In this document: positions 1-64,000 of the stretch, one piece after another | How positions within the stretch are numbered: position 1 is the first letter of the stretch | Layout of the letters: each line of letters opens with the position of its first letter | From: Nocardia wallacei | GTDB lineage: Bacteria; Actinomycetota; Actinomycetes; Mycobacteriales; Mycobacteriaceae | Assembly: GCF_014466955.1 (NCBI RefSeq) | Contig: NZ_AP023396.1 | Span: forward strand, 7,626,001-7,690,000 | Direction of reading: 5' to 3' | Length of the DNA stretch: 64,000 bases | Program-made: the position numbers and the translations under genes | Notes under the pieces: model-generated | What the model saw: the letters and a program-made list of their open reading frames with translations, nothing else | Database searches by the model: none | What the model was told of the DNA's origin: nothing

Positions 1-674
1 ACCCGGTTGGCCAGCTGGAGTTTGCGCAGCGTGGCCTGGACGTGGTTCTCGACCGTGCGGTGGCTCAGGCCCAGGCGAGTGGCGATCTGCTTGGCGGACA
101 AGCCCTTGGCGACCATGCGCAGCACCTCGGTCTCGCGGTCGGTCAGTGCCGGGCGGTGCGGTTCGTCGCGGCCGGACGGCGCGCTGGCGATACGGCGGTA
201 CTCACCGAGGACCAGACCGGCCAGGCCCGGCGTGAACACCGCCTGCCCGGCCGCGGTGGCGCGCACCGCCGCGACGAGTTCCGCGGCCGAGGCGCTCTTC
301 ACCAGGTAGCCGGTGGCGCCCGCCTTGATCGCGTCCAGCACGTCGCCGCGTTCGGCCGAGGCGGACAGCACCAGCACCCGGCTGTCCGGCGAGACCCGCA
401 GAATCTCGGTGGTGGCCTGAGCGCCGTTGCCGTCGGGGAGCCGCATATCCATCAACACCACCGTCGGCCGCACGGCCGCGGCGCGGCGGGTCGCCGACCC
501 GACACCGTCGGCGGTGGCGGCCACCTGAAACCCGGCCTCGGTCAGATCGCGCGAAACGCCGTCGCGCCACATCGGGTGATCGTCCACCACCATCACCGAA
601 ACGTCTTCGGCGGCAGCGCCTTCCGGCTTCGCATCGCCCGGACGTTCGCCGCCCGGCACATCATCTCCGCTCAT
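1..674 (-). CDS. NarL/LuxR-family response regulator (3' end cut by window edge)
   Basis: DNA-binding response regulator of a two-component system, probably phosphorylated by the histidine kinase encoded just upstream (860-2029). The reverse-strand frame opens with ATG at 674. A receiver domain follows, with the acidic pair VVDDH near residue 30 and the phospho-acceptor Asp76 in VLMDMRLPDG, then the switch Lys in YLVKSA. The C-terminal LuxR helix-turn-helix is clear: LTDRETEVLRMVAKGLSAKQ, then HRTVENHVQATLRKL. The last residues and stop lie outside the window. The kinase and regulator are separated by about 185 bp holding a degenerate 19-bp repeat array. The pairing with a MacS-like kinase suggests a MacR-type regulator, but that is inference; family assignment is secure, target genes unknown. 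Confidence 0.93.
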   Translation of the reverse strand, partial: MSGDDVPGGERPGDAKPEGAAAEDVSVMVVDDHPMWRDGVSRDLTEAGFQVAATADGVGSATRRAAAVRPTVVLMDMRLPDGNGAQATTEILRVSPDSRVLVLSASAERGDVLDAIKAGATGYLVKSASAAELVAAVRATAAGQAVFTPGLAGLVLGEYRRIASAPSGRDEPHRPALTDRETEVLRMVAKGLSAKQIATRLGLSHRTVENHVQATLRKLQLANR

Positions 675-696
675 GTTCGTCTCCCGTCCCGCCCGG

Positions 697-829
697 TCTC
701 CCGCGTCAACTCCGACCTACCGCACCGGCTCCGGCCGCCCAGACCAACTCGCGCCTTCCACACCAATTCAGGTCTCCTACACCAACTCCGGCCTCCCACA
801 CCGACTCCGCTCGTCCGCATCGGCTCCGG
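697..829. repeat. Degenerate 19-bp tandem repeat, seven copies
   Basis: Seven consecutive 19-bp units start at 697, 716, 735, 754, 773, 792 and 811. Approximate top-strand consensus: CCTCCCACACCAACTCCGG; the core pattern is C-A-C-C-R-A-C-T-C-C-G. The unit just before (678-696) is only weakly similar. The array fills the gap between the kinase stop (860) and the response regulator start (674). A 19-bp period is not a multiple of three, so it is not a coding repeat. Confidence 0.75.
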
Positions 830-859
830 ACCCCCCGGCTGTACGCGACCGCGTCATCG

Positions 860-2029
860 TCAGGCCCCGGTCGGTCGGGGCACGCGGAATTCCCATTCGG
901 TGCCTTCCTCCGTGGTGAGCAATTCCGTTTCGCCGCCCAGGGCCTCGATGCGGCCGACGATCGAGCGCGTCACTCCCATTCGCCCTTCGGCGGCCGCGTC
1001 GGCGAGCCGGCCGGGGGCGATGCCGGGGCCGTCGTCGCGGATGCTCACCACCAGAGCATCGCCCATATCCTCCAGCAGCACATACGCTTTGGCATCGGGT
1101 CCGGCGTGCAGTGCGGTATTCGACAGCGCCGCCGCGACGGCCGCCGCGATTTCCCGGGCGGTGTATTCGCCGATCCGCACGGGGTCGCCCGGGGTGGAGA
1201 CGAAGACCGAGGGGGACGCCTGCGCGGTCAGCAGCGGGCGTAGATCGACTCGCGCACCGCCGGATTCGGACCGGGCGCCCTGCTCGGAGATCAAGACCCG
1301 CAGGGCCACTTCCTGTTCCCCCGCGCGCTGCGCGAGTTCCGCTGTGCTGCCGCCGATCTCACTCCCCCGGCGCTTGATGTAACTGAGTACCTGCAGGACA
1401 CCGTCGTGCACCTCGCGCGCCAAGCGCTCCCGTTCCTGCGCCGCGGCGGTCAACCGCATCGCGGCCTCCAGTTGCCGCTGGGCTCGGCGGGCCGTGCTGG
1501 CGGCGAGGCCGATCGCCAGGCCCACCGACACGAGCACGGGCGCGGTGGCGTCGTTCCACAGCTCCAGTTCCCACTGCTCCCGCACCGCGATGCTCACCGC
1601 CGAGACCAGCAGCCCGGACAGCACACCGCCGATCGCACCCCACCGGATGGCCGCCGACATCACCGCATTCGCGGCCCAGAGCGTGGTCGGCAACGTCTGG
1701 TGCCCGTGATACCAGTCGTAGTCGGCGACCAGCCGGGTCGAGGCCATCAGCGCGATCACCACTGCGTGGTCCCCGAGCACCACCGCCGTGTGCCGACGCG
1801 CGGACTCGGGATCGGCCCACTGCGACAACAGGATCGCCGAAACCACCGACCACACCACCAGTCCCCCGATCAGCAGCCAGCTGAGCCCGGGCTCCCGATA
1901 CGAGTCCACCGAAGCGACCTGCTGCCCCACCGCATACAACACGGTGACCAGCCGAAACGCCTGCGCCGCCCGCCACAGCGGAGCAGTCGCCACCGCATCG
2001 TTGCCCTGCTCGGCGGCCACTATCCCCAC
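860..2029 (-). CDS. MacS-like sensor histidine kinase
   Basis: Membrane sensor kinase of 389 residues. The N-terminal ~180 residues hold several hydrophobic helices (for example WLLIGGLVVWSVVSAILL and ATAPVLVSVGLAIGLAAS), matching the DUF5931-type sensor of the MacS family. The phospho-acceptor is His208 in REVHDGVLQVLSYI, as in HisKA_3/NarX-type kinases. The ATPase domain has an N-box (ALSNTALHA) and G-boxes (DDGPGIAPG and GRMGVTRSIVGRI). The GTG start at 2029 lies 6 bp after the transporter stop, so it is probably cotranscribed with the AI-2E gene upstream and the response regulator downstream. The signal sensed cannot be read from the sequence. Confidence 0.9.
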   Translation of the reverse strand: MGIVAAEQGNDAVATAPLWRAAQAFRLVTVLYAVGQQVASVDSYREPGLSWLLIGGLVVWSVVSAILLSQWADPESARRHTAVVLGDHAVVIALMASTRLVADYDWYHGHQTLPTTLWAANAVMSAAIRWGAIGGVLSGLLVSAVSIAVREQWELELWNDATAPVLVSVGLAIGLAASTARRAQRQLEAAMRLTAAAQERERLAREVHDGVLQVLSYIKRRGSEIGGSTAELAQRAGEQEVALRVLISEQGARSESGGARVDLRPLLTAQASPSVFVSTPGDPVRIGEYTAREIAAAVAAALSNTALHAGPDAKAYVLLEDMGDALVVSIRDDGPGIAPGRLADAAAEGRMGVTRSIVGRIEALGGETELLTTEEGTEWEFRVPRPTGA

Positions 2030-2035
2030 CTCGGC

Positions 2036-3310
2036 TCAGCCGTCGCCCGCATCGCGGATCTTCTCCGCTTCCCCGGCCGAGGCCGCGGGGGCGGGCAGGG
2101 AGTAGCGGCCCTCGTCCGGGGTGTCGGGTTCGGCGTGGAACATCGGCTCGTCCGGTTCGCCGGTGTTGAGTTCCTGGTACAGCTCCTCCGGACTGCCCGC
2201 CAGGAGTGAGCGGACGGCCGTGTTGAGCACCGCGACGAACGGCACGGCCAGCAGGCCGCCCGCGATGCCCGCCAGCACGACACCGGCGGTGATGGCCAGC
2301 ACGACCGCCAGCGGATGGATGCGGACCGCCCGGCCCAGCAGCAACGGTTGCAGCACATGGCTTTCCAGCTGCATCACCGCGATCGTGATGCCCAGCACGA
2401 TCAGCGCGGTCACCAGTCCCTTGGTCATCAGCGCCAGGAACACCGCCACCGACCCGGCCAGCACCGACCCGACGATCGGGATGAACGCGCCGATGAACAC
2501 CAGCGAGGCCAGCGGCAGCGCCAACGGCACGTTGAGGATCCCCAGCCCGGCCCCGATGCCGATGGCGTCCACGGCCGCCACCACCACGGTGGCCCGCACG
2601 AATCCGATCAGCGTTCCGAAACCCAGCTGCCCGGCCTTGCGCACCCGCGGCCGCTGCTCGGTCGGAATGACCCGGGTGACGAACTGCCAGATCTGGTCGC
2701 CGCTGTAGAGGAAGAAGATGGTGATGAACAGCGTCAGGAAGATGCCGGTGAGGAATTCCCCGATCGCCGCCGCGGTGGTCAGCGCGCCGCTGGTGAGCGA
2801 ATCCTGGTTGGACTCCAGCGTTTTGATGATGGTGTTGCCCGCGTTGCGAATCTGGTCGTTGCTCAGGTGCAGCGGGCCGTTGATCAGCCAGTCCTGAATG
2901 GTGTGGATGCTGGTCTTGAACTCGTCGGTCAACTGCGGCAGGCCGTTGACGAACTGCTCGATGACGAAGGTGAAGACCCCCGCCAGCAATCCGAGCGATC
3001 CGATCAGTGCGACGAACACCGCGACCGAGCGCGGCAACCCCATCCGCTGCATCCAGTCCACCACCGGCGACAGCAGCGCCGCCAGCAACAACGCGATCGC
3101 CAGCGGAATGACCACGGTGGTCAGCCGGTGCGCCAGATAGGCCACGGCCAGCACCGCGACCAGGATGATCAGCAACCGCCAGGACCATTCGGCCGCCTCC
3201 CGCACCAGCGGATGCACCGCCTCGGCCGCGCGCCGGGCGGGCCGCTCCCGCACCACCGCTCCCCCGGCCGTGTCCTCGCTGTCCTCGCGGCTGCTCCCCA
3301 CGTCACTCAC
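2036..3310 (-). CDS. AI-2E/PerM-family transporter
   Basis: Polytopic membrane protein of 424 residues in the AI-2E family transporter superfamily. Members include autoinducer-2 exporters and Na+/H+ antiporters, so the substrate is not predictable. The N-terminal ~45 residues are polar; paired hydrophobic helices follow (LLIILVAVLAVAYLAHRL, LAIALLLAALLSPVVDWM), then a soluble-looking middle around residues 125-165, and a C-terminal membrane block with VFIGAFIPIVGSVLAGSVAV, typical of the family. Start is GTG 3310: a TAGGCT -10 box (3317-3322, reverse strand) ends 6 nt before it and there is no Shine-Dalgarno, so the mRNA is likely leaderless. It probably leads the operon with the MacS-like kinase and response regulator. 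Confidence 0.9.
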   Translation of the reverse strand: MSDVGSSREDSEDTAGGAVVRERPARRAAEAVHPLVREAAEWSWRLLIILVAVLAVAYLAHRLTTVVIPLAIALLLAALLSPVVDWMQRMGLPRSVAVFVALIGSLGLLAGVFTFVIEQFVNGLPQLTDEFKTSIHTIQDWLINGPLHLSNDQIRNAGNTIIKTLESNQDSLTSGALTTAAAIGEFLTGIFLTLFITIFFLYSGDQIWQFVTRVIPTEQRPRVRKAGQLGFGTLIGFVRATVVVAAVDAIGIGAGLGILNVPLALPLASLVFIGAFIPIVGSVLAGSVAVFLALMTKGLVTALIVLGITIAVMQLESHVLQPLLLGRAVRIHPLAVVLAITAGVVLAGIAGGLLAVPFVAVLNTAVRSLLAGSPEELYQELNTGEPDEPMFHAEPDTPDEGRYSLPAPAASAGEAEKIRDAGDG

Positions 3311-3316
3311 GCCGCG

Positions 3317-3322
3317 AGCCTA
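3317..3322 (-). promoter_or_regulatory. -10 box, leaderless start of AI-2E operon
   Basis: On the reverse strand TAGGCT is followed by 6 nt (CGCGGC) and the GTG start at 3310. This is the TANNNT-N6/7-start arrangement seen repeatedly in this window. Confidence 0.65.
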
Positions 3323-3368
3323 ACCGCACCGGCACGCGTGCGCGCGGGACCGCACCGGCGTGAAACGC

Positions 3369-3374
3369 TAGATT
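3369..3374 (+). promoter_or_regulatory. -10 box, leaderless start of adenylate cyclase
   Basis: TAGATT followed by 7 nt (GGTCCTC) and GTG at 3382. It lies divergent from the AI-2E promoter, about 50 bp away. Confidence 0.6.
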
Positions 3375-3381
3375 GGTCCTC

Positions 3382-4950
3382 GTGTCGGCGCCCTTGGAAG
3401 CGGTCAAACAGACCATGCGAACGCGCTGGCCGCTGTACCTGGCATCGATGCTGGCGGCCAACGCCTTCGGTGCGATTCTGGTGTACGCGTTCATCCAGTA
3501 CGGCCTGCCCTCGCCGGAGGGCTCGCCGACGGGTGTGCGCCGCACCGGCCTGCTGATTCCCGTGACGGTGTTCGTGGTCGGCGGTGCGCTGAGCGTGACC
3601 GCGTCGGCGCTGATGCTGCGCCCGGTGATGCGCTGGCAATTGCGGGGCGGCCCGCCGAGTCGTCAGGAGCAGATGGCCGCGCTGCACGCGCCGCTGCGGC
3701 AGGCCATCGTGCATCTGCTGTTGTGGCTGGTCGGCGGCGGCGTGCTGGCCGCGACGATCATCGTCGACACGCCCGAGCTGGCGGGTGCGGTCATCGTCAC
3801 CGAATGTATGGCGGCCACCATCGTGTTCGGCTTCACCTACATGCTCGGCGAACGCATCCTGCGCCCCGTCGCCGCGCACGCGCTGTCGACCGGAACCTTC
3901 GACCACACCCTGACCCCCGGCGTCGGCACCCGGATGGCGATGACCTGGGGCATGGGGACCTTCGCGCCGACCATCGCGATCGTGCTGCTGTGCGTCACCC
4001 AGATCACCTCGCAGGTGCAGTTCTCCGCGCGGTCGCTGGCGGTGTCGATCCTGCTGCTGTGCGGTGTGGTGATCATGCAGGCGCTGGCGCTGTCGATGCT
4101 GACCGGCTCGAGCATCTCCGATCCGGTGCGCCAGCTCTCGCGCGCCATCAATCGCGTGCAGGAGGGCGCGCGCGACGTGCAGGTGGAGGTGTTCGACGGC
4201 AGCGAGATCGGGCTGCTGCAGGTCGGGTTCAACCGGATGATGGAAGAGGCCGCGCAGCGCCGCGAACTGCAGGAGCTGTTCGGCCAGCACGTCGGCGAGG
4301 AGGTGGCCCGCCGGGCCCTCGAGTTCGGCACCGAACTCGGTGGCGAGACCCGGTTCGTCGCGGTGCTGTTCGTGGACATGGTCGGCTCCACCGCGACCGC
4401 CGCCGAGCGCCCGCCGACCGAGGTGGTGAGCCTGCTCAACGAGTTCTTCCGGGTCGTGGTCGACGTCGTCGATCGCAACAACGGTCTGATCAACAAATTC
4501 GTCGGGGACGCGGCGCTGGCAATTTTCGGCGCACCGCTGGATCGCCCCGACGCACCCACGGCCGCGCTGACCGCCGCCCGGGAACTGCGTGAGGCGCTGC
4601 GCGAGGTGCCTGGTCTGGATATCGGCATCGGGGTGTCCGCGGGCCTGGCCGTGGCCGGAAATATCGGGGCCGCAAATCGTTTCGAATACACCGTGATCGG
4701 CGATCCGGTCAACGAGGCTTCCCGGCTGACCGAACTGGCCAAGGAACATCCCGGCCGGGTGCTCGGTTCGGGTAGCGCGCTGTATTTCGCCGACGCGCGG
4801 GAGCAGCAATTCTGGGAATCCGGCGACGAGGTGCAGTTGCGCGGGCGCCGCCGCAAAACCCGTCTGGCCTGGCCGAAGCCGCTGGACAACCACCGCGCGG
4901 AGGCCGGCGGGGCCGATGTCGAGCTGCGCCCCGACTCGATAGTGGACTGA
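3382..4950 (+). CDS. Class IIIb adenylate cyclase with membrane anchor and HAMP domain
   Basis: Makes cAMP from ATP at the membrane. Six hydrophobic segments fill residues ~15-245, a HAMP linker follows (DPVRQLSRAINRVQEGARD to MMEEAA), then a class III cyclase domain from ~325. All catalytic positions are visible: metal Asp332 (LFVDMVGST) and Asp376 (KFVGDA), purine-binding Lys372, and transition-state Asn444 and Arg448 (VNEASR). The second purine-specifying position is Thr437 rather than Asp; a Lys/Thr pair marks class IIIb, like M. tuberculosis Rv1318c-Rv1320c and Rv3645. Start GTG 3382 was chosen over TTG 3373 because a TAGATT -10 box sits 7 nt before it. Divergent from the AI-2E operon; no obvious partner gene. 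Confidence 0.93.
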   Translation: MSAPLEAVKQTMRTRWPLYLASMLAANAFGAILVYAFIQYGLPSPEGSPTGVRRTGLLIPVTVFVVGGALSVTASALMLRPVMRWQLRGGPPSRQEQMAALHAPLRQAIVHLLLWLVGGGVLAATIIVDTPELAGAVIVTECMAATIVFGFTYMLGERILRPVAAHALSTGTFDHTLTPGVGTRMAMTWGMGTFAPTIAIVLLCVTQITSQVQFSARSLAVSILLLCGVVIMQALALSMLTGSSISDPVRQLSRAINRVQEGARDVQVEVFDGSEIGLLQVGFNRMMEEAAQRRELQELFGQHVGEEVARRALEFGTELGGETRFVAVLFVDMVGSTATAAERPPTEVVSLLNEFFRVVVDVVDRNNGLINKFVGDAALAIFGAPLDRPDAPTAALTAARELREALREVPGLDIGIGVSAGLAVAGNIGAANRFEYTVIGDPVNEASRLTELAKEHPGRVLGSGSALYFADAREQQFWESGDEVQLRGRRRKTRLAWPKPLDNHRAEAGGADVELRPDSIVD

Positions 4951-5018
4951 ACGGTCTGCGTGCCCGGCGCGAAACACGTGCCGAAAGCAGGGGGCTGCGT
5001 CGCAAAAGAACCGTTCGT

Positions 5019-5024
5019 TAGGCT
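5019..5024 (+). promoter_or_regulatory. -10 box, leaderless start of UPF0104-like gene
   Basis: TAGGCT followed by 7 nt (GACGGAC) and GTG at 5032. Confidence 0.6.
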
Positions 5025-5031
5025 GACGGAC

Positions 5032-6240
5032 GTGAGGGCCCATGGTGAACTAGCCGGCGACTCCGAGTCGCCCGCCGAACCGGGCCGCCGGGGGCGGTTC
5101 TGGTGGGTGAAATGGGTTCTCGGGGTAGGGCTGTCGGCACTGCTGATCGCCGAGGGTGTTTATCTGTGGCCCCGTTTGCACGATTCGTGGCGAAATCTGA
5201 CGGAAATCCATTGGGGCTGGGTCGCGGCCTGCATCTTCGTGCAGGCGGTGTCGATGAGCGGTTTCGGGCGGATCCAGAAACAGTTGCTGCGGGCCGGTGG
5301 CGTGGCGGTGAGCCAGCGTAAATCCGTGGCGGTCGTCTACGGCGCGACCGCGATGTCGGTGACGCTGCCCGCCGGTCAGGTGTTCTCGACGGCGTTCACC
5401 TATCGCCAGACGCGGCGCTGGGGCGCGAGTCCGATGGTGGCGTCGTGGCAGCTGGTGATGTCGGGTGTGGTCGCCGCGGCGGGCATGGTGCTGCTCGGGG
5501 TGGGCGGGGCCGTGCTGGTGGGTGATCAGGTCGGGCCGTGGAAGCTGGTGCTGCCGGTGGCCGCGGTGATCGCGCTGATCTGGGCGGGCAACTACGTCTC
5601 GAACAATCCGGGCACGCTGGAGTCGCTGGTCCGGCGGGTACTGCGCCTGGTCAACCGGATTCGGCACCATGCGGCCGACAGCGGCATGGACAAGGTGCAC
5701 GAGATCCTGCACCAGCTGGAGTCGGTGGAGCTGGGGCGGCGCGACGGCGGTCTGGTCGGGGCGTGGGCCGTGGTGCACCGGATCGGCGACGTGGCCTGCC
5801 TGGGCGCCGCCTGCTACGCCGTGGGCGCCGAGCCGCGGCTGGCCGGGCTGCTCATCGCGTTCAGCGTCGGCAAGGCGGTCGGCACCATACCGTTCGCGCC
5901 CGGCGGCATCGTCTACGTGGACGCCACCCTGGTCTACAGCCTCACCGCCGCCGCCGGGCTGCCCGCCGCCCAGGCCGTCGCTGCGGCCTTCGTCTATCGG
6001 ATGGTCAGCTTCATCCTGGTCGCGATCATCGGCTGGATCGTCTTCGCGTTCCTGTTCCGCAAGCCGCAGGCCGAGGACGCGGAGTTCGAGAAGGAGTTCG
6101 AGCGCCGCTCGGCGATTCTGGCCGAGCAGCGGCTGTTGAACGAGAAGCGTCCACGGGAGGAGAAGGCGCCCGAGTCCCCGGGCAAGGCGAGCCCGGGGTC
6201 GGCCGACGGCACCGCCGCCGGACAGCCCGGCGAGAGCTGA
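5032..6240 (+). CDS. Lysylphosphatidylglycerol synthase-like (UPF0104) membrane protein
   Basis: Polytopic membrane protein of 402 residues resembling the flippase half of MprF/LPG synthase (UPF0104, TIGR00374-type) without the lysyl-transferase domain. Visible helices include WVLGVGLSALLIAEGVYLW, QLVMSGVVAAAGMVLLGVGG and LVLPVAAVIALIWAGNY, and the late family segment SVGKAVGTIPFAPGGIVYVD is well kept. The C-terminal ~45 residues are charged and Pro-rich, presumably cytoplasmic. Start GTG 5032 is preferred over the upstream GTG 4960 because a TAGGCT -10 box ends 7 nt before it and no Shine-Dalgarno is seen. Probable role is lipid handling or translocation; the substrate is unknown. Confidence 0.87.
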   Translation: MRAHGELAGDSESPAEPGRRGRFWWVKWVLGVGLSALLIAEGVYLWPRLHDSWRNLTEIHWGWVAACIFVQAVSMSGFGRIQKQLLRAGGVAVSQRKSVAVVYGATAMSVTLPAGQVFSTAFTYRQTRRWGASPMVASWQLVMSGVVAAAGMVLLGVGGAVLVGDQVGPWKLVLPVAAVIALIWAGNYVSNNPGTLESLVRRVLRLVNRIRHHAADSGMDKVHEILHQLESVELGRRDGGLVGAWAVVHRIGDVACLGAACYAVGAEPRLAGLLIAFSVGKAVGTIPFAPGGIVYVDATLVYSLTAAAGLPAAQAVAAAFVYRMVSFILVAIIGWIVFAFLFRKPQAEDAEFEKEFERRSAILAEQRLLNEKRPREEKAPESPGKASPGSADGTAAGQPGES

Positions 6241-6327
6241 CACCGGCCCCGTCTGTCACCGTGACGCGACGCGGAACCGCCGCAAGCTCCGCTGTGGCCT
6301 CGGGACGAGCGGCCACATCGCTCCCAT

Positions 6328-6333
6328 TACCCT
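6328..6333 (+). promoter_or_regulatory. -10 box, leaderless start of DUF3054 gene
   Basis: TACCCT followed by 6 nt (GACGGC) and GTG at 6340. Confidence 0.6.
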
Positions 6334-6339
6334 GACGGC

Positions 6340-6717
6340 GTGAGGAAACTGGGGCCGTTCGTGGTCGACCTGCTGCTGGTGATCGTCTTCTGCGCGATCG
6401 GGCGGCGCAGTCACGACGAGGCGGTGCTCACCGGGTTGCTGCGTACGCTGTGGCCGTTCGGCGCGGGGCTGGTCGTCGGGTGGTTGCTGGCGGCGGGGCT
6501 GGGCGCCCGCGACGGATTCGCCGCTGCGCTACGGCGATTCGATCCGCTGCCGCTGTGGCCGACGGGCGTCGTGGTGTGGCTGTCCACGCTCGTGGTCGGC
6601 ATGCTGCTGCGCGTGGTCAGCGGTCAGGGCACCGCGGTCAGCTTCATCATCGTGGCGGCGACGGTCCTCGCGGTCTTCCTGCTCGGCTGGCGACTCGCCT
6701 GGCGATTCCGGCGCTGA
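6340..6717 (+). CDS. DUF3054 family small membrane protein
   Basis: 125-residue protein with four hydrophobic helices (FVVDLLLVIVFCAIG, LWPFGAGLVVGWLLAAGLG, GVVVWLSTLVVGMLLRVVSG, FIIVAATVLAVFLLGWRLAW), matching the size and layout of DUF3054 proteins of actinobacteria, whose function is unknown. The GRRSHDE motif after the first helix is typical of the family. Leaderless GTG start supported by the TACCCT box. It is convergent with the penicillin-binding-like gene and separated from it by 46 bp. Confidence 0.85.
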   Translation: MRKLGPFVVDLLLVIVFCAIGRRSHDEAVLTGLLRTLWPFGAGLVVGWLLAAGLGARDGFAAALRRFDPLPLWPTGVVVWLSTLVVGMLLRVVSGQGTAVSFIIVAATVLAVFLLGWRLAWRFRR

Positions 6718-6763
6718 CTTCTTTGCGCCACCAGGCTCTTTCGGGACGTCGGCGTGAGGACAG

Positions 6764-8443
6764 CTACTTGTCGTCCGGGGCCGCGAGGGCTTGGAGCATA
6801 CGGGCCGCCATGCGTGAGGTGGCGTCGCCGCTGTCCACGTCGTCGATGTGGATGGCGAAGGCCAGGTCCCCCATGTTCGCCAGTAACCAGCCGCTGGTTC
6901 CGGCGGTCGCGGCGTATGCCGTTACGCCTGCGTACCGGCGCAGCGCCGCCAGCTCGGGGCCACCCGCGGCATCGTCGGTGAGCATGCGGCGCAGCTGCTG
7001 CAGCACCGGGTCGGGCAGCGGGGAGAGCTCGGCCTCGGTGGTGGCGGGGCGACCGATCTCGATCATCGGCGGGACGACCGAACCGCGGGCGATGGTCGAG
7101 GCGGCGAGCGCCATTCCGAACGGACTGGCCAGGATCGGGTCGGCCCCGCCCTGGCGCACCTGCTCCACACCGCGGCCGCCGATCGGCAATCGGCCCGTGG
7201 TCTGTTCCAGGCCGGGCACCTTGAAGCCGATGCCGACCCCGAGCGTGGCCGCCGCCTCGGCCGCGTCCTGCACCGAAACATCTTGCGGCGCCTTCTTTTT
7301 CGCGACCGCCGCGGCCTGCTTGAACAGCTCGATCATGCCCCCGGCCGGGTAGGCGCCGGTGAACGCGACCGGACCCTGCTCGCTGGCGTAGGTGTTCTGC
7401 GCGGCGGCCACGACGGCGCCGGTGGAGGGCTGCACGGCCACGATCGAGGCCGCCGTCCCGGCGCTCACCACAGCGTCCTCGGCGGCCCGCTGCAACCGTT
7501 GGTCCAGTGTGGAGGCGATATCCGGTCCGGGCGGGCCCTGCTGTCCGGCCAGCTGCGCGACCGGACGCCCGTCGGCCTCGAACAGCTTCACGCCCCAGCC
7601 CGCGTGGTTGTCGCGATTCTCCTGCCACACCTTGCGGAAGGCATCGGTGAGCGGCGAGAAGATGCGGCGGTCGGTGACGATCAGCCGTGGCTCCTTGTCC
7701 ATGACCACGCCCGGGATCGGCGCCATCCGCGGCTCCAGGATCGCGAAATCGTCTTCCCGCAACTGCACCGCGACCACGGGTTTGCCCTGGGACGCTGCCA
7801 ATTGCTGCATCAGCGACGGCCCGGTGATCAGCGGGGCGACCGGAGCGATGGCGTCGGCCAGCGCGTTGGTGGAGGCCACCGGGTCGGGGGTCTTGGCGGG
7901 ATCGAGCTTCACCACGTTGATCACCTGCTCGGTCATCAGCGTGTTGCCCGCGTTGTCGTTGACCTTGGGCGGCGGGGCGTCGGTGCGTACCAGCTTGATG
8001 CTGCGCTGGCCGTCCAGTTGCGGGGCCACCACATTGGGCTCCCAGGAGATGCGCCAGCCGATTGCGAGCTTGCGAATGGTGCCTTGCAGATCGTAGGTCC
8101 AGTCCTTGCCGGGACCGAAGTTCCAGTCGGCCTTCAGGTTGAACATGCCCGAATCGCCGTCCAGGCCGATGTACTGGGCAACCTGGTAATCAGGTTTGCC
8201 GGGATTGAGCCCGTCGAACAACTTCTGCAGGGTGGCCTCGGCGCCGTTGGGGTACGAGGTCAGCTGGGCGGCACTCTCGGCGTCTCGATCGTCCAGTAGT
8301 TGAGTGAATTTCTCGACGATGGCTTGGGGGCTGTCCGGCTTGTCGTCCAGGCCGCACGATCCCAGCGCGACCACCAGGGCGACCGCGCCCGCAAGTGCCG
8401 CTGCGCCGCGAACGCGAAAGCGGCGGGATCCCCACACATCCAT
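6764..8443 (-). CDS. Penicillin-binding-protein-like lipoprotein lacking catalytic motifs
   Basis: About 559 residues: lipoprotein signal (hydrophobic core, then VVALGSC, lipidated Cys30), an NTF2-like/MecA_N-type domain (~40-160), a PBP dimerisation region and a C-terminal transpeptidase fold. The fold is recognisable (SIVAVQPSTGAVVAAAQN), but the SxxK site reads GAYPAGGMIELF: Gly369 and Glu372 replace Ser and Lys. The KTG box also appears lost; the matching stretch reads AATAGTSGWLLANMGDLAFA. It is therefore probably a non-enzymatic paralogue of the Rv2864c-type penicillin-binding lipoprotein, perhaps a scaffold or regulator of wall synthesis. ATG 8443 was chosen; GTG 8452 adds three residues and is also possible. 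Confidence 0.85.
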   Translation of the reverse strand: MDVWGSRRFRVRGAAALAGAVALVVALGSCGLDDKPDSPQAIVEKFTQLLDDRDAESAAQLTSYPNGAEATLQKLFDGLNPGKPDYQVAQYIGLDGDSGMFNLKADWNFGPGKDWTYDLQGTIRKLAIGWRISWEPNVVAPQLDGQRSIKLVRTDAPPPKVNDNAGNTLMTEQVINVVKLDPAKTPDPVASTNALADAIAPVAPLITGPSLMQQLAASQGKPVVAVQLREDDFAILEPRMAPIPGVVMDKEPRLIVTDRRIFSPLTDAFRKVWQENRDNHAGWGVKLFEADGRPVAQLAGQQGPPGPDIASTLDQRLQRAAEDAVVSAGTAASIVAVQPSTGAVVAAAQNTYASEQGPVAFTGAYPAGGMIELFKQAAAVAKKKAPQDVSVQDAAEAAATLGVGIGFKVPGLEQTTGRLPIGGRGVEQVRQGGADPILASPFGMALAASTIARGSVVPPMIEIGRPATTEAELSPLPDPVLQQLRRMLTDDAAGGPELAALRRYAGVTAYAATAGTSGWLLANMGDLAFAIHIDDVDSGDATSRMAARMLQALAAPDDK

Positions 8444-8675
8444 ATCGCCCACTCTTCACTCTTGCCACTCCAGTAACAAGACCAACGGTACCCGAATAAA
8501 TCTGCCGCGACGCCGGCTCGGCGCCGCCCGCATTCTCCATGCTCAGAGACCAGAATAGTGCCCCGACCGCGACAACCGGCGCATAGGGCGCGGAATCGCC
8601 GACCGTGTTGATCATGCGACCGTCTCGCAGCCCGTTCTCCGACAGCGGAATTCGTCGCGCACTCGACGGCGTAAT

Positions 8676-8695
8676 CTTGTAATCACTGTTACAAG
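8676..8695. promoter_or_regulatory. Perfect inverted repeat upstream of 8722 gene
   Basis: CTTGTAA-N6-TTACAAG, 7-bp arms, centred about 36 bp before the start codon. The shape fits a dimeric repressor operator, but no regulator gene is adjacent. The rest of the 8444-8721 gap shows nothing clear. Confidence 0.6.
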
Positions 8696-8721
8696 CTTTT
8701 CAAAGCAAGCGAGGTAGGACC

Positions 8722-9324
8722 ATGAGACACGGATCGCGAGGCCGGGCATTCGGACGTCCCGGCGGTTGGCAGCAAGCCGATCTGCCCGACGCCGCCGATG
8801 CCCCGGACTGGTTCGCCGGGAGGTTGCCGAGCGAGTGGTTCGCGGGCCCGCCGACGATCGAGATCGACCGCGACGAGATCATCGTGATCGGCGAGTTGCC
8901 GCTCCCGACGCCGGAATCGAGCGATGGTGACGAGCAGGAGGCAGACGATGCCGCCACCTCCGTTCCGCGCGCTACCTGGGAGGGGCTGGTCGCGCGCTTC
9001 CGCGAGTCCACCCGCCCGGCCCGCATGCGGATCGCGCAGGAGGCCCAGGCCCGATACGGGCGCAGTGTGGCCTGGGGCGTCTCCGTACAGGGCGAGCGAA
9101 TCCTGTTCACCCACTCGGCGGTTCCGGTCATGACCCGCCTGCGCCAGCCCGAACGCAAGGTCCTTGACACCCTGGTGGACGCCGGGGTAGCCCGCTCCCG
9201 CGCCGACGCCCTGGCCTGGACGGTCAAACTGGCCGGCCAACACGCCGAGGAATGGCTCGAGGAATTGCGCTCGGCCATGCGCAAGGTGGAAGACCTACGC
9301 GCCGAAGGCCCCCGCGGCCTTTGA
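8722..9324 (+). CDS. Conserved hypothetical actinobacterial protein
   Basis: 200-residue soluble protein of unrecognised family. The N-terminus is Gly/Arg-rich, then an acidic stretch (SSDGDEQEADDAA, ~73-85) separates it from a C-terminal half (~90-195) with predicted helices: WEGLVARFRESTRPARMRI, and VLDTLVDAGVARSRADALAW, followed by WLEELRSAMRKVEDLR. The segment DAGVARSRADALAWTVKLAG resembles the helical bundle that ends many actinobacterial ParD/CopG-like hypotheticals, but this is weak. The start has a purine-rich Shine-Dalgarno (GAGGTAGG) and a palindromic operator-like site upstream, so expression is probably regulated. Function unknown. Confidence 0.8.
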   Translation: MRHGSRGRAFGRPGGWQQADLPDAADAPDWFAGRLPSEWFAGPPTIEIDRDEIIVIGELPLPTPESSDGDEQEADDAATSVPRATWEGLVARFRESTRPARMRIAQEAQARYGRSVAWGVSVQGERILFTHSAVPVMTRLRQPERKVLDTLVDAGVARSRADALAWTVKLAGQHAEEWLEELRSAMRKVEDLRAEGPRGL

Positions 9325-9436
9325 CGGACGCGGGAAGCGGCATCCCACGGCCCCGGCACGGGAGGACGGGTTTCCCTGCCTGAACCCGGTCCGCCCTGGC
9401 GGGGCGGGTCTCGGCGTACCGGCCGACCTGTCGGGC

Positions 9437-9442
9437 TAGGGT
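9437..9442 (+). promoter_or_regulatory. -10 box, leaderless start of aroQ
   Basis: TAGGGT followed by 6 nt (GGCGGG) and ATG at 9449. The GGCGGG could alternatively act as a weak ribosome site. Confidence 0.5.
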
Positions 9443-9448
9443 GGCGGG

Positions 9449-9880
9449 ATGGCACCGATTCTCGTGCTCAACGGCCCCAACCTGAACATGCTGGGCATTC
9501 GGCAGCCTGAGGTGTATGGGTCGGACACGCTCGATGATGTGGTCGCGTTGTGCCGCCGGACGGCCGCGCGATTCGATCGGGAGGTCGAGCCGTTCCAGTC
9601 CAATTCCGAAGGCGCGCTGATCGATCGCGTCCATGCCGCGCGGGGCGTCGAGGGCGCCATCGTGATCAACCCGGGCGGCCTCACCCACACCTCGGTGGCA
9701 TTGCGCGATGCCCTGGTGATCCCGGAGGTGCCGATCGTGGAGGTGCACATCTCGAACGTGCACGCCCGCGAGGAGTTCCGGCACCACTCCTACATCTCGC
9801 CCATCGCCACCGCCGTGATCGCGGGCATGGGCATCCAGGGTTACGCCGCCGCTATCGAATTCCTCTGTGCCACAACATAA
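9449..9880 (+). CDS. aroQ: Type II 3-dehydroquinate dehydratase
   Basis: Third enzyme of the shikimate pathway: dehydrates 3-dehydroquinate to 3-dehydroshikimate in the cytosol. The 143-residue length is typical of the dodecameric type II enzyme. Family motifs are present: [16 protein letters not shown] with the catalytic Tyr near residue 23, [27 protein letters not shown], and the signature [18 protein letters not shown] with the catalytic His. The late stretch [16 protein letters not shown] is close to the M. tuberculosis enzyme. No other aro gene is nearby, so it is solitary here; convergent with the downstream lipoprotein gene. Confidence 0.95.
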
Positions 9881-9895
9881 ACGGCGGGGACTGAC

Positions 9896-10408
9896 TCAGG
9901 AGGCGCAGCCGATTGCGGCCCCTGCGGCCGCCGGGACCCCGTGCCGGTTCACGCAGTCGAGACCCTCGCCGACGTCGATCACGCGCCAGTGCGTGTGCCC
10001 GTCCCGCTCGGAGTACTCGAACAGATACATGACCGGGTGGAGGGTGCCCTCCGGGTGAGACATGGCCGATGCGAACGAGCCACTGCATCGGGCCTGTTCG
10101 AGACGGGCCAAGGGGTATCGAGGCGTCCCGGTCATTCTCAACGTGGTGATCAGGTACTCGTCGGTTACATCAGCGCACGGATCGGCCACCGGCGGCGCGG
10201 GGGCAGGCGCGGCCGAATTGCCCGGTGCCGGAGCCGCGCTCGGCGCTGCGGGCGCGGCGGCGGGTTCGGGCGCCGAAGAGGCAACCGACGCGGTTCCGCC
10301 CGGGGCGGGCCTGGTGGTTTCCGCGCCGGATTCGCTTCCGCCGCCGCACGCCGCGACCGAGATCGTGAGGGCGGCCGCGAAGGCGGTGAACAATGCGCTG
10401 CGGGTCAT
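9896..10408 (-). CDS. Secreted lipoprotein, unknown function
   Basis: 170 residues. Signal peptide MTRSALFTAFAAALTISV with lipobox VAAC, so the mature protein should be membrane-anchored by a lipidated Cys. Next comes a ~55-residue Ala/Pro/Ser-rich linker, then a compact C-terminal domain (DPCADVTDEYLITTLRM onward) with four Cys residues that could form two disulfides. ATG 10408 was chosen over 10477 because AGGGAGAAG lies at Shine-Dalgarno distance and the signal peptide begins there. No catalytic motif was recognised. Confidence 0.85.
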   Translation of the reverse strand: MTRSALFTAFAAALTISVAACGGGSESGAETTRPAPGGTASVASSAPEPAAAPAAPSAAPAPGNSAAPAPAPPVADPCADVTDEYLITTLRMTGTPRYPLARLEQARCSGSFASAMSHPEGTLHPVMYLFEYSERDGHTHWRVIDVGEGLDCVNRHGVPAAAGAAIGCAS

Positions 10409-10565
10409 GACTTCTCCCTGGTGAGCACGGCCTCGGGGCACTGCTGGAGCGACGAGTTCAGAGGCGGCCGACCTCACGAAACCCCTTCTCGCGCAACGCT
10501 TCGATGTCGCTTGATCATCGATGGCCGAGCGCGACTCGTTACCGGGTGGAACGAAGGAAAATGCC

Positions 10566-10610
10566 TTGTCCGGTCCGAGATGTAGTAGTTATGCTACGTC
10601 CCATCTCTAG
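10566..10610 (+). promoter_or_regulatory. Promoter and operator-like repeats of the ABC-2/XRE operon
   Basis: TTGTCC (10566-10571), 18-bp spacer, TATGCT (10590-10595). The -10 overlaps an imperfect palindrome GTAGTAGTTATGCTAC, and a related half-site TAGTGTGCTACGG follows near 10609. The likely user is the small HTH protein ending the operon (12396-12638). Confidence 0.5.
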
Positions 10611-10628
10611 TGTGCTACGGAGGGTGGG

Positions 10629-11558
10629 ATGACGGTAGGCGACGGCGTGGTGCTGGATGTCCGAGGTCTGCGGATGCGGTACGGCAGCCGGGATGTCTTG
10701 CACGACGTGACTTTTCAGGCCCGGGCGGGCGAGGTGCTGGTGCTGCTGGGCCCCAACGGCGCGGGCAAGACCACCACGATCGAGATTCTCGAGGGCTTCC
10801 GGATGCGTTCGGCCGGAGAGGTTTCGGTGCTGGGCATCGATCCGGCCCACGGCGACGAGGCGTGGCGGGCGCGGCTGGGTGTCGTGCTGCAGTCCTGGCG
10901 CGATCACGGCCGCTGGCGGGTGCGGGAATTGCTGTCGCAGGTCGGCGCGTATTACGGGCCGTACTCCACGGCCGCGATCACCAGGCCCTGGGATACCGAC
11001 GAATTGATCGCGGCCGTCGGCCTGACCGCACAGCGCGACGCCCGGATCAGCAGCCTGTCCGGCGGCCAGCGCCGCCGCCTGGATGTGGCCATCGGCATCG
11101 TCGGCCGCCCGGAACTGCTGTTCCTGGACGAGCCCACCGCCGGTTTCGACCCGCAGGCCCGCCGCGAATTCCACGACCTGCTGCACCACCTGGCCGACGA
11201 CGAGCAGACCACCATCATGCTCACCACCCACGATCTGGACGAGGCCGAGAAGCTGGCCGACCGCATCCTGATCCTGGCCGGCGGCCGCATCATCGCCAAC
11301 GGCTCGGCCGACGAGCTGTCCCGGCGGATCGAGGGCGAGGCCGAGGTGAAATGGACCCGCGACGGTCAGCGGTTCGTGCACACCACGACCGAGTCGACCA
11401 AGTTCGTCTACGAACTGTTCCAGCAGTACGGCGCGGCGATCGACGAACTGGAGGTCCGCCGCGCCTCGCTGGAGGACACGTACATGACCCTGGTGCAGCG
11501 CTTCGAATCCGGGCAGACCGACACCGAGGTCCACACTCTCGAGGAGGTCACCCGATGA
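10629..11558 (+). CDS. ABC transporter ATP-binding protein (ABC-2 exporter)
   Basis: 309-residue ATPase subunit powering export with the permease encoded immediately after it. Walker A GPNGAGKTTT (~38-47), signature SLSGGQRRRLDVA, Walker B ELLFLDEPTAGFDP and the H-loop TTHDLDEAE are all intact. The C-terminal ~80 residues (EAEVKWTRDGQRFVHT onward) form the extension typical of DrrA/CcmA-type exporters. A good Shine-Dalgarno (GGAGGG) precedes ATG 10629. Its stop overlaps the permease ATG by 4 bp, so the two are translationally coupled. The substrate is probably a drug or lipid-like molecule, but unproven. Confidence 0.93.
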   Translation: MTVGDGVVLDVRGLRMRYGSRDVLHDVTFQARAGEVLVLLGPNGAGKTTTIEILEGFRMRSAGEVSVLGIDPAHGDEAWRARLGVVLQSWRDHGRWRVRELLSQVGAYYGPYSTAAITRPWDTDELIAAVGLTAQRDARISSLSGGQRRRLDVAIGIVGRPELLFLDEPTAGFDPQARREFHDLLHHLADDEQTTIMLTTHDLDEAEKLADRILILAGGRIIANGSADELSRRIEGEAEVKWTRDGQRFVHTTTESTKFVYELFQQYGAAIDELEVRRASLEDTYMTLVQRFESGQTDTEVHTLEEVTR

Positions 11559-12406
11559 CACCGAAGACGGCGGCGGTCCGGGCGGGCGCGGCCCGCGGGC
11601 TGATCGAGCTGCGCCAGCTGCACACCAACGGCCAGGACCTGTTCATGCAGTACTTCTGGCCGGTGCTCATGCTGGTGGCGTTGTTCTTCATGCGCAACGG
11701 TCACTTCGAGGCGACCGGCATCGGCCTGGGTTCGCTGGCCCTGCCGAGCATTCTGGGCCTGCTCGTCGCCTCCACCGGCCTGATGGGCATCTCGCAGTGG
11801 CTGACGATGGACCGCGAGGACGGAACGTTGTTGCGCGCCAAGGTAACTCCGAACGGCATGGCCGGCTACTTGATCGGCAAGCTCATCAGCACCTCGGGCA
11901 CAGTGCTGGTGCAGGTACTGGTGATGCTGGCGGCCGGGGCGCTGGTGGTGGGCGGCATCCGCCTCGACAGTCTCGGTGGCTGGTTCACCCTGCTCTGGGT
12001 GCTGGTGCTGGGCCTGCTCGCGACGCTGCCGATCGGCGCGATCATCGGATCGGCGTTCGAGAATCCGCGCGGTGTCGGATTCGCCTCGTTCCCGATCATG
12101 GGTTTGGTCGCGGTGTCGGGCATCTTCTACCCGATCACCTCGATGCCGGGCTGGGTGCAGGGGCTGGCGCAGGTGTTCCCGATCTATTGGATGGGCCTGG
12201 GCATGCGCTCGGCGCTGCTGCCGGACGAGGCGGCGGTGGTCGAGCTCGGGCACTCCTGGCGGCACTGGGAGACCTTCGGCGTCTTCGTGGCCTGGGCCGC
12301 GATAGGCTTGGCGATCGCGCCGATCATGTTGCGCCGCATGGCTCGCCGCGAATCCGGTTCGAGCGTGGCGACCCGCCGGGAGAAAGCGATGCAGCGTGCC
12401 TACTGA
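11555..12406 (+). CDS. ABC-2 type permease
   Basis: 283-residue membrane subunit of the exporter, with six hydrophobic helices. These include YFWPVLMLVALFFM, VLVQVLVMLAAGALVVGGI, LLWVLVLGLLATLPIGAIIG and FPIMGLVAVSGIFYPITSMP. The last carries the GIFYPITSMPGW motif common to ABC-2 permeases. ATG 11555 overlaps the ATPase stop (ATGA). The downstream HTH gene begins inside its last codons, so the three genes form one operon. Confidence 0.92.
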   Translation: MTPKTAAVRAGAARGLIELRQLHTNGQDLFMQYFWPVLMLVALFFMRNGHFEATGIGLGSLALPSILGLLVASTGLMGISQWLTMDREDGTLLRAKVTPNGMAGYLIGKLISTSGTVLVQVLVMLAAGALVVGGIRLDSLGGWFTLLWVLVLGLLATLPIGAIIGSAFENPRGVGFASFPIMGLVAVSGIFYPITSMPGWVQGLAQVFPIYWMGLGMRSALLPDEAAVVELGHSWRHWETFGVFVAWAAIGLAIAPIMLRRMARRESGSSVATRREKAMQRAY

Positions 12407-12638
12407 GGTCATCTACAACCGCATCGCGATGCTGCGCGCCGAACGCGGCATCTCGCGGCGGCAGCTGGCCGAGGCACTGGGCGTGCACTACCAGACGGTC
12501 GGATACCTCGAACGCGGCGAGTACAGCCCGAGCCTCCATCTGGCGCTGCGCATTTCGGAGTTCTTCGGGGTGGCGGTGGAGGTGGTCTTCTCCACCACAC
12601 CGTTCCCCCGGCTGGGCTCCGAATCCGAATCCGCCTGA
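12396..12638 (+). CDS. Small HTH (XRE/Cro-CI) regulator
   Basis: 80-residue single-domain DNA-binding protein. The helix-turn-helix is obvious: RIAMLRAERGISRRQLAEAL followed by GVHYQTVGYLERGEYSPS, then ALRISEFFGVAVEVVFS, the usual end of YgzD/Yozg-like small XRE proteins. GTG 12396 overlaps the permease stop by 11 bp. Regulators of this type often sit in ABC-2 exporter operons and probably repress their own operon; the palindromic site near 10582-10597 is the natural candidate operator. Confidence 0.9.
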   Translation: MPTEVIYNRIAMLRAERGISRRQLAEALGVHYQTVGYLERGEYSPSLHLALRISEFFGVAVEVVFSTTPFPRLGSESESA

Positions 12639-12666
12639 GCCGCACGGCTTCGTCTCGTCCCCTTCG

Positions 12667-12990
12667 TCAAAGCTTCGCGAGCCGGTCCTGTTCCTTCTGG
12701 TATGCGCGCCATGCCTGCTGGGTCGGGGTCGGCTTCGTCATGAGTGCCTGCCAGTCGGTCGAGCGGACGAAGTTCACGACCATCAGCACGGGCAGGATGA
12801 ACGCCTGGAAGAAGATCAGGTAGCTGCCACCCTCGAACACGAAGGCCAAATACGCCGCGTAAGCGAGGTATCCGGCGCCGAAGGCGGCATTGAACCACCG
12901 CACGGTCTCGCTCTGCCCACCCTTCACGGCCGCCATCGAGACCATGACGATGCCACTGACCGCGAGCATCCCGACGTACACCTCGAACAT
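12667..12990 (-). CDS. Small membrane protein, unknown
   Basis: 107 residues with three hydrophobic segments (MLAVSGIVMVSMAAVKG, FGAGYLAYAAYLAFVF, YLIFFQAFILPVLMVVNFV) and a charged C-terminal tail. ATG 12990 is preferred to GTG 13008 because GGAAGGGAAG lies at ideal Shine-Dalgarno spacing before it and inside the longer version. No family recognised. It is convergent with the HTH gene. Confidence 0.75.
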   Translation of the reverse strand: MFEVYVGMLAVSGIVMVSMAAVKGGQSETVRWFNAAFGAGYLAYAAYLAFVFEGGSYLIFFQAFILPVLMVVNFVRSTDWQALMTKPTPTQQAWRAYQKEQDRLAKL

Positions 12991-13144
12991 GAACTTCCCT
13001 TCCGACACCTGGTCCGACCCACTGTCAGCACCCGATGCCCGAAAGAAAACCGCGAACCCCTTGCCGGGCCCTTACCAAGCCCTTGCACCGCCGCTACCGG
13101 AGGTCTCCTCCACCGCGACTGTCTCCGAATCCGCTCGAACGGCA

Positions 13145-13176
13145 ACGGCCCTGATCCACATTCGGATCAGGGCCGT
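13145..13176. terminator. Strong hairpin downstream of the DUF397/DUF5753 operon
   Basis: Perfect 13-bp inverted repeat (arms 13145-13157 and 13164-13176; ACGGCCCTGATCC / GGATCAGGGCCGT) with a 6-nt loop. It lies 25 bp beyond the DUF397 stop on the reverse strand. No T-tract follows. Confidence 0.7.
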
Positions 13177-13200
13177 GCACAGCCTCGAAAACGCTTGCCC

Positions 13201-13407
13201 TCAGGGTCGATCGAACTCTCCGTGCCACATACCGGTGGTGAAGGCATCCCACTCGCCCGGTGCGAACACCAGTGCGGGGCCGGAGGGGTTCTTGCTGTCA
13301 CGCACCCCGACCGCACCTTCATCGAGGAACGCGACTTCGACGCAATCCTTCGACCCCGTGCTACGGCTGCTCTTGAACCATCGGGCTTGGGTTAGGTCTA
13401 CGCTCAC
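13201..13407 (-). CDS. DUF397 domain protein
   Basis: 68-residue protein almost entirely a DUF397 domain: ARWFKSSRSTGSKDCVEVAF, then VGVRDSKNPSGPALVFAPGE and WDAFTTGM. It is the standard partner of DUF5753-type XRE regulators, as in the Streptomyces WhiJ and AbaA-like loci, where such pairs control development and antibiotic production and behave like antitoxin/toxin-like modules. The GTG start (13407) overlaps the stop of the regulator gene, so the two are translationally coupled. Confidence 0.92.
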   Translation of the reverse strand: MSVDLTQARWFKSSRSTGSKDCVEVAFLDEGAVGVRDSKNPSGPALVFAPGEWDAFTTGMWHGEFDRP

Positions 13408-14291
13408 GCTGCATACTCCTTTGCGATCTCTAGGATGAATGCGCGACTCTCCGCCTCATCCAGCGCCCGCCGTTCGATGTCGGCGTACACCTCACGATAC
13501 TGCCGAACCTCCTCCGGCTGCTCCAGATACAGATCTCCCACGAAGCCTTGCACGTAGACGACTGGCGGCATCGTCAGTTCGGCCTTCGGATGGACGGGAA
13601 ACTCCAGGATCACGAACGCACCGACCATCAGACCTCGGTAGGTCCCAGCGGACATCGGAACTACACGAATCGACATGTCGGACAGCGGCCTTGCCTCGGC
13701 GAGGTGGCGCAGTTGCGCCTCCATAATTCGCGCATTGCCCGTCGTTCTCCGCAGTGCTGACTCATCGATCAACACGTGCAGGGCGAACGGCTTGTTCATC
13801 CGGGTGAGTCTCTCCTGGCGTTTCAAACCGGCTTCCAACATCCGCTCGACATCGGCGGAAGGTTTGTTCGGAAACTCGGTCCAGATCAGCTCACGTCGGT
13901 AGTCGGCAGTGTGCAGCAGGCCGGGCAGGAAGGTGGTCTGGTACGACGTGATGCGCTGGGCCGCGTCCTCCAGGCTCACGAACAACCCGAACTCCTTGGG
14001 GATGGCGTCGTCGGCGAAGGCTTGCCACCAGCCGGTTGCCTTCGTCTCCTTGACGAGTTCGGTGATGACTCGGGTTTCCTTGGGGGTCAGCTGGTACAGG
14101 TCGCAGAGGTGTTGCATGAGGACCGGGTAGAGGCGGGCGTTCTGGCCGGTCTCTATCTTCCAGAGGGTGGATCGGGCTACGCCGATGGCGTCGGCGGCGG
14201 CCTCGCGGCTGATGCCGGCCTGTTTGCGCATGGCCTCGAGGGTGAGGCCGAGCATGCGGCGGGCGGTGTTCGTATCGGCTGTGGGTGTCAT
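13404..14291 (-). CDS. XRE-family regulator with DUF5753 domain (WhiJ-like)
   Basis: 295 residues. An N-terminal helix-turn-helix (~12-65) has the recognition region GISREAAADAIGVARSTLWK followed by IETGQNARLYPVLMQHLCDL. A DUF5753 domain fills the rest, with characteristic LEDAAQRITSYQTTFLPGLL, RRELIWTEFPNK and ESALRR. ATG 14291 has a Shine-Dalgarno (GGAGG) upstream. Paired with a DUF397 protein, the standard arrangement of the large actinobacterial WhiJ-like family. Probably a DNA-binding regulator whose activity is tuned by the DUF397 partner; targets unknown. Confidence 0.92.
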   Translation of the reverse strand: MTPTADTNTARRMLGLTLEAMRKQAGISREAAADAIGVARSTLWKIETGQNARLYPVLMQHLCDLYQLTPKETRVITELVKETKATGWWQAFADDAIPKEFGLFVSLEDAAQRITSYQTTFLPGLLHTADYRRELIWTEFPNKPSADVERMLEAGLKRQERLTRMNKPFALHVLIDESALRRTTGNARIMEAQLRHLAEARPLSDMSIRVVPMSAGTYRGLMVGAFVILEFPVHPKAELTMPPVVYVQGFVGDLYLEQPEEVRQYREVYADIERRALDEAESRAFILEIAKEYAA

Positions 14292-14497
14292 CGAAAGGGC
14301 CTCCGGGACGGCTCGTTTGAGAAAACGCGTTTTTACTCGAACAGGAATTCACCGGCTACTGAAACGGAGCCGGATTTCTGCCGAACATTGGTGCCCGAGC
14401 ATTGCGTAGAGACCTGCACGGGTGTGTTCTAGATGCACGCCCGGCCGCCCCGGACGTACCAGATCGCCACTGCAAAAACACTTTTCGGAGGTGCAGA

Positions 14498-14725
14498 GTG
14501 CTCGGAATCCCAGTCACCGATCAGAATGCGTTGCCCCCGGACGAGATAGCAGCCAGCGTACACCCGAACGCCGCTGTGCCGCACTCATTCTCGAAGGAAG
14601 TTCGAAAGGAGGGGACCGACGAATTTCGCGTCGGCCAGAATGAACCGACCACGGTGGTCGGACCATCGCTGCATACCCTGCGGGAAATACTCGACAAATT
14701 GTCCGAGCTGGCACGGGATGTGTGA
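14498..14725 (+). CDS. Small hypothetical protein A of three-ORF cluster
   Basis: 75 residues, hydrophilic, no recognised domain; the C-terminus LHTLREILDKLSELARDV is a predicted amphipathic helix. GTG 14498 is supported by a GGAGG Shine-Dalgarno seven bases upstream. It is divergent from the DUF5753 regulator and overlaps the next ORF by 8 bp, so the three small ORFs are probably one transcript and possibly targets of that regulator. Confidence 0.6.
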   Translation: MLGIPVTDQNALPPDEIAASVHPNAAVPHSFSKEVRKEGTDEFRVGQNEPTTVVGPSLHTLREILDKLSELARDV

Positions 14726-14975
14726 GCGCCGCACCCGAGCGGGGGAATGGCTGGCCGTCTGGCGACTCGATCACTGGCGCATCCGCGTGCTGCTCGTGCG
14801 CGGCAGCGCCGGGGACGAGCGGCCGTTGCTGCGCGCCCACATCCCGGCGCACGCACCGGATCTGGCCGAAGTGCGCGAGCGATTCCCGGAGCTGTCCATA
14901 CTATGGAACGCGATCCGGCACGAATACTGGGCGGAAGCGACTACGCCCCAGGCGCATTCACGGGGGACGATGTGA
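14718..14975 (+). CDS. Small hypothetical protein B of three-ORF cluster
   Basis: 85 residues; central region has alternating hydrophobics (WLAVWRLDHWRIRVLLVRG) and a charged, Trp-containing C-terminal half (VRERFPELSILWNAIRHEYW). No family recognised. ATG 14718 lies inside the end of ORF A, and the stop overlaps the start of ORF C, so translation is likely coupled. Its reality rests on this phased overlap arrangement. Confidence 0.55.
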   Translation: MCERRTRAGEWLAVWRLDHWRIRVLLVRGSAGDERPLLRAHIPAHAPDLAEVRERFPELSILWNAIRHEYWAEATTPQAHSRGTM

Positions 14976-15157
14976 ACGACACGCCGACCGACACCGACCG
15001 TGCCGACGAGATCACGGCACGCGCCGAACGGGCGGGCTACCGCCTCGAGCACATGCCCGGTTCGCTACACGAATGGCACCTGCTCGACGCCGAAGACGGC
15101 GCACCGCTCTATTCGTCCACCACCCTCGCCCTGATAGAGCAGTGGCTGAACGAATAG
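14972..15157 (+). CDS. Small hypothetical protein C of three-ORF cluster
   Basis: 61-residue acidic protein: ITARAERAGYRLEHMPGSLH followed by EWHLLDAEDGAPLYSSTTLA and EQWLNE. The pattern of a short strand-rich core with a terminal helix resembles many small proteins next to DUF397/XRE pairs, but no named family is recognised. GTG 14972 overlaps the stop of ORF B (GTGA). Convergent with the reductase gene. Confidence 0.6.
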   Translation: MNDTPTDTDRADEITARAERAGYRLEHMPGSLHEWHLLDAEDGAPLYSSTTLALIEQWLNE

Positions 15158-15197
15158 CCCGGCCGCCGTACTCAGCGTCGGAACTTCATGAAAACGG

Positions 15198-16073
15198 TCA
15201 GGCCGCGCGACCCCGCATGAGCTCGAAGATCGACACCGCGCGGCCTGCCTGCTCGCTGGCGGCGAGTGCCTTGCGCCAGAAGGTTTGCGCGGTGTGCGAG
15301 AGGGTGGCGTCCACGCCGACCTCCTCGCTGGCGTCGATGATGTGCTGCGCCCCGGCGTCCATCATCCGGAACGCCGACTCGTCGCCCCAGCCGCCCGCCT
15401 TGGCCGCGGCGGCGTACTCGGCCATGAAGAACGGGAACGCCTCGCTGGAACGCTGTGCGTAGGGCAGGAATTGGTCGATATCGTGGCCGGAGCGCTCGAT
15501 GACCGCCAGCGCCTGGTCGAACGCGAGCATCCAGGGATGGAAGACCACCAGCAGCGCTTGGTAGAAGACCTGCGCCACACCGTCGTCCGCGCCGAGGTAC
15601 TCCTGCGGGCTGAGCGGGCGCAGCAGCTCGGCGTGCCGGTCGAAGACCTCGCGGGGGCCGCTGTAGAAGATGTACGAGGCCGGATGGGTGATGTTGTCGC
15701 CCGCCGACATGAACCCGCCGGACAGGAACTGCGCGCCGTGCGAGCGCACCCAGGCGCCGCCCGCGCGGGCCTTCTCCGGGGAGTCGGAGGACAGGTTCAC
15801 GATCACCTTGCCCGGGAGCTGATCGACGGCCGGGCCGAGCACGTCGTACATGGCGGCGTAGTGGGTCAGGCTGAGCACGATCACCTCGTTCGCGGCCAGC
15901 GCCTCGGCGACGGTGGCGGCCCGCTTCGCGCCGAGTTCGGCCATGGCTTCGGCCTTTTCGGGGCTGCGGTTCCACACCGTCACCTCGGTACCGGCGGCCA
16001 GGAACTGCCGCACCATCGCCTGGCCCATGGGTCCGAGCCCGACGACGGTGACGGAACGGGTCTGCTGAGACAT
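15198..16073 (-). CDS. NADPH-dependent imine reductase/6PGDH-like oxidoreductase
   Basis: 291 residues. The N-terminal Rossmann domain begins VTVVGLGPMGQAMVRQFLAA, then VTVWNRSPEKAEAM, the NADP-type pattern shared by beta-hydroxyacid dehydrogenases and imine reductases (IRED). The C-terminal all-helical half resembles the IRED dimerisation domain (VFYQALLVVFHPWMLAFDQA) rather than the catalytic-Lys domain of hydroxyacid dehydrogenases. The natural substrate is unknown. A divergent HxlR regulator (16212) with an inverted repeat between them suggests inducible expression. Shine-Dalgarno GAAGGA precedes ATG 16073. Confidence 0.85.
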   Translation of the reverse strand: MSQQTRSVTVVGLGPMGQAMVRQFLAAGTEVTVWNRSPEKAEAMAELGAKRAATVAEALAANEVIVLSLTHYAAMYDVLGPAVDQLPGKVIVNLSSDSPEKARAGGAWVRSHGAQFLSGGFMSAGDNITHPASYIFYSGPREVFDRHAELLRPLSPQEYLGADDGVAQVFYQALLVVFHPWMLAFDQALAVIERSGHDIDQFLPYAQRSSEAFPFFMAEYAAAAKAGGWGDESAFRMMDAGAQHIIDASEEVGVDATLSHTAQTFWRKALAASEQAGRAVSIFELMRGRAA

Positions 16074-16160
16074 CTTGCATCCTTCGCTGTGCTGCTCTGG
16101 TCGGGTTTCGGCGCCGGTTCCGATAGTCGTCGCCGCAGGTAGGCTCGGGAAGAGCGCACG

Positions 16161-16187
16161 TCGAGGTCGGGTTGCTTACCTCGAGGT
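16161..16187. promoter_or_regulatory. Operator-like repeats between reductase and HxlR genes
   Basis: TCGAGGT (16161-16167) is repeated directly at 16181-16187, 20 bp apart, and also forms an inverted repeat with ACCTCGA at 16178-16184. Half-sites two helical turns apart suit a dimeric winged-helix regulator; HxlR (16212) is the likely binder. Confidence 0.55.
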
Positions 16188-16211
16188 TCGGAAACCGGTC
16201 AGGAGGTCGCA

Positions 16212-16565
16212 GTGGAAACCAGCCGTGACGCAGATCACGATGTGTGCGGGATGTCGATCGCGATCGATGTCGTCGGCGGCAAGTGGAAGTTGCACCTGAT
16301 GTGGGTGCTCGGCGCGGGGCCGCAACGGTTCGGCCAGATTCGGCGGATGCTGGACGGGGTGAGTGAGAAGGTGCTCGCCGAGAATCTCCGGCATCTGGAG
16401 TCGGCCGGGGTGGTGCATCGTGAGATCTATCCGGAGATCCCGCCGCGCGTGGAGTACTCGCTCACACCGCGCGGGGAGGAACTGCGCCAGGCCCTCGTTC
16501 CCTTGGAGGAGTGGGGCGACAGGCACCGTGACCACGTCCTGGGCTGCGAACTCAACCCGGTGTGA
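16212..16565 (+). CDS. HxlR-family transcriptional regulator
   Basis: 117-residue winged-helix regulator. HxlR signatures are visible: DVVGGKWKLHLMWVLGAGPQ, RFGQIRRMLDGVSEKVLAEN, LRHLESAGVVHREIYPEIPP, and the wing VEYSLTPRGEEL. A Cys (Cys12, in DHDVCGMS) precedes the domain as in redox- or aldehyde-sensing members of the family. The GTG start has a strong Shine-Dalgarno (AGGAGG). It is divergent from the reductase gene and probably controls both. Confidence 0.92.
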   Translation: METSRDADHDVCGMSIAIDVVGGKWKLHLMWVLGAGPQRFGQIRRMLDGVSEKVLAENLRHLESAGVVHREIYPEIPPRVEYSLTPRGEELRQALVPLEEWGDRHRDHVLGCELNPV

Positions 16566-16652
16566 ACGTCAGGCACGACAAAGTGTTAGTGCCGGTTCAG
16601 AGCGAGCGCGTCTCGTGCGGCGGGAAGGCGGTTCACACCGGAGAATGTCGGG

Positions 16653-17795
16653 ATGACGAGCGGGGTGGCGCGGCGGGTGATCCTGGCGCCGGACAAGTTC
16701 AAGGGGTCGTTGACGGCTCCCGAGGTTGCCGGGGCGCTGGCCGCGGGGATCGAGCGGGCGGCGCCGGACGTGGAGGTGGTGGCGGTGCCGGTGGCCGATG
16801 GCGGCGACGGGACCGTCGACGCGTTCGTGGCCGCCGGGTGGGAGCCGGTACCGGTGCGGGCGGAAGGGCCTACGGGGGTGGTGGGTGATTCGGTGTACGC
16901 GGTGCGGCGTGGTGCTGCCGGGCGGCCCACCGCGGTGATCGAGCTGGCGCGCGTGGTGGGCCTGGAGCGGCTGCCCGACGGCCAGCCGGATCCGTTGCGC
17001 GCGAGCACCTTCGGCCTGGGCCGGGTGATCGCGCACGCGCTCGATCGAGGCGTGCGCGATATCGTGCTCGGCGTCGGCGGGAGCGCGTCCAGTGACGGCG
17101 GCGCGGGCATGTTGCAGGCGCTGGGGCTGCGGATTCTGGATGCGCACGGCGAGCAGGTGCCGCCGGGTGGCGCGGCGCTGGCCCGAGCGGAGCGAGTCGA
17201 GCGGTCCGGCCTGCATCCCGCGCTGGCCGACACCTCGTTCACCCTCGCCAGCGATGTGGACAACCCACTGCTCGGCCCGCACGGCGCGGTGGCGGTCTTC
17301 GCACCGCAGAAGGGCGCCGACGCCGACCAGCGCGCCACTCTCGAAGCGGCCCTGGCCAATTGGGCGAAGCTGATCGACCCCGGGTGCGCGGAGCGGCCCG
17401 GCGCGGGTGCGGCGGGAGGCACGGGATTCGGCGCGATGGCCGTGCTCGGCGCGGTGGAACGCCCCGGCATCGACGTCGTGCTGGACCTGATCGATTTCCG
17501 AACCCTGGTCCGCGCAGCCGAACTGGTCGTCACCGGTGAGGGATCCCTCGATGACCAAACCCTGCGAGGCAAGGCCCCGATGGGCGTCTGCGCCGCCGCC
17601 CGCGCTGCCGGAATCCCGGTGGTCGCCGTCGCGGGCCGCTGTCTGCTCTCCGAATCCGAGCTGCGCACAGCCGGTTTCGAGGCGGCCCTCACCCTCACAG
17701 ATCTCGAACCCGATCCGGCCCGATCCATCGCCCACGCCGCCCCGCTGCTGGAACGCCTGGGTGCCACCCTGGCCGACCGCTGTTTGCGGCGCTGA
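16653..17795 (+). CDS. glxK: Glycerate kinase
   Basis: 380-residue GarK/GlxK-type kinase that phosphorylates D-glycerate to a phosphoglycerate with ATP. The N-terminal signature APDKFKGSLTAPEVAGAL and VADGGDGTVDAF are diagnostic, as is the central LGVGGSASSDGGAGMLQALG and the late VVTGEGSLDDQTLRGKAPMG. Length matches the family. It is the only sugar-acid gene nearby, but glucosylglycerate hydrolase at 36.3 kb would release glycerate, giving a plausible metabolic link within this window. A GGAG element lies nine bases before ATG 16653. Confidence 0.93.
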   Translation: MTSGVARRVILAPDKFKGSLTAPEVAGALAAGIERAAPDVEVVAVPVADGGDGTVDAFVAAGWEPVPVRAEGPTGVVGDSVYAVRRGAAGRPTAVIELARVVGLERLPDGQPDPLRASTFGLGRVIAHALDRGVRDIVLGVGGSASSDGGAGMLQALGLRILDAHGEQVPPGGAALARAERVERSGLHPALADTSFTLASDVDNPLLGPHGAVAVFAPQKGADADQRATLEAALANWAKLIDPGCAERPGAGAAGGTGFGAMAVLGAVERPGIDVVLDLIDFRTLVRAAELVVTGEGSLDDQTLRGKAPMGVCAAARAAGIPVVAVAGRCLLSESELRTAGFEAALTLTDLEPDPARSIAHAAPLLERLGATLADRCLRR

Positions 17796-17827
17796 CACCC
17801 TGAACATGGCGTGCGCCCGCCCGTGAG

Positions 17828-17833
17828 TAGCTT
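17828..17833 (+). promoter_or_regulatory. -10 box, leaderless start of methyltransferase
   Basis: TAGCTT followed by 7 nt (CTCGGGT) and ATG at 17841. Confidence 0.6.
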
Positions 17834-17840
17834 CTCGGGT

Positions 17841-18710
17841 ATGGACAATGACGGACCCAGCCGGACGGCGCTCGTCACCGCCTATGCCCGTGCCTACCAT
17901 CAGATCGCCGACCAGCCGCGCATTCTCGCCGATCCGCTGGCGGCACGGCTGCTGGATGTCACGGTCGATGAGCTGAACGAATTGGGCCGCCCCGGGGAGA
18001 GTGGCCGCGAGGAAATCCTGCGGCTGGGTGTCGGTGACCGGCCGCGCCGCCTGTTCTTCGCCGCTCGCGGCCGTTTCGCCGAGGATCGGGTGGCCGCGGC
18101 CGTCGGCGCGGGTGTGCGGCAGGTCGTGATCCTGGGCGCGGGGCTGGATACCTTCGCCTACCGTCATTCGCATTCCGGCCTGCGGGTATTCGAGGTCGAC
18201 CATCCCGCTACCCAGGCGTGGAAATCGGAACGCCTCGCGGCATCGGGTATCGACCTGCCCGAGGGGTTGTCCTTCGTACCGGTCGACTTCGAAACCGACA
18301 CGCTGGCAACACGATTGGCGGACGCCGGATTCAGCCGGAGCGATTCGGCGGTATTCGTGTGGCTCGGTGTCGTCTACTATCTGACCCCGGACGCCGCCGA
18401 CGGCACCCTCGATTACATTGCGCGGCAATCGGGATCGGTCGAGGTGATCTTCGACTATCTCGCGGACACCGACGAGGATCGAGCGCAACTGCGGGCGCGT
18501 GCGGAGCGCGCGGCGGCTGTCGGTGAGCCGTGGTTCAGCTACTTCGCTCCCGACGACATCGCCGCTCGATTGCGCGCACTCGGCTTCACCGACGTCGAAG
18601 ACCACGCCGCTACGGACCTCATCGCCGGGTACCTCGGTGACTCCGCGGAATTCGAGGGCGAGCCACCCCAGGCGTTGCGCCCGGTCCGCATCCTACGAGC
18701 GAGCCGCTGA
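17841..18710 (+). CDS. Class I SAM-dependent methyltransferase (TIGR00027 type)
   Basis: 289 residues, the leucine-carboxyl-methyltransferase-like family very abundant in mycobacteria and nocardiae. The SAM-binding motif VVILGAGLDTFAYRH and the following acidic VFEVDHPATQAWK are diagnostic; the N-terminal RTALVTAYARAYHQ and DPLAARLL also match. Substrate unknown. The ATG 17841 start is chosen over GTG 17811 because of the TAGCTT box. Convergent with the hydrolase gene, 23 bp apart. Confidence 0.9.
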   Translation: MDNDGPSRTALVTAYARAYHQIADQPRILADPLAARLLDVTVDELNELGRPGESGREEILRLGVGDRPRRLFFAARGRFAEDRVAAAVGAGVRQVVILGAGLDTFAYRHSHSGLRVFEVDHPATQAWKSERLAASGIDLPEGLSFVPVDFETDTLATRLADAGFSRSDSAVFVWLGVVYYLTPDAADGTLDYIARQSGSVEVIFDYLADTDEDRAQLRARAERAAAVGEPWFSYFAPDDIAARLRALGFTDVEDHAATDLIAGYLGDSAEFEGEPPQALRPVRILRASR

Positions 18711-18733
18711 GGTATCCGCCGAAGTCGTTCGAA

Positions 18734-20275
18734 TCAGTTCATCGGCGCCTGATCGGCATGGTCGATGGCGACCGTGCCGGTGCGCAGGTAGGTCAGCACG
18801 GCCTGGTCCACGGCGGGGTTGTTGCGGCCGAAGGTCCCATGGTCACCACCTTCGACGGTGATGAGCGCACCGTGCAGAGCCGCGGCCATCGCGGGACCGC
18901 CGTCGTATTCGGTGACCGCGTCGTGGCGGCTCTGCAGGACCAGGGGCCGGGTGGCGAGGCCGCGATCGGCGATCGGCACGGGCGTGGTGACCGGGTCCCA
19001 GTCGGCGCAGGCCACGCCGGAACGGACGAGATCGGCGCGGGCGTCGAGGGCGTTGCCGCCGGAGGCGACGGTGGCCGCGGCCGAGCCGAGCAGTTCGGGG
19101 CGGCCGGGCACGGCGTTCTCGTTGCAGGTGACGGCGGAGAAGACGTTGCGGCCCGTGCGGTCGATGGCCGCCACGCCCTCGATCGCGCGCAGTTGCCGGG
19201 TGTCGGCGGGATTCGCGTCGGCGTCGGCCATGGCGCGGGCGAAGGTCGGCCAGAAGGAGCGGGTATACGTTGCGACCGCGGTCGCGGCCAGCAGCGGCAC
19301 CTGCGCCGACATCCCGCCGGAGGCCAAGGTGCGCACCAGGTTCTGCAATTGCCCGATCTGGTCGCGGCTGCCGTTGAAGCCGTCGCGGGCCAGCCGGGCG
19401 ATCGGCTCGGGCAGCTCGCCCGGCAGGTCGGCGGTCGAGGCCGGGGGCGGGGTCAGGTTGGCGTACCAGCCGCCGCCCTGCGCGACCACCAGACGCACCC
19501 AGTTCTCGTACACGCGCAGCGGTGTCGCGCCGAGGTGGTAGTCGCCGTCGTGGGCGGCGATCCAGGTGAACAGGTCGTCGAGGCGCTGCTTGCCCGCCAA
19601 CTGCTGCTGTGCGAACTGCTCGTTCCACACCCAGTCCGGGTGCACGCTCGAGTCGAGCACCATGCGATCGATGCGCTGCGGGAACAGACTGGCGTAGACC
19701 GCGCCCAGATAGGTGCCGTAGGAGGTGCCGAAGAAGTCGATGCGGTCCAGGCCCAGCGCGGCGCGCACGGCGTCCATATCGCGCGCGGTGTTCTCGGTGG
19801 TGACGGTCTCGACATAGCCGGGTTGCGCGGCGTCGCACGCGGCCTTGGTGGCGCCGCGGTCCTGTGTGCCCGCGGTCCCGCACTCCAGCGGTGTCGCCCA
19901 GCGCAGGCCGCGCGGCTGTACCGCGATCCGGTCGTAGTGCTCGCTCAGCTCGGCGGGCAACTCCGGCGAGCGGCGCGCCCAGTAGTCGAGGGCGTCCGCG
20001 CCCGGACCACCCGGATTGGTGAAGAGGGTGCCGTACCGCTCGCCGGAGGCGCGAATCCGGCTGACGGTCAGGTCGATTCGGGGCCCGTCGGCCGCGCCGT
20101 AGTCGCGCGGGACCGAGATCACGGCGCATTCCGCGCCGCGATCCGGCGTCACCGCGCCGTCGGGGCAGGCGCCGAACACCGGCCGATCGTCGGCGGCGGC
20201 GAGACCCGCCGGCTGCGCCGCCAGGAATGCCGCACACAGCCACGCGAGCGAGCGCGCCGTCCGTCGTGTCATCAT
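18734..20275 (-). CDS. Secreted TAP-like alpha/beta hydrolase (S33-type peptidase family)
   Basis: 513 residues beginning with a signal peptide (SLAWLCAAFLAAQPAGLAAA). The fold is that of Streptomyces tripeptidyl aminopeptidases and M. tuberculosis Hip1-type proteins: oxyanion-loop region TLFTNPGGPG, nucleophile elbow GTSYGTYLGA with the catalytic Ser, and a TAP-like C-terminal domain with the acid region near TRPLVLQSRHDAVTEYDGG and the catalytic His in VEGGDHGTFG. Probably a cell-envelope or secreted peptidase or esterase. ATG 20275 was chosen because GGGGAGAAG sits at Shine-Dalgarno distance; the longer ORF adds only non-signal residues. Confidence 0.88.
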   Translation of the reverse strand: MMTRRTARSLAWLCAAFLAAQPAGLAAADDRPVFGACPDGAVTPDRGAECAVISVPRDYGAADGPRIDLTVSRIRASGERYGTLFTNPGGPGADALDYWARRSPELPAELSEHYDRIAVQPRGLRWATPLECGTAGTQDRGATKAACDAAQPGYVETVTTENTARDMDAVRAALGLDRIDFFGTSYGTYLGAVYASLFPQRIDRMVLDSSVHPDWVWNEQFAQQQLAGKQRLDDLFTWIAAHDGDYHLGATPLRVYENWVRLVVAQGGGWYANLTPPPASTADLPGELPEPIARLARDGFNGSRDQIGQLQNLVRTLASGGMSAQVPLLAATAVATYTRSFWPTFARAMADADANPADTRQLRAIEGVAAIDRTGRNVFSAVTCNENAVPGRPELLGSAAATVASGGNALDARADLVRSGVACADWDPVTTPVPIADRGLATRPLVLQSRHDAVTEYDGGPAMAAALHGALITVEGGDHGTFGRNNPAVDQAVLTYLRTGTVAIDHADQAPMN

Positions 20276-20431
20276 CCGCGTCTTCTCCCCGATCCGGCCG
20301 ACCGACGATCGGCCGCGCTCGCATCCGACGTGAAGCATTCTCGGCGGGCGGGCCGCCGGTCACAACTCGACACTCCCCGGCGGGAGAAGCCGATAACCGT
20401 CACATTCGGCCACATTGTGCCCGAGACACAG

Positions 20432-20437
20432 TAGCGT
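20432..20437 (+). promoter_or_regulatory. -10 box, leaderless start of GNAT gene
   Basis: TAGCGT followed by 6 nt (CGAGCC) and ATG at 20444. Confidence 0.6.
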
Positions 20438-20443
20438 CGAGCC

Positions 20444-20755
20444 ATGTCGACCGATGTGCGCAACAACACGCAGCTCGATCGTTTCGAGATCTACGTCGAC
20501 GGCGGACTCGCCGGCATCGCGGAATACCAGGACACCGCCGCCGAGCGCGCGTTCGTCCACACCGAGATCTATCCCCGCTACGAAGGCAGCGGCTACGGCC
20601 GCACGCTCGTGCAGGGCGCGCTGGACGCCAGCCGCGACGAGGGTTTCGGCATTCTGCCGATGTGCGGGATGGTGCAGCACTTCATCGAGACGCGGCCGGA
20701 GTACCAGTCGCTCGTGCCGCAGTGGGCAAGGGAGCGATTCGGCCTGCGGCGCTGA
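20444..20755 (+). CDS. Small GNAT-family acetyltransferase (COG2388 type)
   Basis: 103-residue compact GNAT domain. Layout matches the COG2388/YidJ-like short acetyltransferases: RFEIYVDGGLAGIAEYQD, then the acetyl-CoA pyrophosphate-binding segment YEGSGYGRTLVQGALDASR, and the late motif ILPMCGMVQHFIETRPEYQS containing the conserved Cys proposed to act as nucleophile. Substrate unknown. Convergent with the acyltransferase, whose stop lies 13 bp away. Confidence 0.87.
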   Translation: MSTDVRNNTQLDRFEIYVDGGLAGIAEYQDTAAERAFVHTEIYPRYEGSGYGRTLVQGALDASRDEGFGILPMCGMVQHFIETRPEYQSLVPQWARERFGLRR

Positions 20756-20768
20756 GTGATTCGGGCCG

Positions 20769-21530
20769 TCAGTAGGCCGCGACCGCGCCGTCGAGCGCCA
20801 GCTGCAGTTGCTCGCGGACCACGCGGGCGATCTCGGCGGGCCGCGCGGGCAGCTCGGGCATCGGCACCCCGAAGTGGAAGCTGGCCGATTTCACCTCCTC
20901 GGCGGTCGGTTCCACGGTCGGGTCGGGTCGCGGTCCGTAGCTGAGTCCGAGGCTGACCAGTGCGGGGCGGGCGCCGAGTTTCATCGCCCGGAACGCGATG
21001 TGCCCGATCCCGCTGCCGACCGCCTGCACCCGGGTGGGGTCGACGTCGTTGCAGGTGCCCTCGGGGAACACCGCGACGCTGTCGCCGCGGGCCATCCGCT
21101 CGGCACAGATGTCGATCATGCGCTGCCCCGCCGCGTTCACCGCGCGAATGCCGTGGTCCTTGCCGCGGAAGACCGGAATGCCGCCCATCATCTCGACCTT
21201 GCGCCGCTGGTCCGGATCGATGAACAGTTCGTCCTTGGCCAGCACCCGCGCCCGCCCGATCACCGGCCGCAGCCCGCTGCGCCACGCCGCGGCCGCCACC
21301 GTGTACGGATCCTGCTGCGACAGGTGATTGATCGAGATCAGCAGCGGCCGCCGCTGGGAGGTCAACTCCCGCAACCCCTCCCGCGCCCCCTCGGCATAGC
21401 TGATCCGCGGCCGATAACGCCGCGCCAGCAACGCGTACGCGCCCATGGCCTGCACGCGATTCTGCCGATGGTCCCGATAGAAGTCGTAGACCGAATCGCA
21501 ATTATCCAGAACCACCTCGGGATGCCGCAT
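20769..21530 (-). CDS. Lysophospholipid acyltransferase (PlsC-like)
   Basis: 253 residues, membrane-associated glycerolipid acyltransferase. The HX4D catalytic motif is NHLSQQD (ISINHLSQQDPY) and the phosphate-binding FPEGT motif is in VAVFPEGTCND; GGIPVFRGKDHGI supplies block II. Likely acylates a lysophosphatidate-type acceptor, though related proteins make other lipids. The long upstream ORF extension has no matching domain; ATG 21530 is supported by a TACTGT box 6 nt upstream (leaderless). Confidence 0.9.
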   Translation of the reverse strand: MRHPEVVLDNCDSVYDFYRDHRQNRVQAMGAYALLARRYRPRISYAEGAREGLRELTSQRRPLLISINHLSQQDPYTVAAAAWRSGLRPVIGRARVLAKDELFIDPDQRRKVEMMGGIPVFRGKDHGIRAVNAAGQRMIDICAERMARGDSVAVFPEGTCNDVDPTRVQAVGSGIGHIAFRAMKLGARPALVSLGLSYGPRPDPTVEPTAEEVKSASFHFGVPMPELPARPAEIARVVREQLQLALDGAVAAY

Positions 21531-21536
21531 GCCGAA

Positions 21537-21542
21537 ACAGTA
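21537..21542 (-). promoter_or_regulatory. -10 box, leaderless start of acyltransferase
   Basis: Reverse-strand TACTGT followed by 6 nt (TTCGGC) and ATG at 21530. Confidence 0.6.
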
Positions 21543-21669
21543 GCGACCGGAGCCGGCCACCCGAAGGACGCTGTGATTTGCGTTACATGCGAATGCGCCC
21601 AGCCGCACGCCGCGACGCAGACCCAGCCGATAAACCCATCCATACCCCCCGCTCCGGTGCGATGATGGC

Positions 21670-22287
21670 GTGGTGGCACGCGCAGAGGAACACGGCGACC
21701 GCTCCAGACGGGAATCCCGGCACGATGAACAGCCGGTGCGGCCCGGGACGCTGCTGGTCTCGGCTACCGAACTGACCGAGCCGTCGTTCCGGCGCACCGT
21801 GGTGTACATCGTGGAGCACAACGACGCGGGCAGTCTCGGTGTCATCATCAACCGCCCCAGCGAAACCGCCGTCCGCGACGTGCTGCCGCGCTGGGCCGAC
21901 CTGGCGGCGGCGCCCGGCGCGCTGTACCTCGGCGGCCCGGTGAAAAGGGATGCCGCCCTGTGCCTTGCGACGGTCAAGGTCGGCACCGGTATCGATCGGT
22001 CGGCGGGCCTGCGCCGGGTGGACGGCCGTGTGGCGCTGCTGGACCTGGATTCCGATCCCGACGTGATCGGCCCGATGGTGGAGGGCATCCGCATCTTCGC
22101 CGGATACGCCGGGTGGACGTTCGGGCAGTTGGAGGGCGAGCTCGAGCGCGGCGACTGGATCGTGTTGTCGGCGTTGCCCTCGGACCCGATCGCCCGCCGC
22201 ACCGACCTGTGGGCGCAGGTGCTGCGCCGCCAGCCGCTGCCGCTGTCCCTGCTGGCCACACATCCGATCGAACTCGAACGCAACTGA
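21670..22287 (+). CDS. YqgE/AlgH family protein (UPF0301)
   Basis: 205 residues; the YqgE/AlgH family has unknown biochemical function. Diagnostic motifs: PGTLLVSATELTEPSFRRTV, then VYIVEHNDAGSLGVIINRP, LYLGGPVKRDA, and FAGYAGWTFGQLEGELERGD with DWIVL. The start is either GTG 21670 or GTG 21673; GATGAT lies 6 nt before the latter and no Shine-Dalgarno is seen. An imperfect hairpin at 22297-22324 follows the stop. Confidence 0.92.
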   Translation: MVARAEEHGDRSRRESRHDEQPVRPGTLLVSATELTEPSFRRTVVYIVEHNDAGSLGVIINRPSETAVRDVLPRWADLAAAPGALYLGGPVKRDAALCLATVKVGTGIDRSAGLRRVDGRVALLDLDSDPDVIGPMVEGIRIFAGYAGWTFGQLEGELERGDWIVLSALPSDPIARRTDLWAQVLRRQPLPLSLLATHPIELERN

Positions 22288-22296
22288 GCACGTATC

Positions 22297-22324
22297 GATC
22301 CGGTGTGGGCACTACACCCGGATC
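22297..22324. terminator. Hairpin after yqgE-like gene
   Basis: GATCCGGTGT pairs with ACACCCGGATC (one bulged C) across a 7-nt loop, between the yqgE-like stop and sigL. No T-run. Confidence 0.45.
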
Positions 22325-22353
22325 TCTGATCCGCCGATCGACCTGGTGAGCAG

Positions 22354-22944
22354 ATGGCGCGTTCACCCCGCTACCCCAGCGATGGGGCCGATACGCAGCC
22401 CTCGCGCAGCCGCGTTCCCGCACTGCCCGCCGACGACGGCGATCCGGTCCAGGCGGAATTGCTGCGGGCGTTGTACGACGAGCACGGCGCCGCGCTGTGG
22501 CGCTACACCTACAGCCTCGTCCGCGATTCCGGCCGCGCCGAGGACATCGTGCAGGAGACGCTGCTGCGGGCCTGGCAGCGGCCGCGTGTACTCGACCAGT
22601 CGACGGCGTCGGCGCGGGCGTGGTTGTTCACCGTGGCCCGCAACATGGCGGTGGACGAGTATCGCAGCGCCCGCCACCGGCGGGAGTACCGCACCGACAA
22701 GCCGCCGGAACTGGCGACCCCCGATCAGGCGGACCGCGCCCTGGACGGGTGGCTGATCGCCGATGCGCTGGCCCGGCTCAGCACCGACCACCGCGAGGTG
22801 ATCGTGCGTGCTTATTACCGTGGCCTGTCGACACATCAGATCGCGACGGAACTGGCCATACCGGAGGGCACCGTGAAGTCCCGGATGCACTACGGCATGC
22901 GGGCGCTGCGTTCGACACTGACGGAGATGGGGGTGACGAAGTGA
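22354..22944 (+). CDS. sigL: ECF RNA polymerase sigma factor SigL
   Basis: 196 residues. Region 2 is ALYDEHGAALWRYTYSLVRD, then AEDIVQETLLRAWQRPR and AWLFTVARNMAVDEYRSARH; region 4 is LSTDHREVIVRAYYRGLSTH followed by QIATELAIPEGTVKSRMHYG. The sequence runs closely parallel to M. tuberculosis SigL (Rv0735), including the LIADALARLS link, and it is followed by an RslA-like anti-sigma gene as in that species. SigL there controls membrane and envelope genes. No clear SigL-type -35/-10 pair was identified in the short upstream gap. Confidence 0.93.
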   Translation: MARSPRYPSDGADTQPSRSRVPALPADDGDPVQAELLRALYDEHGAALWRYTYSLVRDSGRAEDIVQETLLRAWQRPRVLDQSTASARAWLFTVARNMAVDEYRSARHRREYRTDKPPELATPDQADRALDGWLIADALARLSTDHREVIVRAYYRGLSTHQIATELAIPEGTVKSRMHYGMRALRSTLTEMGVTK

Positions 22945-23696
22945 CGGAGACCGCGCACGCGGCGGAGCCCGAGGGCGACGACTACGCGACGTGGGACGGC
23001 CCGTATGTGCTCGGCGCCCTCGGCCGCGACGATCGGCTGGAGTACGAGGAGCATCTGGCGGTGTGCCCGTCGTGCCGGGCGGCGGTGGCGGAGCTGGCCG
23101 GATTGCCCGGACTGCTCGGGCAGGTGGATTCCGGTGTGGCGCTGTCGTTCATCGATCCGATCGCCGGACCGCCCGAACGGTCGGGTGCGGCGGTTCCCGA
23201 GATCCCCGAGCCGCCGCCGGTCGCGCTGGCCCGGCTGGCGGATCGGACCCGGCGGCAACGGCGGCGCGGGCGGATGGTCGCGGTGGCGGGTGCGGTGGTG
23301 GCGGCGGCCGCCGCGGTGGCCGTCACGATCCCGGTGACGGCCTCGCTGAACGAGCCCGCCGCGCCGCCGCCCGCCGCCGAAGTGGTGGCCGAGCGCAGTA
23401 TGGTCGCGGTGGTGCCGTCGCCGATCACGGCCAGTTTCCGGCTGGTCGCGGTGCCGGACGGGACGCGGGTCGAGATGTCGTGCAGTTACGCGCCGTCGGA
23501 CACCCGGTACACCTGGCAGGGCTCGATGTGGGTGGTGCATGCCGACGGCACCCAGTCGATGATCGCGCAGTGGACCGCCCGGCCCGGCGAGACGGTGGCT
23601 CCGAACGGCACCACCGCCGCCGCGCCGGATCAGGTGCGCTCGGTCGAGATACGTTCCGCCGCGACGAATCAGGTGATGCTCAGCAGCAGCCTGTAG
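22941..23696 (+). CDS. rslA: Zinc-type anti-sigma factor RslA
   Basis: 251 residues. The N-terminal cytoplasmic domain carries the ZAS zinc motif HxxxCxxC as EEHLAVCPSCRAA (residues ~35-45), which binds and releases the cognate sigma factor in redox-sensitive fashion. A single transmembrane helix follows (MVAVAGAVVAAAAAVAVTIP), then an extracytoplasmic region ending near residue 251 with a SigK/RskA-like C-terminal domain (FRLVAVPDGTRVEMSCSYAP). GTG 22941 overlaps the sigL stop (GTGA), indicating coupled translation. Confidence 0.93.
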   Translation: MTETAHAAEPEGDDYATWDGPYVLGALGRDDRLEYEEHLAVCPSCRAAVAELAGLPGLLGQVDSGVALSFIDPIAGPPERSGAAVPEIPEPPPVALARLADRTRRQRRRGRMVAVAGAVVAAAAAVAVTIPVTASLNEPAAPPPAAEVVAERSMVAVVPSPITASFRLVAVPDGTRVEMSCSYAPSDTRYTWQGSMWVVHADGTQSMIAQWTARPGETVAPNGTTAAAPDQVRSVEIRSAATNQVMLSSSL

Positions 23697-23708
23697 CGCG
23701 GCGACCGC

Positions 23709-24185
23709 TCACAGCAGGATCAGGGCCACGCACAGGGACGCGACGGCGAGGGCCTGCAGGCCGACCCGGAACCCGAGGATGCTGTCCCATTCGTCTTGCA
23801 GCGCACGGGCGTTCGCGGGAATGACGCCGGATTGCGCGGCCGCCGTCTGCGCCGTGTTGATCGGCTTGGCGACCCGGACGTAGAAGCCGAGCCACGTCAC
23901 CAGCGCGACCAACGCGACGCCCGCCGCGATCGCCGCCGCGCCCGCACCCGCCAGGACGGCGGCCACGATCGTCAGCACGGTGGCGATCACGCCGCCCGCG
24001 CCCGCGAACGGCATGCGACGGTCTCCGTAGTAGTGGCCCCAGCCCGCGAACTTCGTCACCGACGCGTCGTCGAGGTGCCGGAACACCGACCGCGTGATGA
24101 GGGCGGCCGACGTGTCGGTGCCGTAGACGATGCCGTTGGCGAGTACGGCGGCAACGGCGAGGACCTGGGCTGTCGTGGTGAGCAT
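23709..24185 (-). CDS. DUF1772 (anthrone-oxygenase-like) membrane protein
   Basis: 158 residues with four hydrophobic helices. The first has the family's start VLAVAAVLANGIVYGTDTSA; others are GVIATVLTIVAAVLAGAGAA and LVALVTWLGFYVRV followed by KPIN, and a helical C-terminus. DUF1772 proteins include integral-membrane anthrone-oxygenase-like enzymes, but most have no known role. Shine-Dalgarno GGAG/AGGAGAAG precedes ATG 24185. Two perfect 15-bp palindromes upstream indicate tight repression by an unlinked regulator. Confidence 0.85.
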   Translation of the reverse strand: MLTTTAQVLAVAAVLANGIVYGTDTSAALITRSVFRHLDDASVTKFAGWGHYYGDRRMPFAGAGGVIATVLTIVAAVLAGAGAAAIAAGVALVALVTWLGFYVRVAKPINTAQTAAAQSGVIPANARALQDEWDSILGFRVGLQALAVASLCVALILL

Positions 24186-24205
24186 CTGCTTCTCCTACTC
24201 CAAAA

Positions 24206-24220
24206 TCTAGCGGCGCTAGA
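24206..24220. promoter_or_regulatory. Perfect palindromic operator 1 (TCTAGCGGCGCTAGA)
   Basis: 15-bp perfect palindrome immediately upstream of the DUF1772 start. Its mirror-centre variant lies at 24257-24271, centres 51 bp apart. Confidence 0.75.
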
Positions 24221-24256
24221 TGTTGGTGAGGAGCGTAGCAAGGCGACGTTAGGTTG

Positions 24257-24271
24257 TCTAGCGCCGCTAGA
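24257..24271. promoter_or_regulatory. Perfect palindromic operator 2 (TCTAGCGCCGCTAGA)
   Basis: Same palindrome as at 24206-24220 except for the central base. It ends 4 bp from the stop of the aminotransferase gene. Two sites about five helical turns apart could support looping or cooperative binding. Confidence 0.75.
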
Positions 24272-24274
24272 TAT

Positions 24275-25429
24275 TCAGGCGTCCCACCCATTGCCCGCTG
24301 TGGACGGCACCGTCAGCGCGCACAGCCCGCTGTCCTCGCCCACCGTGCGGCCGTGCGGTCCGCCGGGTAACGGCGGTCCGCCCAGCGCGCGCCGGACCGC
24401 GGCGTCCGCGGCGCGATCACCGACGGCGATGCGTGCGCTGCCGTCCGGGAACGTCTTCGCCGCGATCCCCGCGCGGGCCAGCCTGGCGGCGATATCCGCG
24501 CCCGGCAGATAGAGGAAGTTCGCGCGACTGCGTGGTACTCGGATTCCGTTGCGGCGCAGGGCCGTACGAAGCAACTCGCGTTCGGTGGTGATACGCAGCA
24601 CCCGTTCGCCCAGCTCCATCCGCGCGGCGAACGAGGCCGACACCGCCGCGACCGCCGTCTCGGGCACGCCGAACGGCAATTGCAACCGGCGCACCCGCCG
24701 CACCAGATCCGGGTGGCCGAAGGCGTATCCGATGCGCATTCCGGCCAGCCCGTACGCCTTCGAGAAAGTGCGCAACACCAGTAGGTTCGGATAGCGCGAG
24801 ACGAGTTCCGCGGCGTCGAGAATATCGGCGGCGCCGAGGAATTCGACATAAGCCTCGTCCAGGATCACCGGCACGTCGCGCGGGATGCCGAACAGGAATG
24901 CCTTCAGTTCACTGGCCGAGGCCACCGTGCCGGTCGGATTGTGCGGGCGGCACACCGTGACCAGGCCGGTGCGCGGGCCGACCGCACGACCCAGTGCGGC
25001 GAGGTTCTGCCGTCCGCGCGCATCCAGCGGTATCGCGACGGGTGTCAGCCCGGCCATATCGGCGAGGATGGGGTAACCGTCGAAAGTCGGTGTGGCGAAG
25101 ACCATCTCCGCACCGCGGCGGGTCAGGGTCTGCATGATCTGCAACGCCACCCCGGTCGCCCCCGAACCGACCACCACCTGATCGGTCCGCACGCCGAGTT
25201 GCTCGGCGATGAGCCGCGGCAGCCGGTGCGGCAGGAATTCCGGATACCGGTTCGCCCGCGACAGTGTGTGCTGGATCGCGTCGAGCACGGAAGGCAGTGG
25301 CGGGAACGGGTTTTCGCTGAGGGACAGATCGAAGCGCACCGACCCCGGCTCGTGCCACAGCGCCGCGCGCCGCTCGGACAGCGTCGCGGGCTCGGTGTGC
25401 CGCAACGAGATCGACCGGCTGCCGCTCAT
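24275..25429 (-). CDS. HisC-like PLP-dependent aminotransferase (biosynthetic locus)
   Basis: 384 residues, fold type I aminotransferase close to histidinol-phosphate aminotransferases. PLP-binding features: VVVGSGATGVALQ, CRPHNPTGTV (Asn164), DEAYVEF (Asp191) and the Schiff-base Lys224 in RTFSKAYGLAGMRIGYAFG. ATG 25429 overlaps the stop of the KAS III-like gene (ATGA), so it is the fourth cistron of a coupled operon. With no his genes nearby and a ketosynthase/ThDP context, it more likely aminates a biosynthetic keto intermediate than histidinol phosphate; the substrate is unproven. Confidence 0.88.
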   Translation of the reverse strand: MSGSRSISLRHTEPATLSERRAALWHEPGSVRFDLSLSENPFPPLPSVLDAIQHTLSRANRYPEFLPHRLPRLIAEQLGVRTDQVVVGSGATGVALQIMQTLTRRGAEMVFATPTFDGYPILADMAGLTPVAIPLDARGRQNLAALGRAVGPRTGLVTVCRPHNPTGTVASASELKAFLFGIPRDVPVILDEAYVEFLGAADILDAAELVSRYPNLLVLRTFSKAYGLAGMRIGYAFGHPDLVRRVRRLQLPFGVPETAVAAVSASFAARMELGERVLRITTERELLRTALRRNGIRVPRSRANFLYLPGADIAARLARAGIAAKTFPDGSARIAVGDRAADAAVRRALGGPPLPGGPHGRTVGEDSGLCALTVPSTAGNGWDA

Positions 25430-26472
25430 CGGGCGGCTCCCCAGCGCACGGCCGCCGCGGCGGCGAAATCCCCGGCGTGCGCGAAGGCCGACAGCAGTAC
25501 CACCGAGCCGTTGCGCAGCCGCCCCGCCCGGTTCTCGGCGTCCAGAGTGACGGGAATGCCCGCGGCGAACAGGTTTCCGCACTGGTCGAAGGTGTCGGGG
25601 TGACGCTCGGCGGGCAACTCGAGCGCGTCGTGCCAGTTCCGCAGGAACAGCCGGTTGGGCTGGTTGGTGACGAAGGTGTCGATGTCGCGGCCCTTCACGC
25701 CGATCCGTTCGCACACCGCCAGCGCCACCTCGGGCACCAGCCGGTTGCCGCGGGCGAACACCTTGGTGATGCGGGATTCGCTGAAACTGACGCAGCCCTG
25801 GCCCTCGCCCGGTTCCCAGTACTTGCGATCGGAGCCGGTGGTGAAGTCCATGTCGCCCGCGAATTCGGGGTAGGTGCGGGATTCGATGTCCAGGATGGGG
25901 GCGGCGTCGTTCTTCAGCAGCAGCCCGACGCCGCAACCGTCACCGGGCACCGGGGCCTGGGCCAGTCCGCGAATCTCGGTCTGGGTGAACACCGGGCCCG
26001 CGGTGTTCTGCACGGTCGCGATCAGCGCGCTGCGGGCCGCGGTGGTCTGCAGGATCATCCGGGCCAGCGACATCATGTGCACGAACGCCGCGCAGCCGCC
26101 GTTGTGCACGTCGAATACCCAACCCGGTCGCATACCGAGCCGCCGCGCCACCTCCGGACCCGCGCCGAGCACGGGGTTGGTCGGCAGCTGGGTATGGGTG
26201 ATCAGCACATCGATGTCCGAGATCGTCTGCGCCCCATGGCGTTCGATCAGTGGCGCGACGGCCTGCTCGACCATGTCGACCGCGGTCTCGTCGCGTCCGG
26301 CGTGGTGGCGGGCCTTGGGCGCCCGGAACATCACGTTCTTCGCCATCCGCTCGGAACGGGAGAAGCGCGTGAAGTACTCGGTGCCGACCGGATCGCCGGG
26401 CAGGTAGGAGGCCACGTCGGCCAGGCTGACGGGCGGCAACGCGGGTGCGGTTTCGGTGGATGCCATCGACAT
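25426..26472 (-). CDS. KAS III-like (3-oxoacyl-ACP synthase III family) enzyme with His-to-Asn change
   Basis: 348 residues, thiolase fold of the FabH group. The nucleophile Cys127 is in VFDVHNGGCAAFVH. Where FabH has PHQAN, this protein has FVTNQPNRLF, so the catalytic His position is Asn270; the third residue Asn300 is kept (QCGNLFAAGIP). Loss of the His that drives decarboxylation suggests an acyltransferase or non-decarboxylative condensation, as in other FabH-like biosynthetic enzymes. ATG 26472 lies 3 bp past the SRPBCC stop; ATG 26466 has better Shine-Dalgarno spacing. Third gene of the four-gene operon. Confidence 0.87.
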   Translation of the reverse strand: MSMASTETAPALPPVSLADVASYLPGDPVGTEYFTRFSRSERMAKNVMFRAPKARHHAGRDETAVDMVEQAVAPLIERHGAQTISDIDVLITHTQLPTNPVLGAGPEVARRLGMRPGWVFDVHNGGCAAFVHMMSLARMILQTTAARSALIATVQNTAGPVFTQTEIRGLAQAPVPGDGCGVGLLLKNDAAPILDIESRTYPEFAGDMDFTTGSDRKYWEPGEGQGCVSFSESRITKVFARGNRLVPEVALAVCERIGVKGRDIDTFVTNQPNRLFLRNWHDALELPAERHPDTFDQCGNLFAAGIPVTLDAENRAGRLRNGSVVLLSAFAHAGDFAAAAAVRWGAAR

Positions 26473-26475
26473 GCC

Positions 26476-27135
26476 TCACTTCATCCAGTCGGGTTTGATC
26501 GGCAGTTCGTTGGCGGCCCGGTACTCACAGATCGCCTTGAGGTTGTCCAGTTCGAGCTGGTGGCCGGCGGAGAACATCTCCCAGAAGTCGCCGACCCAGA
26601 CCGGGCGCTTCGGCGGTGCCGCCTCGGGATAGGGATTCTCGTCGTAGAACGGGTGGTGGCAATTCGTCCACAGCACTACCGAACCCGGCTTGTTGAAGAC
26701 CACCTGGGCGTCGACCACGCGCATCAGGTACACCATCCACAGGTGCTGGCCCTGATCCCAGGCGCAGTGGTAGTCGACCGTCATGGCGTCCGGGTTGGCG
26801 ACCGTGCGGGTGAAGATCTTGGTCTCCGGGCCCAGCCGGTCGTAGGCCAGCCAGAGCCCCGGCTCGTCCGTCTCGACGAATCCGCGCAGGCTGTAGGTCC
26901 ATTCCTCCAGGCTGCGGGTGTCGGCGAGATAGTCGTAGACCGCGCGCGGCGGTGCGTCGATGTAGGCCTGCACCGGGCAGAATTCGCCGTAGATCTGATC
27001 GTGCGGATACACCGAACGCAGCATGTCCATGATGACCGGCGTGGTCGCCTCGCGATCGGAGTTCTCGATGCGCAGCACGCCCGGCAACTCGTGCTCGGGG
27101 ATATCGCTGAGCGCGGGCAGGGAACTGGTGGTCAC
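26476..27135 (-). CDS. SRPBCC (START/cyclase-like) domain protein
   Basis: 219 residues; the central part looks like a helix-grip SRPBCC/START fold: VQAYIDAPPRAVYDYLADTR followed by SLEEWTYSLRGF, with a Trp/His-rich second half (LWTNCHHPFYDENPYPEAAP). Such proteins bind hydrophobic ligands and in biosynthetic clusters act as aromatase/cyclases or chaperone intermediates. Here the role is inferred from position between the ThDP and KAS III-like genes. GTG 27135 has Shine-Dalgarno GGAGGAA and overlaps the ThDP-enzyme stop by 4 bp. Confidence 0.82.
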   Translation of the reverse strand: MTTSSLPALSDIPEHELPGVLRIENSDREATTPVIMDMLRSVYPHDQIYGEFCPVQAYIDAPPRAVYDYLADTRSLEEWTYSLRGFVETDEPGLWLAYDRLGPETKIFTRTVANPDAMTVDYHCAWDQGQHLWMVYLMRVVDAQVVFNKPGSVVLWTNCHHPFYDENPYPEAAPPKRPVWVGDFWEMFSAGHQLELDNLKAICEYRAANELPIKPDWMK

Positions 27136-28850
27136 GGGTTCCTCCTCGGAGTCGACAGAAACGGGGTGAACGGCGGGATCTCGTCCGGATCGCAGTCGAT
27201 CGAGACGAACGACGGCCCGGGGGTCTCGAAGCAGCCGGCCAGGACGGCGGTCAGCTCGCCCGGGTCGGCGGGCGAATAGGACGGCAGCCGCGGGAACATC
27301 GCGGCCAGCCCCGCGCCGAGCCGCGCGGGGTGGAAACGGTTGAAGCTGTAGCGGTCTCCGTAGTACAGCTGTTCGCGAGTGACGCACATGGCATGTGCGT
27401 TGTTGTTGAGCACGATGAAGGTCACCGGCAACTCGTGCTCGATCGCGGTGTGGATTTCCATGCCGTGCATGAAGAACGCACCGTCACCGGCGACCACGAC
27501 GGTCCGACGCACCCCGCCGTCGGGACGCCGCCGCCGCGCGCAGGCCGAGCCGATGCCCGCGCCGAAGGCATACCCCATCCCGCCCATGCCGAGCGCCACG
27601 ACGAACCGGCCGTCGCGGGGCAGGCGCAGGTGGTGCACCACCGACGCGCCGGTATTCCCGGCATCGGCGAACACGTCGGTCCCGGGTTCCAGTGCGGCGT
27701 TGAGGGTTTCGACGATGTCGCGATAACGCAGGCCGGGGCCGGTGGCGGGTGGCACCTCCAGTGCGGTGAGCAGGCGCGGCGGCGGGGCCGAGAAGGCGGC
27801 GTCGGTATCCGGCACCGGCAGGAGCTCCCGAGCGACGGGCGACTCCCCCGCCGGGTGGTCGACAAGTTCGGCGAGCACCGCCTTCAGGTCGGTGGCGTTG
27901 GCGTGCAGCGCGTCCGGGTAGGGCGGTTCGGCGCCCACGCTGGCGACCGCCGTCCGGGCCAGCGCGTCCTCCAGCCCCGCCCGTGCGGTGATCGGCATGC
28001 GGGTACCGACCAGCAGGCACAGCGCCGAGCGGCGCACGGCGTCGACCAGCTCCGGGTGGCCCATGCTGCCGGACACCCCGCAGAAGCCCGGCTCGCTCTG
28101 GTCGTAGACGTCCTTGGCGTCCGGAGCCACACCCACCGCCGCGTCGAGAACCGTTGCCAGCTGCCGCAATTGGGCTCTGGCGTCGCTGCGGGCGACCTGA
28201 TCCCCGGCGATGATGGTGATCTTGCCGGTCGCCCGCGCCGATTCCAGCGCCGCCCGTACCCGGATCAGACCGGCCTCGTCGCGGGTGTGCGCGGGCAGCG
28301 GTGGCCGGAACGGCGGGAGGTCACCGGCGTCGGCCTGCTGGACATCCTTGGGCAGCAACAGCACCGCGGGCCCACCGCCGCGGGCGGCGGTGATCGCCCG
28401 GTTCAGCTGCCCGGATAGCGATTCGACCGTGTCCACTCGCGCGCAGTAATGTGCGACCTGCTCGAAAAGTCTTGTCGCGTCGAATGTTCCGGCGAGGCCA
28501 CTGGTGTCCTGGAACGCGCCGCGGCCCGCCAGCGCGGTCGGCGGCTGCCCGACCAGCGCGAGCACCGGAACCCGCGAGGCGAACGATTCGGCGAGTCCCG
28601 CAACGAGATTCATCGCTCCCCCGCCGGAGGTGGCGCAGACGACGCCGAGCCGTCCGCTGCTGCGCGCGTAGCCGTCGGCCATGGTGGCGGCGGAGAACTC
28701 GTGCTTGGCCACCACACCCGTAATGTCCTGCGGCGTATCGAAAATCGCGTCGTAGAGGTCTTCGATGTTGGCGCCGTCCACCCCGAAGATGTGCCGAACT
28801 CCCAGCGCCCCTACGGCTCGCACCAGATAGTCCACCGTTCGTGACGGCAT
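27132..28850 (-). CDS. ThDP-dependent enzyme of acetolactate-synthase type
   Basis: 572 residues in three canonical domains. The N-terminal pyrimidine domain has the activating Glu51 in VVAKHEFSAATMADGYARSS; a middle TPP-M domain follows; the C-terminal domain carries the ThDP motif from VVVAGDGAFFMHGMEIHTA to IVLNNNAHAMCV (GDG...NN). Likely activity is decarboxylation of a 2-oxo acid and carboligation of the acyl anion to an acceptor. No ilvN small subunit or ilv genes are near, so it is unlikely to serve branched-chain synthesis. AAAGGAG precedes ATG 28850; it is the first gene of the operon. Confidence 0.9.
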   Translation of the reverse strand: MPSRTVDYLVRAVGALGVRHIFGVDGANIEDLYDAIFDTPQDITGVVAKHEFSAATMADGYARSSGRLGVVCATSGGGAMNLVAGLAESFASRVPVLALVGQPPTALAGRGAFQDTSGLAGTFDATRLFEQVAHYCARVDTVESLSGQLNRAITAARGGGPAVLLLPKDVQQADAGDLPPFRPPLPAHTRDEAGLIRVRAALESARATGKITIIAGDQVARSDARAQLRQLATVLDAAVGVAPDAKDVYDQSEPGFCGVSGSMGHPELVDAVRRSALCLLVGTRMPITARAGLEDALARTAVASVGAEPPYPDALHANATDLKAVLAELVDHPAGESPVARELLPVPDTDAAFSAPPPRLLTALEVPPATGPGLRYRDIVETLNAALEPGTDVFADAGNTGASVVHHLRLPRDGRFVVALGMGGMGYAFGAGIGSACARRRRPDGGVRRTVVVAGDGAFFMHGMEIHTAIEHELPVTFIVLNNNAHAMCVTREQLYYGDRYSFNRFHPARLGAGLAAMFPRLPSYSPADPGELTAVLAGCFETPGPSFVSIDCDPDEIPPFTPFLSTPRRNP

Positions 28851-28977
28851 CGAGACTCCTTTCGGCCGGGCACTCGAGCGCCCGATATCGGTCCGCTCTG
28901 CCCCGAGATACGAGCGGCGCCCCGCGATGGTTCATCTCCGGCCGCGCATCGGCCGCGTGGCGGTTTCCGGGGAGCGC

Positions 28978-29006
28978 TTGTGTGTATGTATACGTCTACG
29001 TATAGT
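28978..29006 (+). promoter_or_regulatory. Promoter of EXLDI gene with overlapping palindrome
   Basis: TTGTGT (28978-28983), 17-bp spacer, TATAGT (29001-29006), then 6 nt and ATG 29013. A perfect palindrome TATACGT-CT-ACGTATA (28989-29004) covers the spacer end and the first four bases of the -10. It is an ideal site for repression, probably by the ribbon-helix-helix protein encoded directly downstream. Confidence 0.75.
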
Positions 29007-29012
29007 GGAGCC

Positions 29013-29534
29013 ATGCCCAACAAGACGGTGTACGTGTCCGATGACGATCTTCCCCTGTTCCAGCGCGCGCAGGAGCTGGTCGGCGGAAACCTGTCGGGCG
29101 CGATCGTGACGGCACTGCGGCGGTTCATCGAACTGGAGGAGGGCCGGCAGCAGGGCTTCGAAGAGGTCGTCCTGCGCGTCGGGCACAACGGCGCCCGGCA
29201 GGTCCGGTTCTCCGGCGCCCTGCTGGGCGAGATGAGCGACCTGAACGACCGCCACCAGCAGCACATCCGCGTCTACCGCAGCCGCAAGGGCAAATTCGTG
29301 CTGCACATGCGGACCTCGGCCTGGGAGGACTACCCCGCCGACACCAGCACCAACTGGATCAAGGATCTGACCAACTGGCGCAAGCTGCTCGGCGTCGGCG
29401 AACCGGAATGGGGCGAGTTCACCATCGACATCTACGACTCGGTGACCGATCTGAAGGGGAGGATTCCGAAGGCGCTGTATCAGCGAGTGACCGACATCGT
29501 CGAGCACCCGCAGATCGAGGATCTCGACATCTGA
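29013..29534 (+). CDS. EXLDI family protein with N-terminal ribbon-helix-helix
   Basis: 173 residues. The C-terminus is exactly E-D-L-D-I, the tag that names the EXLDI family (TIGR04342-type proteins of actinobacteria, often beside ABC exporters). The first ~45 residues read as a MetJ/Arc ribbon-helix-helix: KTVYVSDDDLPLFQRAQELV, then GGNLSGAIVTALRRFIE. The middle carries FEEVVLRVGHNGARQVRFSG, typical of the family. It is therefore probably an autorepressor whose sensor domain responds to the exported compound. ATG 29013 is leaderless by promoter spacing. It is followed by the DrrA/DrrB-like exporter genes. Confidence 0.9.
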   Translation: MPNKTVYVSDDDLPLFQRAQELVGGNLSGAIVTALRRFIELEEGRQQGFEEVVLRVGHNGARQVRFSGALLGEMSDLNDRHQQHIRVYRSRKGKFVLHMRTSAWEDYPADTSTNWIKDLTNWRKLLGVGEPEWGEFTIDIYDSVTDLKGRIPKALYQRVTDIVEHPQIEDLDI

Positions 29535-29656
29535 TCGCGGCCGGGCGCGAGCCCGGCTCCCGCACAAGCGAATAGGACCACACCTTGACCACCGCACAGT
29601 GGTCACGGCTCGGTCGACGCATGCATTGATTCATATCTGTTGATGAGAGGACAGTG

Positions 29657-30613
29657 ATGAAAAACGGATATCCCCCGCCGGCCATCTCGGTCACCGGCCT
29701 GCGGAAATCCTTCGGGGAACAGGTCGTGCTCGGCGGCATCGACCTGACCGTCGGCGAAGGCACGATCTTCTCGCTGCTCGGCCCCAACGGCGCGGGCAAG
29801 ACCACCACCGTGCAGATCCTGTCGACGCTGCTGCGCGCCGACGGCGGCGAGGTCCGGGTCGGCGGGCACGACATCGCCGGTGATCCGGACTCGGTGCGGG
29901 CCGTGATCGGCGTGACGGGCCAGTTCTCCGCGGTCGACGAGCTGCTGACCGGCCGGGAGAACCTGCTGCTGATGGGCGACCTGCAGCATCTGCCGCGCAG
30001 CGAGAGCAAGCGCCGCGCCGACGACCTGCTGACGCGATTCGACCTGGTCGAGGCCGCCGACAAGGTGGCGGGCGCCTACTCCGGGGGCATGACCCGGCGA
30101 CTGGACCTGGCCATGACACTGGTCGGCGATCCACAGGTGATCTTCCTCGACGAACCCACCACCGGACTCGACCCGCGCAGCCGCCGCGCCATGTGGGAGA
30201 TCATCCGCGAACTGGTCGCGGGTGGCGTGACGGTCTTCCTCACCACCCAGTATCTGGAGGAGGCGGACCAACTGGCGGACCGGATCGCGGTCCTCGATCA
30301 CGGCCGCATCGTCGCGCAGGGCACGCCCGAGCAGTTGAAGCGGCTCGTGCCGGGCGGGCACATCAGATTGACCTTCGCCGATCGCGCCACCCTGGACATC
30401 GCCACCCAGTTGCTCGGTGGCGTGCCACAGCCCGAGGACCCGACACTCGCGATTCCCGGCGACGGCAGCGTGCAGACGCTGCGCGCACTGCTGGACCGGC
30501 TCGACACCGCGGGGATCGAACCCGCGGGCCTGGCCGTGCACACCCCCGATCTCGACGACGTATTCCTCGCTCTCACCGGACAATCCGTTCCCGAAAAGGA
30601 AATCGCGCAATGA
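29657..30613 (+). CDS. DrrA-like ABC exporter ATPase
   Basis: 318-residue daunorubicin-resistance-type ATPase. Walker A GPNGAGKTTT, Q-loop VTGQFSAVDELLTGREN, signature YSGGMTRRLDLAMTLVG, Walker B VIFLDEPTTGLDPRSR, H-loop TTQYLEEADQLADRI (the common TQYLEEA variant) and a C-terminal DrrA-type extension. ATG 29657 is preferred to GTG 29654 because of GAGAGG spacing. It shares a start/stop overlap with the permease. Probably exports the product of the divergent biosynthetic operon. Confidence 0.94.
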   Translation: MKNGYPPPAISVTGLRKSFGEQVVLGGIDLTVGEGTIFSLLGPNGAGKTTTVQILSTLLRADGGEVRVGGHDIAGDPDSVRAVIGVTGQFSAVDELLTGRENLLLMGDLQHLPRSESKRRADDLLTRFDLVEAADKVAGAYSGGMTRRLDLAMTLVGDPQVIFLDEPTTGLDPRSRRAMWEIIRELVAGGVTVFLTTQYLEEADQLADRIAVLDHGRIVAQGTPEQLKRLVPGGHIRLTFADRATLDIATQLLGGVPQPEDPTLAIPGDGSVQTLRALLDRLDTAGIEPAGLAVHTPDLDDVFLALTGQSVPEKEIAQ

Positions 30614-31386
30614 GTACCGCCACCTACGCGCTGGCCGACACGGCCACCATGCTGCGCCGGAACATCGTGCACGCCAAGCGTTATCCGGCCATGACGATCA
30701 TGCTGGTCGCCATGCCGCTGGTGCTGCTGCTGATGTTCAACTACGTATTCGGCGGCGCCTTGGAGAAATCGCTCGCCGCGGGCGAGAAGTACATCGACTA
30801 CATCGCCCCGGGCATGATCCTGATGGTCCCCGCGCTGCTGGTCACCTCCGTCTCGGTGTCGGTGGCGACGGATATGACCAAGGGCATCGTCAACCGGTTC
30901 CGCACCATGTCGATGTCGCATTCGTCGATACTCACCGGCGAGATACTCGGCACGATGATCCAGGGGATGCTGGGTGTTGCCCTCATGGTGGGGGTGGCGC
31001 TGCTGCTCGGATTCCGCCCGAACGCCGACGCGATCGAATGGGTGCTCGCCCTCGGCCTGCTGGTCCTGGTGCTGTTCGCATTCAATTGGCTCGGAGCGGG
31101 TTTCGGCCTGGCGGCCGCGTCTCCGGAGGGCGCGAGCAACACGCCCACCCCGGTCGTCTACCTGCCGATGCTCGGCAGCGGCCTGGTTCCCACCGACACC
31201 ATGCCCGCCGGCGTGCGCCACTTCGCCGAGTACCAGCCGTTCACCCCGATCACCGAGACCCTGCGCGGCCTGCTCATGGGCACCGAGATCGGCAACAACG
31301 GCATCATCGCCCTCGGCTGGTGCGCGGCCATCGCGGCGGTCGGATATCTCTGGGCGAAAACCACATTCCGCCGCAAGACCGCCTGA
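30610..31386 (+). CDS. DrrB-like ABC-2 permease
   Basis: 258 residues, membrane partner of the DrrA-like ATPase. Helices include MTIMLVAMPLVLLLMFNYVF, YIAPGMILMVPALLVTSVSV, MLGVALMVGVALLLGF, and LALGLLVLVLFAFNWLGAGF; the conserved late EYQPFTPITETLRGLLMG closes the domain. ATG 30610 overlaps the ATPase stop (ATGA). Gene is convergent with the HAD gene, 1 bp between stops. Substrate inferred as the local small molecule. Confidence 0.93.
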   Translation: MSTATYALADTATMLRRNIVHAKRYPAMTIMLVAMPLVLLLMFNYVFGGALEKSLAAGEKYIDYIAPGMILMVPALLVTSVSVSVATDMTKGIVNRFRTMSMSHSSILTGEILGTMIQGMLGVALMVGVALLLGFRPNADAIEWVLALGLLVLVLFAFNWLGAGFGLAAASPEGASNTPTPVVYLPMLGSGLVPTDTMPAGVRHFAEYQPFTPITETLRGLLMGTEIGNNGIIALGWCAAIAAVGYLWAKTTFRRKTA

Positions 31387-31387
31387 G

Positions 31388-31999
31388 TCAGCCGACCTCG
31401 GCCTGGGTGAGCCAGTCCGGGAAGGCGGTCAGGTCGGGCAGGACGGTGTCGGCGCCCGCGGCGCGCAGCTCCTCGGCGGTGCACGGGCCGGTGGTCACGG
31501 CGACCGAGTAGGCGCGGGCGGCGCGGGCGCCGCGGACGTCGCCGATGTGGTCACCGACGTAGATGCTCGCGCCCTCCGCTCGGAGGGCGCGAGCTTTGCC
31601 GTCGGCCCACAGGTCGCCGATGACGGCGTCGGCGGGGATGTCGAGATGTTCCAGGTGCAGTTCGGCATTGGGCTGATACTTGGCGGTGACGACGATCGCC
31701 CGGCCACCGGCCGCGTGCACCGCCTCGATCGCCTCTCGCGCGCCCCGCATCTCGAGGGTTCCGGTGACGGCGTGGCCGGGATACATCTCGCGGTAGAGGT
31801 TCGCCATCGCGGGGACGTGGGCGGCGGGAAACCAGTGCGCCAGTTCGTCCTCGAGCGGTGGTCCCAGGCGGGTGACGACGAGATCGCAGTCGATGTAGGT
31901 GCCGGTGCGTTCGGCCAGCGCCACGTAGCAGGCGCGGATGCCGGGGCGGGAATCGATCAGGGTCATGTCCAGGTCGAAGCCGACCGTGAACGGCCGCAT
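31388..31999 (-). CDS. HAD-family phosphatase
   Basis: 203 residues, HAD superfamily with C1 cap. Motif I is GFDLDMTLIDS (the nucleophile and acid-base Asp residues), motif II is the T in VVTAKYQ, and motif IV is IYVGDHIGDVRGARAA. Probably a phosphoglycolate-phosphatase-like enzyme for a small phosphate ester; the substrate cannot be deduced. ATG 31999 overlaps the stop of the SdpI-like gene (TGATG), so the two are cotranscribed. Convergent with the exporter operon. Confidence 0.9.
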   Translation of the reverse strand: MRPFTVGFDLDMTLIDSRPGIRACYVALAERTGTYIDCDLVVTRLGPPLEDELAHWFPAAHVPAMANLYREMYPGHAVTGTLEMRGAREAIEAVHAAGGRAIVVTAKYQPNAELHLEHLDIPADAVIGDLWADGKARALRAEGASIYVGDHIGDVRGARAARAYSVAVTTGPCTAEELRAAGADTVLPDLTAFPDWLTQAEVG

Positions 32000-32400
32000 C
32001 AACTCGCTGGCTGGCAGGCGTCCCGCAGCGAGCAGGCGCCACAGGCCCGGCCGCAGCCGCCCACCTCGGGCGCGAGCCCGGCGATCGCCCCGGCGGCGGC
32101 GTTCACACCCGCGCCGAGAACGAACACGGCGATCAACGCGGCCAGCAGCGCGCCGATGATCCCCACCACGGGCCCCGCGAACAAGGCGATCACACCACCG
32201 GCGGCCAGCAGCACCCCGGCACCGAAGGAGGTCGGCGCGGCCACTCGATTGGCGATGCGGAAGGACTCCTCCGTGCGCAACGCCTCGTCGGTGTGCACGC
32301 CGAAGAACCGATTACGGGGCAGCGAGCCGGTCAGCCCGAGTACCCCGGTGACAACGGCCACCGCCGCCAGCACGAACAGGATCAGCGCCACCACGAACAC
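31999..32400 (-). CDS. SdpI-like membrane protein with Cys-rich tail
   Basis: 133 residues. Helix 1 is VVALILFVLAAVAVVTGVLG. The SdpI-family motif follows (NRFFGVHTDEALRTEESFRI plus ANRVA), then two more helices. SdpI confers immunity to the Bacillus SdpC toxin; actinobacterial relatives are of unknown function. The last 20 residues are unusual: GGCGRACGACSLRDACQPAS contains four cysteines in a CX3CX2CX5C pattern, suggesting a metal- or disulfide-binding tail. GTG 32400 is chosen because a TAGCGT box ends 7 nt before it; the longer ORF is not needed. Confidence 0.82.
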   Translation of the reverse strand: MFVVALILFVLAAVAVVTGVLGLTGSLPRNRFFGVHTDEALRTEESFRIANRVAAPTSFGAGVLLAAGGVIALFAGPVVGIIGALLAALIAVFVLGAGVNAAAGAIAGLAPEVGGCGRACGACSLRDACQPAS

Positions 32401-32407
32401 TCCGCTC

Positions 32408-32413
32408 ACGCTA
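32408..32413 (-). promoter_or_regulatory. -10 box, leaderless start of SdpI-like gene
   Basis: Reverse-strand TAGCGT followed by 7 nt (GAGCGGA) and GTG at 32400. Confidence 0.6.
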
Positions 32414-32464
32414 CCCGGTCCGCAATGCCGCCATTCCCCCGCCCCGCCGCAACTCCGCCCCTTT

Positions 32465-32494
32465 TTGGGCCCTGACGTGCGCACGCTCTAGTCT
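32465..32494 (+). promoter_or_regulatory. leuS promoter
   Basis: TTGGGC (32465-32470), 18-bp spacer, TAGTCT (32489-32494), giving a ~40-nt leader before GTG 32540. Confidence 0.5.
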
Positions 32495-32539
32495 GGGGAC
32501 AACGTTCACCCGGGGATATGGCGACAAGAAGGCAGGATC

Positions 32540-35410
32540 GTGCAGGACACTCGTGCAACCGACCAAGCCGGTGCGACCGCGACCGGTGACAGCGACGTGC
32601 CCGCACACCGCTACAACGCCGACCTGGCCGGACGCATCGAGCGCAAATGGCAGCAGGTCTGGGACGAGCGCGGCACCTTCTTCGCGCCGAACCCGGTGGG
32701 TCCGCTGAGCGGCGAGACCCCGGCCGACAAGCTGTTCATTCAGGACATGTTCCCGTACCCGTCGGGCGCGGGGCTGCACGTCGGGCACCCCCTGGGTTAT
32801 ATCGCCACCGACGTGTTCGCCCGGTACCACCGCATGCGCGGCCGCAACGTGCTGCACGCGCTGGGCTACGACGCCTTCGGCCTGCCCGCCGAGCAGTACG
32901 CCGTGCAGACCGGGGCCCACCCGCGCGTCACCACCGAGGCCAACATCAAGAACATGCGGCGCCAGCTGGACCGGCTGGGCCTGGGCCACGACCGCCGCCG
33001 CTCGTTCGCTACCACCGATCCCGAGTTCTACAAGTGGACGCAGTGGATCTTCCTGCGCATCTACAACGCCTGGTACGACACCGGCGCGAACAAGGCCCGC
33101 CCGATCGCCGAGCTGGCCGCCGAATTCGATTCGGGTGCAAGGGAAATCGGTGACGGCCGGGTCTGGTCGGAGCTGTCCGAGGCCGAGCGCGGTGCGGTGC
33201 TGGACTCCTATCGCCTGGTGTACCAGTCCGATTCGGTGGTCAACTGGTGCCCGGGGCTGGGCACGGTGCTGGCCAACGAGGAGGTCACCGCCGAGGGGCG
33301 TAGCGAGCGCGGCAACTTCCCGGTCTTCCGCAAGCGCCTGCGGCAGTGGATGATGCGCATCACCGCCTACTCCGACCGCCTGGTCGACGACCTGGACCTG
33401 CTGGACTGGCCCGACAACGTGAAGGCCATGCAGCGCAACTGGATCGGCCGCTCGCGCGGCGCGCAGGTCACCTTCACCGCGAACGACCACGCCATCGAGG
33501 TCTTCACCACCCGCCCCGACACCCTGTTCGGCGCCACGTATGTCGTGCTCGCCCCGGAGCACGAGCTGGTGGACCGGCTGGTCGCCGCCCAGTGGCCCGA
33601 GGATGTCGACCCGCGCTGGACCTTCCACGCGGCCACGCCCGCGCAAGCCGTTGCCGACTACCGCGATTCGATCGCCGCCAAGTCGGATCTGGAGCGCCAG
33701 GAGAACAAGCAGAAGACCGGCGTCTTCCTGGGCGCGTACGCCACCAACCCGGTCGACGGCCGCCAGGTCCCGGTCTTCATCGCCGATTACGTGTTGAGCG
33801 GCTACGGCACCGGAGCCATCATGGCCGTGCCGGGCCACGATCAGCGGGACTGGGAGTTCGCCACGGCGTTCGGGCTGCCGATCGTGGAAGTCGTCGCGGG
33901 CGGCGACATCTCGACCGCCGCGTACCCGGGCGAGGGCACCCTGGTGAACTCCGGCTATCTGAACGGGCTGTCGATCGAGGCCGCCAAGGCGAAGGTGATC
34001 GAGCACCTGGAAGCCGACGGTCGCGGCCGGGGCACCGTCCAGTACAAGCTGCGCGACTGGCTGTTCGCGCGGCAGCGGTACTGGGGTGAGCCGTTCCCGA
34101 TCGTCTACGACGAGGACGGCCGGGCGCACGCGCTGCCGGATTCGATGCTGCCGGTGGAGCTGCCCGAGGTACCGGACTTCGCCCCGGTCACCTTCGACCC
34201 GGACGACGCCGACTCCGAACCGTCCCCGCCACTGGCCAAGGCCACCGACTGGGTCCATGTCGAACTGGATCTGGGCGACGGCCCCAAGACCTACCGCCGC
34301 GACACCAATGTGATGCCGCAGTGGGCGGGCAGTTCCTGGTACCAGCTGCGCTACACCGATCCGACCAACACCGAGGCGCTGGCCGCGCCGGAGAACGAGC
34401 GGTACTGGCTGGGCCCGCGCCCGGCCGAGCACGGCCCGAACGATCCGGGTGGCGTCGACCTGTACGTCGGCGGCGTCGAGCACGCGGTGCTGCACCTGCT
34501 GTACGCGCGGTTCTGGCAGAAGGTGCTGTTCGACCTCGGTGATGTGTCCGGCCCGGAGCCGTACCGCCGCCTGTTCAACCAGGGCTATATTCAGGCGTAC
34601 GCCTACACCGACAAGCGCGGCGCCTATGTGCCCGCCGCCGAGGTCGAGGAGCGGCTGGGCAAGTTCTTCTGGACCGACGGCGACGGCGCCGAGCACGAGG
34701 TGTTCCAGGAGTACGGCAAGATCGGCAAGTCGCTGAAGAACGCCGTGTCCCCGGACGAGATGTACGACCTGTACGGCGCGGACACCTTCCGCTTCTACGA
34801 GATGTCGATGGGCCCGCTGGACACCTCGCGCCCCTGGGCGACGAAGGATGTCGTGGGAGCGCACCGGTTCCTGCAGCGCGTGTGGCGGCTGGTGGTCGAC
34901 GAGGAGTCCGGCGCGGTGCGGGTCACCGAGGACGAGCCGTCGGACGGCACGCTGCGCCTGCTGCACAAGACGATCGACGGCGTCGACGGCGACTACGCCG
35001 CGCTGCGGGACAATACCGCCGGGGCCAAGCTGATCGAGCTGACCAACCACCTGACCAAGGAGTATCCGCAGGGCCCGCCGCGGTCGGTGGTGGAGCCGCT
35101 GGTGCAGATGCTGGCGCCGATGTCGCCGCACATCGCCGAGGAGCTGTGGGAACGCCTGGGGCACCGCACCGCGCTGGCGCACGGCCCGTTCCCGGCCGCG
35201 GATCCGGCACTGCTGGTGGAGGATTCGGTCGAGTACCCGATCCAGGTCAACGGCAAGGTCCGCAGCCGCGTCAGCGTCCCGGCCGACGCCGACACCGCGA
35301 CCGTGGAGACGCTGGCGCTGGCGGACGAGAAGCTGCTGGAGTTCCTGAACGGCAAGCAGCCGCGCAAGGTGATCGTGGTGCCGGGGCGGTTGGTGAACGT
35401 GGTCGCCTAG
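32540..35410 (+). CDS. leuS: Leucyl-tRNA synthetase
   Basis: 956-residue class I synthetase charging tRNA-Leu. The HIGH motif appears as HVGHPLGY (from residue 80) within [19 protein letters not shown], and KMSKS as K727-I-G-K-S in [12 protein letters not shown]. The CP1 editing domain is present with [20 protein letters not shown], and the C-terminal anticodon and LeuRS-specific domains follow ([20 protein letters not shown]). Length fits bacterial LeuRS. GTG start with a purine-rich GAAGGCAGG upstream. Highly expressed housekeeping gene. Confidence 0.98.
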
Positions 35411-35416
35411 TTCGGG

Positions 35417-36118
35417 TCAGCGGGCGATCGGGCGCAGGACTATTTCGGTGGGGTGGGCGTCGCGTGGTGTGTGTACCGCGTCGCGCACTGCTCGCGCCAC
35501 TGTCGCGGGGGTGAGGAATTCGTTCGGGTCGTAGGCGCGGCCCTCGCCCGCGACGATGGCGCGCTGCATGTCGGTGTCGATGCGGCCGGGGTGGATCGAG
35601 GTGACGCGCAGGTCGGGTTCCTCGAGGCGGAGGGCGTCACCGAAGGCGCGCAGGGCGAACTTGCTGGCCGCGTAGATGCCCCAGCCCGCGTTCGCCCGTA
35701 GGCCCGCGCCCGAATTGATCAGTACCACATGGCCTTTCGCCGCGCGCAGGGCCGGGAGTAGCATCCGGGTCAGCTCGGAGACGGCGATTACGTTGGCCTC
35801 CAGTGTGTTTCGCCACTGCTCGACGGAAGACTCGGCGAAGGTGCCCAATTCGGCGATACCGGCGTTGTGCACGAGTACCTCGAGCCGCTCGATCAGCGCG
35901 GTCGCGCGCTCGACGGCCGCGTAGTCGGTCAGGTCCACCGGCCATCCGGCGGCGCCGGGCAATTCGGCCAGGACGGCGGTCAGCGACGCCGCGGTGCGGG
36001 CGCCGAGCAGCAGGTCGTGGGTGGGCGCCAGCTCCGTGGCGATGGCGGCGCCGAGCCCGCGGCTCGCCCCGGTGATCAGCGCTGTCGGTCTGGTTTGCGC
36101 GGAGCTGGATTCGGCCAT
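35417..36118 (-). CDS. SDR-family oxidoreductase
   Basis: 233-residue classical short-chain dehydrogenase. NAD(P)-binding TGASRGLGAAIA (~16-27), structural NAG in LVHNAGIAELG, catalytic Ser in LINSGAGLRA and the YxxxK in YAASKFALRAFGDAL. Arg in SRGLG and a later R suggest NADPH. Substrate unknown. It is convergent with leuS (6 bp between stops). ATG 36118 has a TACGGT box 6 nt upstream, a leaderless start. Confidence 0.93.
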   Translation of the reverse strand: MAESSSAQTRPTALITGASRGLGAAIATELAPTHDLLLGARTAASLTAVLAELPGAAGWPVDLTDYAAVERATALIERLEVLVHNAGIAELGTFAESSVEQWRNTLEANVIAVSELTRMLLPALRAAKGHVVLINSGAGLRANAGWGIYAASKFALRAFGDALRLEEPDLRVTSIHPGRIDTDMQRAIVAGEGRAYDPNEFLTPATVARAVRDAVHTPRDAHPTEIVLRPIAR

Positions 36119-36124
36119 GCGACA

Positions 36125-36130
36125 ACCGTA
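36125..36130 (-). promoter_or_regulatory. -10 box, leaderless start of SDR gene
   Basis: Reverse-strand TACGGT followed by 6 nt (TGTCGC) and ATG at 36118. Confidence 0.6.
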
Positions 36131-36335
36131 ACCGGGTGGTGCGTAGCTGTGAGCAAACAGTCACTCCCCGAGTGGCGAGCACCGAGCGGCCGGGTGTATC
36201 AATCTCGGCAACCCGGAATCACGAACCGAGGCGGACAGCGTGAGAACTGCCGAACAGCAGCCGGCACCACACCGGACGGCGGGCGCAGCGCCCGCGCAAC
36301 GCGCATACCTGAAGGTGACGTCGCAGAATGGGGGG

Positions 36336-37670
36336 ATGAACGGGCCCGGTTTCACCCCGACACAACTGGCGGCCCGTGCCGCATACCTGCTGCGTGGCAA
36401 CGACTTGGGCACGATGACCAGCGCCGCACCGAAGCTGTATCCGCACATGTGGAGCTGGGACGCGGCGTTCGTCGCGGTCGGCCTGGCCCCGCTGAGTGTG
36501 GAACGCGCGGTGGTCGAACTCGACACGCTGCTGTCGGCGCAGTGGAAGAACGGGATGATCCCGCACATCGTGTTCGCCAACGGTGTGGACGGCTACTTTC
36601 CCGGCCCGGCCCGCTGGGAGTGCCGCCGCCTGGCCGCCAACGCGCCGGACGGCCCGGACACCTCCGGCATCACGCAGCCGCCGGTGCACGCGATCGCCGT
36701 GCAGCGCATCCTCGACCACTCCCGCCGGCACGGCCGCACCACCCGGGCGGTCGCCGAGGAATTCCTGAACCGGCGCTGGGTGGATCTGATGCGCTGGCAT
36801 CGCTGGCTGGCGCACGCGCGCGACACCAAGCAGAACGGCCGCCTCACCCTGTACCACGGCTGGGAATCGGGGATGGACAATTCGCCGCGCTGGGACCGCG
36901 CCTACCAGAACGTGGTGCCCGGCGACCTGACACCCTACGAGCGCGCCGACATCACCCTGGTCGACGCCTCCCAGCGGCCCAGCGATCGCGAGTACGACCG
37001 CTACATGTGGCTGGTCGAGCAGATGCGCCGGTGTGGGTACGACGATTACCAACTGGCCGCCACGATGAGTTTCGCGGTGGAGGACGTGTTCGTCACCGCG
37101 ATCTTCGCGCTCGCCTGTGAGGTCCTGGCCAATATCGGCGAGGACTACCGCCTGCCCCACGCCGATGTGCGCGAGCTGTACGAATGGTCGGACTACTTCC
37201 GCGCCGGCGTCGTCGCCACCACCGATTCGCGCACGGGCGCGGCCCGCGATTTCGATGTGCGCCTGGGCCGCTGGATCACCACCGAGACCCTCGCCATGTT
37301 CGCGCCACTGCTGTGCGGCGGCCTGCCCCGCGACGCCGAGCGCAGCCTGCTGCGGTTGTTCGAGGGCCCGCGCTTCTGCGGCCATCCGGACCTGCGCTAC
37401 GCGCTGCCGCCGTCGACCTCGCCCGTGGCCAAGGACTTTCGCGCGCGCGAATACTGGCGCGGTCCGGTGTGGCCGGTGATGAGCTGGCTGTTCTCCTGGG
37501 TGTTCGCCCGCCGCGGCTGGGCGGAACGGTCGTTCATGCTGCGGGCGGAGGGCCTGCGCCAGGCCAGCGACGGCAGTTTCGCCGAGTACTACGATCCCTT
37601 CACCGGCGAGCCGCTGGGCAGCATGCAGCAGTCCTGGACGGCGGCTTCGGTACTCGACTGGCTCGGCTGA
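36336..37670 (+). CDS. ggh: Glucosylglycerate hydrolase (GH63)
   Basis: 444 residues. Hydrolyses glucosylglycerate to glucose and glycerate; known from Mycobacterium hassiacum (~446 residues), where it operates during recovery from nitrogen starvation. The protein is near-identical in layout: FTPTQLAARAAYLLRGNDLG at the start, GWESGMDNSPRWD with acid Asp181, and SFAEYYDPFTGEPLGSMQQS with Glu417, the presumed base. ATG 36336 is chosen because it aligns with the known N-terminus and has a poly-G ribosome site; the upstream ORF extension is low-complexity. The released glycerate could feed the glycerate kinase at 16.6 kb. Confidence 0.93.
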   Translation: MNGPGFTPTQLAARAAYLLRGNDLGTMTSAAPKLYPHMWSWDAAFVAVGLAPLSVERAVVELDTLLSAQWKNGMIPHIVFANGVDGYFPGPARWECRRLAANAPDGPDTSGITQPPVHAIAVQRILDHSRRHGRTTRAVAEEFLNRRWVDLMRWHRWLAHARDTKQNGRLTLYHGWESGMDNSPRWDRAYQNVVPGDLTPYERADITLVDASQRPSDREYDRYMWLVEQMRRCGYDDYQLAATMSFAVEDVFVTAIFALACEVLANIGEDYRLPHADVRELYEWSDYFRAGVVATTDSRTGAARDFDVRLGRWITTETLAMFAPLLCGGLPRDAERSLLRLFEGPRFCGHPDLRYALPPSTSPVAKDFRAREYWRGPVWPVMSWLFSWVFARRGWAERSFMLRAEGLRQASDGSFAEYYDPFTGEPLGSMQQSWTAASVLDWLG

Positions 37671-37714
37671 ATTGGGATGCGGCCCGGATCCGCGCATCCG
37701 GAGCAATCACTGCC

Positions 37715-37720
37715 TACTCT
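37715..37720 (+). promoter_or_regulatory. -10 box, leaderless start of GH25 lysozyme
   Basis: TACTCT followed by 7 nt (CATAACC) and ATG at 37728. Confidence 0.65.
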
Positions 37721-37727
37721 CATAACC

Positions 37728-38474
37728 ATGTATCGACGCACCGTGGCTCGCCCGAGAGTTCGTCGCACGCTTCTGGCCCTGCCCGCGCTGGCGGCAGTCG
37801 GCATCCTTTCAGCAACTACCGTGTCCGCCGAGCCGACCGGCCCGGACGTGTCGTCCTGGCAGCACATCGACGGCCGGATGATCAACTGGTTCGAGGTTAA
37901 GGCCGCGGGCAATCACTTCGCGATGGTGAAGGCCACCGAGGGGCTGAACTACGTCAATCCGTACTTCGTGCCCGACAGCGTGCTGATGCGCGCGGCGGGT
38001 GTCGCCCGGGGCACCTACCACTACGCGCATCCGGAACTGCCGCCGGAACCGCAGGCCGCGCTGTACGCGACGGTCGTGCTGGGCCAGAACGGCCCGCTGG
38101 ACCTGCCGCCGGTGCTGGACCTGGAGAACTCCGGCGGCCTGCCACCGGCCGCGCTGATCGATTGGACCCACCGCTATCTGAACACGGTGCGGGCCCTCAC
38201 CGGCCGGGTGCCGATCATCTACACCTATCCGGCGTTCTGGCGCACGGCGATGGCCGACACCGGCGAGTTCACCGGCTACCCCCTGTGGATCGCCGACTAC
38301 CGCGGTAACGAGCAGCCCGAGGTGCCCGGCGGCTGGCCCGCCTGGACCTTCTGGCAGACCACCGATTCCGGGCAGATCCCGGGCATCGCGGGCCGCACCG
38401 ATCTCAACATCTACAGCGGCGCGCAGGGCGATTTCGCCCGCTTCGCCAACATGCCCGCCACGGGGAGCGGGTAG
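37728..38474 (+). CDS. Secreted GH25 lysozyme-like muramidase
   Basis: 248 residues. Signal peptide MYRRTVARPRVRRTLLALPA plus ALAAVGILSATTVSA, then a GH25 beta/alpha barrel. The family's acidic clusters are visible: GPDVSSWQHIDG (first Asp), VKATEGLNYV, and DLPPVLDLENSGG with the catalytic Glu. Aromatic end FWQTTDSGQIPGIAGRTDLN is typical. Predicted to cleave peptidoglycan beta-1,4 bonds outside the cell. ATG 37728 is leaderless by the TACTCT box; the 17-residue upstream extension is not needed. Confidence 0.93.
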   Translation: MYRRTVARPRVRRTLLALPALAAVGILSATTVSAEPTGPDVSSWQHIDGRMINWFEVKAAGNHFAMVKATEGLNYVNPYFVPDSVLMRAAGVARGTYHYAHPELPPEPQAALYATVVLGQNGPLDLPPVLDLENSGGLPPAALIDWTHRYLNTVRALTGRVPIIYTYPAFWRTAMADTGEFTGYPLWIADYRGNEQPEVPGGWPAWTFWQTTDSGQIPGIAGRTDLNIYSGAQGDFARFANMPATGSG

Positions 38475-38486
38475 TTCCCGGCGAAA

Positions 38487-38661
38487 GCATGCCGGGAATG
38501 GGTGGTCGCGCATGCCCGGGGAATGGTGGTCGCACGCCCGGGAGTGGTGGTTGCCGCACGCCCGGGAGTGGTGGTCGCACTCCCGGGAACCGTGGTCACA
38601 CACGCCGGGAGTGGGGTGCCGCCACGCACGCAATGGGTGCCGCCACGCCCGGAATAGGGGG
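38487..38661. repeat. Degenerate 21-24 bp GC-rich tandem repeat, about eight copies
   Basis: Units begin near 38487, 38508, 38532, 38556, 38577, 38598, 38621 and 38642. The best-kept unit reads GCACGCCCGGGAGTGGTGG plus TC. The CCCGGG core is palindromic. Unit lengths are mostly 21 or 24 bp, so the forward-strand frame from 38489 reads as Gly/Pro-rich repeats without a stop. It occupies the gap between the lysozyme and the His-rich gene. No function is evident. Confidence 0.7.
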
Positions 38662-38671
38662 TGGGGCGGGG

Positions 38672-38968
38672 TCAGTGCTCGTCGTAGTGGCCGTCGTGGG
38701 CGGCGTGGCGGCAGCCGTCGTGGATGTAGTCCACATGGTCGCCGTGCGGGACGGCCACGTGTCCACAGCCGTCGCCGTGCACGTGGTCGTGGCCGGTGTG
38801 CTCGGTGTGTCCGGTCGGCTCGCACTCGTCGAAGTGGCCGTCGTGCTCGCGGTGCAGGTGGCCGTCGTGCACGTAGTCGACGTGGTCGCCGTGGGGCACC
38901 GACACGTGTCCGCACCCCGCGCCGTGCACATGGGTGTGATCGGTGTGCGTGGCATGTGCTGTGGTCAT
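38672..38968 (-). CDS. Histidine-rich metal-binding repeat protein
   Basis: 98 residues, extraordinarily rich in His and Asp with only a few Cys. It consists of two similar halves: THVHGAGCGHVSVPHGDHVD then YVHDGHLHREHDGHFD, and DHVHGDGCGHVAVPHGDHVD then YIHDGCRHAAHDGHYD. No signal peptide. Presumably a cytosolic zinc or nickel store or chaperone; homologues are often annotated loosely as zinc-transport proteins. ATG 38968 has Shine-Dalgarno AAGAGGA; the longer ORF is not needed. An inverted repeat GTGTG-N8-CACAC at 39014-39031 upstream could be a metal-sensor site. Confidence 0.85.
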   Translation of the reverse strand: MTTAHATHTDHTHVHGAGCGHVSVPHGDHVDYVHDGHLHREHDGHFDECEPTGHTEHTGHDHVHGDGCGHVAVPHGDHVDYIHDGCRHAAHDGHYDEH

Positions 38969-39013
38969 CGATCTGTCCTCTTTCCTTGTGGAGTGCCCAT
39001 GTCTAAAGGCATC

Positions 39014-39031
39014 GTGTGTCGATAACCACAC
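39014..39031. promoter_or_regulatory. Inverted repeat upstream of His-rich gene
   Basis: GTGTG-N8-CACAC, 46 bp before the start of the His-rich protein. It does not match the mycobacterial Zur box that I know. It may be an operator; low certainty. Confidence 0.35.
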
Positions 39032-39075
39032 ATTAACAGTTGCGCATTAATCCACAGATCGAGCGACGCGCGGTC

Positions 39076-41133
39076 CTACACGCCGATGTTGCCGCCGTCC
39101 TTCCACACCGCGACGACCGCCGGGCGCGGCTGCGCGGTCCCGCCGTCGGGCCAGTGCGAGGCGGGCTGGTCCGCCGAGGCGCCGTCGACCTCGCCCGGAT
39201 GCTGCACGCAGACCATGACCCGCTTGTCGGTCACCACCGGTCCGCAGGTCTCCGCCCCCTTGGGCACGGTGAGGAACTGTTTGGTCTCGCCGCGCCGCTC
39301 ACCCTCGAGCACGACCGAGAACAGGCCATCGTTGGATTTCAGCGCGTTGCCGTCGGTGGCGATCCACAGGTTGCCGTAGGGGTCGAAGGCCAGGTTGTCC
39401 GGGCAGGAGATCGGGCTGACCTTGGTCTTGTCGAAACCGGCGAAGTAGGTGTCGGCGGCCTGGGGGTCGCCGCAGACCAGCAGCAGCGACCAGGTGAACG
39501 CCGTGCCCCCGTGGTCGTCGGTGATCTCGAGGACCTGACCGTTCTTGTTCTGGTTACGCGGATTGGCCTCGTCGGCGGCGGCCTTGCCCGCGGTGCCGCG
39601 GTTGCTGTTGTTGGTGAGGGCCACGTACACCTTCCCGGTCTTCGGGTTCGGCTCGAAGTCCTCGGGGCGGTCCATCTTGGTCGCGCCCACCTTGTCGCCG
39701 GCCACCCGGGTGAACACCGCGACCTCCTCGGCGGACATGCCCTCGACCAGCGACGTGCCCTTGCCGTCGGCGGCGGTCTGCAGGATCGGGATCCACTGCC
39801 CGGTACCGGTGAATCCCTTGTCCGAGGGCGGTTTTCCGCTGCCGTCGACCTGATCCGGGTGATCGCCGGTCAGCTTCGCGACATACAGGGTGCCCTCGTC
39901 GAGGATCGTCATGTTGTGCTTGCGGGTCGCCGCGGTGTTGCCCTGCTGAATCTTCTTGGCGGAGACGAACTTGTACATGTACTCGAAACGCTCGTCGTCG
40001 CCGGAGTACGCCACCACGGTGCCGTCCGGCGTGACGTAGATGTTGGCGGACTCGTGTTTGAACCTGCCCAGCGCGGTGTGCTTGATCGGCGGGGCGGTGG
40101 GATCCCACGGATCGAGTTCGACGATGTAGCCGAAACGGTTCGGCTCGTTGGGTTCCTGCGCCACGTCGAAGCGCTTGTCGAAACGCTCCCAGTGCCGCGG
40201 CAGTTCGCCCTGACCCGCGCCCGGGTGGCCGAGGCCGTAGCGCTTTCCGCGCTCCTGCGCGACCGGATCGGCCAGCACCCCGGCGAAGTACTGGTTGAAG
40301 TTCTCCTCGCCGGACAGCACCGTGCCCCACGGGGTGATCCCGCCCGAGCAGTTGTTCAGTGTCCCGCGCACTGTGGTGCCGGTCGGGTCGGTCGAGGTCC
40401 GCAGCAGCGCGCTGCCCGCCGCCGGACCGGTCAGGGTGAATTCGGTGGTGCCGGTGACGCGCCGGTTGTAGCGGCCGAGCACCGGGGTCAGTCTGCCCGA
40501 CCCGGATTCGCCCTTGACCTCGACGACCGAAAGACCATGCGCCGCAAGGCAGACCTCGAACTGCTCGCGGGTCGGCGCGTCCGGGACGTAACCGGTGAAC
40601 ATGTGCGGTTCGGTGGTGTATTCGTGGTTCACCACCAGCAGGTAGGAGTCCGGCTGTCCCTCGATGGGCAGCAGTCCGGCGAAGTCGTTGTTGTAGCCGA
40701 ACTGCTTGGCCTGCGCGGCCGCGGTCTGTCTGCCGAAGTCGAAGGCGGGCGCGTCCGGAAGTACGGGATCGCCCCAGCGGATGACCACCGCCTGTCGATA
40801 GCCATCGGGGATCACCACCGCGTCCTGGGTATTGGGCGCGACGGCTGGGAACGCCGTACCCGTGCCCGGACGGCTGCTGCCGGTCGGCTGGGGCTCGTCG
40901 TCCCCGCAGGCCGCGAGGGCCGTACCCGCCCCCGCCGCCAGCACGACCGCCGCGCTGCCCCGCAGCAGCCGCCGCCGCGAGATGGACGCGACGATATCGC
41001 CGAAGTATTCACCGGCCGAGGTGTTGGGCGCCTCGTGGAAACAGGCGTTTCCACACTTGTAGGCGCAGGTGGTCGAGGAGCGCGACGAGCGGCCGTCGTG
41101 CGTCACGAACAGAGACAAAGGCTTGAGATTCAC
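39076..41133 (-). CDS. PhoX-family alkaline phosphatase (Tat-exported)
   Basis: 685 residues. The Tat motif SRRRLLRG at ~52-59 and lipobox-like LAAC at 73-76 indicate folded export and possible lipid anchoring. PhoX enzymes use calcium and iron clusters to hydrolyse phosphomonoesters. Family motifs are visible: WGTVLSGEENFNQYFAGVLA, RFGYIVELDPWDP, ALGRFKHESANIYV, MDRPEDFEPNPKTGKVYVAL and SCPDNLAFDPYGNLWIATDG. An N-terminal CX3CX3C (Cys23, 27, 31) precedes the signal. GTG 41133 has a GAGGAG Shine-Dalgarno. Confidence 0.93.
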   Translation of the reverse strand: MNLKPLSLFVTHDGRSSRSSTTCAYKCGNACFHEAPNTSAGEYFGDIVASISRRRLLRGSAAVVLAAGAGTALAACGDDEPQPTGSSRPGTGTAFPAVAPNTQDAVVIPDGYRQAVVIRWGDPVLPDAPAFDFGRQTAAAQAKQFGYNNDFAGLLPIEGQPDSYLLVVNHEYTTEPHMFTGYVPDAPTREQFEVCLAAHGLSVVEVKGESGSGRLTPVLGRYNRRVTGTTEFTLTGPAAGSALLRTSTDPTGTTVRGTLNNCSGGITPWGTVLSGEENFNQYFAGVLADPVAQERGKRYGLGHPGAGQGELPRHWERFDKRFDVAQEPNEPNRFGYIVELDPWDPTAPPIKHTALGRFKHESANIYVTPDGTVVAYSGDDERFEYMYKFVSAKKIQQGNTAATRKHNMTILDEGTLYVAKLTGDHPDQVDGSGKPPSDKGFTGTGQWIPILQTAADGKGTSLVEGMSAEEVAVFTRVAGDKVGATKMDRPEDFEPNPKTGKVYVALTNNSNRGTAGKAAADEANPRNQNKNGQVLEITDDHGGTAFTWSLLLVCGDPQAADTYFAGFDKTKVSPISCPDNLAFDPYGNLWIATDGNALKSNDGLFSVVLEGERRGETKQFLTVPKGAETCGPVVTDKRVMVCVQHPGEVDGASADQPASHWPDGGTAQPRPAVVAVWKDGGNIGV

Positions 41134-41228
41134 AATCGCTCCTCGAATGGTCCGGCGATGCGCACGCTAAACGCATCGCGCGAGCCGGAGAAGACGAACG
41201 AGTGAACATCCGACCAATTAGGCCACCC

Positions 41229-41957
41229 TCAGAGCACCTGAGAGAGGAACTGCCGCAATCGCGGGGTCGCCGCGTCGTCGAAAAGCCGATCCGGCGCGCC
41301 GGATTCGACGACGGCGCCCCGGTCCATGAACACCACGCTATCGGAAACCGACCGGGCGAAACCCATCTCGTGGGTCACCACGATCATGGTCATGCCGCCC
41401 GACGCCAGGTCGGCCATCAGCGCCAGCACGCCCTTGACCAGCTCGGGATCCAGCGCCGAGGTCGCCTCGTCGAACAGCATCAGCTCCGGTTTCATCGCCA
41501 GTGCGCGCGCGATGGCGACGCGCTGCTGCTGGCCGCCGGACAGGTTGCCGGGGCGCGCATCGGCGCGGGCGGCCAGGCCGACGGTCTCGAGCTGTTCGAG
41601 CGCGACCGCGCGGGCCGCGTCCTTGGACAGCCCGCGCAGCTTGCGCGGGCCCAGCGCCACATTGTCCGCGACGGTCATGTGCGGGAACAGGTTGAAGTGC
41701 TGGAACACCATGCCGATGCGCTGACGCAGCTTGTCCGGGTCCTCGCCGAGCACCGAGACGCCGTCGATCAGCACATCACCGGCGTCCGGTTCGTGCAGGC
41801 GGTTCAGCACGCGCAGCAGCGAGGATTTGCCCGACCCGGACGGGCCGATCACGGTCGTGGTCTTTCCGGCGTCGACGTGGATGTCGACGCCGCGCAGGAC
41901 TTCGTTGCCGCCCAGGGTGAGACGCAGTCCGGTACCGGTCAGGGAGGAACTGCTCAT
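41229..41957 (-). CDS. Amino-acid ABC transporter ATPase (GlnQ-like)
   Basis: 242-residue ATPase of the polar amino-acid importer class. Walker A GPSGSGKSS, signature LSGGQQQRVAIARALAM, Walker B LMLFDEATSALDPEL (D-to-E next to it canonical), H-loop VVTHEMGFARSVSD, and the VFQHFNLFPHMTV Q-loop motif typical of GlnQ/ArtP. ATG 41957 overlaps the stop of the fused binding-protein/permease gene, so the two subunits are translated together. Confidence 0.95.
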   Translation of the reverse strand: MSSSSLTGTGLRLTLGGNEVLRGVDIHVDAGKTTTVIGPSGSGKSSLLRVLNRLHEPDAGDVLIDGVSVLGEDPDKLRQRIGMVFQHFNLFPHMTVADNVALGPRKLRGLSKDAARAVALEQLETVGLAARADARPGNLSGGQQQRVAIARALAMKPELMLFDEATSALDPELVKGVLALMADLASGGMTMIVVTHEMGFARSVSDSVVFMDRGAVVESGAPDRLFDDAATPRLRQFLSQVL

Positions 41958-43753
41958 GCTCCACGTCCTTCCGTGACGACGGCCTGTTCGATGGGCTCGG
42001 CCGGGTCCTCGCGCCGCCCGGTGCGCAGTCTGCGATCGATGTAGTTCACCAGATGGGTGAGTGGAATGGTCAGCAGCAGGTAGACCAGGCCCGCGGCGAC
42101 CAGCGGGGACAGGTTGCCGGTCTGCGCGTTGAGGTCGCGCCCGACCGCGAACAGTTCGCGCTGCGAGGCCAGCAGGCCGAGGAAGTAGATCAGCGACGAG
42201 TCCTTGATCAGCGCGATGAACTGGTTCATCAGCGCGGGCAGCACCCGCCGCACGCCCTGCGGGATCACCACCAGCGTCATCGCCTGCCGGTAACCGAACC
42301 CGATGGCGCGCGCGGCCTCCAGCTGTCCGGCCTCCACCGACTGGATGCCGGAGCGGAAGATCTCGCCGATGTAGGCGGCGGCCAGCAGCGCCAGGGCGAC
42401 CGCGCCGAGCCAGTAGGGGTTGTTGCCGGTGAGGTTCTTGACCACCGGTCCGATGCCGAGGCCGATCAGCAGGATGATCACCACGGCGGGCAGGCCACGG
42501 AAGATGTCGGTGTAAATCCTTGCGGGCCAGCGCAACCAGCGCGTCCGCGCGATACCGGCGACCGCCAGCAGCATGCCCAGCAGGGTGCCCAGCACGCCCG
42601 AAACCACCGCCAGGATCAGCGTATTCGGCAATCCGGTCTTGAACAGGTCGGGAAAAGCCTTGCGGTACAACGACCAGTCGAAGAACGTGTCCCGCAGCTG
42701 CTCGAGGGTGGACTTCGGCGCCGACTGCCCGGTGGCGGTGTTCTGATGCTCGGCCGCGATCTTGTCGAAGTCGGGCAGCTGCGGCAGCGGGGCCGCTTTG
42801 GAGCCCGGCTTCCAGCCCGGCGGGAAGGAACGCGGCGCCCAGTCGGAGTAGAGCCGCGCGTAGGTTCCGTCGGCGATGACCGCGTCCAGGCCCGCGTTGA
42901 GCGCGTCGATGAGCGGCTGGTTGTCCTTGCGCACCGCCCAGGCGGTGAAGTTGTTCAGGCTGAAGGTGTTCTGGACGATCGAGGTCGAGTCGCCCGGCTT
43001 GACCGCGCCGGTGGCCTGCGCCGACGGCGCCACCCACGCGTCGATCTGGCCGGATTTCAGATTCGCGTACGCGGTGTTGTAGTCCGGGAACTTCACCGGA
43101 TCGAGCTTCAAGGTGTTGACGACGTACTCGTCTTGCACCGTGCCCTGCACCACGCCGATCCGCACACCGGATTTCAGGTCCGAGAAGCCCTTGACCGGGC
43201 TGCCGTTCTGGACGACCAGCGAGAAGTATCCGAAGTCGTAGCCGTTGGTGAAGCCGACCAGTTGGCGGCGCGCGTCGGTGGTGGTGATGCTCGACGAACC
43301 GGCGTCGAAGCGCCCGTTGGCCACCTGGGCCAGCAGGCCCGCGAACTCGGTGCCGGAGAATTCCACCTGGAGGCCGAGTTTCGCGCCGACCGCCTTCAGC
43401 AGCTCGTTGTCGAAGCCGGTGAATACGCCCTGGCCGTTCACGCAGATGCTCGGCGGGGCGTCCGACAAGGTGCCGACGCTCAGTTTGCCCGGGGTGAGCA
43501 GACCCAATCTGCCGGTGTCGATTCGGTCCAGCGGCACGGTGTTCGGTGTGGTGAACCGGTCGGTCCCCGCCTCGGCGCCCGTGGCCAGGTTGGTCGGGGC
43601 CGCCGACGCCGACTCGACGCCCGGCGGCGCGCACAATCCACTGCTAGCCGACGAATTGCTGCTGTCCGAACCGCAGGCCGTGAGGAACAGCAGGCTCAAT
43701 ACCGACAGCACCGCTAGCAGCGCACGGGATCGCGACACGGGCAAACGGACCAT
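41954..43753 (-). CDS. Fused substrate-binding protein and permease, amino-acid ABC importer
   Basis: 599 residues. A lipoprotein signal with lipobox FLTAC leads into a ~280-residue solute-binding domain (KLSVGTLSDAPPSICVNGQG; VFTGFDNELLKAVGAKLGLQ), then a membrane domain from ~300 with the HisM/GlnP loop EAARAIGFGYRQAMTLVVIP and five or so helices. SBP-permease fusions of this type are common in actinobacterial glutamine/glutamate importers. ATG 43753 was chosen: TAATGT lies 8 nt upstream and the signal peptide begins MVRLPVSRSRALLAVLSV; ATG 43765 and 43786 are alternatives. The ATPase gene follows with overlap. Confidence 0.9.
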   Translation of the reverse strand: MVRLPVSRSRALLAVLSVLSLLFLTACGSDSSNSSASSGLCAPPGVESASAAPTNLATGAEAGTDRFTTPNTVPLDRIDTGRLGLLTPGKLSVGTLSDAPPSICVNGQGVFTGFDNELLKAVGAKLGLQVEFSGTEFAGLLAQVANGRFDAGSSSITTTDARRQLVGFTNGYDFGYFSLVVQNGSPVKGFSDLKSGVRIGVVQGTVQDEYVVNTLKLDPVKFPDYNTAYANLKSGQIDAWVAPSAQATGAVKPGDSTSIVQNTFSLNNFTAWAVRKDNQPLIDALNAGLDAVIADGTYARLYSDWAPRSFPPGWKPGSKAAPLPQLPDFDKIAAEHQNTATGQSAPKSTLEQLRDTFFDWSLYRKAFPDLFKTGLPNTLILAVVSGVLGTLLGMLLAVAGIARTRWLRWPARIYTDIFRGLPAVVIILLIGLGIGPVVKNLTGNNPYWLGAVALALLAAAYIGEIFRSGIQSVEAGQLEAARAIGFGYRQAMTLVVIPQGVRRVLPALMNQFIALIKDSSLIYFLGLLASQRELFAVGRDLNAQTGNLSPLVAAGLVYLLLTIPLTHLVNYIDRRLRTGRREDPAEPIEQAVVTEGRGA

Positions 43754-43785
43754 AGGCGAGAACATTAGCCGGAAACCGCCACCCA

Positions 43786-44891
43786 TCAGTCGACCACGCC
43801 CCGGTGCAGCACCCGCACGGTGAGCAGCACCAACCCCAGCGACACCGTCGCCACGACGACCAGCCCGACCACCGCCACCACCAGCGGCCGCCACCCGGAG
43901 CGCCCGAGTTCACGGAAATCGGTGTTCAGGCCGACCCCGGCGAAGGTGAGCAGAAAGGCCCACTTCGACACGTTGCCCAGGTTGGCGAGCTGCGGCTTGT
44001 CGATCCAGTGCACGGTCGCCAGCGCGGACACCGCCAGGAAGCCGAGCACGAACTTGGGGAACTCGGCCCACACGAACGCCGCCTTGGCGCGCAGCCCCGG
44101 GGCCAGGGCGTCGGCTTCGCCGCGGGCGGCCCAGTAGAGGGCGAAGCCGAGCACCACGAACCCGATCAGCGCGTTGCGGGTCGACTTCACCAGCACCGCC
44201 AGCTTGCCCGCGGCGTCGGAGTAGGCGTAGCCGGTAGCGGTGGTCTCGGCGGTGTTGTCCACGGCCAGGCCCGCCCACAGGCCGAACTCGTGATCGGTCA
44301 GGCCGAGGCCGTGCCCGATCGCGGGCAGGGTGAACAGCGACACCGCGCCCAGCGTCACGATCGCGGCGATCGCATAGCTCACATCGGCGTTGCGGGCTCG
44401 GATGGCGCCGCGCGCGGCCACGATCGCCGAGACGCCGCAGATCGAAGTGCCCACGGCCAGTAGCGAACCCAGCTTTCCGGACAGGCCCAGCAGCCGGGCG
44501 ACGGTGAGGATGATGGCGCCCGCCACCGTCATGTCGATCAGGATCAGCACGAAGCTGGTGCCACCGAGTTTCGCGACGTCACCGAGCAAAACCGGGAGCC
44601 CAGCGTGACGATGCCGACCTTCAGCCAGAACTCGTAGGTGCCGATGCCCGGCTTGAAGATGCGGTGCACGCCAACGGTATTGGCGATGATCAGACCGAAA
44701 ACGATGGCCCAGAGCACATATTCGATGTCGGGGAAGCGCCAGTGGTGGTCGTGGACCAGGTTGTTCACCCAGGTCTGGGTGTATTTGCCGAGCAGACCGA
44801 CCGCGATCAGCAGGGCGATGCCCGGCAGATAGGCCGGTGCCCCGCGCAATGCGCCGGAATCCGCCGGTGCCGTGGAGGTTTCGGTGCTCAT
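43786..44891 (-). pseudogene. YeiH/UPF0324 family exporter, interrupted by a one-base frameshift
   Basis: The two halves of a single ~368-residue YeiH-type (putative sulfate exporter) protein are in different frames. The N-terminal part from ATG 44891 ([20 protein letters not shown]) runs to [11 protein letters not shown]; the C-terminal part resumes as [20 protein letters not shown] and ends [16 protein letters not shown] at 43786. The break lies in the reverse-strand run TTTT (44588-44591); five T's would restore frame and give GSRFLLGDV as expected. It could be a real inactivating deletion, a sequencing error, or a -1 slip site. Downstream sequence is intact and not decayed, so error or recent loss is likeliest. 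Confidence 0.85.
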
Positions 44892-44895
44892 CGGA

Positions 44896-45057
44896 TCACC
44901 ACGGGATCGTCGGCAGCACGTCGGCGACGGCGAGCAGCACGAATACGCCCGCGACGAGCACCGCCCACCAGTCCACGCCGATCCGGCGCCATACCGGTAT
45001 CGGTGCGGCGGACGCCTCCGGATCCTCCGATGCGGGCGCAGCGCCCGGTTCACTCAT
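44896..45057 (-). CDS. Small single-span membrane protein before yeiH
   Basis: 53 residues. After [20 protein letters not shown] the protein has one transmembrane helix: [23 protein letters not shown] 45057 is chosen because GAGGGAG lies 6 nt upstream. It ends 4 bp before the YeiH start and is very likely its operon partner; its role is unknown. The ORF continues upstream to 45126 but without a better start. Confidence 0.7.
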
Positions 45058-45140
45058 GGCCGACTCCCTCATCGCGGCTGATCCCGGGGCACTCCCGCGA
45101 CCAGCCGCCATGATGAACCGCATCACCTCCCGCGGGAAGT

Positions 45141-45163
45141 GATCGAATCACCGGGATTCGATC
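45141..45163. terminator. Hairpin after LLM oxidoreductase gene
   Basis: Perfect 9-bp inverted repeat GATCGAATC / GATTCGATC around ACCGG, 7 bp beyond the stop of the 45171-45965 gene on the reverse strand. No T-run. Confidence 0.6.
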
Positions 45164-45170
45164 CGCCGGA

Positions 45171-45965
45171 TCAGGCGATGCCGGTGACGGATTCGGGATT
45201 GAACTCGTCGCGCCAGCGGATGGCCTCGACCAGCGTGGACAGGTCGTAGTCGGGACCGCCGGTACCCACGGTGAAGGTGGTGGCGCCCGCGGCCACCAGG
45301 GCCGGAGCCTTGTCGGCGCCGGGCCAGTCCACGGAGCGCTCGATGCTCTCCGGGTCGGTGCCGACGGCCGCGCAATGGTCGGCGAGGATCTTCGACTTGC
45401 GTTCCAGCACATCCAGTTCCGCGAAGGTGTGCCAGATGTCGCCGTACTCGGCCACCAGCCGCAGCGTCTTCTTCTCGCCGCCGCCACCGATGAGGATCGG
45501 AATGTCGCGGACCGGCTGCGGATTGAGCTTCTTCAGTCGGCTGTCGACGCGGGCCAGGTATTCCTTCAGCAGGTTCAGACGTGTTCCCGCCGTGCCGAAT
45601 TCGTAACCGTACTCGTCGTAGTCCTTCTCGAACCAGCCCGCGCCGATGCCGAGAATCAGGCGGCCACCGGAGATGTGGTCCACGGTGCGGGCCATATCGG
45701 CCAGCAGGTCCGGGTTGCGGTAGCCGCCACCGGTGACCAGCGCGCCCAGTTCGACCCGCTCGGTCTGCTCGGCGATGGCGCCGAGCATGGTCCAGCACTC
45801 GAAGTGCGCACCGTCGGGGTCGCCGTAGAGCGGGTAGAAGTGGTCCCAGTTGAACACGATGTCCACGCCCGCGTCCTCGGCACGGAGCACGGCGTCACGG
45901 ATCAGTCCGTAGTCGGGGGCGTGCTGGGGTTGTATCTGAACTCCGATCCGAACGGGCCGGGCCAT
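45171..45965 (-). CDS. LLM-class F420-dependent oxidoreductase
   Basis: 264-residue luciferase-like (bacterial luciferase fold) protein. The start RIGVQIQPQHAPDYGLIRDA, the family block VDIVFNWDHFYPLYGDPDGA, FECWTMLGAIAEQTERVELG and AEYGDIWHTFAELDV all fit F420-using LLM enzymes of actinobacteria. Reaction and substrate are unknown. ATG 45965 has a strong Shine-Dalgarno (GAGGAGGAGC). It is followed by a hairpin terminator. Confidence 0.9.
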   Translation of the reverse strand: MARPVRIGVQIQPQHAPDYGLIRDAVLRAEDAGVDIVFNWDHFYPLYGDPDGAHFECWTMLGAIAEQTERVELGALVTGGGYRNPDLLADMARTVDHISGGRLILGIGAGWFEKDYDEYGYEFGTAGTRLNLLKEYLARVDSRLKKLNPQPVRDIPILIGGGGEKKTLRLVAEYGDIWHTFAELDVLERKSKILADHCAAVGTDPESIERSVDWPGADKAPALVAAGATTFTVGTGGPDYDLSTLVEAIRWRDEFNPESVTGIA

Positions 45966-46066
45966 TGCTCCTCCTCGCGGTATCGATGCGTCGCAGGCGA
46001 GGCTACCCGCCCGGGCAGTAGGATTCCGCTCTGCGGCCGCGCCGCGGCACCCTCTACTCGGATCGT

Positions 46067-46084
46067 CCGGCACGTTCCTGCCGG
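46067..46084. promoter_or_regulatory. Inverted repeat upstream of sugC-like gene
   Basis: CCGGCA-N6-TGCCGG about 20 bp before ATG 46103. A possible operator or leader hairpin. Confidence 0.35.
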
Positions 46085-46102
46085 TGAAGGGATTGATTCA
46101 CG

Positions 46103-47191
<1,089 letters not shown>

Positions 47192-47205
47192 GGGACGACC
47201 GGCGC

Positions 47206-47235
47206 GCCCCGCCCCCGGCGTAAGCCGGGGCGGGT
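47206..47235. terminator. GC-rich hairpin after sugC-like gene
   Basis: CCCGCCCCCGGC and GCCGGGGCGGG flank GTAA, with one mismatched base, 15 bp past the stop of the ATPase gene. No T-tract. Confidence 0.5.
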
Positions 47236-47278
47236 GCCTGCCGGTGGGTAAGCCGGGGTGAGCGCGCTCGTCGAGGGC

Positions 47279-47791
47279 TCAGGCCGGAGCGGATGCCTCG
47301 CGCTCGCGCGCTGCTCGCCACTTGCGGTTGACGCGGATGCGGAGGTTCTCCAAGGGCACCTCGTTGCCCGACGCGCTGCGCACCTCGACGCGCACCGGCT
47401 CGCCGGTGGCATCCTCGAGGCGTTCGAGCGGGGGTTCGCCGTCCTGCAGGTACTGGTCGCCCCACTGCCACAGGGCGAACACGACCGGTAGCAGGTCGCG
47501 GCCCTTGGCGGTGAGCACGTATTCGTCGCGGGTGCGCTTGCCGTCCTCGCGGTAGGGCTGTTTGCGGAGCAGGCCCGCCTCGGTGAGCTTGCGCAGGGCG
47601 GCCGAGGCGGCGGCGTCGGTGATGCCCACACGGGCGGCGAAGCCGTCGAAGCGCGTGGTGCCGTAGATGGTCTCGCGCAGGATGAGCAACGCCGACCGGG
47701 TGCCGACGATATCGAGCGCCTTGACGATCGAGCAGTGGTCGGGCTTCCACGAACTCAGGTCACGCAAGGGTCCTTCCAGTACAGCCGCCAT
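47279..47791 (-). CDS. HxlR-family regulator (large variant)
   Basis: 170 residues: an HxlR winged helix (WKPDHCSIVKALDIVGTRSA, LLILRETIYGTTRFDGFAAR, VGITDAAASAALRKLTEAGL) followed by a C-terminal ~60-residue extension (LERLEDATGEPVRVEVRSAS). Cys in the DHC motif is typical. ATG 47791 is leaderless with TATGAT 7 nt upstream. It is divergent from a thiolase gene; the palindrome TGGCAACTATTGCCA between them is the likely operator. Confidence 0.9.
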   Translation of the reverse strand: MAAVLEGPLRDLSSWKPDHCSIVKALDIVGTRSALLILRETIYGTTRFDGFAARVGITDAAASAALRKLTEAGLLRKQPYREDGKRTRDEYVLTAKGRDLLPVVFALWQWGDQYLQDGEPPLERLEDATGEPVRVEVRSASGNEVPLENLRIRVNRKWRAAREREASAPA

Positions 47792-47798
47792 GAGATCG

Positions 47799-47804
47799 AT
47801 CATA
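47799..47804 (-). promoter_or_regulatory. -10 box, leaderless start of HxlR gene
   Basis: Reverse-strand TATGAT followed by 7 nt (CGATCTC) and ATG at 47791. Confidence 0.65.
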
Positions 47805-47818
47805 GCAATTCTGACTTG

Positions 47819-47833
47819 TGGCAACTATTGCCA
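47819..47833. promoter_or_regulatory. Palindromic operator between HxlR and thiolase genes
   Basis: TGGCAA-CTA-TTGCCA, perfect 6-bp arms, 28 bp upstream of the HxlR start and 49 bp upstream of the thiolase start. It sits between the two promoters and could control both. Confidence 0.65.
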
Positions 47834-47881
47834 GCTCGTAGTCTGGCTATAGATCGGTTTAGCTAGAGCGAAGGAACCGTC

Positions 47882-49051
47882 ATGAGAGACGCAGTCATCG
47901 TCGAGGCCGTGCGCACCCCCATCGGCAAGGGCAAGCCCACCGGCGCCCTGCACGGGGTGCATCCGGTCGATTTGCTGGCGCACAGCCTGCGCGAGGTGGT
48001 GCGGCGCAGCGGGATCGATCCGGAGCTGATCGACGACGTGATCGGCGGCGTCGTCACCCAGGTCGGCGAGCAGGCCGTCAATGTCACCCGGCGGGCCGCG
48101 TTGGCCGCCGGCTACCCCGAATCGGTGCCCGCGACCACCGTCGACCGCCAGTGCGGCAGCAGCCAGCAGGCCATCCACTTCGCGGCACAGGGCGTCATCG
48201 CGGGCGCGTACGACGTGGTGGTCGCCGCCGGACTCGAATCGATGAGCCGGATCCCGATGGGCACGAGCGTGCTCGGCGCCACCGATCTCGACGGGGTCGC
48301 GTTCCGCGAGCGCTACCCCGAAGAGCTTGTGCCGCAGGGCATCAGCGCCGAGCTGATCGCGGCCCGCTGGGGAATCGGCCGCACCGCCATGGACGAGTTC
48401 GCCCTCGCCAGCCACGAGAAGGCCGCCGCCGCGACGAAGAACGGCTCGTTCGAGGCGCAGCTCGCCCCCCTCGCCGGGCTGACCACCGACGAGGGTATCC
48501 GCGTCGGCAGCACACCGGCCACGCTCGCGGGCCTGCGACCGGCCTATTACAGCGAGGCGTACGCGGCCCGGTTCCCGGAGATCGGCTGGAATGTGACCGC
48601 CGCCAATGCCAGCCAGATCAACGACGGCAGCGCGGCCGTACTCATCACGACCAGCGAGAAGGCGAAGCAACTCGGCCTGACCCCGCTGGCCCGGCTGCAC
48701 AGCTTCGCCGTGGCCGGCGACGATCCGCTGCTCATGCTGACCGCTGTCATCCCCGCCACTCGGAAGGTGCTGCGGCGCGCGGGTTTACAGCTTTCCGATA
48801 TCGACCTGATCGAGATCAACGAGGCGTTCGCCTCGGTGGTGCTGGCGTGGCAGCGCGACACCGGTGCGGACCTGTCGCGGGTCAACGTGCACGGCGGCGC
48901 CATCGCCCTGGGGCATCCGCTCGGCGCGTCGGGCGCCCGGCTGGCCACCACCCTCGTGCACGCCATGCGCGAACGCGGCGCGCGGTACGGCCTGCAAACC
49001 ATGTGCGAGGCAGGAGGTTTGGCCAACGCCACCGTCTTCGAGCGGTTGTGA
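47882..49051 (+). CDS. Acetyl-CoA acetyltransferase (thiolase)
   Basis: 389 residues. The nucleophile Cys91 is in TVDRQCGSSQQAIHFAAQ; the His motif is NVHGGAIALGHPLGASGA and the second Cys is in TMCEAGGLAN. Length and motifs fit fatty-acid beta-oxidation thiolases (FadA type) or ketothiolases. GAAGGA Shine-Dalgarno precedes ATG 47882. No beta-oxidation partners adjoin, so the pathway is open. Divergent HxlR regulator suggests substrate-controlled expression. Confidence 0.93.
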   Translation: MRDAVIVEAVRTPIGKGKPTGALHGVHPVDLLAHSLREVVRRSGIDPELIDDVIGGVVTQVGEQAVNVTRRAALAAGYPESVPATTVDRQCGSSQQAIHFAAQGVIAGAYDVVVAAGLESMSRIPMGTSVLGATDLDGVAFRERYPEELVPQGISAELIAARWGIGRTAMDEFALASHEKAAAATKNGSFEAQLAPLAGLTTDEGIRVGSTPATLAGLRPAYYSEAYAARFPEIGWNVTAANASQINDGSAAVLITTSEKAKQLGLTPLARLHSFAVAGDDPLLMLTAVIPATRKVLRRAGLQLSDIDLIEINEAFASVVLAWQRDTGADLSRVNVHGGAIALGHPLGASGARLATTLVHAMRERGARYGLQTMCEAGGLANATVFERL

Positions 49052-49075
49052 CGGTGGCCGGGCGGTGCATCGCCG

Positions 49076-49456
49076 TCAGCCGGTGACCTGTTCGGCCAGC
49101 AGCAGGCCGGTGACGAACGAGGCGGGCACCAGCAGGAGTGCGAGCGCCGCCCACCACCACATGTACCAGCGCTTGACTCCCGCGACGATCACCATCACCA
49201 GTCCGCCGCCGAGGGCCGCCGCGGTACCGCCCCACGAGACCAGGATGCCCCAGGTGGCGAACTCCTCGCGGCATCCGGTTCCGTAGCCGCACGGGTCGGT
49301 GGCCATGGCGAAGAACGGGGTGAACGACGCCGCGAACAGGCCGAGCAGGGCGGCGAGCGAATACAGCACGACGGCCAGCACCAGATCCCAGGTCCGGATG
49401 GGCCGGGGCGCGGGCGGCAGCGGCGGACAGGCCATCGGCTGGGGGTAGGTCATCAT
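49076..49456 (-). CDS. Small membrane protein, unknown
   Basis: 126 residues, four hydrophobic stretches: LVLAVVLYSLAALLGLFAAS, TWGILVSWGGTAAALGGGL with VMVIVAGV, and WWWAALALLLVPASFVTGLL. A Cys pair (DPCGYGTGCREE) between helices 1 and 2 could form an extracytoplasmic disulfide. No family recognised. Start may be ATG 49456 or 49453; CACCCT ends 6 nt before the first, a near match to the leaderless pattern. Confidence 0.7.
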   Translation of the reverse strand: MMTYPQPMACPPLPPAPRPIRTWDLVLAVVLYSLAALLGLFAASFTPFFAMATDPCGYGTGCREEFATWGILVSWGGTAAALGGGLVMVIVAGVKRWYMWWWAALALLLVPASFVTGLLLAEQVTG

Positions 49457-49518
49457 GGGTCCAGGGTGGCCGACCAGCGGCGGCTCGGGATCCGCAAAAC
49501 TACTCAGTGCGAGCTGGT

Positions 49519-49524
49519 TAGGCT
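49519..49524 (+). promoter_or_regulatory. -10 box, leaderless start of menC
   Basis: TAGGCT followed by 6 nt (GCCGGG) and GTG at 49531. Confidence 0.6.
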
Positions 49525-49530
49525 GCCGGG

Positions 49531-50505
49531 GTGAGCGATCTGCTGGATCCCGAGTCGGCCTTCGTCTACGCGATCCCGCTGCGGACGCGTTTTCGCGGGA
49601 TCACGGTGCGCGAGGGGATGCTGGTCGAAGGGCCCCGTGGGTGGGGCGAATTCTGCCCGTTCCCCGAGTACGACGATCGGGAGGCGGCGGGTTGGCTGGC
49701 GACTACGGTCGAGCAGATCACCGAGGGGTGGCCGGCGCCGGTGCGGGAACGGATCCCGGTCAACTGCACCGTGCCCGCGGTCGGGCCCGAGCGGGCGCAC
49801 GAGATCGTGGCCGGATCGGGATGCCGCACGGCGAAGGTCAAGGTCGCCGACCACCCCGATGCCCTGACCGAGGATTTGGAGCGGGTGGCCGCGGTCCGCG
49901 ACGCCCTCGGGCCCGGCGGGGCCGTGCGGATCGATGCCAACGCGGCGTGGGATGTGGCGACGGCGGTAGCGCACATCCGCCGAATCGACCGGGCGGCAGG
50001 CGGTGTGGAGTACGTCGAGCAACCGTGCCGCACCGTCGAGGAGCTGGCGGAGGTGCGCCGCCGCGTCGAGGTCCGCATCGCCGCCGACGAATCCATCCGC
50101 CGGGCCGAGGATCCGCTGCGGGTGGCGGTCGCGGGAGCGGCCGACGTGGCCGTGCTCAAGTGCACTCCGCTCGGCGGTGTGCGCCGGGCGCTGCGGGTCG
50201 CCGCGGCCGCCGGACTTCCGTGCGTGGTCTCCTCGGCGCTGGAGACGAGCGTCGGCCTGTCCGCTCAGCTCGCCCTGGCCGGTGCGCTGCCGGACCTCGA
50301 CTTCGCCTGCGGCCTGGGCACACTGCGCTTGTTCGACGGCGACGTCACCGCACCCTCGCTGCTCCCCGTCGACGGTTTCCTGCCCGTTCCGGCTACCCCG
50401 CCGGAGCCGAATCCGGAACTGCTGCAACGCTTCCGCCACCCGGACGCGGACCGGGAGCGCTGGTGGCGCGACCGCCTCGACCGCGTCCGCCGATTGCTGC
50501 CGTGA
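49531..50505 (+). CDS. menC: o-Succinylbenzoate synthase
   Basis: 324 residues, enolase superfamily; dehydrates SHCHC to o-succinylbenzoate in menaquinone synthesis. Features: catalytic Lys in CRTAKVKVADHP (KxK), metal ligands in RIDANAAWDV, VEYVEQPC and ADESIRRAED, and the second Lys in VLKCTPLGGVRRAL, then VVSSALETSVGLSAQ. The short length (no extra domain) fits actinobacterial MenC. No other men gene is in the window. Leaderless GTG start. Confidence 0.92.
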   Translation: MSDLLDPESAFVYAIPLRTRFRGITVREGMLVEGPRGWGEFCPFPEYDDREAAGWLATTVEQITEGWPAPVRERIPVNCTVPAVGPERAHEIVAGSGCRTAKVKVADHPDALTEDLERVAAVRDALGPGGAVRIDANAAWDVATAVAHIRRIDRAAGGVEYVEQPCRTVEELAEVRRRVEVRIAADESIRRAEDPLRVAVAGAADVAVLKCTPLGGVRRALRVAAAAGLPCVVSSALETSVGLSAQLALAGALPDLDFACGLGTLRLFDGDVTAPSLLPVDGFLPVPATPPEPNPELLQRFRHPDADRERWWRDRLDRVRRLLP

Positions 50506-50525
50506 ACCACCGCTCACGAGCGCCC

Positions 50526-51206
50526 TTACCCGGCGATACGGTGCGCCAGCACCCCTGCTCCCGGACCGGCGAGTTGCTCGAGCGCCACCGGACGGCCGGT
50601 GGCCGCGAGCAGGAGATCCGCCGCCTTCCCGGTGATCTCGGGGCCGGTTCCGGATTCCCAATCCATATCGGTGGCAACGAGTTTCAGGCCGGACAGCCGG
50701 GCCGGGGCGCCGAGGAAACGGTTGCCCACCACATAGTGCAGGACCGGGACCGCGTGCTCCGGCAGCAGGGGCAGGCTCCGCCGCAGCGGGCGGGCGATGT
50801 CCTGGCCGTGCACGAGCACGTCCATCAGCGGGTCCATCGGCGAGCTGAAGGGAGTGCGGCGGGACGATTCGGCGCTCTCGCGCAGTTGCTCGATCAGCTC
50901 GGCGGCGGGCAAGCGCGCCGCGCGTTCCCGCGCGACGGTGGCCTCCATCCGATCGAAGCTGCCGCGCGCCCGGATCGCCTCCTTCACCACCGACCACACC
51001 GACGTTCTGGTCGTCGTGGTCAGGTGCGCCAGCACCTCGTGTACGGTCCACGCCGCGCACAGCGACGGTGTCGACCACTCGTCGGCCCCGAGCCCGGCCA
51101 GGAACTCACACAACCGCAGCCGCTCGACCCGCACGGCGGCCTCGATCTGCGCCGTCTCCAGTACCGGCGCCCACGCACGCGAACGCTCGTCGTTGGTCTC
51201 GATCAT
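50526..51206 (-). CDS. Mycothiol-dependent maleylpyruvate isomerase-family protein
   Basis: 226 residues of the TIGR03083/DinB-like family. The N-terminal helix bundle has the metal-binding block CAAWTVHEVLAHLTTTTR, and VLVHGQDIARPLRRSLP supplies further His/Asp ligands. The C-terminal MDMPI-C-type region follows. These enzymes use mycothiol as cofactor and act on small unsaturated acids or detoxification substrates; the true substrate is unknown here. Presence supports an actinobacterial host. Convergent with menC (20 bp). Confidence 0.85.
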   Translation of the reverse strand: MIETNDERSRAWAPVLETAQIEAAVRVERLRLCEFLAGLGADEWSTPSLCAAWTVHEVLAHLTTTTRTSVWSVVKEAIRARGSFDRMEATVARERAARLPAAELIEQLRESAESSRRTPFSSPMDPLMDVLVHGQDIARPLRRSLPLLPEHAVPVLHYVVGNRFLGAPARLSGLKLVATDMDWESGTGPEITGKAADLLLAATGRPVALEQLAGPGAGVLAHRIAG

Positions 51207-51292
51207 CGAACCTCACTCGATAGCCCGTCCCGTCCCCGCTGTGTAGACGCGGCGAGATCGGCGAACTCATCGGCACGGTCGATGGGCGGGCG

Positions 51293-51730
51293 TCAGCACC
51301 AGCTCGCGTGGGGGCGGCAGACCTGCCAGCCGGTGCCGTCGGCGTTCGGAACCGCGGTCCAGGTGGACGTGCCCCGCTCGGCGCCCAGGGCGCGTTCGGG
51401 TCGCTGCGGACCGTTGTCGCGCTGACGATATGCACGCCTGTTGTCGCGAATCTCGTTCTGACGGAGCCTATTCGTTTCGAGGTGGTGGTAGCCACGCGGG
51501 TCGATGTGCCGCCAGCCGGTGGTGTCGCGCGGGTCGGCCGGACCGCGGTCGGAGTGCGTCCGCACGCCCGGGTCGGCGGCCGCGACCCCGGCGGTGACCA
51601 GGGAGCCGAGGGCGGCCGCGCCTGCGACCAGGGCCAGAGCGGCCGTCCGGGTTGCCCGGCGACCGGCCGTCGCCTCGGGGTGGGATCTGCGGTCCGTCGC
51701 CGGATGTCGCCTCGGAAGTACACGTCGCAT
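51293..51730 (-). CDS. Small exported protein, unknown
   Basis: 145 residues. Positively charged N-region, then hydrophobic core ALALVAGAAALGSLVTAGVA and a probable cleavage after AAA, so it is secreted. The mature part is Arg/Asp-rich (RHIDPRGYHHLETNRLRQNE) and ends GWQVCRPHASWC with two Cys. Start is ambiguous: ATG 51730 has AAGGGG at Shine-Dalgarno distance, whereas ATG 51790 has TAACCT 6 nt upstream and would be leaderless. No family recognised. Confidence 0.65.
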   Translation of the reverse strand: MRRVLPRRHPATDRRSHPEATAGRRATRTAALALVAGAAALGSLVTAGVAAADPGVRTHSDRGPADPRDTTGWRHIDPRGYHHLETNRLRQNEIRDNRRAYRQRDNGPQRPERALGAERGTSTWTAVPNADGTGWQVCRPHASWC

Positions 51731-51791
51731 TGTCGGCCCCTTTGCCTCGTTGCTGTCGTGCGCCCTGTTCACCTGCGCGTCAGAGCCCATC

Positions 51792-51836
51792 TACGTAGGT
51801 TAATAGTACGTAGTTGAATCGTACGTACGGCGAACG
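51792..51836. repeat. Three 15-bp direct repeats carrying TACGTA
   Basis: TACGTAGGTTAATAG (51792-51806), TACGTAGTTGAATCG (51807-51821) and TACGTACGGCGAACG (51822-51836) follow one another without gaps. Each begins with the palindrome TACGTA. They cover the promoter region of the exported protein encoded on the reverse strand. Confidence 0.7.
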
Positions 51837-51891
51837 TAGATTGCTCGTAGTCGTGCCTCGGGCCATAGGGGCCGACCGGAGCGGAAGCGGG

Positions 51892-52404
51892 TCAGCCGAG
51901 GCGGACGCCGCAGCCCAGCATGGTGGTGCGCAACAGCAGCGCGGCCTCCGGACCGATCACGCCGTCCACCAGCTCGACGTAGCGAGAGCAGAATTCGGGG
52001 CCGTGGGCGGTCAGCTCGGCGCCGGCGGGCTCCAGGTGATGCGCGATTTCGTGCAGGATCACCAATTCCCGCAGGGCCCAGGCGGTTCCGCGGGTGTGCA
52101 GGGGCACGGCCAGCACCGCGGTCTCGACCTCGTAGTGCGCGGCCGACGCACCCGCCCGGGCACGGACGGTCAGAGGAGTGTGTGACCTTTCCCATTGTGC
52201 CCGTACCCAATTCAGTGACAAGACACGATCGACGTAGCTCTGCACCGACTCCACCGAGGCGAAGCGCCGCTCGACCGGCAGCGTGATCTGCGAGCCGTGC
52301 AGATCCACCGTCCGGGCCCCGTACGCGTCGGCCCGCTCGAACATCCGCCGCACCAACCCCTCGGCGTCGTACACCTTGCCGCGCTGGGCATCCCGCACAC
52401 TCAC
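51892..52404 (-). CDS. TIGR04338 family metallohydrolase
   Basis: 170 residues. A zinc metalloprotease-like motif ILHEIAHHLEPAGAELTAHG provides HExxH plus a downstream His (TAHGPEF), as in SprT-like proteins; family TIGR04338 is recognised by the paired arrangement with a DUF2786 gene. N-terminal part RDAQRGKVYDAEGLVRRMFE is the family start. Function unknown. GTG 52404 was chosen; a GTC-AGG stretch upstream is only a weak ribosome site. Probably an operon with 52446-53285. Confidence 0.88.
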   Translation of the reverse strand: MSVRDAQRGKVYDAEGLVRRMFERADAYGARTVDLHGSQITLPVERRFASVESVQSYVDRVLSLNWVRAQWERSHTPLTVRARAGASAAHYEVETAVLAVPLHTRGTAWALRELVILHEIAHHLEPAGAELTAHGPEFCSRYVELVDGVIGPEAALLLRTTMLGCGVRLG

Positions 52405-52445
52405 GACCTGACCCCTACCCACCCGAGCCCACGACGCGGCACCGT

Positions 52446-53285
52446 TCACCCGTCGCCCGAACCGAGCTGACCGCGGGCCGCGCCCAGTTCGGGCGCCGAG
52501 CCCAGGCGCGCCGCCCGGCCCGCGCGGTCCCCGGCGCGCCGGGCGGCGGCCGAGTAGCCCGCCGACTCCTGCGGGCCGCGCCACGTGCCGCGGGCCTCCG
52601 AGGTGCGGGTATAGAAGTCGTGCAGCTCCAGTTCCTTGTCGCGCAGGGCCAGTTCGGTGCCGGGGGCGGCGGTCGGCTCCGCGCGCACCTCGGCCTCCAC
52701 GTCCGCGCGCACCTCGGCCAGCCGCTTGCCGACGCGGGCGGCGAAGGCCATCTGGAAGTTCAGCCGGGCGGTCACCGCCGCGACCGGAGCCTGCACGCGG
52801 CGCTGCACCGCACGGCCCCAACGGTTCTCGACGACGATCTTCTCCACCGTCGCCGACTTGTACCGGCCCGACTTGATGTACTGGTCCGAGGCCCGCACCA
52901 TCTGCACCAGCAGGCTGGTGTACAGCGCCTCGCAGGTGGCGATGTCGGTGTCGAAGCCGTAGGCGTACACCTGCGTGGACGAGCGGGCCACGTCGCAGCG
53001 CACGTCGTTGGCCGCCGCGATCGCCACGAACAGCTGCACATACGTGCGCAGCCCGCGCTTACCGGCCGCGCCGATCGCAATCACCTTCTGCGTGGGCGTT
53101 TTCCGATGCTCGCGGCCGGCGATGTGGGCGCGCGCCACCGTCAGGTCGATCGACGAACGGGTCGCCAGGCGCTGCGCGGCGGCGAGAAATGCCTCGGCCT
53201 CGTGCTCGTTGTCGGTCGACTCGGCCTGGCGGAGCAGCCCACCGATCCTGGTTAGCAGTTTGTCGTTTGTCAGCTGGGTCGACAT
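52446..53285 (-). CDS. DUF2786 domain protein
   Basis: 279 residues. N-terminal DUF2786 domain: LLTRIGGLLRQAESTDNEHE then AEAFLAAAQRLATRSSIDLT, as in the actinobacterial family. The C-terminal half is charged, low-complexity (AGYSAAARRAGDRAGRAARL). The domain's function is unknown, and it is typically encoded beside the TIGR04338 metallohydrolase, as here. ATG 53285 has TATCCT 8 nt upstream; the ORF start at 53381 has no support. Confidence 0.88.
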   Translation of the reverse strand: MSTQLTNDKLLTRIGGLLRQAESTDNEHEAEAFLAAAQRLATRSSIDLTVARAHIAGREHRKTPTQKVIAIGAAGKRGLRTYVQLFVAIAAANDVRCDVARSSTQVYAYGFDTDIATCEALYTSLLVQMVRASDQYIKSGRYKSATVEKIVVENRWGRAVQRRVQAPVAAVTARLNFQMAFAARVGKRLAEVRADVEAEVRAEPTAAPGTELALRDKELELHDFYTRTSEARGTWRGPQESAGYSAAARRAGDRAGRAARLGSAPELGAARGQLGSGDG

Positions 53286-53474
53286 CGGAGCCCAGGATAG
53301 AAGAACCGGCCGACACAACTCGCGGCGAACAATGTATCTTGCCTTGTGCAACCGGCTGAGTGTGCTGGCGCTCACGAGCACTCCTCGCTGGCGTTCGGCG
53401 TCACTCGTGCACCGGAGCGCGCTGTGTCGATGGTTCGCTCACAAGCTCGCTCACGTCTCGACCCTGGAGTATCG

Positions 53475-54776
53475 ATGGCTTTGAACAAGGTGTCGTCACG
53501 ACGCTCGTCCCTGGTGTCTCGCGCCGCGCTGGCCGCCGTCTCGGCCGCGCTGCTCACCGCGACCTTCACCAGTGCGTGCTCGAGCGGCGGGGGTGACGAC
53601 GCCACCAATCAGAACCTGAGCGGCCGCGGCCCCATCACCTACGTGGAGGGCAAGGACACCACGGAGTCGGGTGCGGTGAAGCAGCTCATCGAGCGCTGGA
53701 ACGCCACCCATCCCGACGAGAAGGTGACGTTCAAGGAACAGTCCAACGACGCCTCCCAGCAGTACGACGACCTGGCTCAGCACATGCGGGCCAAGCAGCC
53801 GGACTACGACGTGATGGCGCTGGACGTGCCGTGGACCGCGGAGTTCGCGGCGAAGGGCTGGATCCAGCCGCTGCAGGACTCCTTCGCCATCGACACCGCC
53901 ACGCTGCTGTCGCCGACGGTCGCCAGCGCCACCTACAAGGGCACCCTCTACGCGGCTCCGCGCAACACCAACGGCGGCCTGCTGTACTACCGCAAGGACC
54001 TGGTGCCGAACCCGCCGAAGACCTGGACGGAGCTGCTGAACGACTGTGGCGCCGCGCGCGACCACCAGATCGGTTGCTACGCCGGGCAATTCGCGCCCTA
54101 CGAGGGGTTGACGGTGAACTCGGCCGAGGTCATCAACGCCTTCGGCGGCACCTTCGTCGGCCCGGACGGCAAGACGCCGACGGTGAACAGCCCGCAGGCC
54201 CGCGCCGGACTGCAGGTGCTCGTCGACGCGTACAAGAACGGGGAGATCCCCAAGGAGTCCATCTCCTTCAAGGAGCCCGAGAGCCAGAACGCCTTCGCCC
54301 AGGGCAAGTTGCTGTTCCTGCGCACCTGGCCGAACTTCTACGGCGTCGCCAACGCCGACTCCTCGGTGGTGAAGGGCAACGTCGGCGTCGCCCCACTGCC
54401 CGGCAAGGACGGCATCGGCGCGTCGACCCTCGGTGGGTACAACGCGGCGATCAGCGCGTACTCCAAGCACAAGGCCACCGCGCTGGACTTCCTGCGCTTC
54501 ATGATCAGCGAGGACGCCCAGCGCATCGTCGCCGAGGGCGCGTTCCCGCCGGTGCGGCAGTCGATGTACGACGACCCGGCCCTGATCGCCAAGTTCCCCT
54601 ACCTGCCGGCGCTCAAGGATTCCATCGCCAGCGCGGTGCCGCGCCCGGTCACCCCCTACTATCCCGCGGTGTCGAAAGCCATCCAGGACAACGCCTATGC
54701 TGCGTTGACCGGAGCCAAATCCGTCGACGACGCGATCACCGGCATGCAGAAGGGCATCCAGGCGGCCGGATCGTAG
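53475..54776 (+). CDS. LpqY-like sugar-binding lipoprotein
   Basis: 433 residues. Signal peptide ending in lipobox FTSAC (ATFTSACSSG), mature domain of solute-binding family 1: RGPITYVEGKDTTESGAVKQ, MALDVPWTAEFAAKGWIQPL, and YAAPRNTNGGLLYYRKDLVP. It resembles mycobacterial LpqY, the trehalose-binding protein, and is followed by two SugA/SugB-like permeases. ATG 53475 has GGAG at 5 nt. TATCTT at 53335-53340 may be the -10 with a long leader. Substrate is probably a glucose disaccharide such as trehalose; unproven. Confidence 0.9.
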   Translation: MALNKVSSRRSSLVSRAALAAVSAALLTATFTSACSSGGGDDATNQNLSGRGPITYVEGKDTTESGAVKQLIERWNATHPDEKVTFKEQSNDASQQYDDLAQHMRAKQPDYDVMALDVPWTAEFAAKGWIQPLQDSFAIDTATLLSPTVASATYKGTLYAAPRNTNGGLLYYRKDLVPNPPKTWTELLNDCGAARDHQIGCYAGQFAPYEGLTVNSAEVINAFGGTFVGPDGKTPTVNSPQARAGLQVLVDAYKNGEIPKESISFKEPESQNAFAQGKLLFLRTWPNFYGVANADSSVVKGNVGVAPLPGKDGIGASTLGGYNAAISAYSKHKATALDFLRFMISEDAQRIVAEGAFPPVRQSMYDDPALIAKFPYLPALKDSIASAVPRPVTPYYPAVSKAIQDNAYAALTGAKSVDDAITGMQKGIQAAGS

Positions 54777-54822
54777 ACGACGGAGAAGCACCCACCGAGC
54801 CAGCCCCGTAGGAGAGAAGAAC

Positions 54823-55848
54823 GTGTCAGATCCTTCGGGAGCGACCGACCTCGCGCCGCCCGCCGCACCGGCGGAACCGACTCCGAGTCGGCGGGCCGGA
54901 TCCCGAAGCAGTTCCCCGGGTTCGGCGCGGCCGTGGTTGTTCGTCGCACCCGTACTCGTGACGCTGGCCGTCATCATCGGGTATCCCGTGGTGCGGGCGG
55001 TGGTGATGTCCTTCCAGAAGGACTCGGGGCTCAACGACGCCACCGGGATGTTCGAGGAGGGCGGGTTCGCCGGGTTCGACAACTACACGCACTGGCTGCT
55101 GCAGCAGTGCACCCTGCCCGGCGGAGCCTACGAGGCCTGCCCCACCGGCAACCTGGGCTCGCAGTTCTGGGTGGCCATCGGCATCACGCTGCTGTTCACG
55201 GTGGTGACCGTGGCGCTGGAGGCGACCATCGGGCTCGGCATGGCCGTGGTGATGGGTAAGACCTTCCGCGGCCGGGCGCTGCTGCGGGCGGCGGTGCTGA
55301 TCCCGTGGGCGATCCCGACCGCGGTCACGGCTCGGCTGTGGGAGTTCATGTTCCAGTACGACGGGGTGGTGAACCGGGTGCTGGGCACCCACATCCTGTG
55401 GCAGACCGACCCGTGGTGGTCGCGGTTCGCGGTGATCATCGCCGACGTCTGGAAGACCACGCCGTTCATGGCGCTGCTCGTTCTGGCCGGGCTGCAGGTC
55501 ATTCCGGGCGATGTGTACGAGGCGGCGCGGGTCGACGGCGCCTCGGCGTGGCAGCGCTTCACCCACATCACGCTGCCGCTGCTGAAGCCCGCGCTGCTGG
55601 TCGCGGTGCTGTTCCGCACGATGGACGCGCTGCGCCTCTACGACCTGCCGGCGATCATGACGCAGGGCAACCCGGCGACCCGGACCATCTCGATCCTGGT
55701 GGTCGACCAGGTGCGCCAGGGCCAGAACAGTGCCGCGGCGCTGTCGGTCATCACCTTCCTGTTGATCTTCGCGGTCGCCTTCGTACTGGTGAAGGTGCTG
55801 GGCGCCAATGCCGTAGCGACCCAGGAAGAACAGCGGAAGGCGCACTGA
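54823..55848 (+). CDS. SugA-like sugar ABC permease
   Basis: 341 residues. A long polar N-terminus (~40 residues) precedes helix 1 (PWLFVAPVLVTLAVIIGYPV). The EAA loop is VYEAARVDGASAWQRFTHI. Early and late helices and ALRLYDLPAIMTQGNPATRT fit MalF/UgpA-type permeases. GTG start preceded by GGAGAG. Next gene overlaps its stop (TGATG). Partner of LpqY-like and SugB-like proteins; inferred trehalose importer. Confidence 0.93.
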   Translation: MSDPSGATDLAPPAAPAEPTPSRRAGSRSSSPGSARPWLFVAPVLVTLAVIIGYPVVRAVVMSFQKDSGLNDATGMFEEGGFAGFDNYTHWLLQQCTLPGGAYEACPTGNLGSQFWVAIGITLLFTVVTVALEATIGLGMAVVMGKTFRGRALLRAAVLIPWAIPTAVTARLWEFMFQYDGVVNRVLGTHILWQTDPWWSRFAVIIADVWKTTPFMALLVLAGLQVIPGDVYEAARVDGASAWQRFTHITLPLLKPALLVAVLFRTMDALRLYDLPAIMTQGNPATRTISILVVDQVRQGQNSAAALSVITFLLIFAVAFVLVKVLGANAVATQEEQRKAH

Positions 55849-56744
55849 TGACCACGCTCACCGACGCGCCCACCGGCGCCACCGCCGCCACCGTCACCGC
55901 CGACGTGCCGTGGACCCAGCGCCTGCGTTCGGCTCGGGTCTACGTCGGCGCGCTGATCGTGCTGGTGTGGGGACTGGGACCGTTCTACTGGATGGTGGTC
56001 ACCGCCTTCCGGGACCCGGCCTACACCTTCGAGAACACGCCCTGGCCCACCCACGTCACGCTGGAGAACTTCCGCAACGCGTTCGACACCAGCCGCGGCA
56101 ACGATTTCGGGCGGGCGGTCACCAACAGCATCATCATCGGCCTCGCCACGGCGGCCCTCGCGCTGCTGATCGGCATGCTGGCCGCCTACGCCCTGGCCCG
56201 CCTCACGTTCCGGGGCAAGACCCTGGTGGCCGGGCTGGTGCTGAGCGCGTCGATGTTCCCGGTGGTGGTGCTGGTGACGCCGCTGTTCCAGCTGTTCACC
56301 GATATCGGCTGGATCGGCCACTACCAGGCGCTGATCATCCCGAACATCTCGTTCGTGCTGCCGCTGACGGTCTACATCCTGGCGTCGTTCTTCGCCGAGT
56401 TGCCGTGGGAACTCGAGGAGGCCGCGCGCATCGACGGCGCCACCCGCTTCCAGGCCTTCCGCCTGATCATGCTGCCCCTGGCCGCACCGGCCGTATTCAC
56501 CACCGCGATCCTGGCTTTCATCGCCGCGGTGAACGAATACCTGCTGGCCCGCCTGCTGTCGGCGGATTCCACCGAACCGGTCACCGTCGCCATCGCCCGA
56601 TTCTCCGGCAACGACCCCCTGGTCCAGCCCTACGCCGCGATCATGGCCGCCGGCACCATCGTCACCGTCCCGCTGGTCATCATGGTGCTGCTCTTCCAGC
56701 GCCGCATCATCTCCGGCCTGACCGCGGGCGGCGTCAAGAGCTGA
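55848..56744 (+). CDS. SugB-like sugar ABC permease
   Basis: 298 residues, MalG/UgpE-type. Helices include ARVYVGALIVLVWGLGPFYW and VLPLTVYILASFFAELPWE, and the EAA loop reads EEAARIDGATRFQAFRLIML. ATG 55848 overlaps the SugA stop. No ATPase gene follows, unlike mycobacterial lpqY-sugABC, so the SugC-like ATPase at 46.1 kb or another MsmX-type ATPase must supply energy. Confidence 0.93.
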   Translation: MTTLTDAPTGATAATVTADVPWTQRLRSARVYVGALIVLVWGLGPFYWMVVTAFRDPAYTFENTPWPTHVTLENFRNAFDTSRGNDFGRAVTNSIIIGLATAALALLIGMLAAYALARLTFRGKTLVAGLVLSASMFPVVVLVTPLFQLFTDIGWIGHYQALIIPNISFVLPLTVYILASFFAELPWELEEAARIDGATRFQAFRLIMLPLAAPAVFTTAILAFIAAVNEYLLARLLSADSTEPVTVAIARFSGNDPLVQPYAAIMAAGTIVTVPLVIMVLLFQRRIISGLTAGGVKS

Positions 56745-56791
56745 CAGCACGCGCGGTCGAACCAGTAGTCTGTGTTTCGAATGGGGTTTTC

Positions 56792-56831
56792 GCGGTAGTT
56801 CGCTCTTTGTTGCGGTAGTTCGATCCTTGTT
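56792..56831. repeat. 20-bp tandem direct repeat upstream of PBP gene
   Basis: GCGGTAGTTCGCTCTTTGTT (56792-56811) is followed immediately by GCGGTAGTTCGATCCTTGTT (56812-56831), 18 of 20 identical; a decayed third copy (CGGGTAGG...) follows. Probably part of the promoter of 56877-59147. Confidence 0.6.
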
Positions 56832-56876
56832 CGGGTAGGTGTTCGTGCAATAGGTCCGGCATCTCAGGAGATGATC

Positions 56877-59147
56877 GTGAGTTCGATCCGTAAGCGACGG
56901 CACCACGACAATCGGAACGACGCCCCGTACGCCTCGGTCGCCGGATGGAACGAGCCACCGAGTGGCACGGCACGGCGGCAGCGCGAGCAGCAGTACCGGC
57001 TCCGGCGGCGCGGGCGGCCACCCACCCTCGAGACGCCGCAGTCCCGGCCGCCGCGCACGCGGGCGCAGCGGGTGCGGCGGCTGCTGCTGGCCCTGTTCGT
57101 GATCTTCCTGGTATTTCCGGCGCTGTTGATGACACTGGCGTACTGGAGCGCCGAGATCCCCGATCCGGCGGCGGTGCAGACCAATCAGATCGCCACCATC
57201 ACCGCCTCCGACGGCACCACGGTGCTCGCGAAAGTGGTTCCGCCGGAAGGCAATCGGACGCCGGTGCCGCTGTCGGACGTGCCGCAGCCGGTCCGCGACG
57301 CGATGCTGTCGGCTGAGGACCGCAACTTCTACACCAATCCCGGCTACTCGGCCTCGGCGTTCCTGCGCGCGGCCCGCGACAACGTGCTGTCCCGGGACGA
57401 CGCCGGGGGCGGGTCGACGATCACCCAGCAGTACGTCAAGAACGCCTTCCTCAGCTCCGAACGCACCCTGTCGCGCAAGATGCGGGAGCTGATCATCTCC
57501 GCGAAGATGGCGCGGCAGTGGAGCAAGGACGACATCCTCGCCGCCTACTTCAACACCATCTACTACGGCCGCGGCGCGTACGGCATCGCGGCGGCGGCCA
57601 AGGCGTACTTCGACAAGCCGGTGCCGGAGCTGACCCTGGCCGAGGGCGCGGTGCTGGCCGCGGTGGTGCGCACGCCGTCGATCCTCGACCCGGAAACCCA
57701 TCTGCCGCAACTGAAGGCGCGCTGGAACTACGTCCTCGACGGCATGGTCGAGATGGGCACGCTGCCCGGGGCGCAGCGGCCCGGGCTGCGGTTCCCGGAG
57801 ATCGCGCCGATCACGGTCGCGGCCGACGATGCCGCGCACGGCCCGGCCGGGCTGGTCCGTACCCAGGTGCTGCGCGAGCTGCGCGCGGCCGGGGTGAGCG
57901 AGCAGGAGATCAATACCGGCGCGCTGCAGGTGGTGACGACCATCGACGCGCGTGCCCAGCAGTCCGCCGTGGACGCGGTGCACGACCGCCTCGGTCCGCA
58001 GCCGCCGGAACTGCGCGGGGCGGTGGTGTCGATCGATCCGCGGTCGGGTGCGGTGCGCGCCTACTACGGTGGCGACGACGGCGTCGGATTCGATTTCGCT
58101 CAGGCTCCGCTGCAGACGGGTTCGTCGTTCAAGACGTTCGCGGTGCTGGCGGCGCTGCAGCAGGGCGTCTCGCTGTCGTACCAGCTCGACAGCGGCCCGG
58201 TGACGGTGAACGGGGTCAGGGTCACCAATGTCGAGGGCGAGTCGTGCGGAACCTGTTCGCTCGCAGAGGCTTTCAAGCGCTCGCTGAACACCAGTTTCTA
58301 CCGGCTCGCCGATGTGGTGGGCCCGCAGGCCATCGCCGACGCCGCGCACCTGGCCGGGATTCCGGACCAGATTCCGGGGGTGCCCGGCAAGACGCTCACC
58401 GAGGAGGGCGGCGGCATCCCCACGCCGTCGATCGTGCTGGGCGTCTATTCGGTGCGGCCCATCGATATGGCCTCGGCGTACGCGACCATCGCGGCGTCGG
58501 GGGTGTACCACCGGCCGTATTTCGTGCAGCGCGTCGTCGCCGGTGACGGCCGGGTGCTGCTGGACCGCGGCGCGCCCGGGCAGGGCCGCATGCCGCCGGG
58601 CGAACAGCGACTGCCCAGGCACGTGGCCGACGGTGTCACGCAGGCGATGCAGCCGATCGCGGCATACTCGAACCGGCACGATCTGGCCGGGCGGCCGTCG
58701 GCGGCCAAGACGGGCACCACGCAGCTGGGCGACACCGGCGCCAACAAGGACGCCTGGATGATCGGCTTCACGCCGTCGCTGGCGACGGCGGTGTGGGTGG
58801 GCACCGAACAGTCCCAGCCGATCCGTACCTCGCGCGGCGCCCCGATCTACGGCTCCGGACTGCCCGCGGACATCTGGAAGCAGACCATGGACGGCGCGCT
58901 GGCGGGCAGCCCGGTCGAGCAGTTCCCCACGCCCGGTCCGGCCGCTTCCGCGGGTCCGCTGTTCGGTGGCCCGCCCGCCCCGCCGACGGAGGCGCAGGGC
59001 CCGTTCGATGTGCTCGCGCCGCCGTCGGACTCGCCGCCGGATCCGGTGATCGTATTCCCGCCCGCGCCACCCGAACCCGCGCCCGCACCGCCGGAACCGA
59101 GACAGGTCGAGATCTTCCCGGGCCTGAGCATCCCCGTGCCGGGCTGA
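56877..59147 (+). CDS. Class A penicillin-binding protein (transglycosylase/transpeptidase)
   Basis: 756 residues, bifunctional peptidoglycan synthase. Cytoplasmic basic N-terminus, transmembrane helix (LLLALFVIFLVFPALLMTLA), then GT51 with catalytic Glu147 (MLSAEDRNFYTNPG) and GGGSTITQQYVKN, and a transpeptidase with S416-S-F-K419 (QTGSSFKTF), SLN in KRSLNTSFYR and KTG in AAKTGTTQ. The end is a Pro-rich tail. Closely resembles the ponA1 at the window end. GTG 56877 is preferred over ATG 56871 since AGGAG is then 6 nt away. Confidence 0.93.
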   Translation: MSSIRKRRHHDNRNDAPYASVAGWNEPPSGTARRQREQQYRLRRRGRPPTLETPQSRPPRTRAQRVRRLLLALFVIFLVFPALLMTLAYWSAEIPDPAAVQTNQIATITASDGTTVLAKVVPPEGNRTPVPLSDVPQPVRDAMLSAEDRNFYTNPGYSASAFLRAARDNVLSRDDAGGGSTITQQYVKNAFLSSERTLSRKMRELIISAKMARQWSKDDILAAYFNTIYYGRGAYGIAAAAKAYFDKPVPELTLAEGAVLAAVVRTPSILDPETHLPQLKARWNYVLDGMVEMGTLPGAQRPGLRFPEIAPITVAADDAAHGPAGLVRTQVLRELRAAGVSEQEINTGALQVVTTIDARAQQSAVDAVHDRLGPQPPELRGAVVSIDPRSGAVRAYYGGDDGVGFDFAQAPLQTGSSFKTFAVLAALQQGVSLSYQLDSGPVTVNGVRVTNVEGESCGTCSLAEAFKRSLNTSFYRLADVVGPQAIADAAHLAGIPDQIPGVPGKTLTEEGGGIPTPSIVLGVYSVRPIDMASAYATIAASGVYHRPYFVQRVVAGDGRVLLDRGAPGQGRMPPGEQRLPRHVADGVTQAMQPIAAYSNRHDLAGRPSAAKTGTTQLGDTGANKDAWMIGFTPSLATAVWVGTEQSQPIRTSRGAPIYGSGLPADIWKQTMDGALAGSPVEQFPTPGPAASAGPLFGGPPAPPTEAQGPFDVLAPPSDSPPDPVIVFPPAPPEPAPAPPEPRQVEIFPGLSIPVPG

Positions 59148-59230
59148 TCCGAGCCGGATGACGGGGACACGCCGCAGCGGTTGTGACAAACCGAATCCTC
59201 GTTGTGCGACCGTCGGCCAGCCGCCGCCGA

Positions 59231-59236
59231 TAGGGT
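59231..59236 (+). promoter_or_regulatory. -10 box before leaderless small ORF
   Basis: TAGGGT followed by 7 nt (GGAGCCG) and GTG at 59244. Either a leaderless sORF start or the transcript start of the downstream gene. Confidence 0.4.
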
Positions 59237-59243
59237 GGAGCCG

Positions 59244-59300
59244 GTGCGAAAGGGCAGGTCCCGTGGAATCGATGACGTGGCAAGGACCGGGCCGGGATGA
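59244..59300 (+). CDS. Putative leaderless small ORF (18 aa)
   Basis: GTG at 59244 opens an 18-codon frame, MRKGRSRGIDDVARTGPG, ending TGA at 59300. The only support is its position exactly 7 nt after a TAGGGT box, the pattern of well-supported leaderless genes here. It sits in the 304-bp gap (59148-59451) upstream of the GyrI-like genes, where I see no other gene, and could be a regulatory upstream ORF or chance. Confidence 0.3.
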   Translation: MRKGRSRGIDDVARTGPG

Positions 59301-59451
59301 TCATGGCCGAACCGAAATGATTCCGAACGGGTAGATGTCCGACGGCGATGGCAGGATGCAGGAGGATGTGCGCACAGTGAGTAACCAGTCCGGCGTCGGT
59401 CCGAGCCGCGCGGGACGGCACACAGCACGAGACATAGGGGCGACACCGGTG

Positions 59452-59919
59452 GATTTCAATGTCGTTGACCGCCACGAGACGCTGGTGGCGGGGACGGTGC
59501 TACGGAGCCCGGCGCTGGCGGTCGAGGGACCGCGGCGGTTGCGGGTGGAGGAGGCGTGGAAGCGCAATCTGGCGCGCCCGTTACCCGGCCCGCCGGCGAC
59601 CGCGTACGTCGACCACGCACCGGAGATCGGTTCGTATCTGACCCACATCGTCGGTTATCGCTGCGACAGCCTGGCCGATCTGCAGCCCGGTGACGTACTG
59701 GCCCGGGTGCCGGCGGGCCGGTTCGCGCGGTTCATCCGCACCGGCGACGACCTCGGCGACACCATCGTGTCCGTGTGGCGGGCGGTGTGGGATCTGGAGG
59801 CGGCCGGTGCGCTGGTGCGCGCCTACACCGGCGATTTCGAGCACTATCCGGACGTGCGGACGGTCGAGGTCTTCGTCGCCCTGAAGGACGACGGCACGAC
59901 CGGCGACGGCGACGAGTAG
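59452..59919 (+). CDS. GyrI-like small-molecule-binding protein 1
   Basis: 155 residues of the GyrI-like/AraC effector-binding (SHS2) fold: FNVVDRHETLVAGTVLRSPA, VARVPAGRFARFIRTGDD, then a domain end with YPDVRTVEVFVALK. These proteins bind small hydrophobic ligands, protect gyrase or act as sensors. It forms a tandem pair with 59932-60357 and both open VDF..., which supports the GTG 59452 start over the earlier ATG 59335. Ribosome site AGGGG. Ligand unknown. Confidence 0.8.
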   Translation, partial: DFNVVDRHETLVAGTVLRSPALAVEGPRRLRVEEAWKRNLARPLPGPPATAYVDHAPEIGSYLTHIVGYRCDSLADLQPGDVLARVPAGRFARFIRTGDDLGDTIVSVWRAVWDLEAAGALVRAYTGDFEHYPDVRTVEVFVALKDDGTTGDGDE

Positions 59920-59931
59920 AGGGGGCACACC

Positions 59932-60357
59932 GTGGACTTCGAGATCGTCACGCTGGACGAGAGCCTGGTGGCCGGCCTCACCGTCCCGCTGGCGGGCCGC
60001 GAGGTGACCGCCCGCGACCTGGACCTGGTCAACTTCACCTGGGACCGGTACCTGTGCCGGGAGAAGAGCGTGCCGCGGGTGGCGGCCTACATCGGCCAGC
60101 ACGACCACGCCGTCGCCGTGCTCGGCTACGCGCTGGATTCGCTGGAGCAACTCGACGTCGGCGACGTCATGACCCGCATACCGGCCGGGCGCTACGCCAA
60201 GTTCGTCGTCTCCGACAAGCCCTACGACCTGCTGCGCACGGCGTGGGCACAGGTCGCCAAGGCCGAGAGCGCCGGGACCATCACCCGTTCCCACACCGCG
60301 GAGGTCGAGCGCTACACGGGGCCGACGTCGGTCGAGGTATACGTCTCACTGGACTGA
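59932..60357 (+). CDS. GyrI-like small-molecule-binding protein 2
   Basis: 141 residues, paralogue of the preceding protein: FEIVTLDESLVAGLTVPLAG, then TRIPAGRYAKFVVSDKPYDL and ERYTGPTSVEVYVSLD. Same fold. It starts 12 bp after the previous stop with a GGGGG ribosome site, so it is in the same operon. Convergent with ino1 across a symmetric terminator. Probable effector-binding role; ligand unknown. Confidence 0.85.
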   Translation: MDFEIVTLDESLVAGLTVPLAGREVTARDLDLVNFTWDRYLCREKSVPRVAAYIGQHDHAVAVLGYALDSLEQLDVGDVMTRIPAGRYAKFVVSDKPYDLLRTAWAQVAKAESAGTITRSHTAEVERYTGPTSVEVYVSLD

Positions 60358-60368
60358 GGGCGAAAAGC

Positions 60369-60399
60369 AAAGCCCGGCCGAGGATTCGGACCGGGCTTT
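60369..60399. terminator. Bidirectional terminator between GyrI-like operon and ino1
   Basis: AAAGCCCGG and CCGGGCTTT, perfect 9-bp arms 13 nt apart, with A/T runs at both ends. Serves the forward GyrI-like genes and the reverse ino1-PadR operon. Confidence 0.85.
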
Positions 60400-60423
60400 C
60401 CCTCGTTCGCGGAAAGCTCCTGC

Positions 60424-61542
60424 CTATTCCGCTCCCACAATGAAGGTTTCCAGCTCCGCGCGGGCGACGTCGTCGGCCATCTGCTTCGGCGGGGACTTCA
60501 TCAGGTAGGCCGAGGCCGGGAGGATCGGGCCGCCGAGGCCGCGGTCCTTGGCGATCTTGGCCGCGCGGATGGCGTCGATGATGATGCCCGCCGAGTTCGG
60601 CGAGTCCCACACCTCGAGCTTGTACTCCAGGTTCAGCGGCACATCGCCGAAGGCGCGGCCCTCGAGCCGCACGTAGGCCCACTTGCGGTCGTCGAGCCAG
60701 CCGACGTGGTCGGACGGGCCGATGTGCACGTCGCCCGCGCCCAGCTCCTTCTTGAGGTTGCTGGTGACGGCCTGGGTCTTGGAGATCTTCTTGGACTCCA
60801 GCCGCTCCCGCTCGAGCATGTTCTTGAAGTCCATGTTGCCGCCCACGTTGAGCTGCATGGTGCGGTCCAGCTGCACGCCGCGGTCCTCGAACAGCTTGGC
60901 CATCACGCGGTGGGTGATGGTGGCGCCGACCTGGCTCTTGATGTCGTCACCGACGATCGGGACACCGGCGTCGACGAACTTCTTCGCCCAGACCGGGTCG
61001 GAGGCGATGAAGACCGGCAGCGCGTTCACGAATGCGACACCGGCGTCGATGGCACACTGCGCGTAGAACTTGTCGGCCTCCTCGGAACCCACCGGGAGGT
61101 AGGACACCAGCACGTCGACCTTCGCGTCCTTCAGCGCCTGGACCACGTCGACGGCCTCGGCGTCGGACAGCTCGATGGTCTCGGCGTAGTACTTGCCGAT
61201 GCCGTCCAGCGTCGGGCCACGCTGCACACCGACACCGCTCGGCGGCACGTCGGAGATCTTGATGGTGTTGTTCTCGCTGGCGAAGATCGCGTCCGACAGG
61301 TCGAATCCGACCTTCTTGGCGTCGACGTCGAACGCGGCGACGAACTTCACGTCGCGCACGTGGTAAGGGCCGAACTTGACGTGCATGAGGCCGGGGACGG
61401 TCGCGTTCTCGTCCGCGTCCTTGTAGTACTGCACGCCCTGGACCAGCGAGGAGGCGCAGTTGCCCACACCCACGATGGCCACGCGAATCTCGGTGTCGGA
61501 TGCGGCGCTCGCGCCGTGCTCAGCCGTGTTGACATCACTCAT
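60424..61542 (-). CDS. ino1: Inositol-3-phosphate synthase
   Basis: 372 residues. Converts glucose-6-phosphate to 1L-myo-inositol-1-phosphate, the first step to phosphatidylinositol and mycothiol. Rossmann NAD motif [17 protein letters not shown], and family blocks [33 protein letters not shown] and [17 protein letters not shown]. Corresponds to M. tuberculosis Rv0046c; upstream PadR gene (Rv0047c) overlaps its start by 8 bp (ATGAGTGA). Mycothiol synthesis agrees with the mycothiol-dependent protein at 50.5 kb. Confidence 0.97.
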
Positions 61543-62092
61543 GGCCGATATTTCCCTCTTTCTGTGGTGCCGCCTTCATTGACTGCTCCGCTGCAATCAA
61601 CTCGTTGAGCCAGCGCACTTCGCGCTCGCTTGATTCGAGCCCGAGCTGGTGGAGCTGGCGGGTATAGCGATCCAGGGTTCCGCTGGCCCGTTTGATCGCC
61701 TCCCGCAGACCTTCTCGGCGCTCTTCGACCTGCCGTCGTCTGCCCTCGAGGATCCGCATCCGCGCCTCGGCGGGGGTGCGGCTGAAGAAGGCGAGATGAA
61801 CGCCGAAGCCGTCGTCGGTGTAGTTCTGCGGACCGGTGTCGGCGAGTAGTTCGCTGAAGCGCTCTCGACCCGGTTCGGTCAGTTGGTAGACCCGGCGCGC
61901 CCGTCGCGTGACCGCGCCGGCGGGACTCTCCTCCGCGATCAACCCGTCGGCCTGCATGCGGCGCAGGGTCGGGTAGAGCGAACCGTAGGAGAAGGCTCGG
62001 AACGGTCCCAGCAGGCCGGTCAGCCGCTTGCGCAGCTCGTAGCCGTGCATGGGCGACTCCAGGAGCAGCCCGAGAATCGCGAGTTCGAGCAC
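61535..62092 (-). CDS. PadR-family regulator (Rv0047c-like)
   Basis: 185 residues. N-terminal PadR winged helix: [20 protein letters not shown], then [20 protein letters not shown] and [10 protein letters not shown]. The C-terminal helical Vir-C-type domain ([20 protein letters not shown]) mediates dimerisation. GTG 62092 has a strong AGGAGGTGAGG Shine-Dalgarno; the longer frame to 62158 is unnecessary. Cotranscribed with ino1, as in mycobacteria. Confidence 0.93.
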
Positions 62093-62272
62093 GGGCCTCA
62101 CCTCCTGACTGTTGTCTGCAGATCTAACCGGTAGATGCGATTCCAAACTATATCGCACCGATACATTGAGTGAGAGGCCGACAGGAAAACCGAGCGGTCG
62201 GACGGCGTTGAGCCCACCCGTACCCGGGGCATTCCATCGAACAGCGCGGCAGCGCGTGTCGGGTGTCCCCGC

Positions 62273-62278
62273 TACTCT
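62273..62278 (+). promoter_or_regulatory. -10 box, leaderless start of DUF5318 gene
   Basis: TACTCT followed by 7 nt (GGGATGC) and GTG at 62286. Confidence 0.65.
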
Positions 62279-62285
62279 GGGATGC

Positions 62286-62693
62286 GTGCGAATTCAGCGG
62301 CAGGTAGTGGACTATGCGCTCCGGCGCAGGTCGCTGCTGGCCGACGTCTATGCGGGCCGAGTGGGCGTCGCCGAGGTGTGCGATGCGAACCCGTATCTGC
62401 TGCGGGCGGCGAAGTTCCACGGGCGGGGGAGCGAGGTCACATGCCCCATCTGCAGGAAAGAGCAGTTGACTCTCGTATCGTGGGTCTACGGCGAGGGGCT
62501 GGGCCCGGTGGCGGGTTCGGCCCGCACGCCCGAGGAGTTGGTCCGGTTGGCCGAGTCCCGTGAGGAGTTCACGGTGCACGTCGTCGAGGTGTGCCGAACC
62601 TGCAGCTGGAATCATCTGGTGCAGTCCTACGTGCTCGGGCACTCGCCGACGCCTCGTCGGCGTACCGGTACCCGGCGGACCGCCGCCGAGTGA
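62286..62693 (+). CDS. DUF5318 zinc-ribbon-like protein (Rv0049-like)
   Basis: 135 residues. IQRQVVDYALRRRSLLADVY opens the family domain. Two Cys pairs, CPICRKEQ and CRTCSW, look like a zinc ribbon. Family function is unknown, but the gene sits between the PadR gene and ponA1 in M. tuberculosis (Rv0049) as here. GTG 62286 was chosen because the TACTCT box fits the leaderless pattern and the domain begins there. Confidence 0.9.
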   Translation: MRIQRQVVDYALRRRSLLADVYAGRVGVAEVCDANPYLLRAAKFHGRGSEVTCPICRKEQLTLVSWVYGEGLGPVAGSARTPEELVRLAESREEFTVHVVEVCRTCSWNHLVQSYVLGHSPTPRRRTGTRRTAAE

Positions 62694-62866
62694 TGGGCAC
62701 CGCCGACTGAAATGCGGAGCACAGGTGTGCCCGCCCGCGATCGATCGCCGGGAGGCGTAGCAGGCAGCGTGCGTGACCGCGTAGGCTCCCGCTTCGATCC
62801 CCAATCGAACAGCGCAACGATCGCAACGAGCTACCCGGACCGTTTCGAGTTATGGAGATCCAGGCT

Positions 62867-64000
62867 GTGACTTCGCCCCACGACGATGGCCCCCACGGTG
62901 AGCGACCCCCACGCGGCACGCAACCGCGGCCGGGCGGCTATCCGCCGCCGCGGCCGTCCGGCCCACCGCCCGGGCGTCCGCTACCGCCGGTCCGTCCGGG
63001 GCAGGGTCCCGGCCCCGCCCCGCGCGGCGGGCCACCGCCCCGCCGTCCCGGACCCCCGCCGCAGGGCGAGCCCCGCGGTCCGCAGCCGCCACGCGGACCG
63101 GGCGGCCAGCCGCCCCGCCGTCCGGGCCCGCCGCCGGGGCCGCGTTCCGGCCCGATGCCGGTGGACCCGGCCCGCGCCACGCAGAAGATGAGCCGGCCCG
63201 ACCAGTCCACCAAGAAGATCTCGGCGGGCTCGCTGAGTGAGGCTGTCGCCCAGCGCAATCAGCGTTCCGGCACGGCGACCCGGCCCCGCCCCACGCGCGA
63301 CGGCAGCCGCCCGGTCACCGGCGGGCACCGCGCGGCGGACGGCGCCCCGCCGTCCGGTCCGCCGCCCCGCAAGAACGGCGGCAGCGGCGGCTCGGGTCCC
63401 GGCGGCCGCCGCCCGCAGGCGAAGAAGAAATCGCCGTGGCGGATCGTGCGGCGCGTGCTCTATGTGCTGGTGGCGCTCGCCATCGTGGTGCCGAGCGCGG
63501 TCTTCCTGGTCGCGTACACCACCGTTTCGGTACCCCAGCCGGGCGATCTCAAAACCAATCAGGTCGCCTCGATCCTCGCCTCGGACGGCACCTCGGAACT
63601 CGCGAAGATCGTGCCGGACGACGGCAACCGCACCGACGTCACCATCGACCAGATCCCGCCGCACGTGCGCAACGCGGTGATCGCGGCCGAGGACCGGGAC
63701 TTCTACACCAACCCCGGCTTCTCCATCTCCGGTTTCGCCCGTGCCGCCCGCGACAACGTGCTGGGCAAGGAGAGCGCCGGTGGTGGTTCGACGATCACCC
63801 AGCAGTACGTCAAGAACTCGATGGTCGGTAACCAGCGCTCGCTCAGCCGCAAGATGCGCGAGCTGGTGATCTCGGCCAAGATGGCGCGGCAGTGGAGCAA
63901 GGACGACATCCTCGCCGCCTATCTCAACACCATCCCCTTCGGCCGCGGCACCTTCGGCATCGACGCGGCGGCCCACGCCTACTTCGACAAGCCGGTCCAG
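62867..64000 (+). CDS. ponA1: PonA1-like class A penicillin-binding protein (3' end beyond window)
   Basis: Partial; at least 378 residues. A very long cytoplasmic N-terminus rich in Pro, Gly and Arg (GYPPPRPSGPPPGRPLPPVR and similar runs) leads into a transmembrane helix (VLYVLVALAIVVPSAVFLVA) and the GT51 domain with catalytic Glu in VIAAEDRDFYTNPG and GGGSTITQQYVKNSM. Synteny with Rv0046c-Rv0050 identifies it as PonA1, whose N-terminal region controls growth in mycobacteria. GTG 62867 has GGAG nine bases upstream; in-frame ATG 62852 is an alternative. No stop before 64000. Confidence 0.93.
   Translation, partial: MTSPHDDGPHGERPPRGTQPRPGGYPPPRPSGPPPGRPLPPVRPGQGPGPAPRGGPPPRRPGPPPQGEPRGPQPPRGPGGQPPRRPGPPPGPRSGPMPVDPARATQKMSRPDQSTKKISAGSLSEAVAQRNQRSGTATRPRPTRDGSRPVTGGHRAADGAPPSGPPPRKNGGSGGSGPGGRRPQAKKKSPWRIVRRVLYVLVALAIVVPSAVFLVAYTTVSVPQPGDLKTNQVASILASDGTSELAKIVPDDGNRTDVTIDQIPPHVRNAVIAAEDRDFYTNPGFSISGFARAARDNVLGKESAGGGSTITQQYVKNSMVGNQRSLSRKMRELVISAKMARQWSKDDILAAYLNTIPFGRGTFGIDAAAHAYFDKPVQ

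What the first reader, a model, noticed from the sequence alone, without database searches (positions are those of the whole stretch)
24275..31386. Compact, apparently undescribed biosynthesis-export-regulation locus
Four reverse-strand genes (ThDP enzyme, SRPBCC, KAS III-like, HisC-like aminotransferase) are packed so tightly (GTGA, ATGA and 3-bp junctions) that stoichiometric co-production is expected. A divergent EXLDI ribbon-helix-helix protein and DrrAB-type exporter begin 162 bp away. ThDP carboligase plus acyl-transferring KAS III plus aminotransferase is logical for an amino-ketone or heterocycle (the prodigiosin PigD/PigE pair is a conceptual parallel). No ACP, NRPS or PKS module is present. 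The product and its toxicity are unknown.
Basis: partly seen in the sequence, partly recalled or inferred. Interest (0 to 1): 0.85.

Follow-up and report, generated by a model that had tools for sequence, protein, structure and literature searches.

The report
Redox-switched carbazole-core operon in Nocardia
Four tightly packed genes look like a compact kit for turning tryptophan and a fatty acid into a carbazole, a class of antioxidant molecules, and they carry the promoter of a redox-controlled switch gene whose relatives in many mycobacteria still stand beside the spot where such a kit is missing.

Summary
In detail: coordinates, junctions and the 162-bp divergent gap check out. The chemistry is not unprecedented. 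The four minus-strand genes match, one to one, the core of bacterial carbazole biosynthesis: ThDP = CqsB3/NzsH, SRPBCC = carbazole synthase CqsB2 (its only PDB sequence match; 4 of 5 proposed catalytic residues identical, Glu105 replaced by Asp), KASIII-like = CqsB1, aminotransferase = CqsB7 role. It is a distinct branch: reversed gene order, no recognised ACP/KASIII partner, and a KAS triad Cys-Asn-Asn instead of Cys-His-Asn (195 of 200 rows). The cyclase occurs in 154 of 401 sampled family genomes, 39 of 52 Nocardia and 15 of 16 Tsukamurella, the genus reported to make lipocarbazoles. EXLDI-DrrAB is a separable neighbour, retained in Nocardia lacking the operon. The likely regulator is the adjacent SigL/RslA-type sigma/anti-sigma pair: a TGAACC-N15-17-CGT element precedes the operon in 53 of 68 loci with sigma nearby and (TGAAC[CTG]) in 17 of 18 mycobacterial loci. 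In mycobacteria sigL-rslA-MarR flanks either the cassette or an empty site, twice with clear remnants. Best reading: redox-induced synthesis of a lipocarbazole-like 1-alkyl-2-methylcarbazole. The product is inferred, not shown.

The parts
27132..28850 (-). ThDP-dependent carboligase, CqsB3/NzsH type
   Evidence: TPP_enzyme N/M/C domains; groups with Cqs-type ThDP enzymes apart from own-genome paralogs, SH-aLRT 99; Glu51 and GDG..NN motif present
26476..27135 (-). SRPBCC cyclase, CqsB2 (carbazole synthase) homolog
   Evidence: only PDB sequence match 6ipv E 5.7e-47; fold search first 6ipv E 7.4e-19; active-site columns conserved
25426..26472 (-). KASIII-like condensing enzyme, CqsB1 type, triad Cys127-Asn270-Asn300
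   Evidence: ACP_syn_III_C; 111-120 bits to Cqs-type KAS vs 38-60 to own FabH-type proteins; triad survey
24275..25429 (-). PLP aminotransferase, class I/II, proposed tryptophan to indole-3-pyruvate (CqsB7 role)
   Evidence: PF00155; nearest PDB putative phenylalanine aminotransferase E 1.7e-52; Lys224 in SKAYGLAG
28910..28934 (-). SigL-type promoter-like element TGAACC-N16-CGT of the operon
   Evidence: strict match; recurs upstream of the ThDP gene in 53 of 68 distinct loci with sigma within 12 genes
22354..22944 (+). ECF sigma factor, SigL homolog
   Evidence: 6dv9 SigL E 3.4e-60, next non-SigL match 1.7e-16; NF007227 244.8 vs cut-off 202
22941..23696 (+). zinc anti-sigma factor, RslA-like
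   Evidence: 3hug_B E 5e-16; zf-HC2; HLAVCPSC motif
28989..29004 (.). palindrome TATACGTCTACGTATA, proposed EXLDI operator
   Evidence: exact in 7 of 65 and relaxed in 37 of 65 EXLDI upstream regions
29013..29534 (+). EXLDI protein, proposed repressor; separable module
   Evidence: TIGR04342 113.1 bits; present in Nocardia without the operon
29654..30613 (+). DrrA-type ABC ATPase; separable module
   Evidence: TIGR01188 319 vs 312.45 bits
30610..31386 (+). ABC-2 permease, DrrB-like; separable module
   Evidence: PF01061; DrrB-type models below their cut-offs

Best explanation
The four-gene operon makes a carbazole core. (1) The aminotransferase turns L-tryptophan into indole-3-pyruvate. [quoted passage not shown] (3) The KASIII-like enzyme loads an acyl group on Cys127 and condenses it with that acid as CO2 leaves; because a beta-keto acid loses CO2 easily, it may manage with Asn where His is usual. 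(4) The SRPBCC cyclase closes the new ring on the indole, giving a 1-alkyl-2-methylcarbazole oxygenated at C3 (and perhaps C4). With no recognised ACP or priming KASIII beside it, the acyl group probably comes from the cell's own long-chain acyl-CoA or acyl carriers, so the product is a lipid-tailed antioxidant like the lipocarbazoles of Tsukamurella. Transcription is started by the adjacent SigL-type sigma factor when oxidation makes its zinc anti-sigma factor let go. In Nocardia the neighbouring EXLDI-controlled DrrAB exporter may carry the product out, as a separable module. Shown here: homology, conservation of the gene set and of catalytic residues, conservation of the promoter element, presence/absence pattern. 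Inferred: every reaction, the acyl donor, the product, redox induction, export.
For: SRPBCC: only PDB match CqsB2, E 5.7e-47, first in fold search, Asp-Tyr-Tyr-His-Glu at the five proposed catalytic columns in 183 of 190 rows, Cqs-type rows Glu-Tyr-Tyr-His-Glu. ThDP groups with the Cqs type. KAS nearer Cqs-type KAS than own FabH-type proteins. Same four functions form the core in the review (PMC7466098). Cqs enzymes reported to accept 3-hydroxymyristoyl-CoA. 15 of 16 Tsukamurella genomes hold the cyclase, and lipocarbazoles are cited from T. pseudospumae. Promoter element 53 of 68 with sigma nearby against 0.38 expected, 17 of 18 in mycobacteria against 0.08, 0 of 65 before EXLDI. SigL-type sigma in 8 of 14 operon-bearing and 0 of 13 operon-less Nocardia tested.
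Against: No product has been seen. KAS is only 24-27% identical to the Cqs type and lacks the His, which could mean a different reaction. Cqs clusters have their own ACP and KASIII; none was recognised here. The element is absent in 15 of 68 loci with sigma nearby and present in 11 of 45 without; 6 of 14 operon-bearing Nocardia tested have no close SigL; the strict element is missing upstream of the window's own sigma gene. The aminotransferase is missing from the operon in the four Tsukamurella loci examined.
Confidence: 0.7

Rival explanations
1. Same enzyme logic, another aromatic keto acid: the aminotransferase supplies phenylpyruvate or 4-hydroxyphenylpyruvate and the cyclase builds a naphthalene-type ring instead of a carbazole.
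For: The aminotransferase is nearest a putative phenylalanine aminotransferase; the cyclase is only about 40% identical to CqsB2.
Against: Ring closure in the CqsB2 mechanism uses the indole C2-C3 electrons; proposed catalytic residues are kept; Tsukamurella holds the core and is reported to make carbazoles.
Confidence: 0.12
2. The KASIII-like enzyme, lacking its His, only transfers acyl groups onto the acyloin oxygen, so the operon makes acylated indole acyloins (lipid esters) and the SRPBCC protein is a binding or rearranging partner.
For: Cys-Asn-Asn in 195 of 200 rows. The review says the CqsB1 product turns spontaneously into indole-containing esters.
Against: The cyclase is the most conserved of the four proteins and keeps its proposed catalytic residues; no esterase-like partner was recognised.
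Confidence: 0.12
3. One reading: EXLDI is the operon's own regulator and DrrAB its obligatory exporter, the seven genes forming one functional system.
For: EXLDI 72 of 77, DrrA 66 of 75, DrrB 61 of 70 genome-contig loci, nearly all Nocardia; yqgE lies upstream in the same sense in 54 loci and downstream in the opposite sense in 13, as if the block had turned as a whole. A palindrome stands in the shared gap.
Against: EXLDI and/or DrrAB stay at yqgE-leuS in the six operon-less Nocardia genomes examined. A DrrA at 69% identity or more is in 8 of 13 operon-less and 12 of 14 operon-bearing genomes. EXLDI not found in any of the 39 loci. The operon's promoter element is before 0 of 65 EXLDI and 0 of 65 DrrA genes.
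Confidence: 0.1

Closest known systems
Carquinostatin (cqsB1, B2, B3, B7) and neocarazostatin (nzsJ, I, H) carbazole core, Streptomyces
   Same: Homologous ThDP, SRPBCC cyclase and KASIII-like genes side by side, with an aminotransferase of the same role; cyclase catalytic columns kept
   Different: Gene order reversed (ThDP-SRPBCC-KAS-AT against KAS-SRPBCC-ThDP); 34-37% (ThDP), 39-44% (SRPBCC), 24-27% (KAS) identity; KAS His replaced by Asn; no recognised ACP/KASIII, prenyltransferase or P450 partner
Chlocarbazomycin cluster (chlCz), Streptomyces tubbatahanensis
   Same: Aminotransferase annotated as histidinol-phosphate transaminase plus nzsH, nzsJ and nzsI homologs (PMC10100901, passages)
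   Different: Has an ACP gene and tailoring genes
Lipocarbazoles, Tsukamurella pseudospumae
   Same: Genus holds this branch of the core (15 of 16 genomes); 1-alkyl-2-methylcarbazole frame (PMC11350554, passage)
   Different: Known as compounds; no gene cluster found; the four Tsukamurella loci examined lack the adjacent aminotransferase
SigL-RslA with neighbouring MarR gene Rv0737, mycobacteria
   Same: SigL and RslA homologs, zinc CXXC motif, conserved TGAACC..CGT element; in mycobacteria the cassette lies between rslA and MarR
   Different: In M. tuberculosis the MarR gene directly follows sigL-rslA (PMC13002591, passages); in the window the pair is convergent with the operon and on its other side
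Scytonemin ScyA/ScyC and sattazolin acyloin enzymes
   Same: ThDP carboligation involving indole-3-pyruvate (PMC9822442, part 1 of 4 read); ScyC weakly matches the cyclase (21.8 bits)
   Different: ScyC match is far below its cut-off of 400 bits

Membership tests
Bacterial carbazole core (Cqs/Nzs) | CqsB3/NzsH-type ThDP enzyme | tested here: met
   groups with Cqs-type rows, SH-aLRT 99
Bacterial carbazole core (Cqs/Nzs) | CqsB2/NzsI-type cyclase with Tyr144, Tyr172, His206, Glu209, Glu105 | tested here: met
   four identical; Glu105 is Asp
Bacterial carbazole core (Cqs/Nzs) | CqsB1/NzsJ-type KASIII-like enzyme with Cys-His-Asn | tested here: inconclusive
   homolog, nearer to the Cqs type than to own FabH, but Cys-Asn-Asn
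Bacterial carbazole core (Cqs/Nzs) | tryptophan aminotransferase (CqsB7 role) | tested here: inconclusive
   aromatic-type aminotransferase by nearest PDB match; substrate not testable
Bacterial carbazole core (Cqs/Nzs) | dedicated ACP and priming KASIII (CqsB6, CqsB5) | tested here: inconclusive
   none recognised among the called neighbours; the whole window was not scanned for domains; 3 FabH-type genes elsewhere in the genome
Bacterial carbazole core (Cqs/Nzs) | carbazole product | not testable with these tools
   needs expression and mass spectrometry
SigL/RslA regulation | SigL-type ECF sigma and RslA-type zinc anti-sigma pair | tested here: met
SigL/RslA regulation | cognate promoter element before the operon | tested here: met
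   window 28910-28934; 53 of 68 and 17 of 18 loci; the SigL consensus itself is recalled, its paper is not held
SigL/RslA regulation | redox-dependent induction of the operon | not testable with these tools
   known for M. tuberculosis RslA binding (PMC2877774, passages)
DrrAB drug exporter | DrrA and DrrB above curated cut-offs | tested here: inconclusive
   DrrA 319 vs 312.45 met; DrrB-type models 59.3 vs 146.9 and 44.9 vs 223.05 not met

The most novel reading that the evidence does not exclude
SigL-RslA-MarR of mycobacteria began as the dedicated redox switch of a lipid-tailed carbazole antioxidant operon that is widespread in mycolic-acid bacteria, uses a Cys-Asn-Asn KASIII and has been lost repeatedly; species in which MarR directly follows sigL-rslA, M. 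tuberculosis among them, carry the regulator at an emptied site. The same operon family is the missing lipocarbazole pathway.
Probability: 0.5. Interest if true: 0.86.

Novelty: new variant of a known kind. Interest (0 to 1): 0.72.

Why it matters
It would turn an anonymous cassette, present in 39 of 52 sampled Nocardia and 15 of 16 sampled Tsukamurella genomes, into a named and testable pathway, give lipocarbazoles a gene cluster, offer a natural case of condensation without the usual catalytic His, and give the SigL-RslA system a concrete ancestral target: antioxidant synthesis in lipid-rich cells. The carbazole review names Streptomyces cattleya, Sorangium and Scytonema as further holders of the core and does not contain the word Nocardia.

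Tried and rejected
Prodigiosin PigD/PigE parallel: dropped because all four genes have a counterpart in the carbazole core. Plain acetolactate synthase: rejected, 205.5 against a cut-off of 538 bits, nearest to the Cqs type. HisC housekeeping aminotransferase: below the HisC cut-offs; an own-genome paralog is 40% identical. KAS tree: Cqs-type and operon-type rows lie together apart from four own paralogs, but two distant paralogs had very long branches and one fell inside the operon group, so it is weak. EXLDI model: pLDDT 58, proves nothing. EXLDI in papers: one listing, not informative. ThDP PDB neighbours BbmA and CsmA: no paper explaining them found. SigL consensus: source not held, nothing relevant. 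Two-component genes beside the g9 loci were not followed.

Limits. Loci overlap between searches, so the 200 and 190 rows are rows, not independent genomes. Motif patterns: TGAACC with 14-19 bases, 15-17 bases, and TGAAC[CTG] with 15-17 bases, widened after I had seen variants. Expected counts come from single-base shuffles or two-base-block shuffles. Genes were called by my own simple GC-frame script. 3 of the 154 family hits are weak (E 2e-4 to 8e-4). The 13 operon-bearing genomes besides the own one were picked from 38, and the 40 mycobacterial regions from the hits, by hand. Two regions had no sigma called; of the four scored as having neither core nor MarR, L325 holds the cassette further on and L315 is a second sigma of the genome whose other one (L314) has the cassette.
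Full report
What is there. The window is G000:C1:7626001-7690000 of a 7.9-Mb assembly; the closest named loci are Nocardia wallacei and N. mexicana.

Identity of the enzymes. The SRPBCC protein has a single sequence match in the PDB, the carbazole synthase CqsB2 (6ipv, E 5.7e-47). Its model (pLDDT 86.9) finds CqsB2 first with E 7.4e-19 against 4.7e-6 for the next (the rmsd reported for that match is large, 16.3 over 206 columns, so I lean on E-value and sequence). The review of carbazole biosynthesis (PMC7466098; parts 1-3 of 5 read) proposes roles for Glu105, Tyr144, Tyr172, His206 and Glu209. Four are identical here and Glu105 is Asp: Asp-Tyr-Tyr-His-Glu in 183 of 190 aligned rows, Glu-Tyr-Tyr-His-Glu in 5 (CqsB2 and four Cqs-type loci), 2 rows cut off. 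The ThDP enzyme groups with Cqs-type ThDP enzymes apart from the genome's own paralogs (SH-aLRT 99; 190-227 bits against 115-127 for the two best paralogs). The KASIII-like protein scores 111-120 bits against Cqs-type KAS and 38-60 bits against three own FabH-type proteins. The aminotransferase is class I/II, nearest a putative phenylalanine aminotransferase; in the chlocarbazomycin cluster the corresponding gene is likewise annotated histidinol-phosphate transaminase (PMC10100901, passages). These are the functions that make the carbazole nucleus from tryptophan, pyruvate and an acyl thioester.

What differs. Gene order is ThDP-SRPBCC-KAS-AT, against KAS-SRPBCC-ThDP in the four Cqs-type loci that could be called. 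One Streptomyces genome carries both types (L151 and L180). The KAS catalytic His is Asn in 195 of 200 rows; the 4 Cqs-type rows keep His and 1 row is gapped at the Cys. No CqsB5/CqsB6-like partner was recognised among the neighbours; the whole window was not scanned for domains.

How conserved. In the 80 genome-contig loci kept by the tool (of 487 confirmed stretches), counting only contigs long enough: ThDP 78 of 78, KAS 79 of 79, AT 74 of 75, EXLDI 72 of 77, DrrA 66 of 75, DrrB 61 of 70. Of 401 genomes sampled from the family, 154 hold the cyclase, in 16 of 31 genera (3 hits are weak); from that table 39 of 52 same-genus genomes are positive. Of 16 Tsukamurella genomes 15 are positive. Of 295 Streptomyces genomes 25 hold a cyclase of either type, 5 of them the Cqs type. 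Junctions are tight across loci.

EXLDI-DrrAB is separable. EXLDI is found by family model in 23 of 201 family genomes, including Nocardia without the operon. In the six such Nocardia genomes examined, yqgE and leuS flank EXLDI (called in 5 of 6) and DrrA (5 of 6), while neither the sigma pair nor the core genes were found there. A DrrA match at E 1e-100 or better is in 12 of 13 operon-less and 14 of 14 operon-bearing Nocardia genomes; at 69% identity or more, in 8 of 13 and 12 of 14. EXLDI was not found in any of the 39 usable loci, mostly other genera. So the exporter link is a Nocardia feature and not obligatory. The shared gap holds a palindrome at 28989-29004, kept in relaxed form before 37 of 65 EXLDI genes, a plausible EXLDI operator.

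The likely regulator. The genes at 22354-22944 and 22941-23696 are homologs of SigL (6dv9, E 3.4e-60; best non-SigL match 1.7e-16) and RslA (3hug_B, E 5e-16). M. tuberculosis RslA binds zinc, forms a disulfide at its CXXC on oxidation, and then binds sigma more weakly (PMC2877774, abstract and passages); the motif is here as HLAVCPSC. An element TGAACC-N15-17-CGT stands upstream of the ThDP gene in 53 of 68 distinct loci with a sigma gene within 12 genes (expected 0.38) and in 11 of 45 without one (expected 0.17; some of those contigs are cut). With 14-19 spacer bases it is upstream of 59 of 120 ThDP genes (expected 0.7), 24 of 71 sigma genes (expected 0.42), 2 of 190 SRPBCC (expected 1.18), and 0 of 65 EXLDI, 65 DrrA, 200 KAS, 166 AT, 67 LeuS and 65 YqgE genes. 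The window copy is 28910-28934(-); the strict form is not before the window's own sigma gene. The form matches the SigL consensus as I recall it; I could not read the source. In Nocardia a close SigL (E 1e-40 or better) is in 8 of 14 operon-bearing genomes tested (of 39) and 0 of 13 operon-less ones (Fisher p 0.0019). Six operon-bearing genomes without it show that another control can take over.

Mycobacteria. In group g29 (Mycobacterium in the wide sense, named by protein identity) a SigL-like gene (E 1e-30 or better) is in 131 of 148 genomes. I fetched 40 hand-picked regions; sigma was called in 38. Of these, 12 hold sigL-rslA, 3-4 core genes, then MarR; 6 hold 3-4 core genes without MarR; 15 hold sigL-rslA and MarR with no intact core gene, 11 of them with a gap under 70 bp; 1 has only an aminotransferase piece before MarR; 4 have neither within the genes examined, one of which (L325) has the cassette further on. 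Two sites hold clear remnants: the start of a ThDP gene in L305 (75% over 99 residues) and KAS-tail plus aminotransferase pieces in L294; two more have weak aminotransferase-tail matches (L316, L332). The element TGAAC[CTG]-N15-17-CGT precedes the ThDP gene in 17 of 18, sigma in 29 of 38 and MarR in 0 of 28 loci (expected 0.08, 0.38, 0.3). A 2026 paper states that rv0737, a MarR gene, lies immediately downstream of sigL-rslA in M. tuberculosis (PMC13002591, passages), which is the empty-site order. I read the pattern as repeated loss of the cassette from beside its regulator; losses were not counted on a species tree.

Product. The review lists lipocarbazoles among 3-oxygenated carbazoles and cites them from Tsukamurella pseudospumae; another paper gives them a 1-alkyl-2-methylcarbazole frame (PMC11350554, passage). 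Tsukamurella genomes, one with exactly the printed chromosome length of T. paurometabola, carry ThDP-SRPBCC-KAS without the adjacent aminotransferase (L129, L130, L135, L136). The Cqs enzymes are reported to accept 3-hydroxymyristoyl-CoA, and CqsB1-like enzymes of other carbazoles probably take acyl groups without the hydroxyl, so a long acyl donor is plausible. That the product is a lipocarbazole-like antioxidant is inference. I found no paper naming a lipocarbazole gene cluster, in an open-licence library that lacks most subscription journals.

Verdict. A conserved operon of a known pathway type in a new branch, wider spread than the finding suggested and tied by position and promoter to a known redox regulator.

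Noticed in passing
window 24205-24272: Two near-identical palindromes (TCTAGCGGCGCTAGAT and TCTAGCGCCGCTAGAT) between the aminotransferase stop and the small gene 23709-24185(-), which matches no Pfam or NCBIfam model.
   Followed up: no
window 46042-46099: msiK cis-regulatory RNA (RF01747, 51.3 bits, cut-off 33) directly ahead of the ORF at 46103.
   Followed up: no
window 16575-16599: A second strict TGAACC-N16-CGT match on the minus strand, near the end of the ORF 16569-18605; probably chance.
   Followed up: no
L001-L080: The block DrrB-DrrA-EXLDI-ThDP-SRPBCC-KAS-AT has yqgE upstream in the same sense in 54 loci and downstream in the opposite sense in 13, as if turned as a whole between yqgE-sigma and leuS.
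   Followed up: partly
L307, L308, L309, L325: Two sigma/anti-sigma pairs in tandem in some mycobacterial genomes, in L307 and L308 directly ahead of the cassette.
   Followed up: no
L052 downstream; L116 upstream: Possible tailoring or export genes on the same strand: P450-like and MmpL-like proteins beside the Rhodococcus aetherivorans operon, AMP-ligase-like and GMC-oxidoreductase-like proteins beside a g9 operon (named by eye, not by a family search).
   Followed up: no
L113, L115, L145 (group g9): A histidine-kinase-like gene lies divergent from the ThDP gene, with a response-regulator-like gene next to it in L113 and L115 (named by eye); this group lacks the sigma pair next to the operon.
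   Followed up: no
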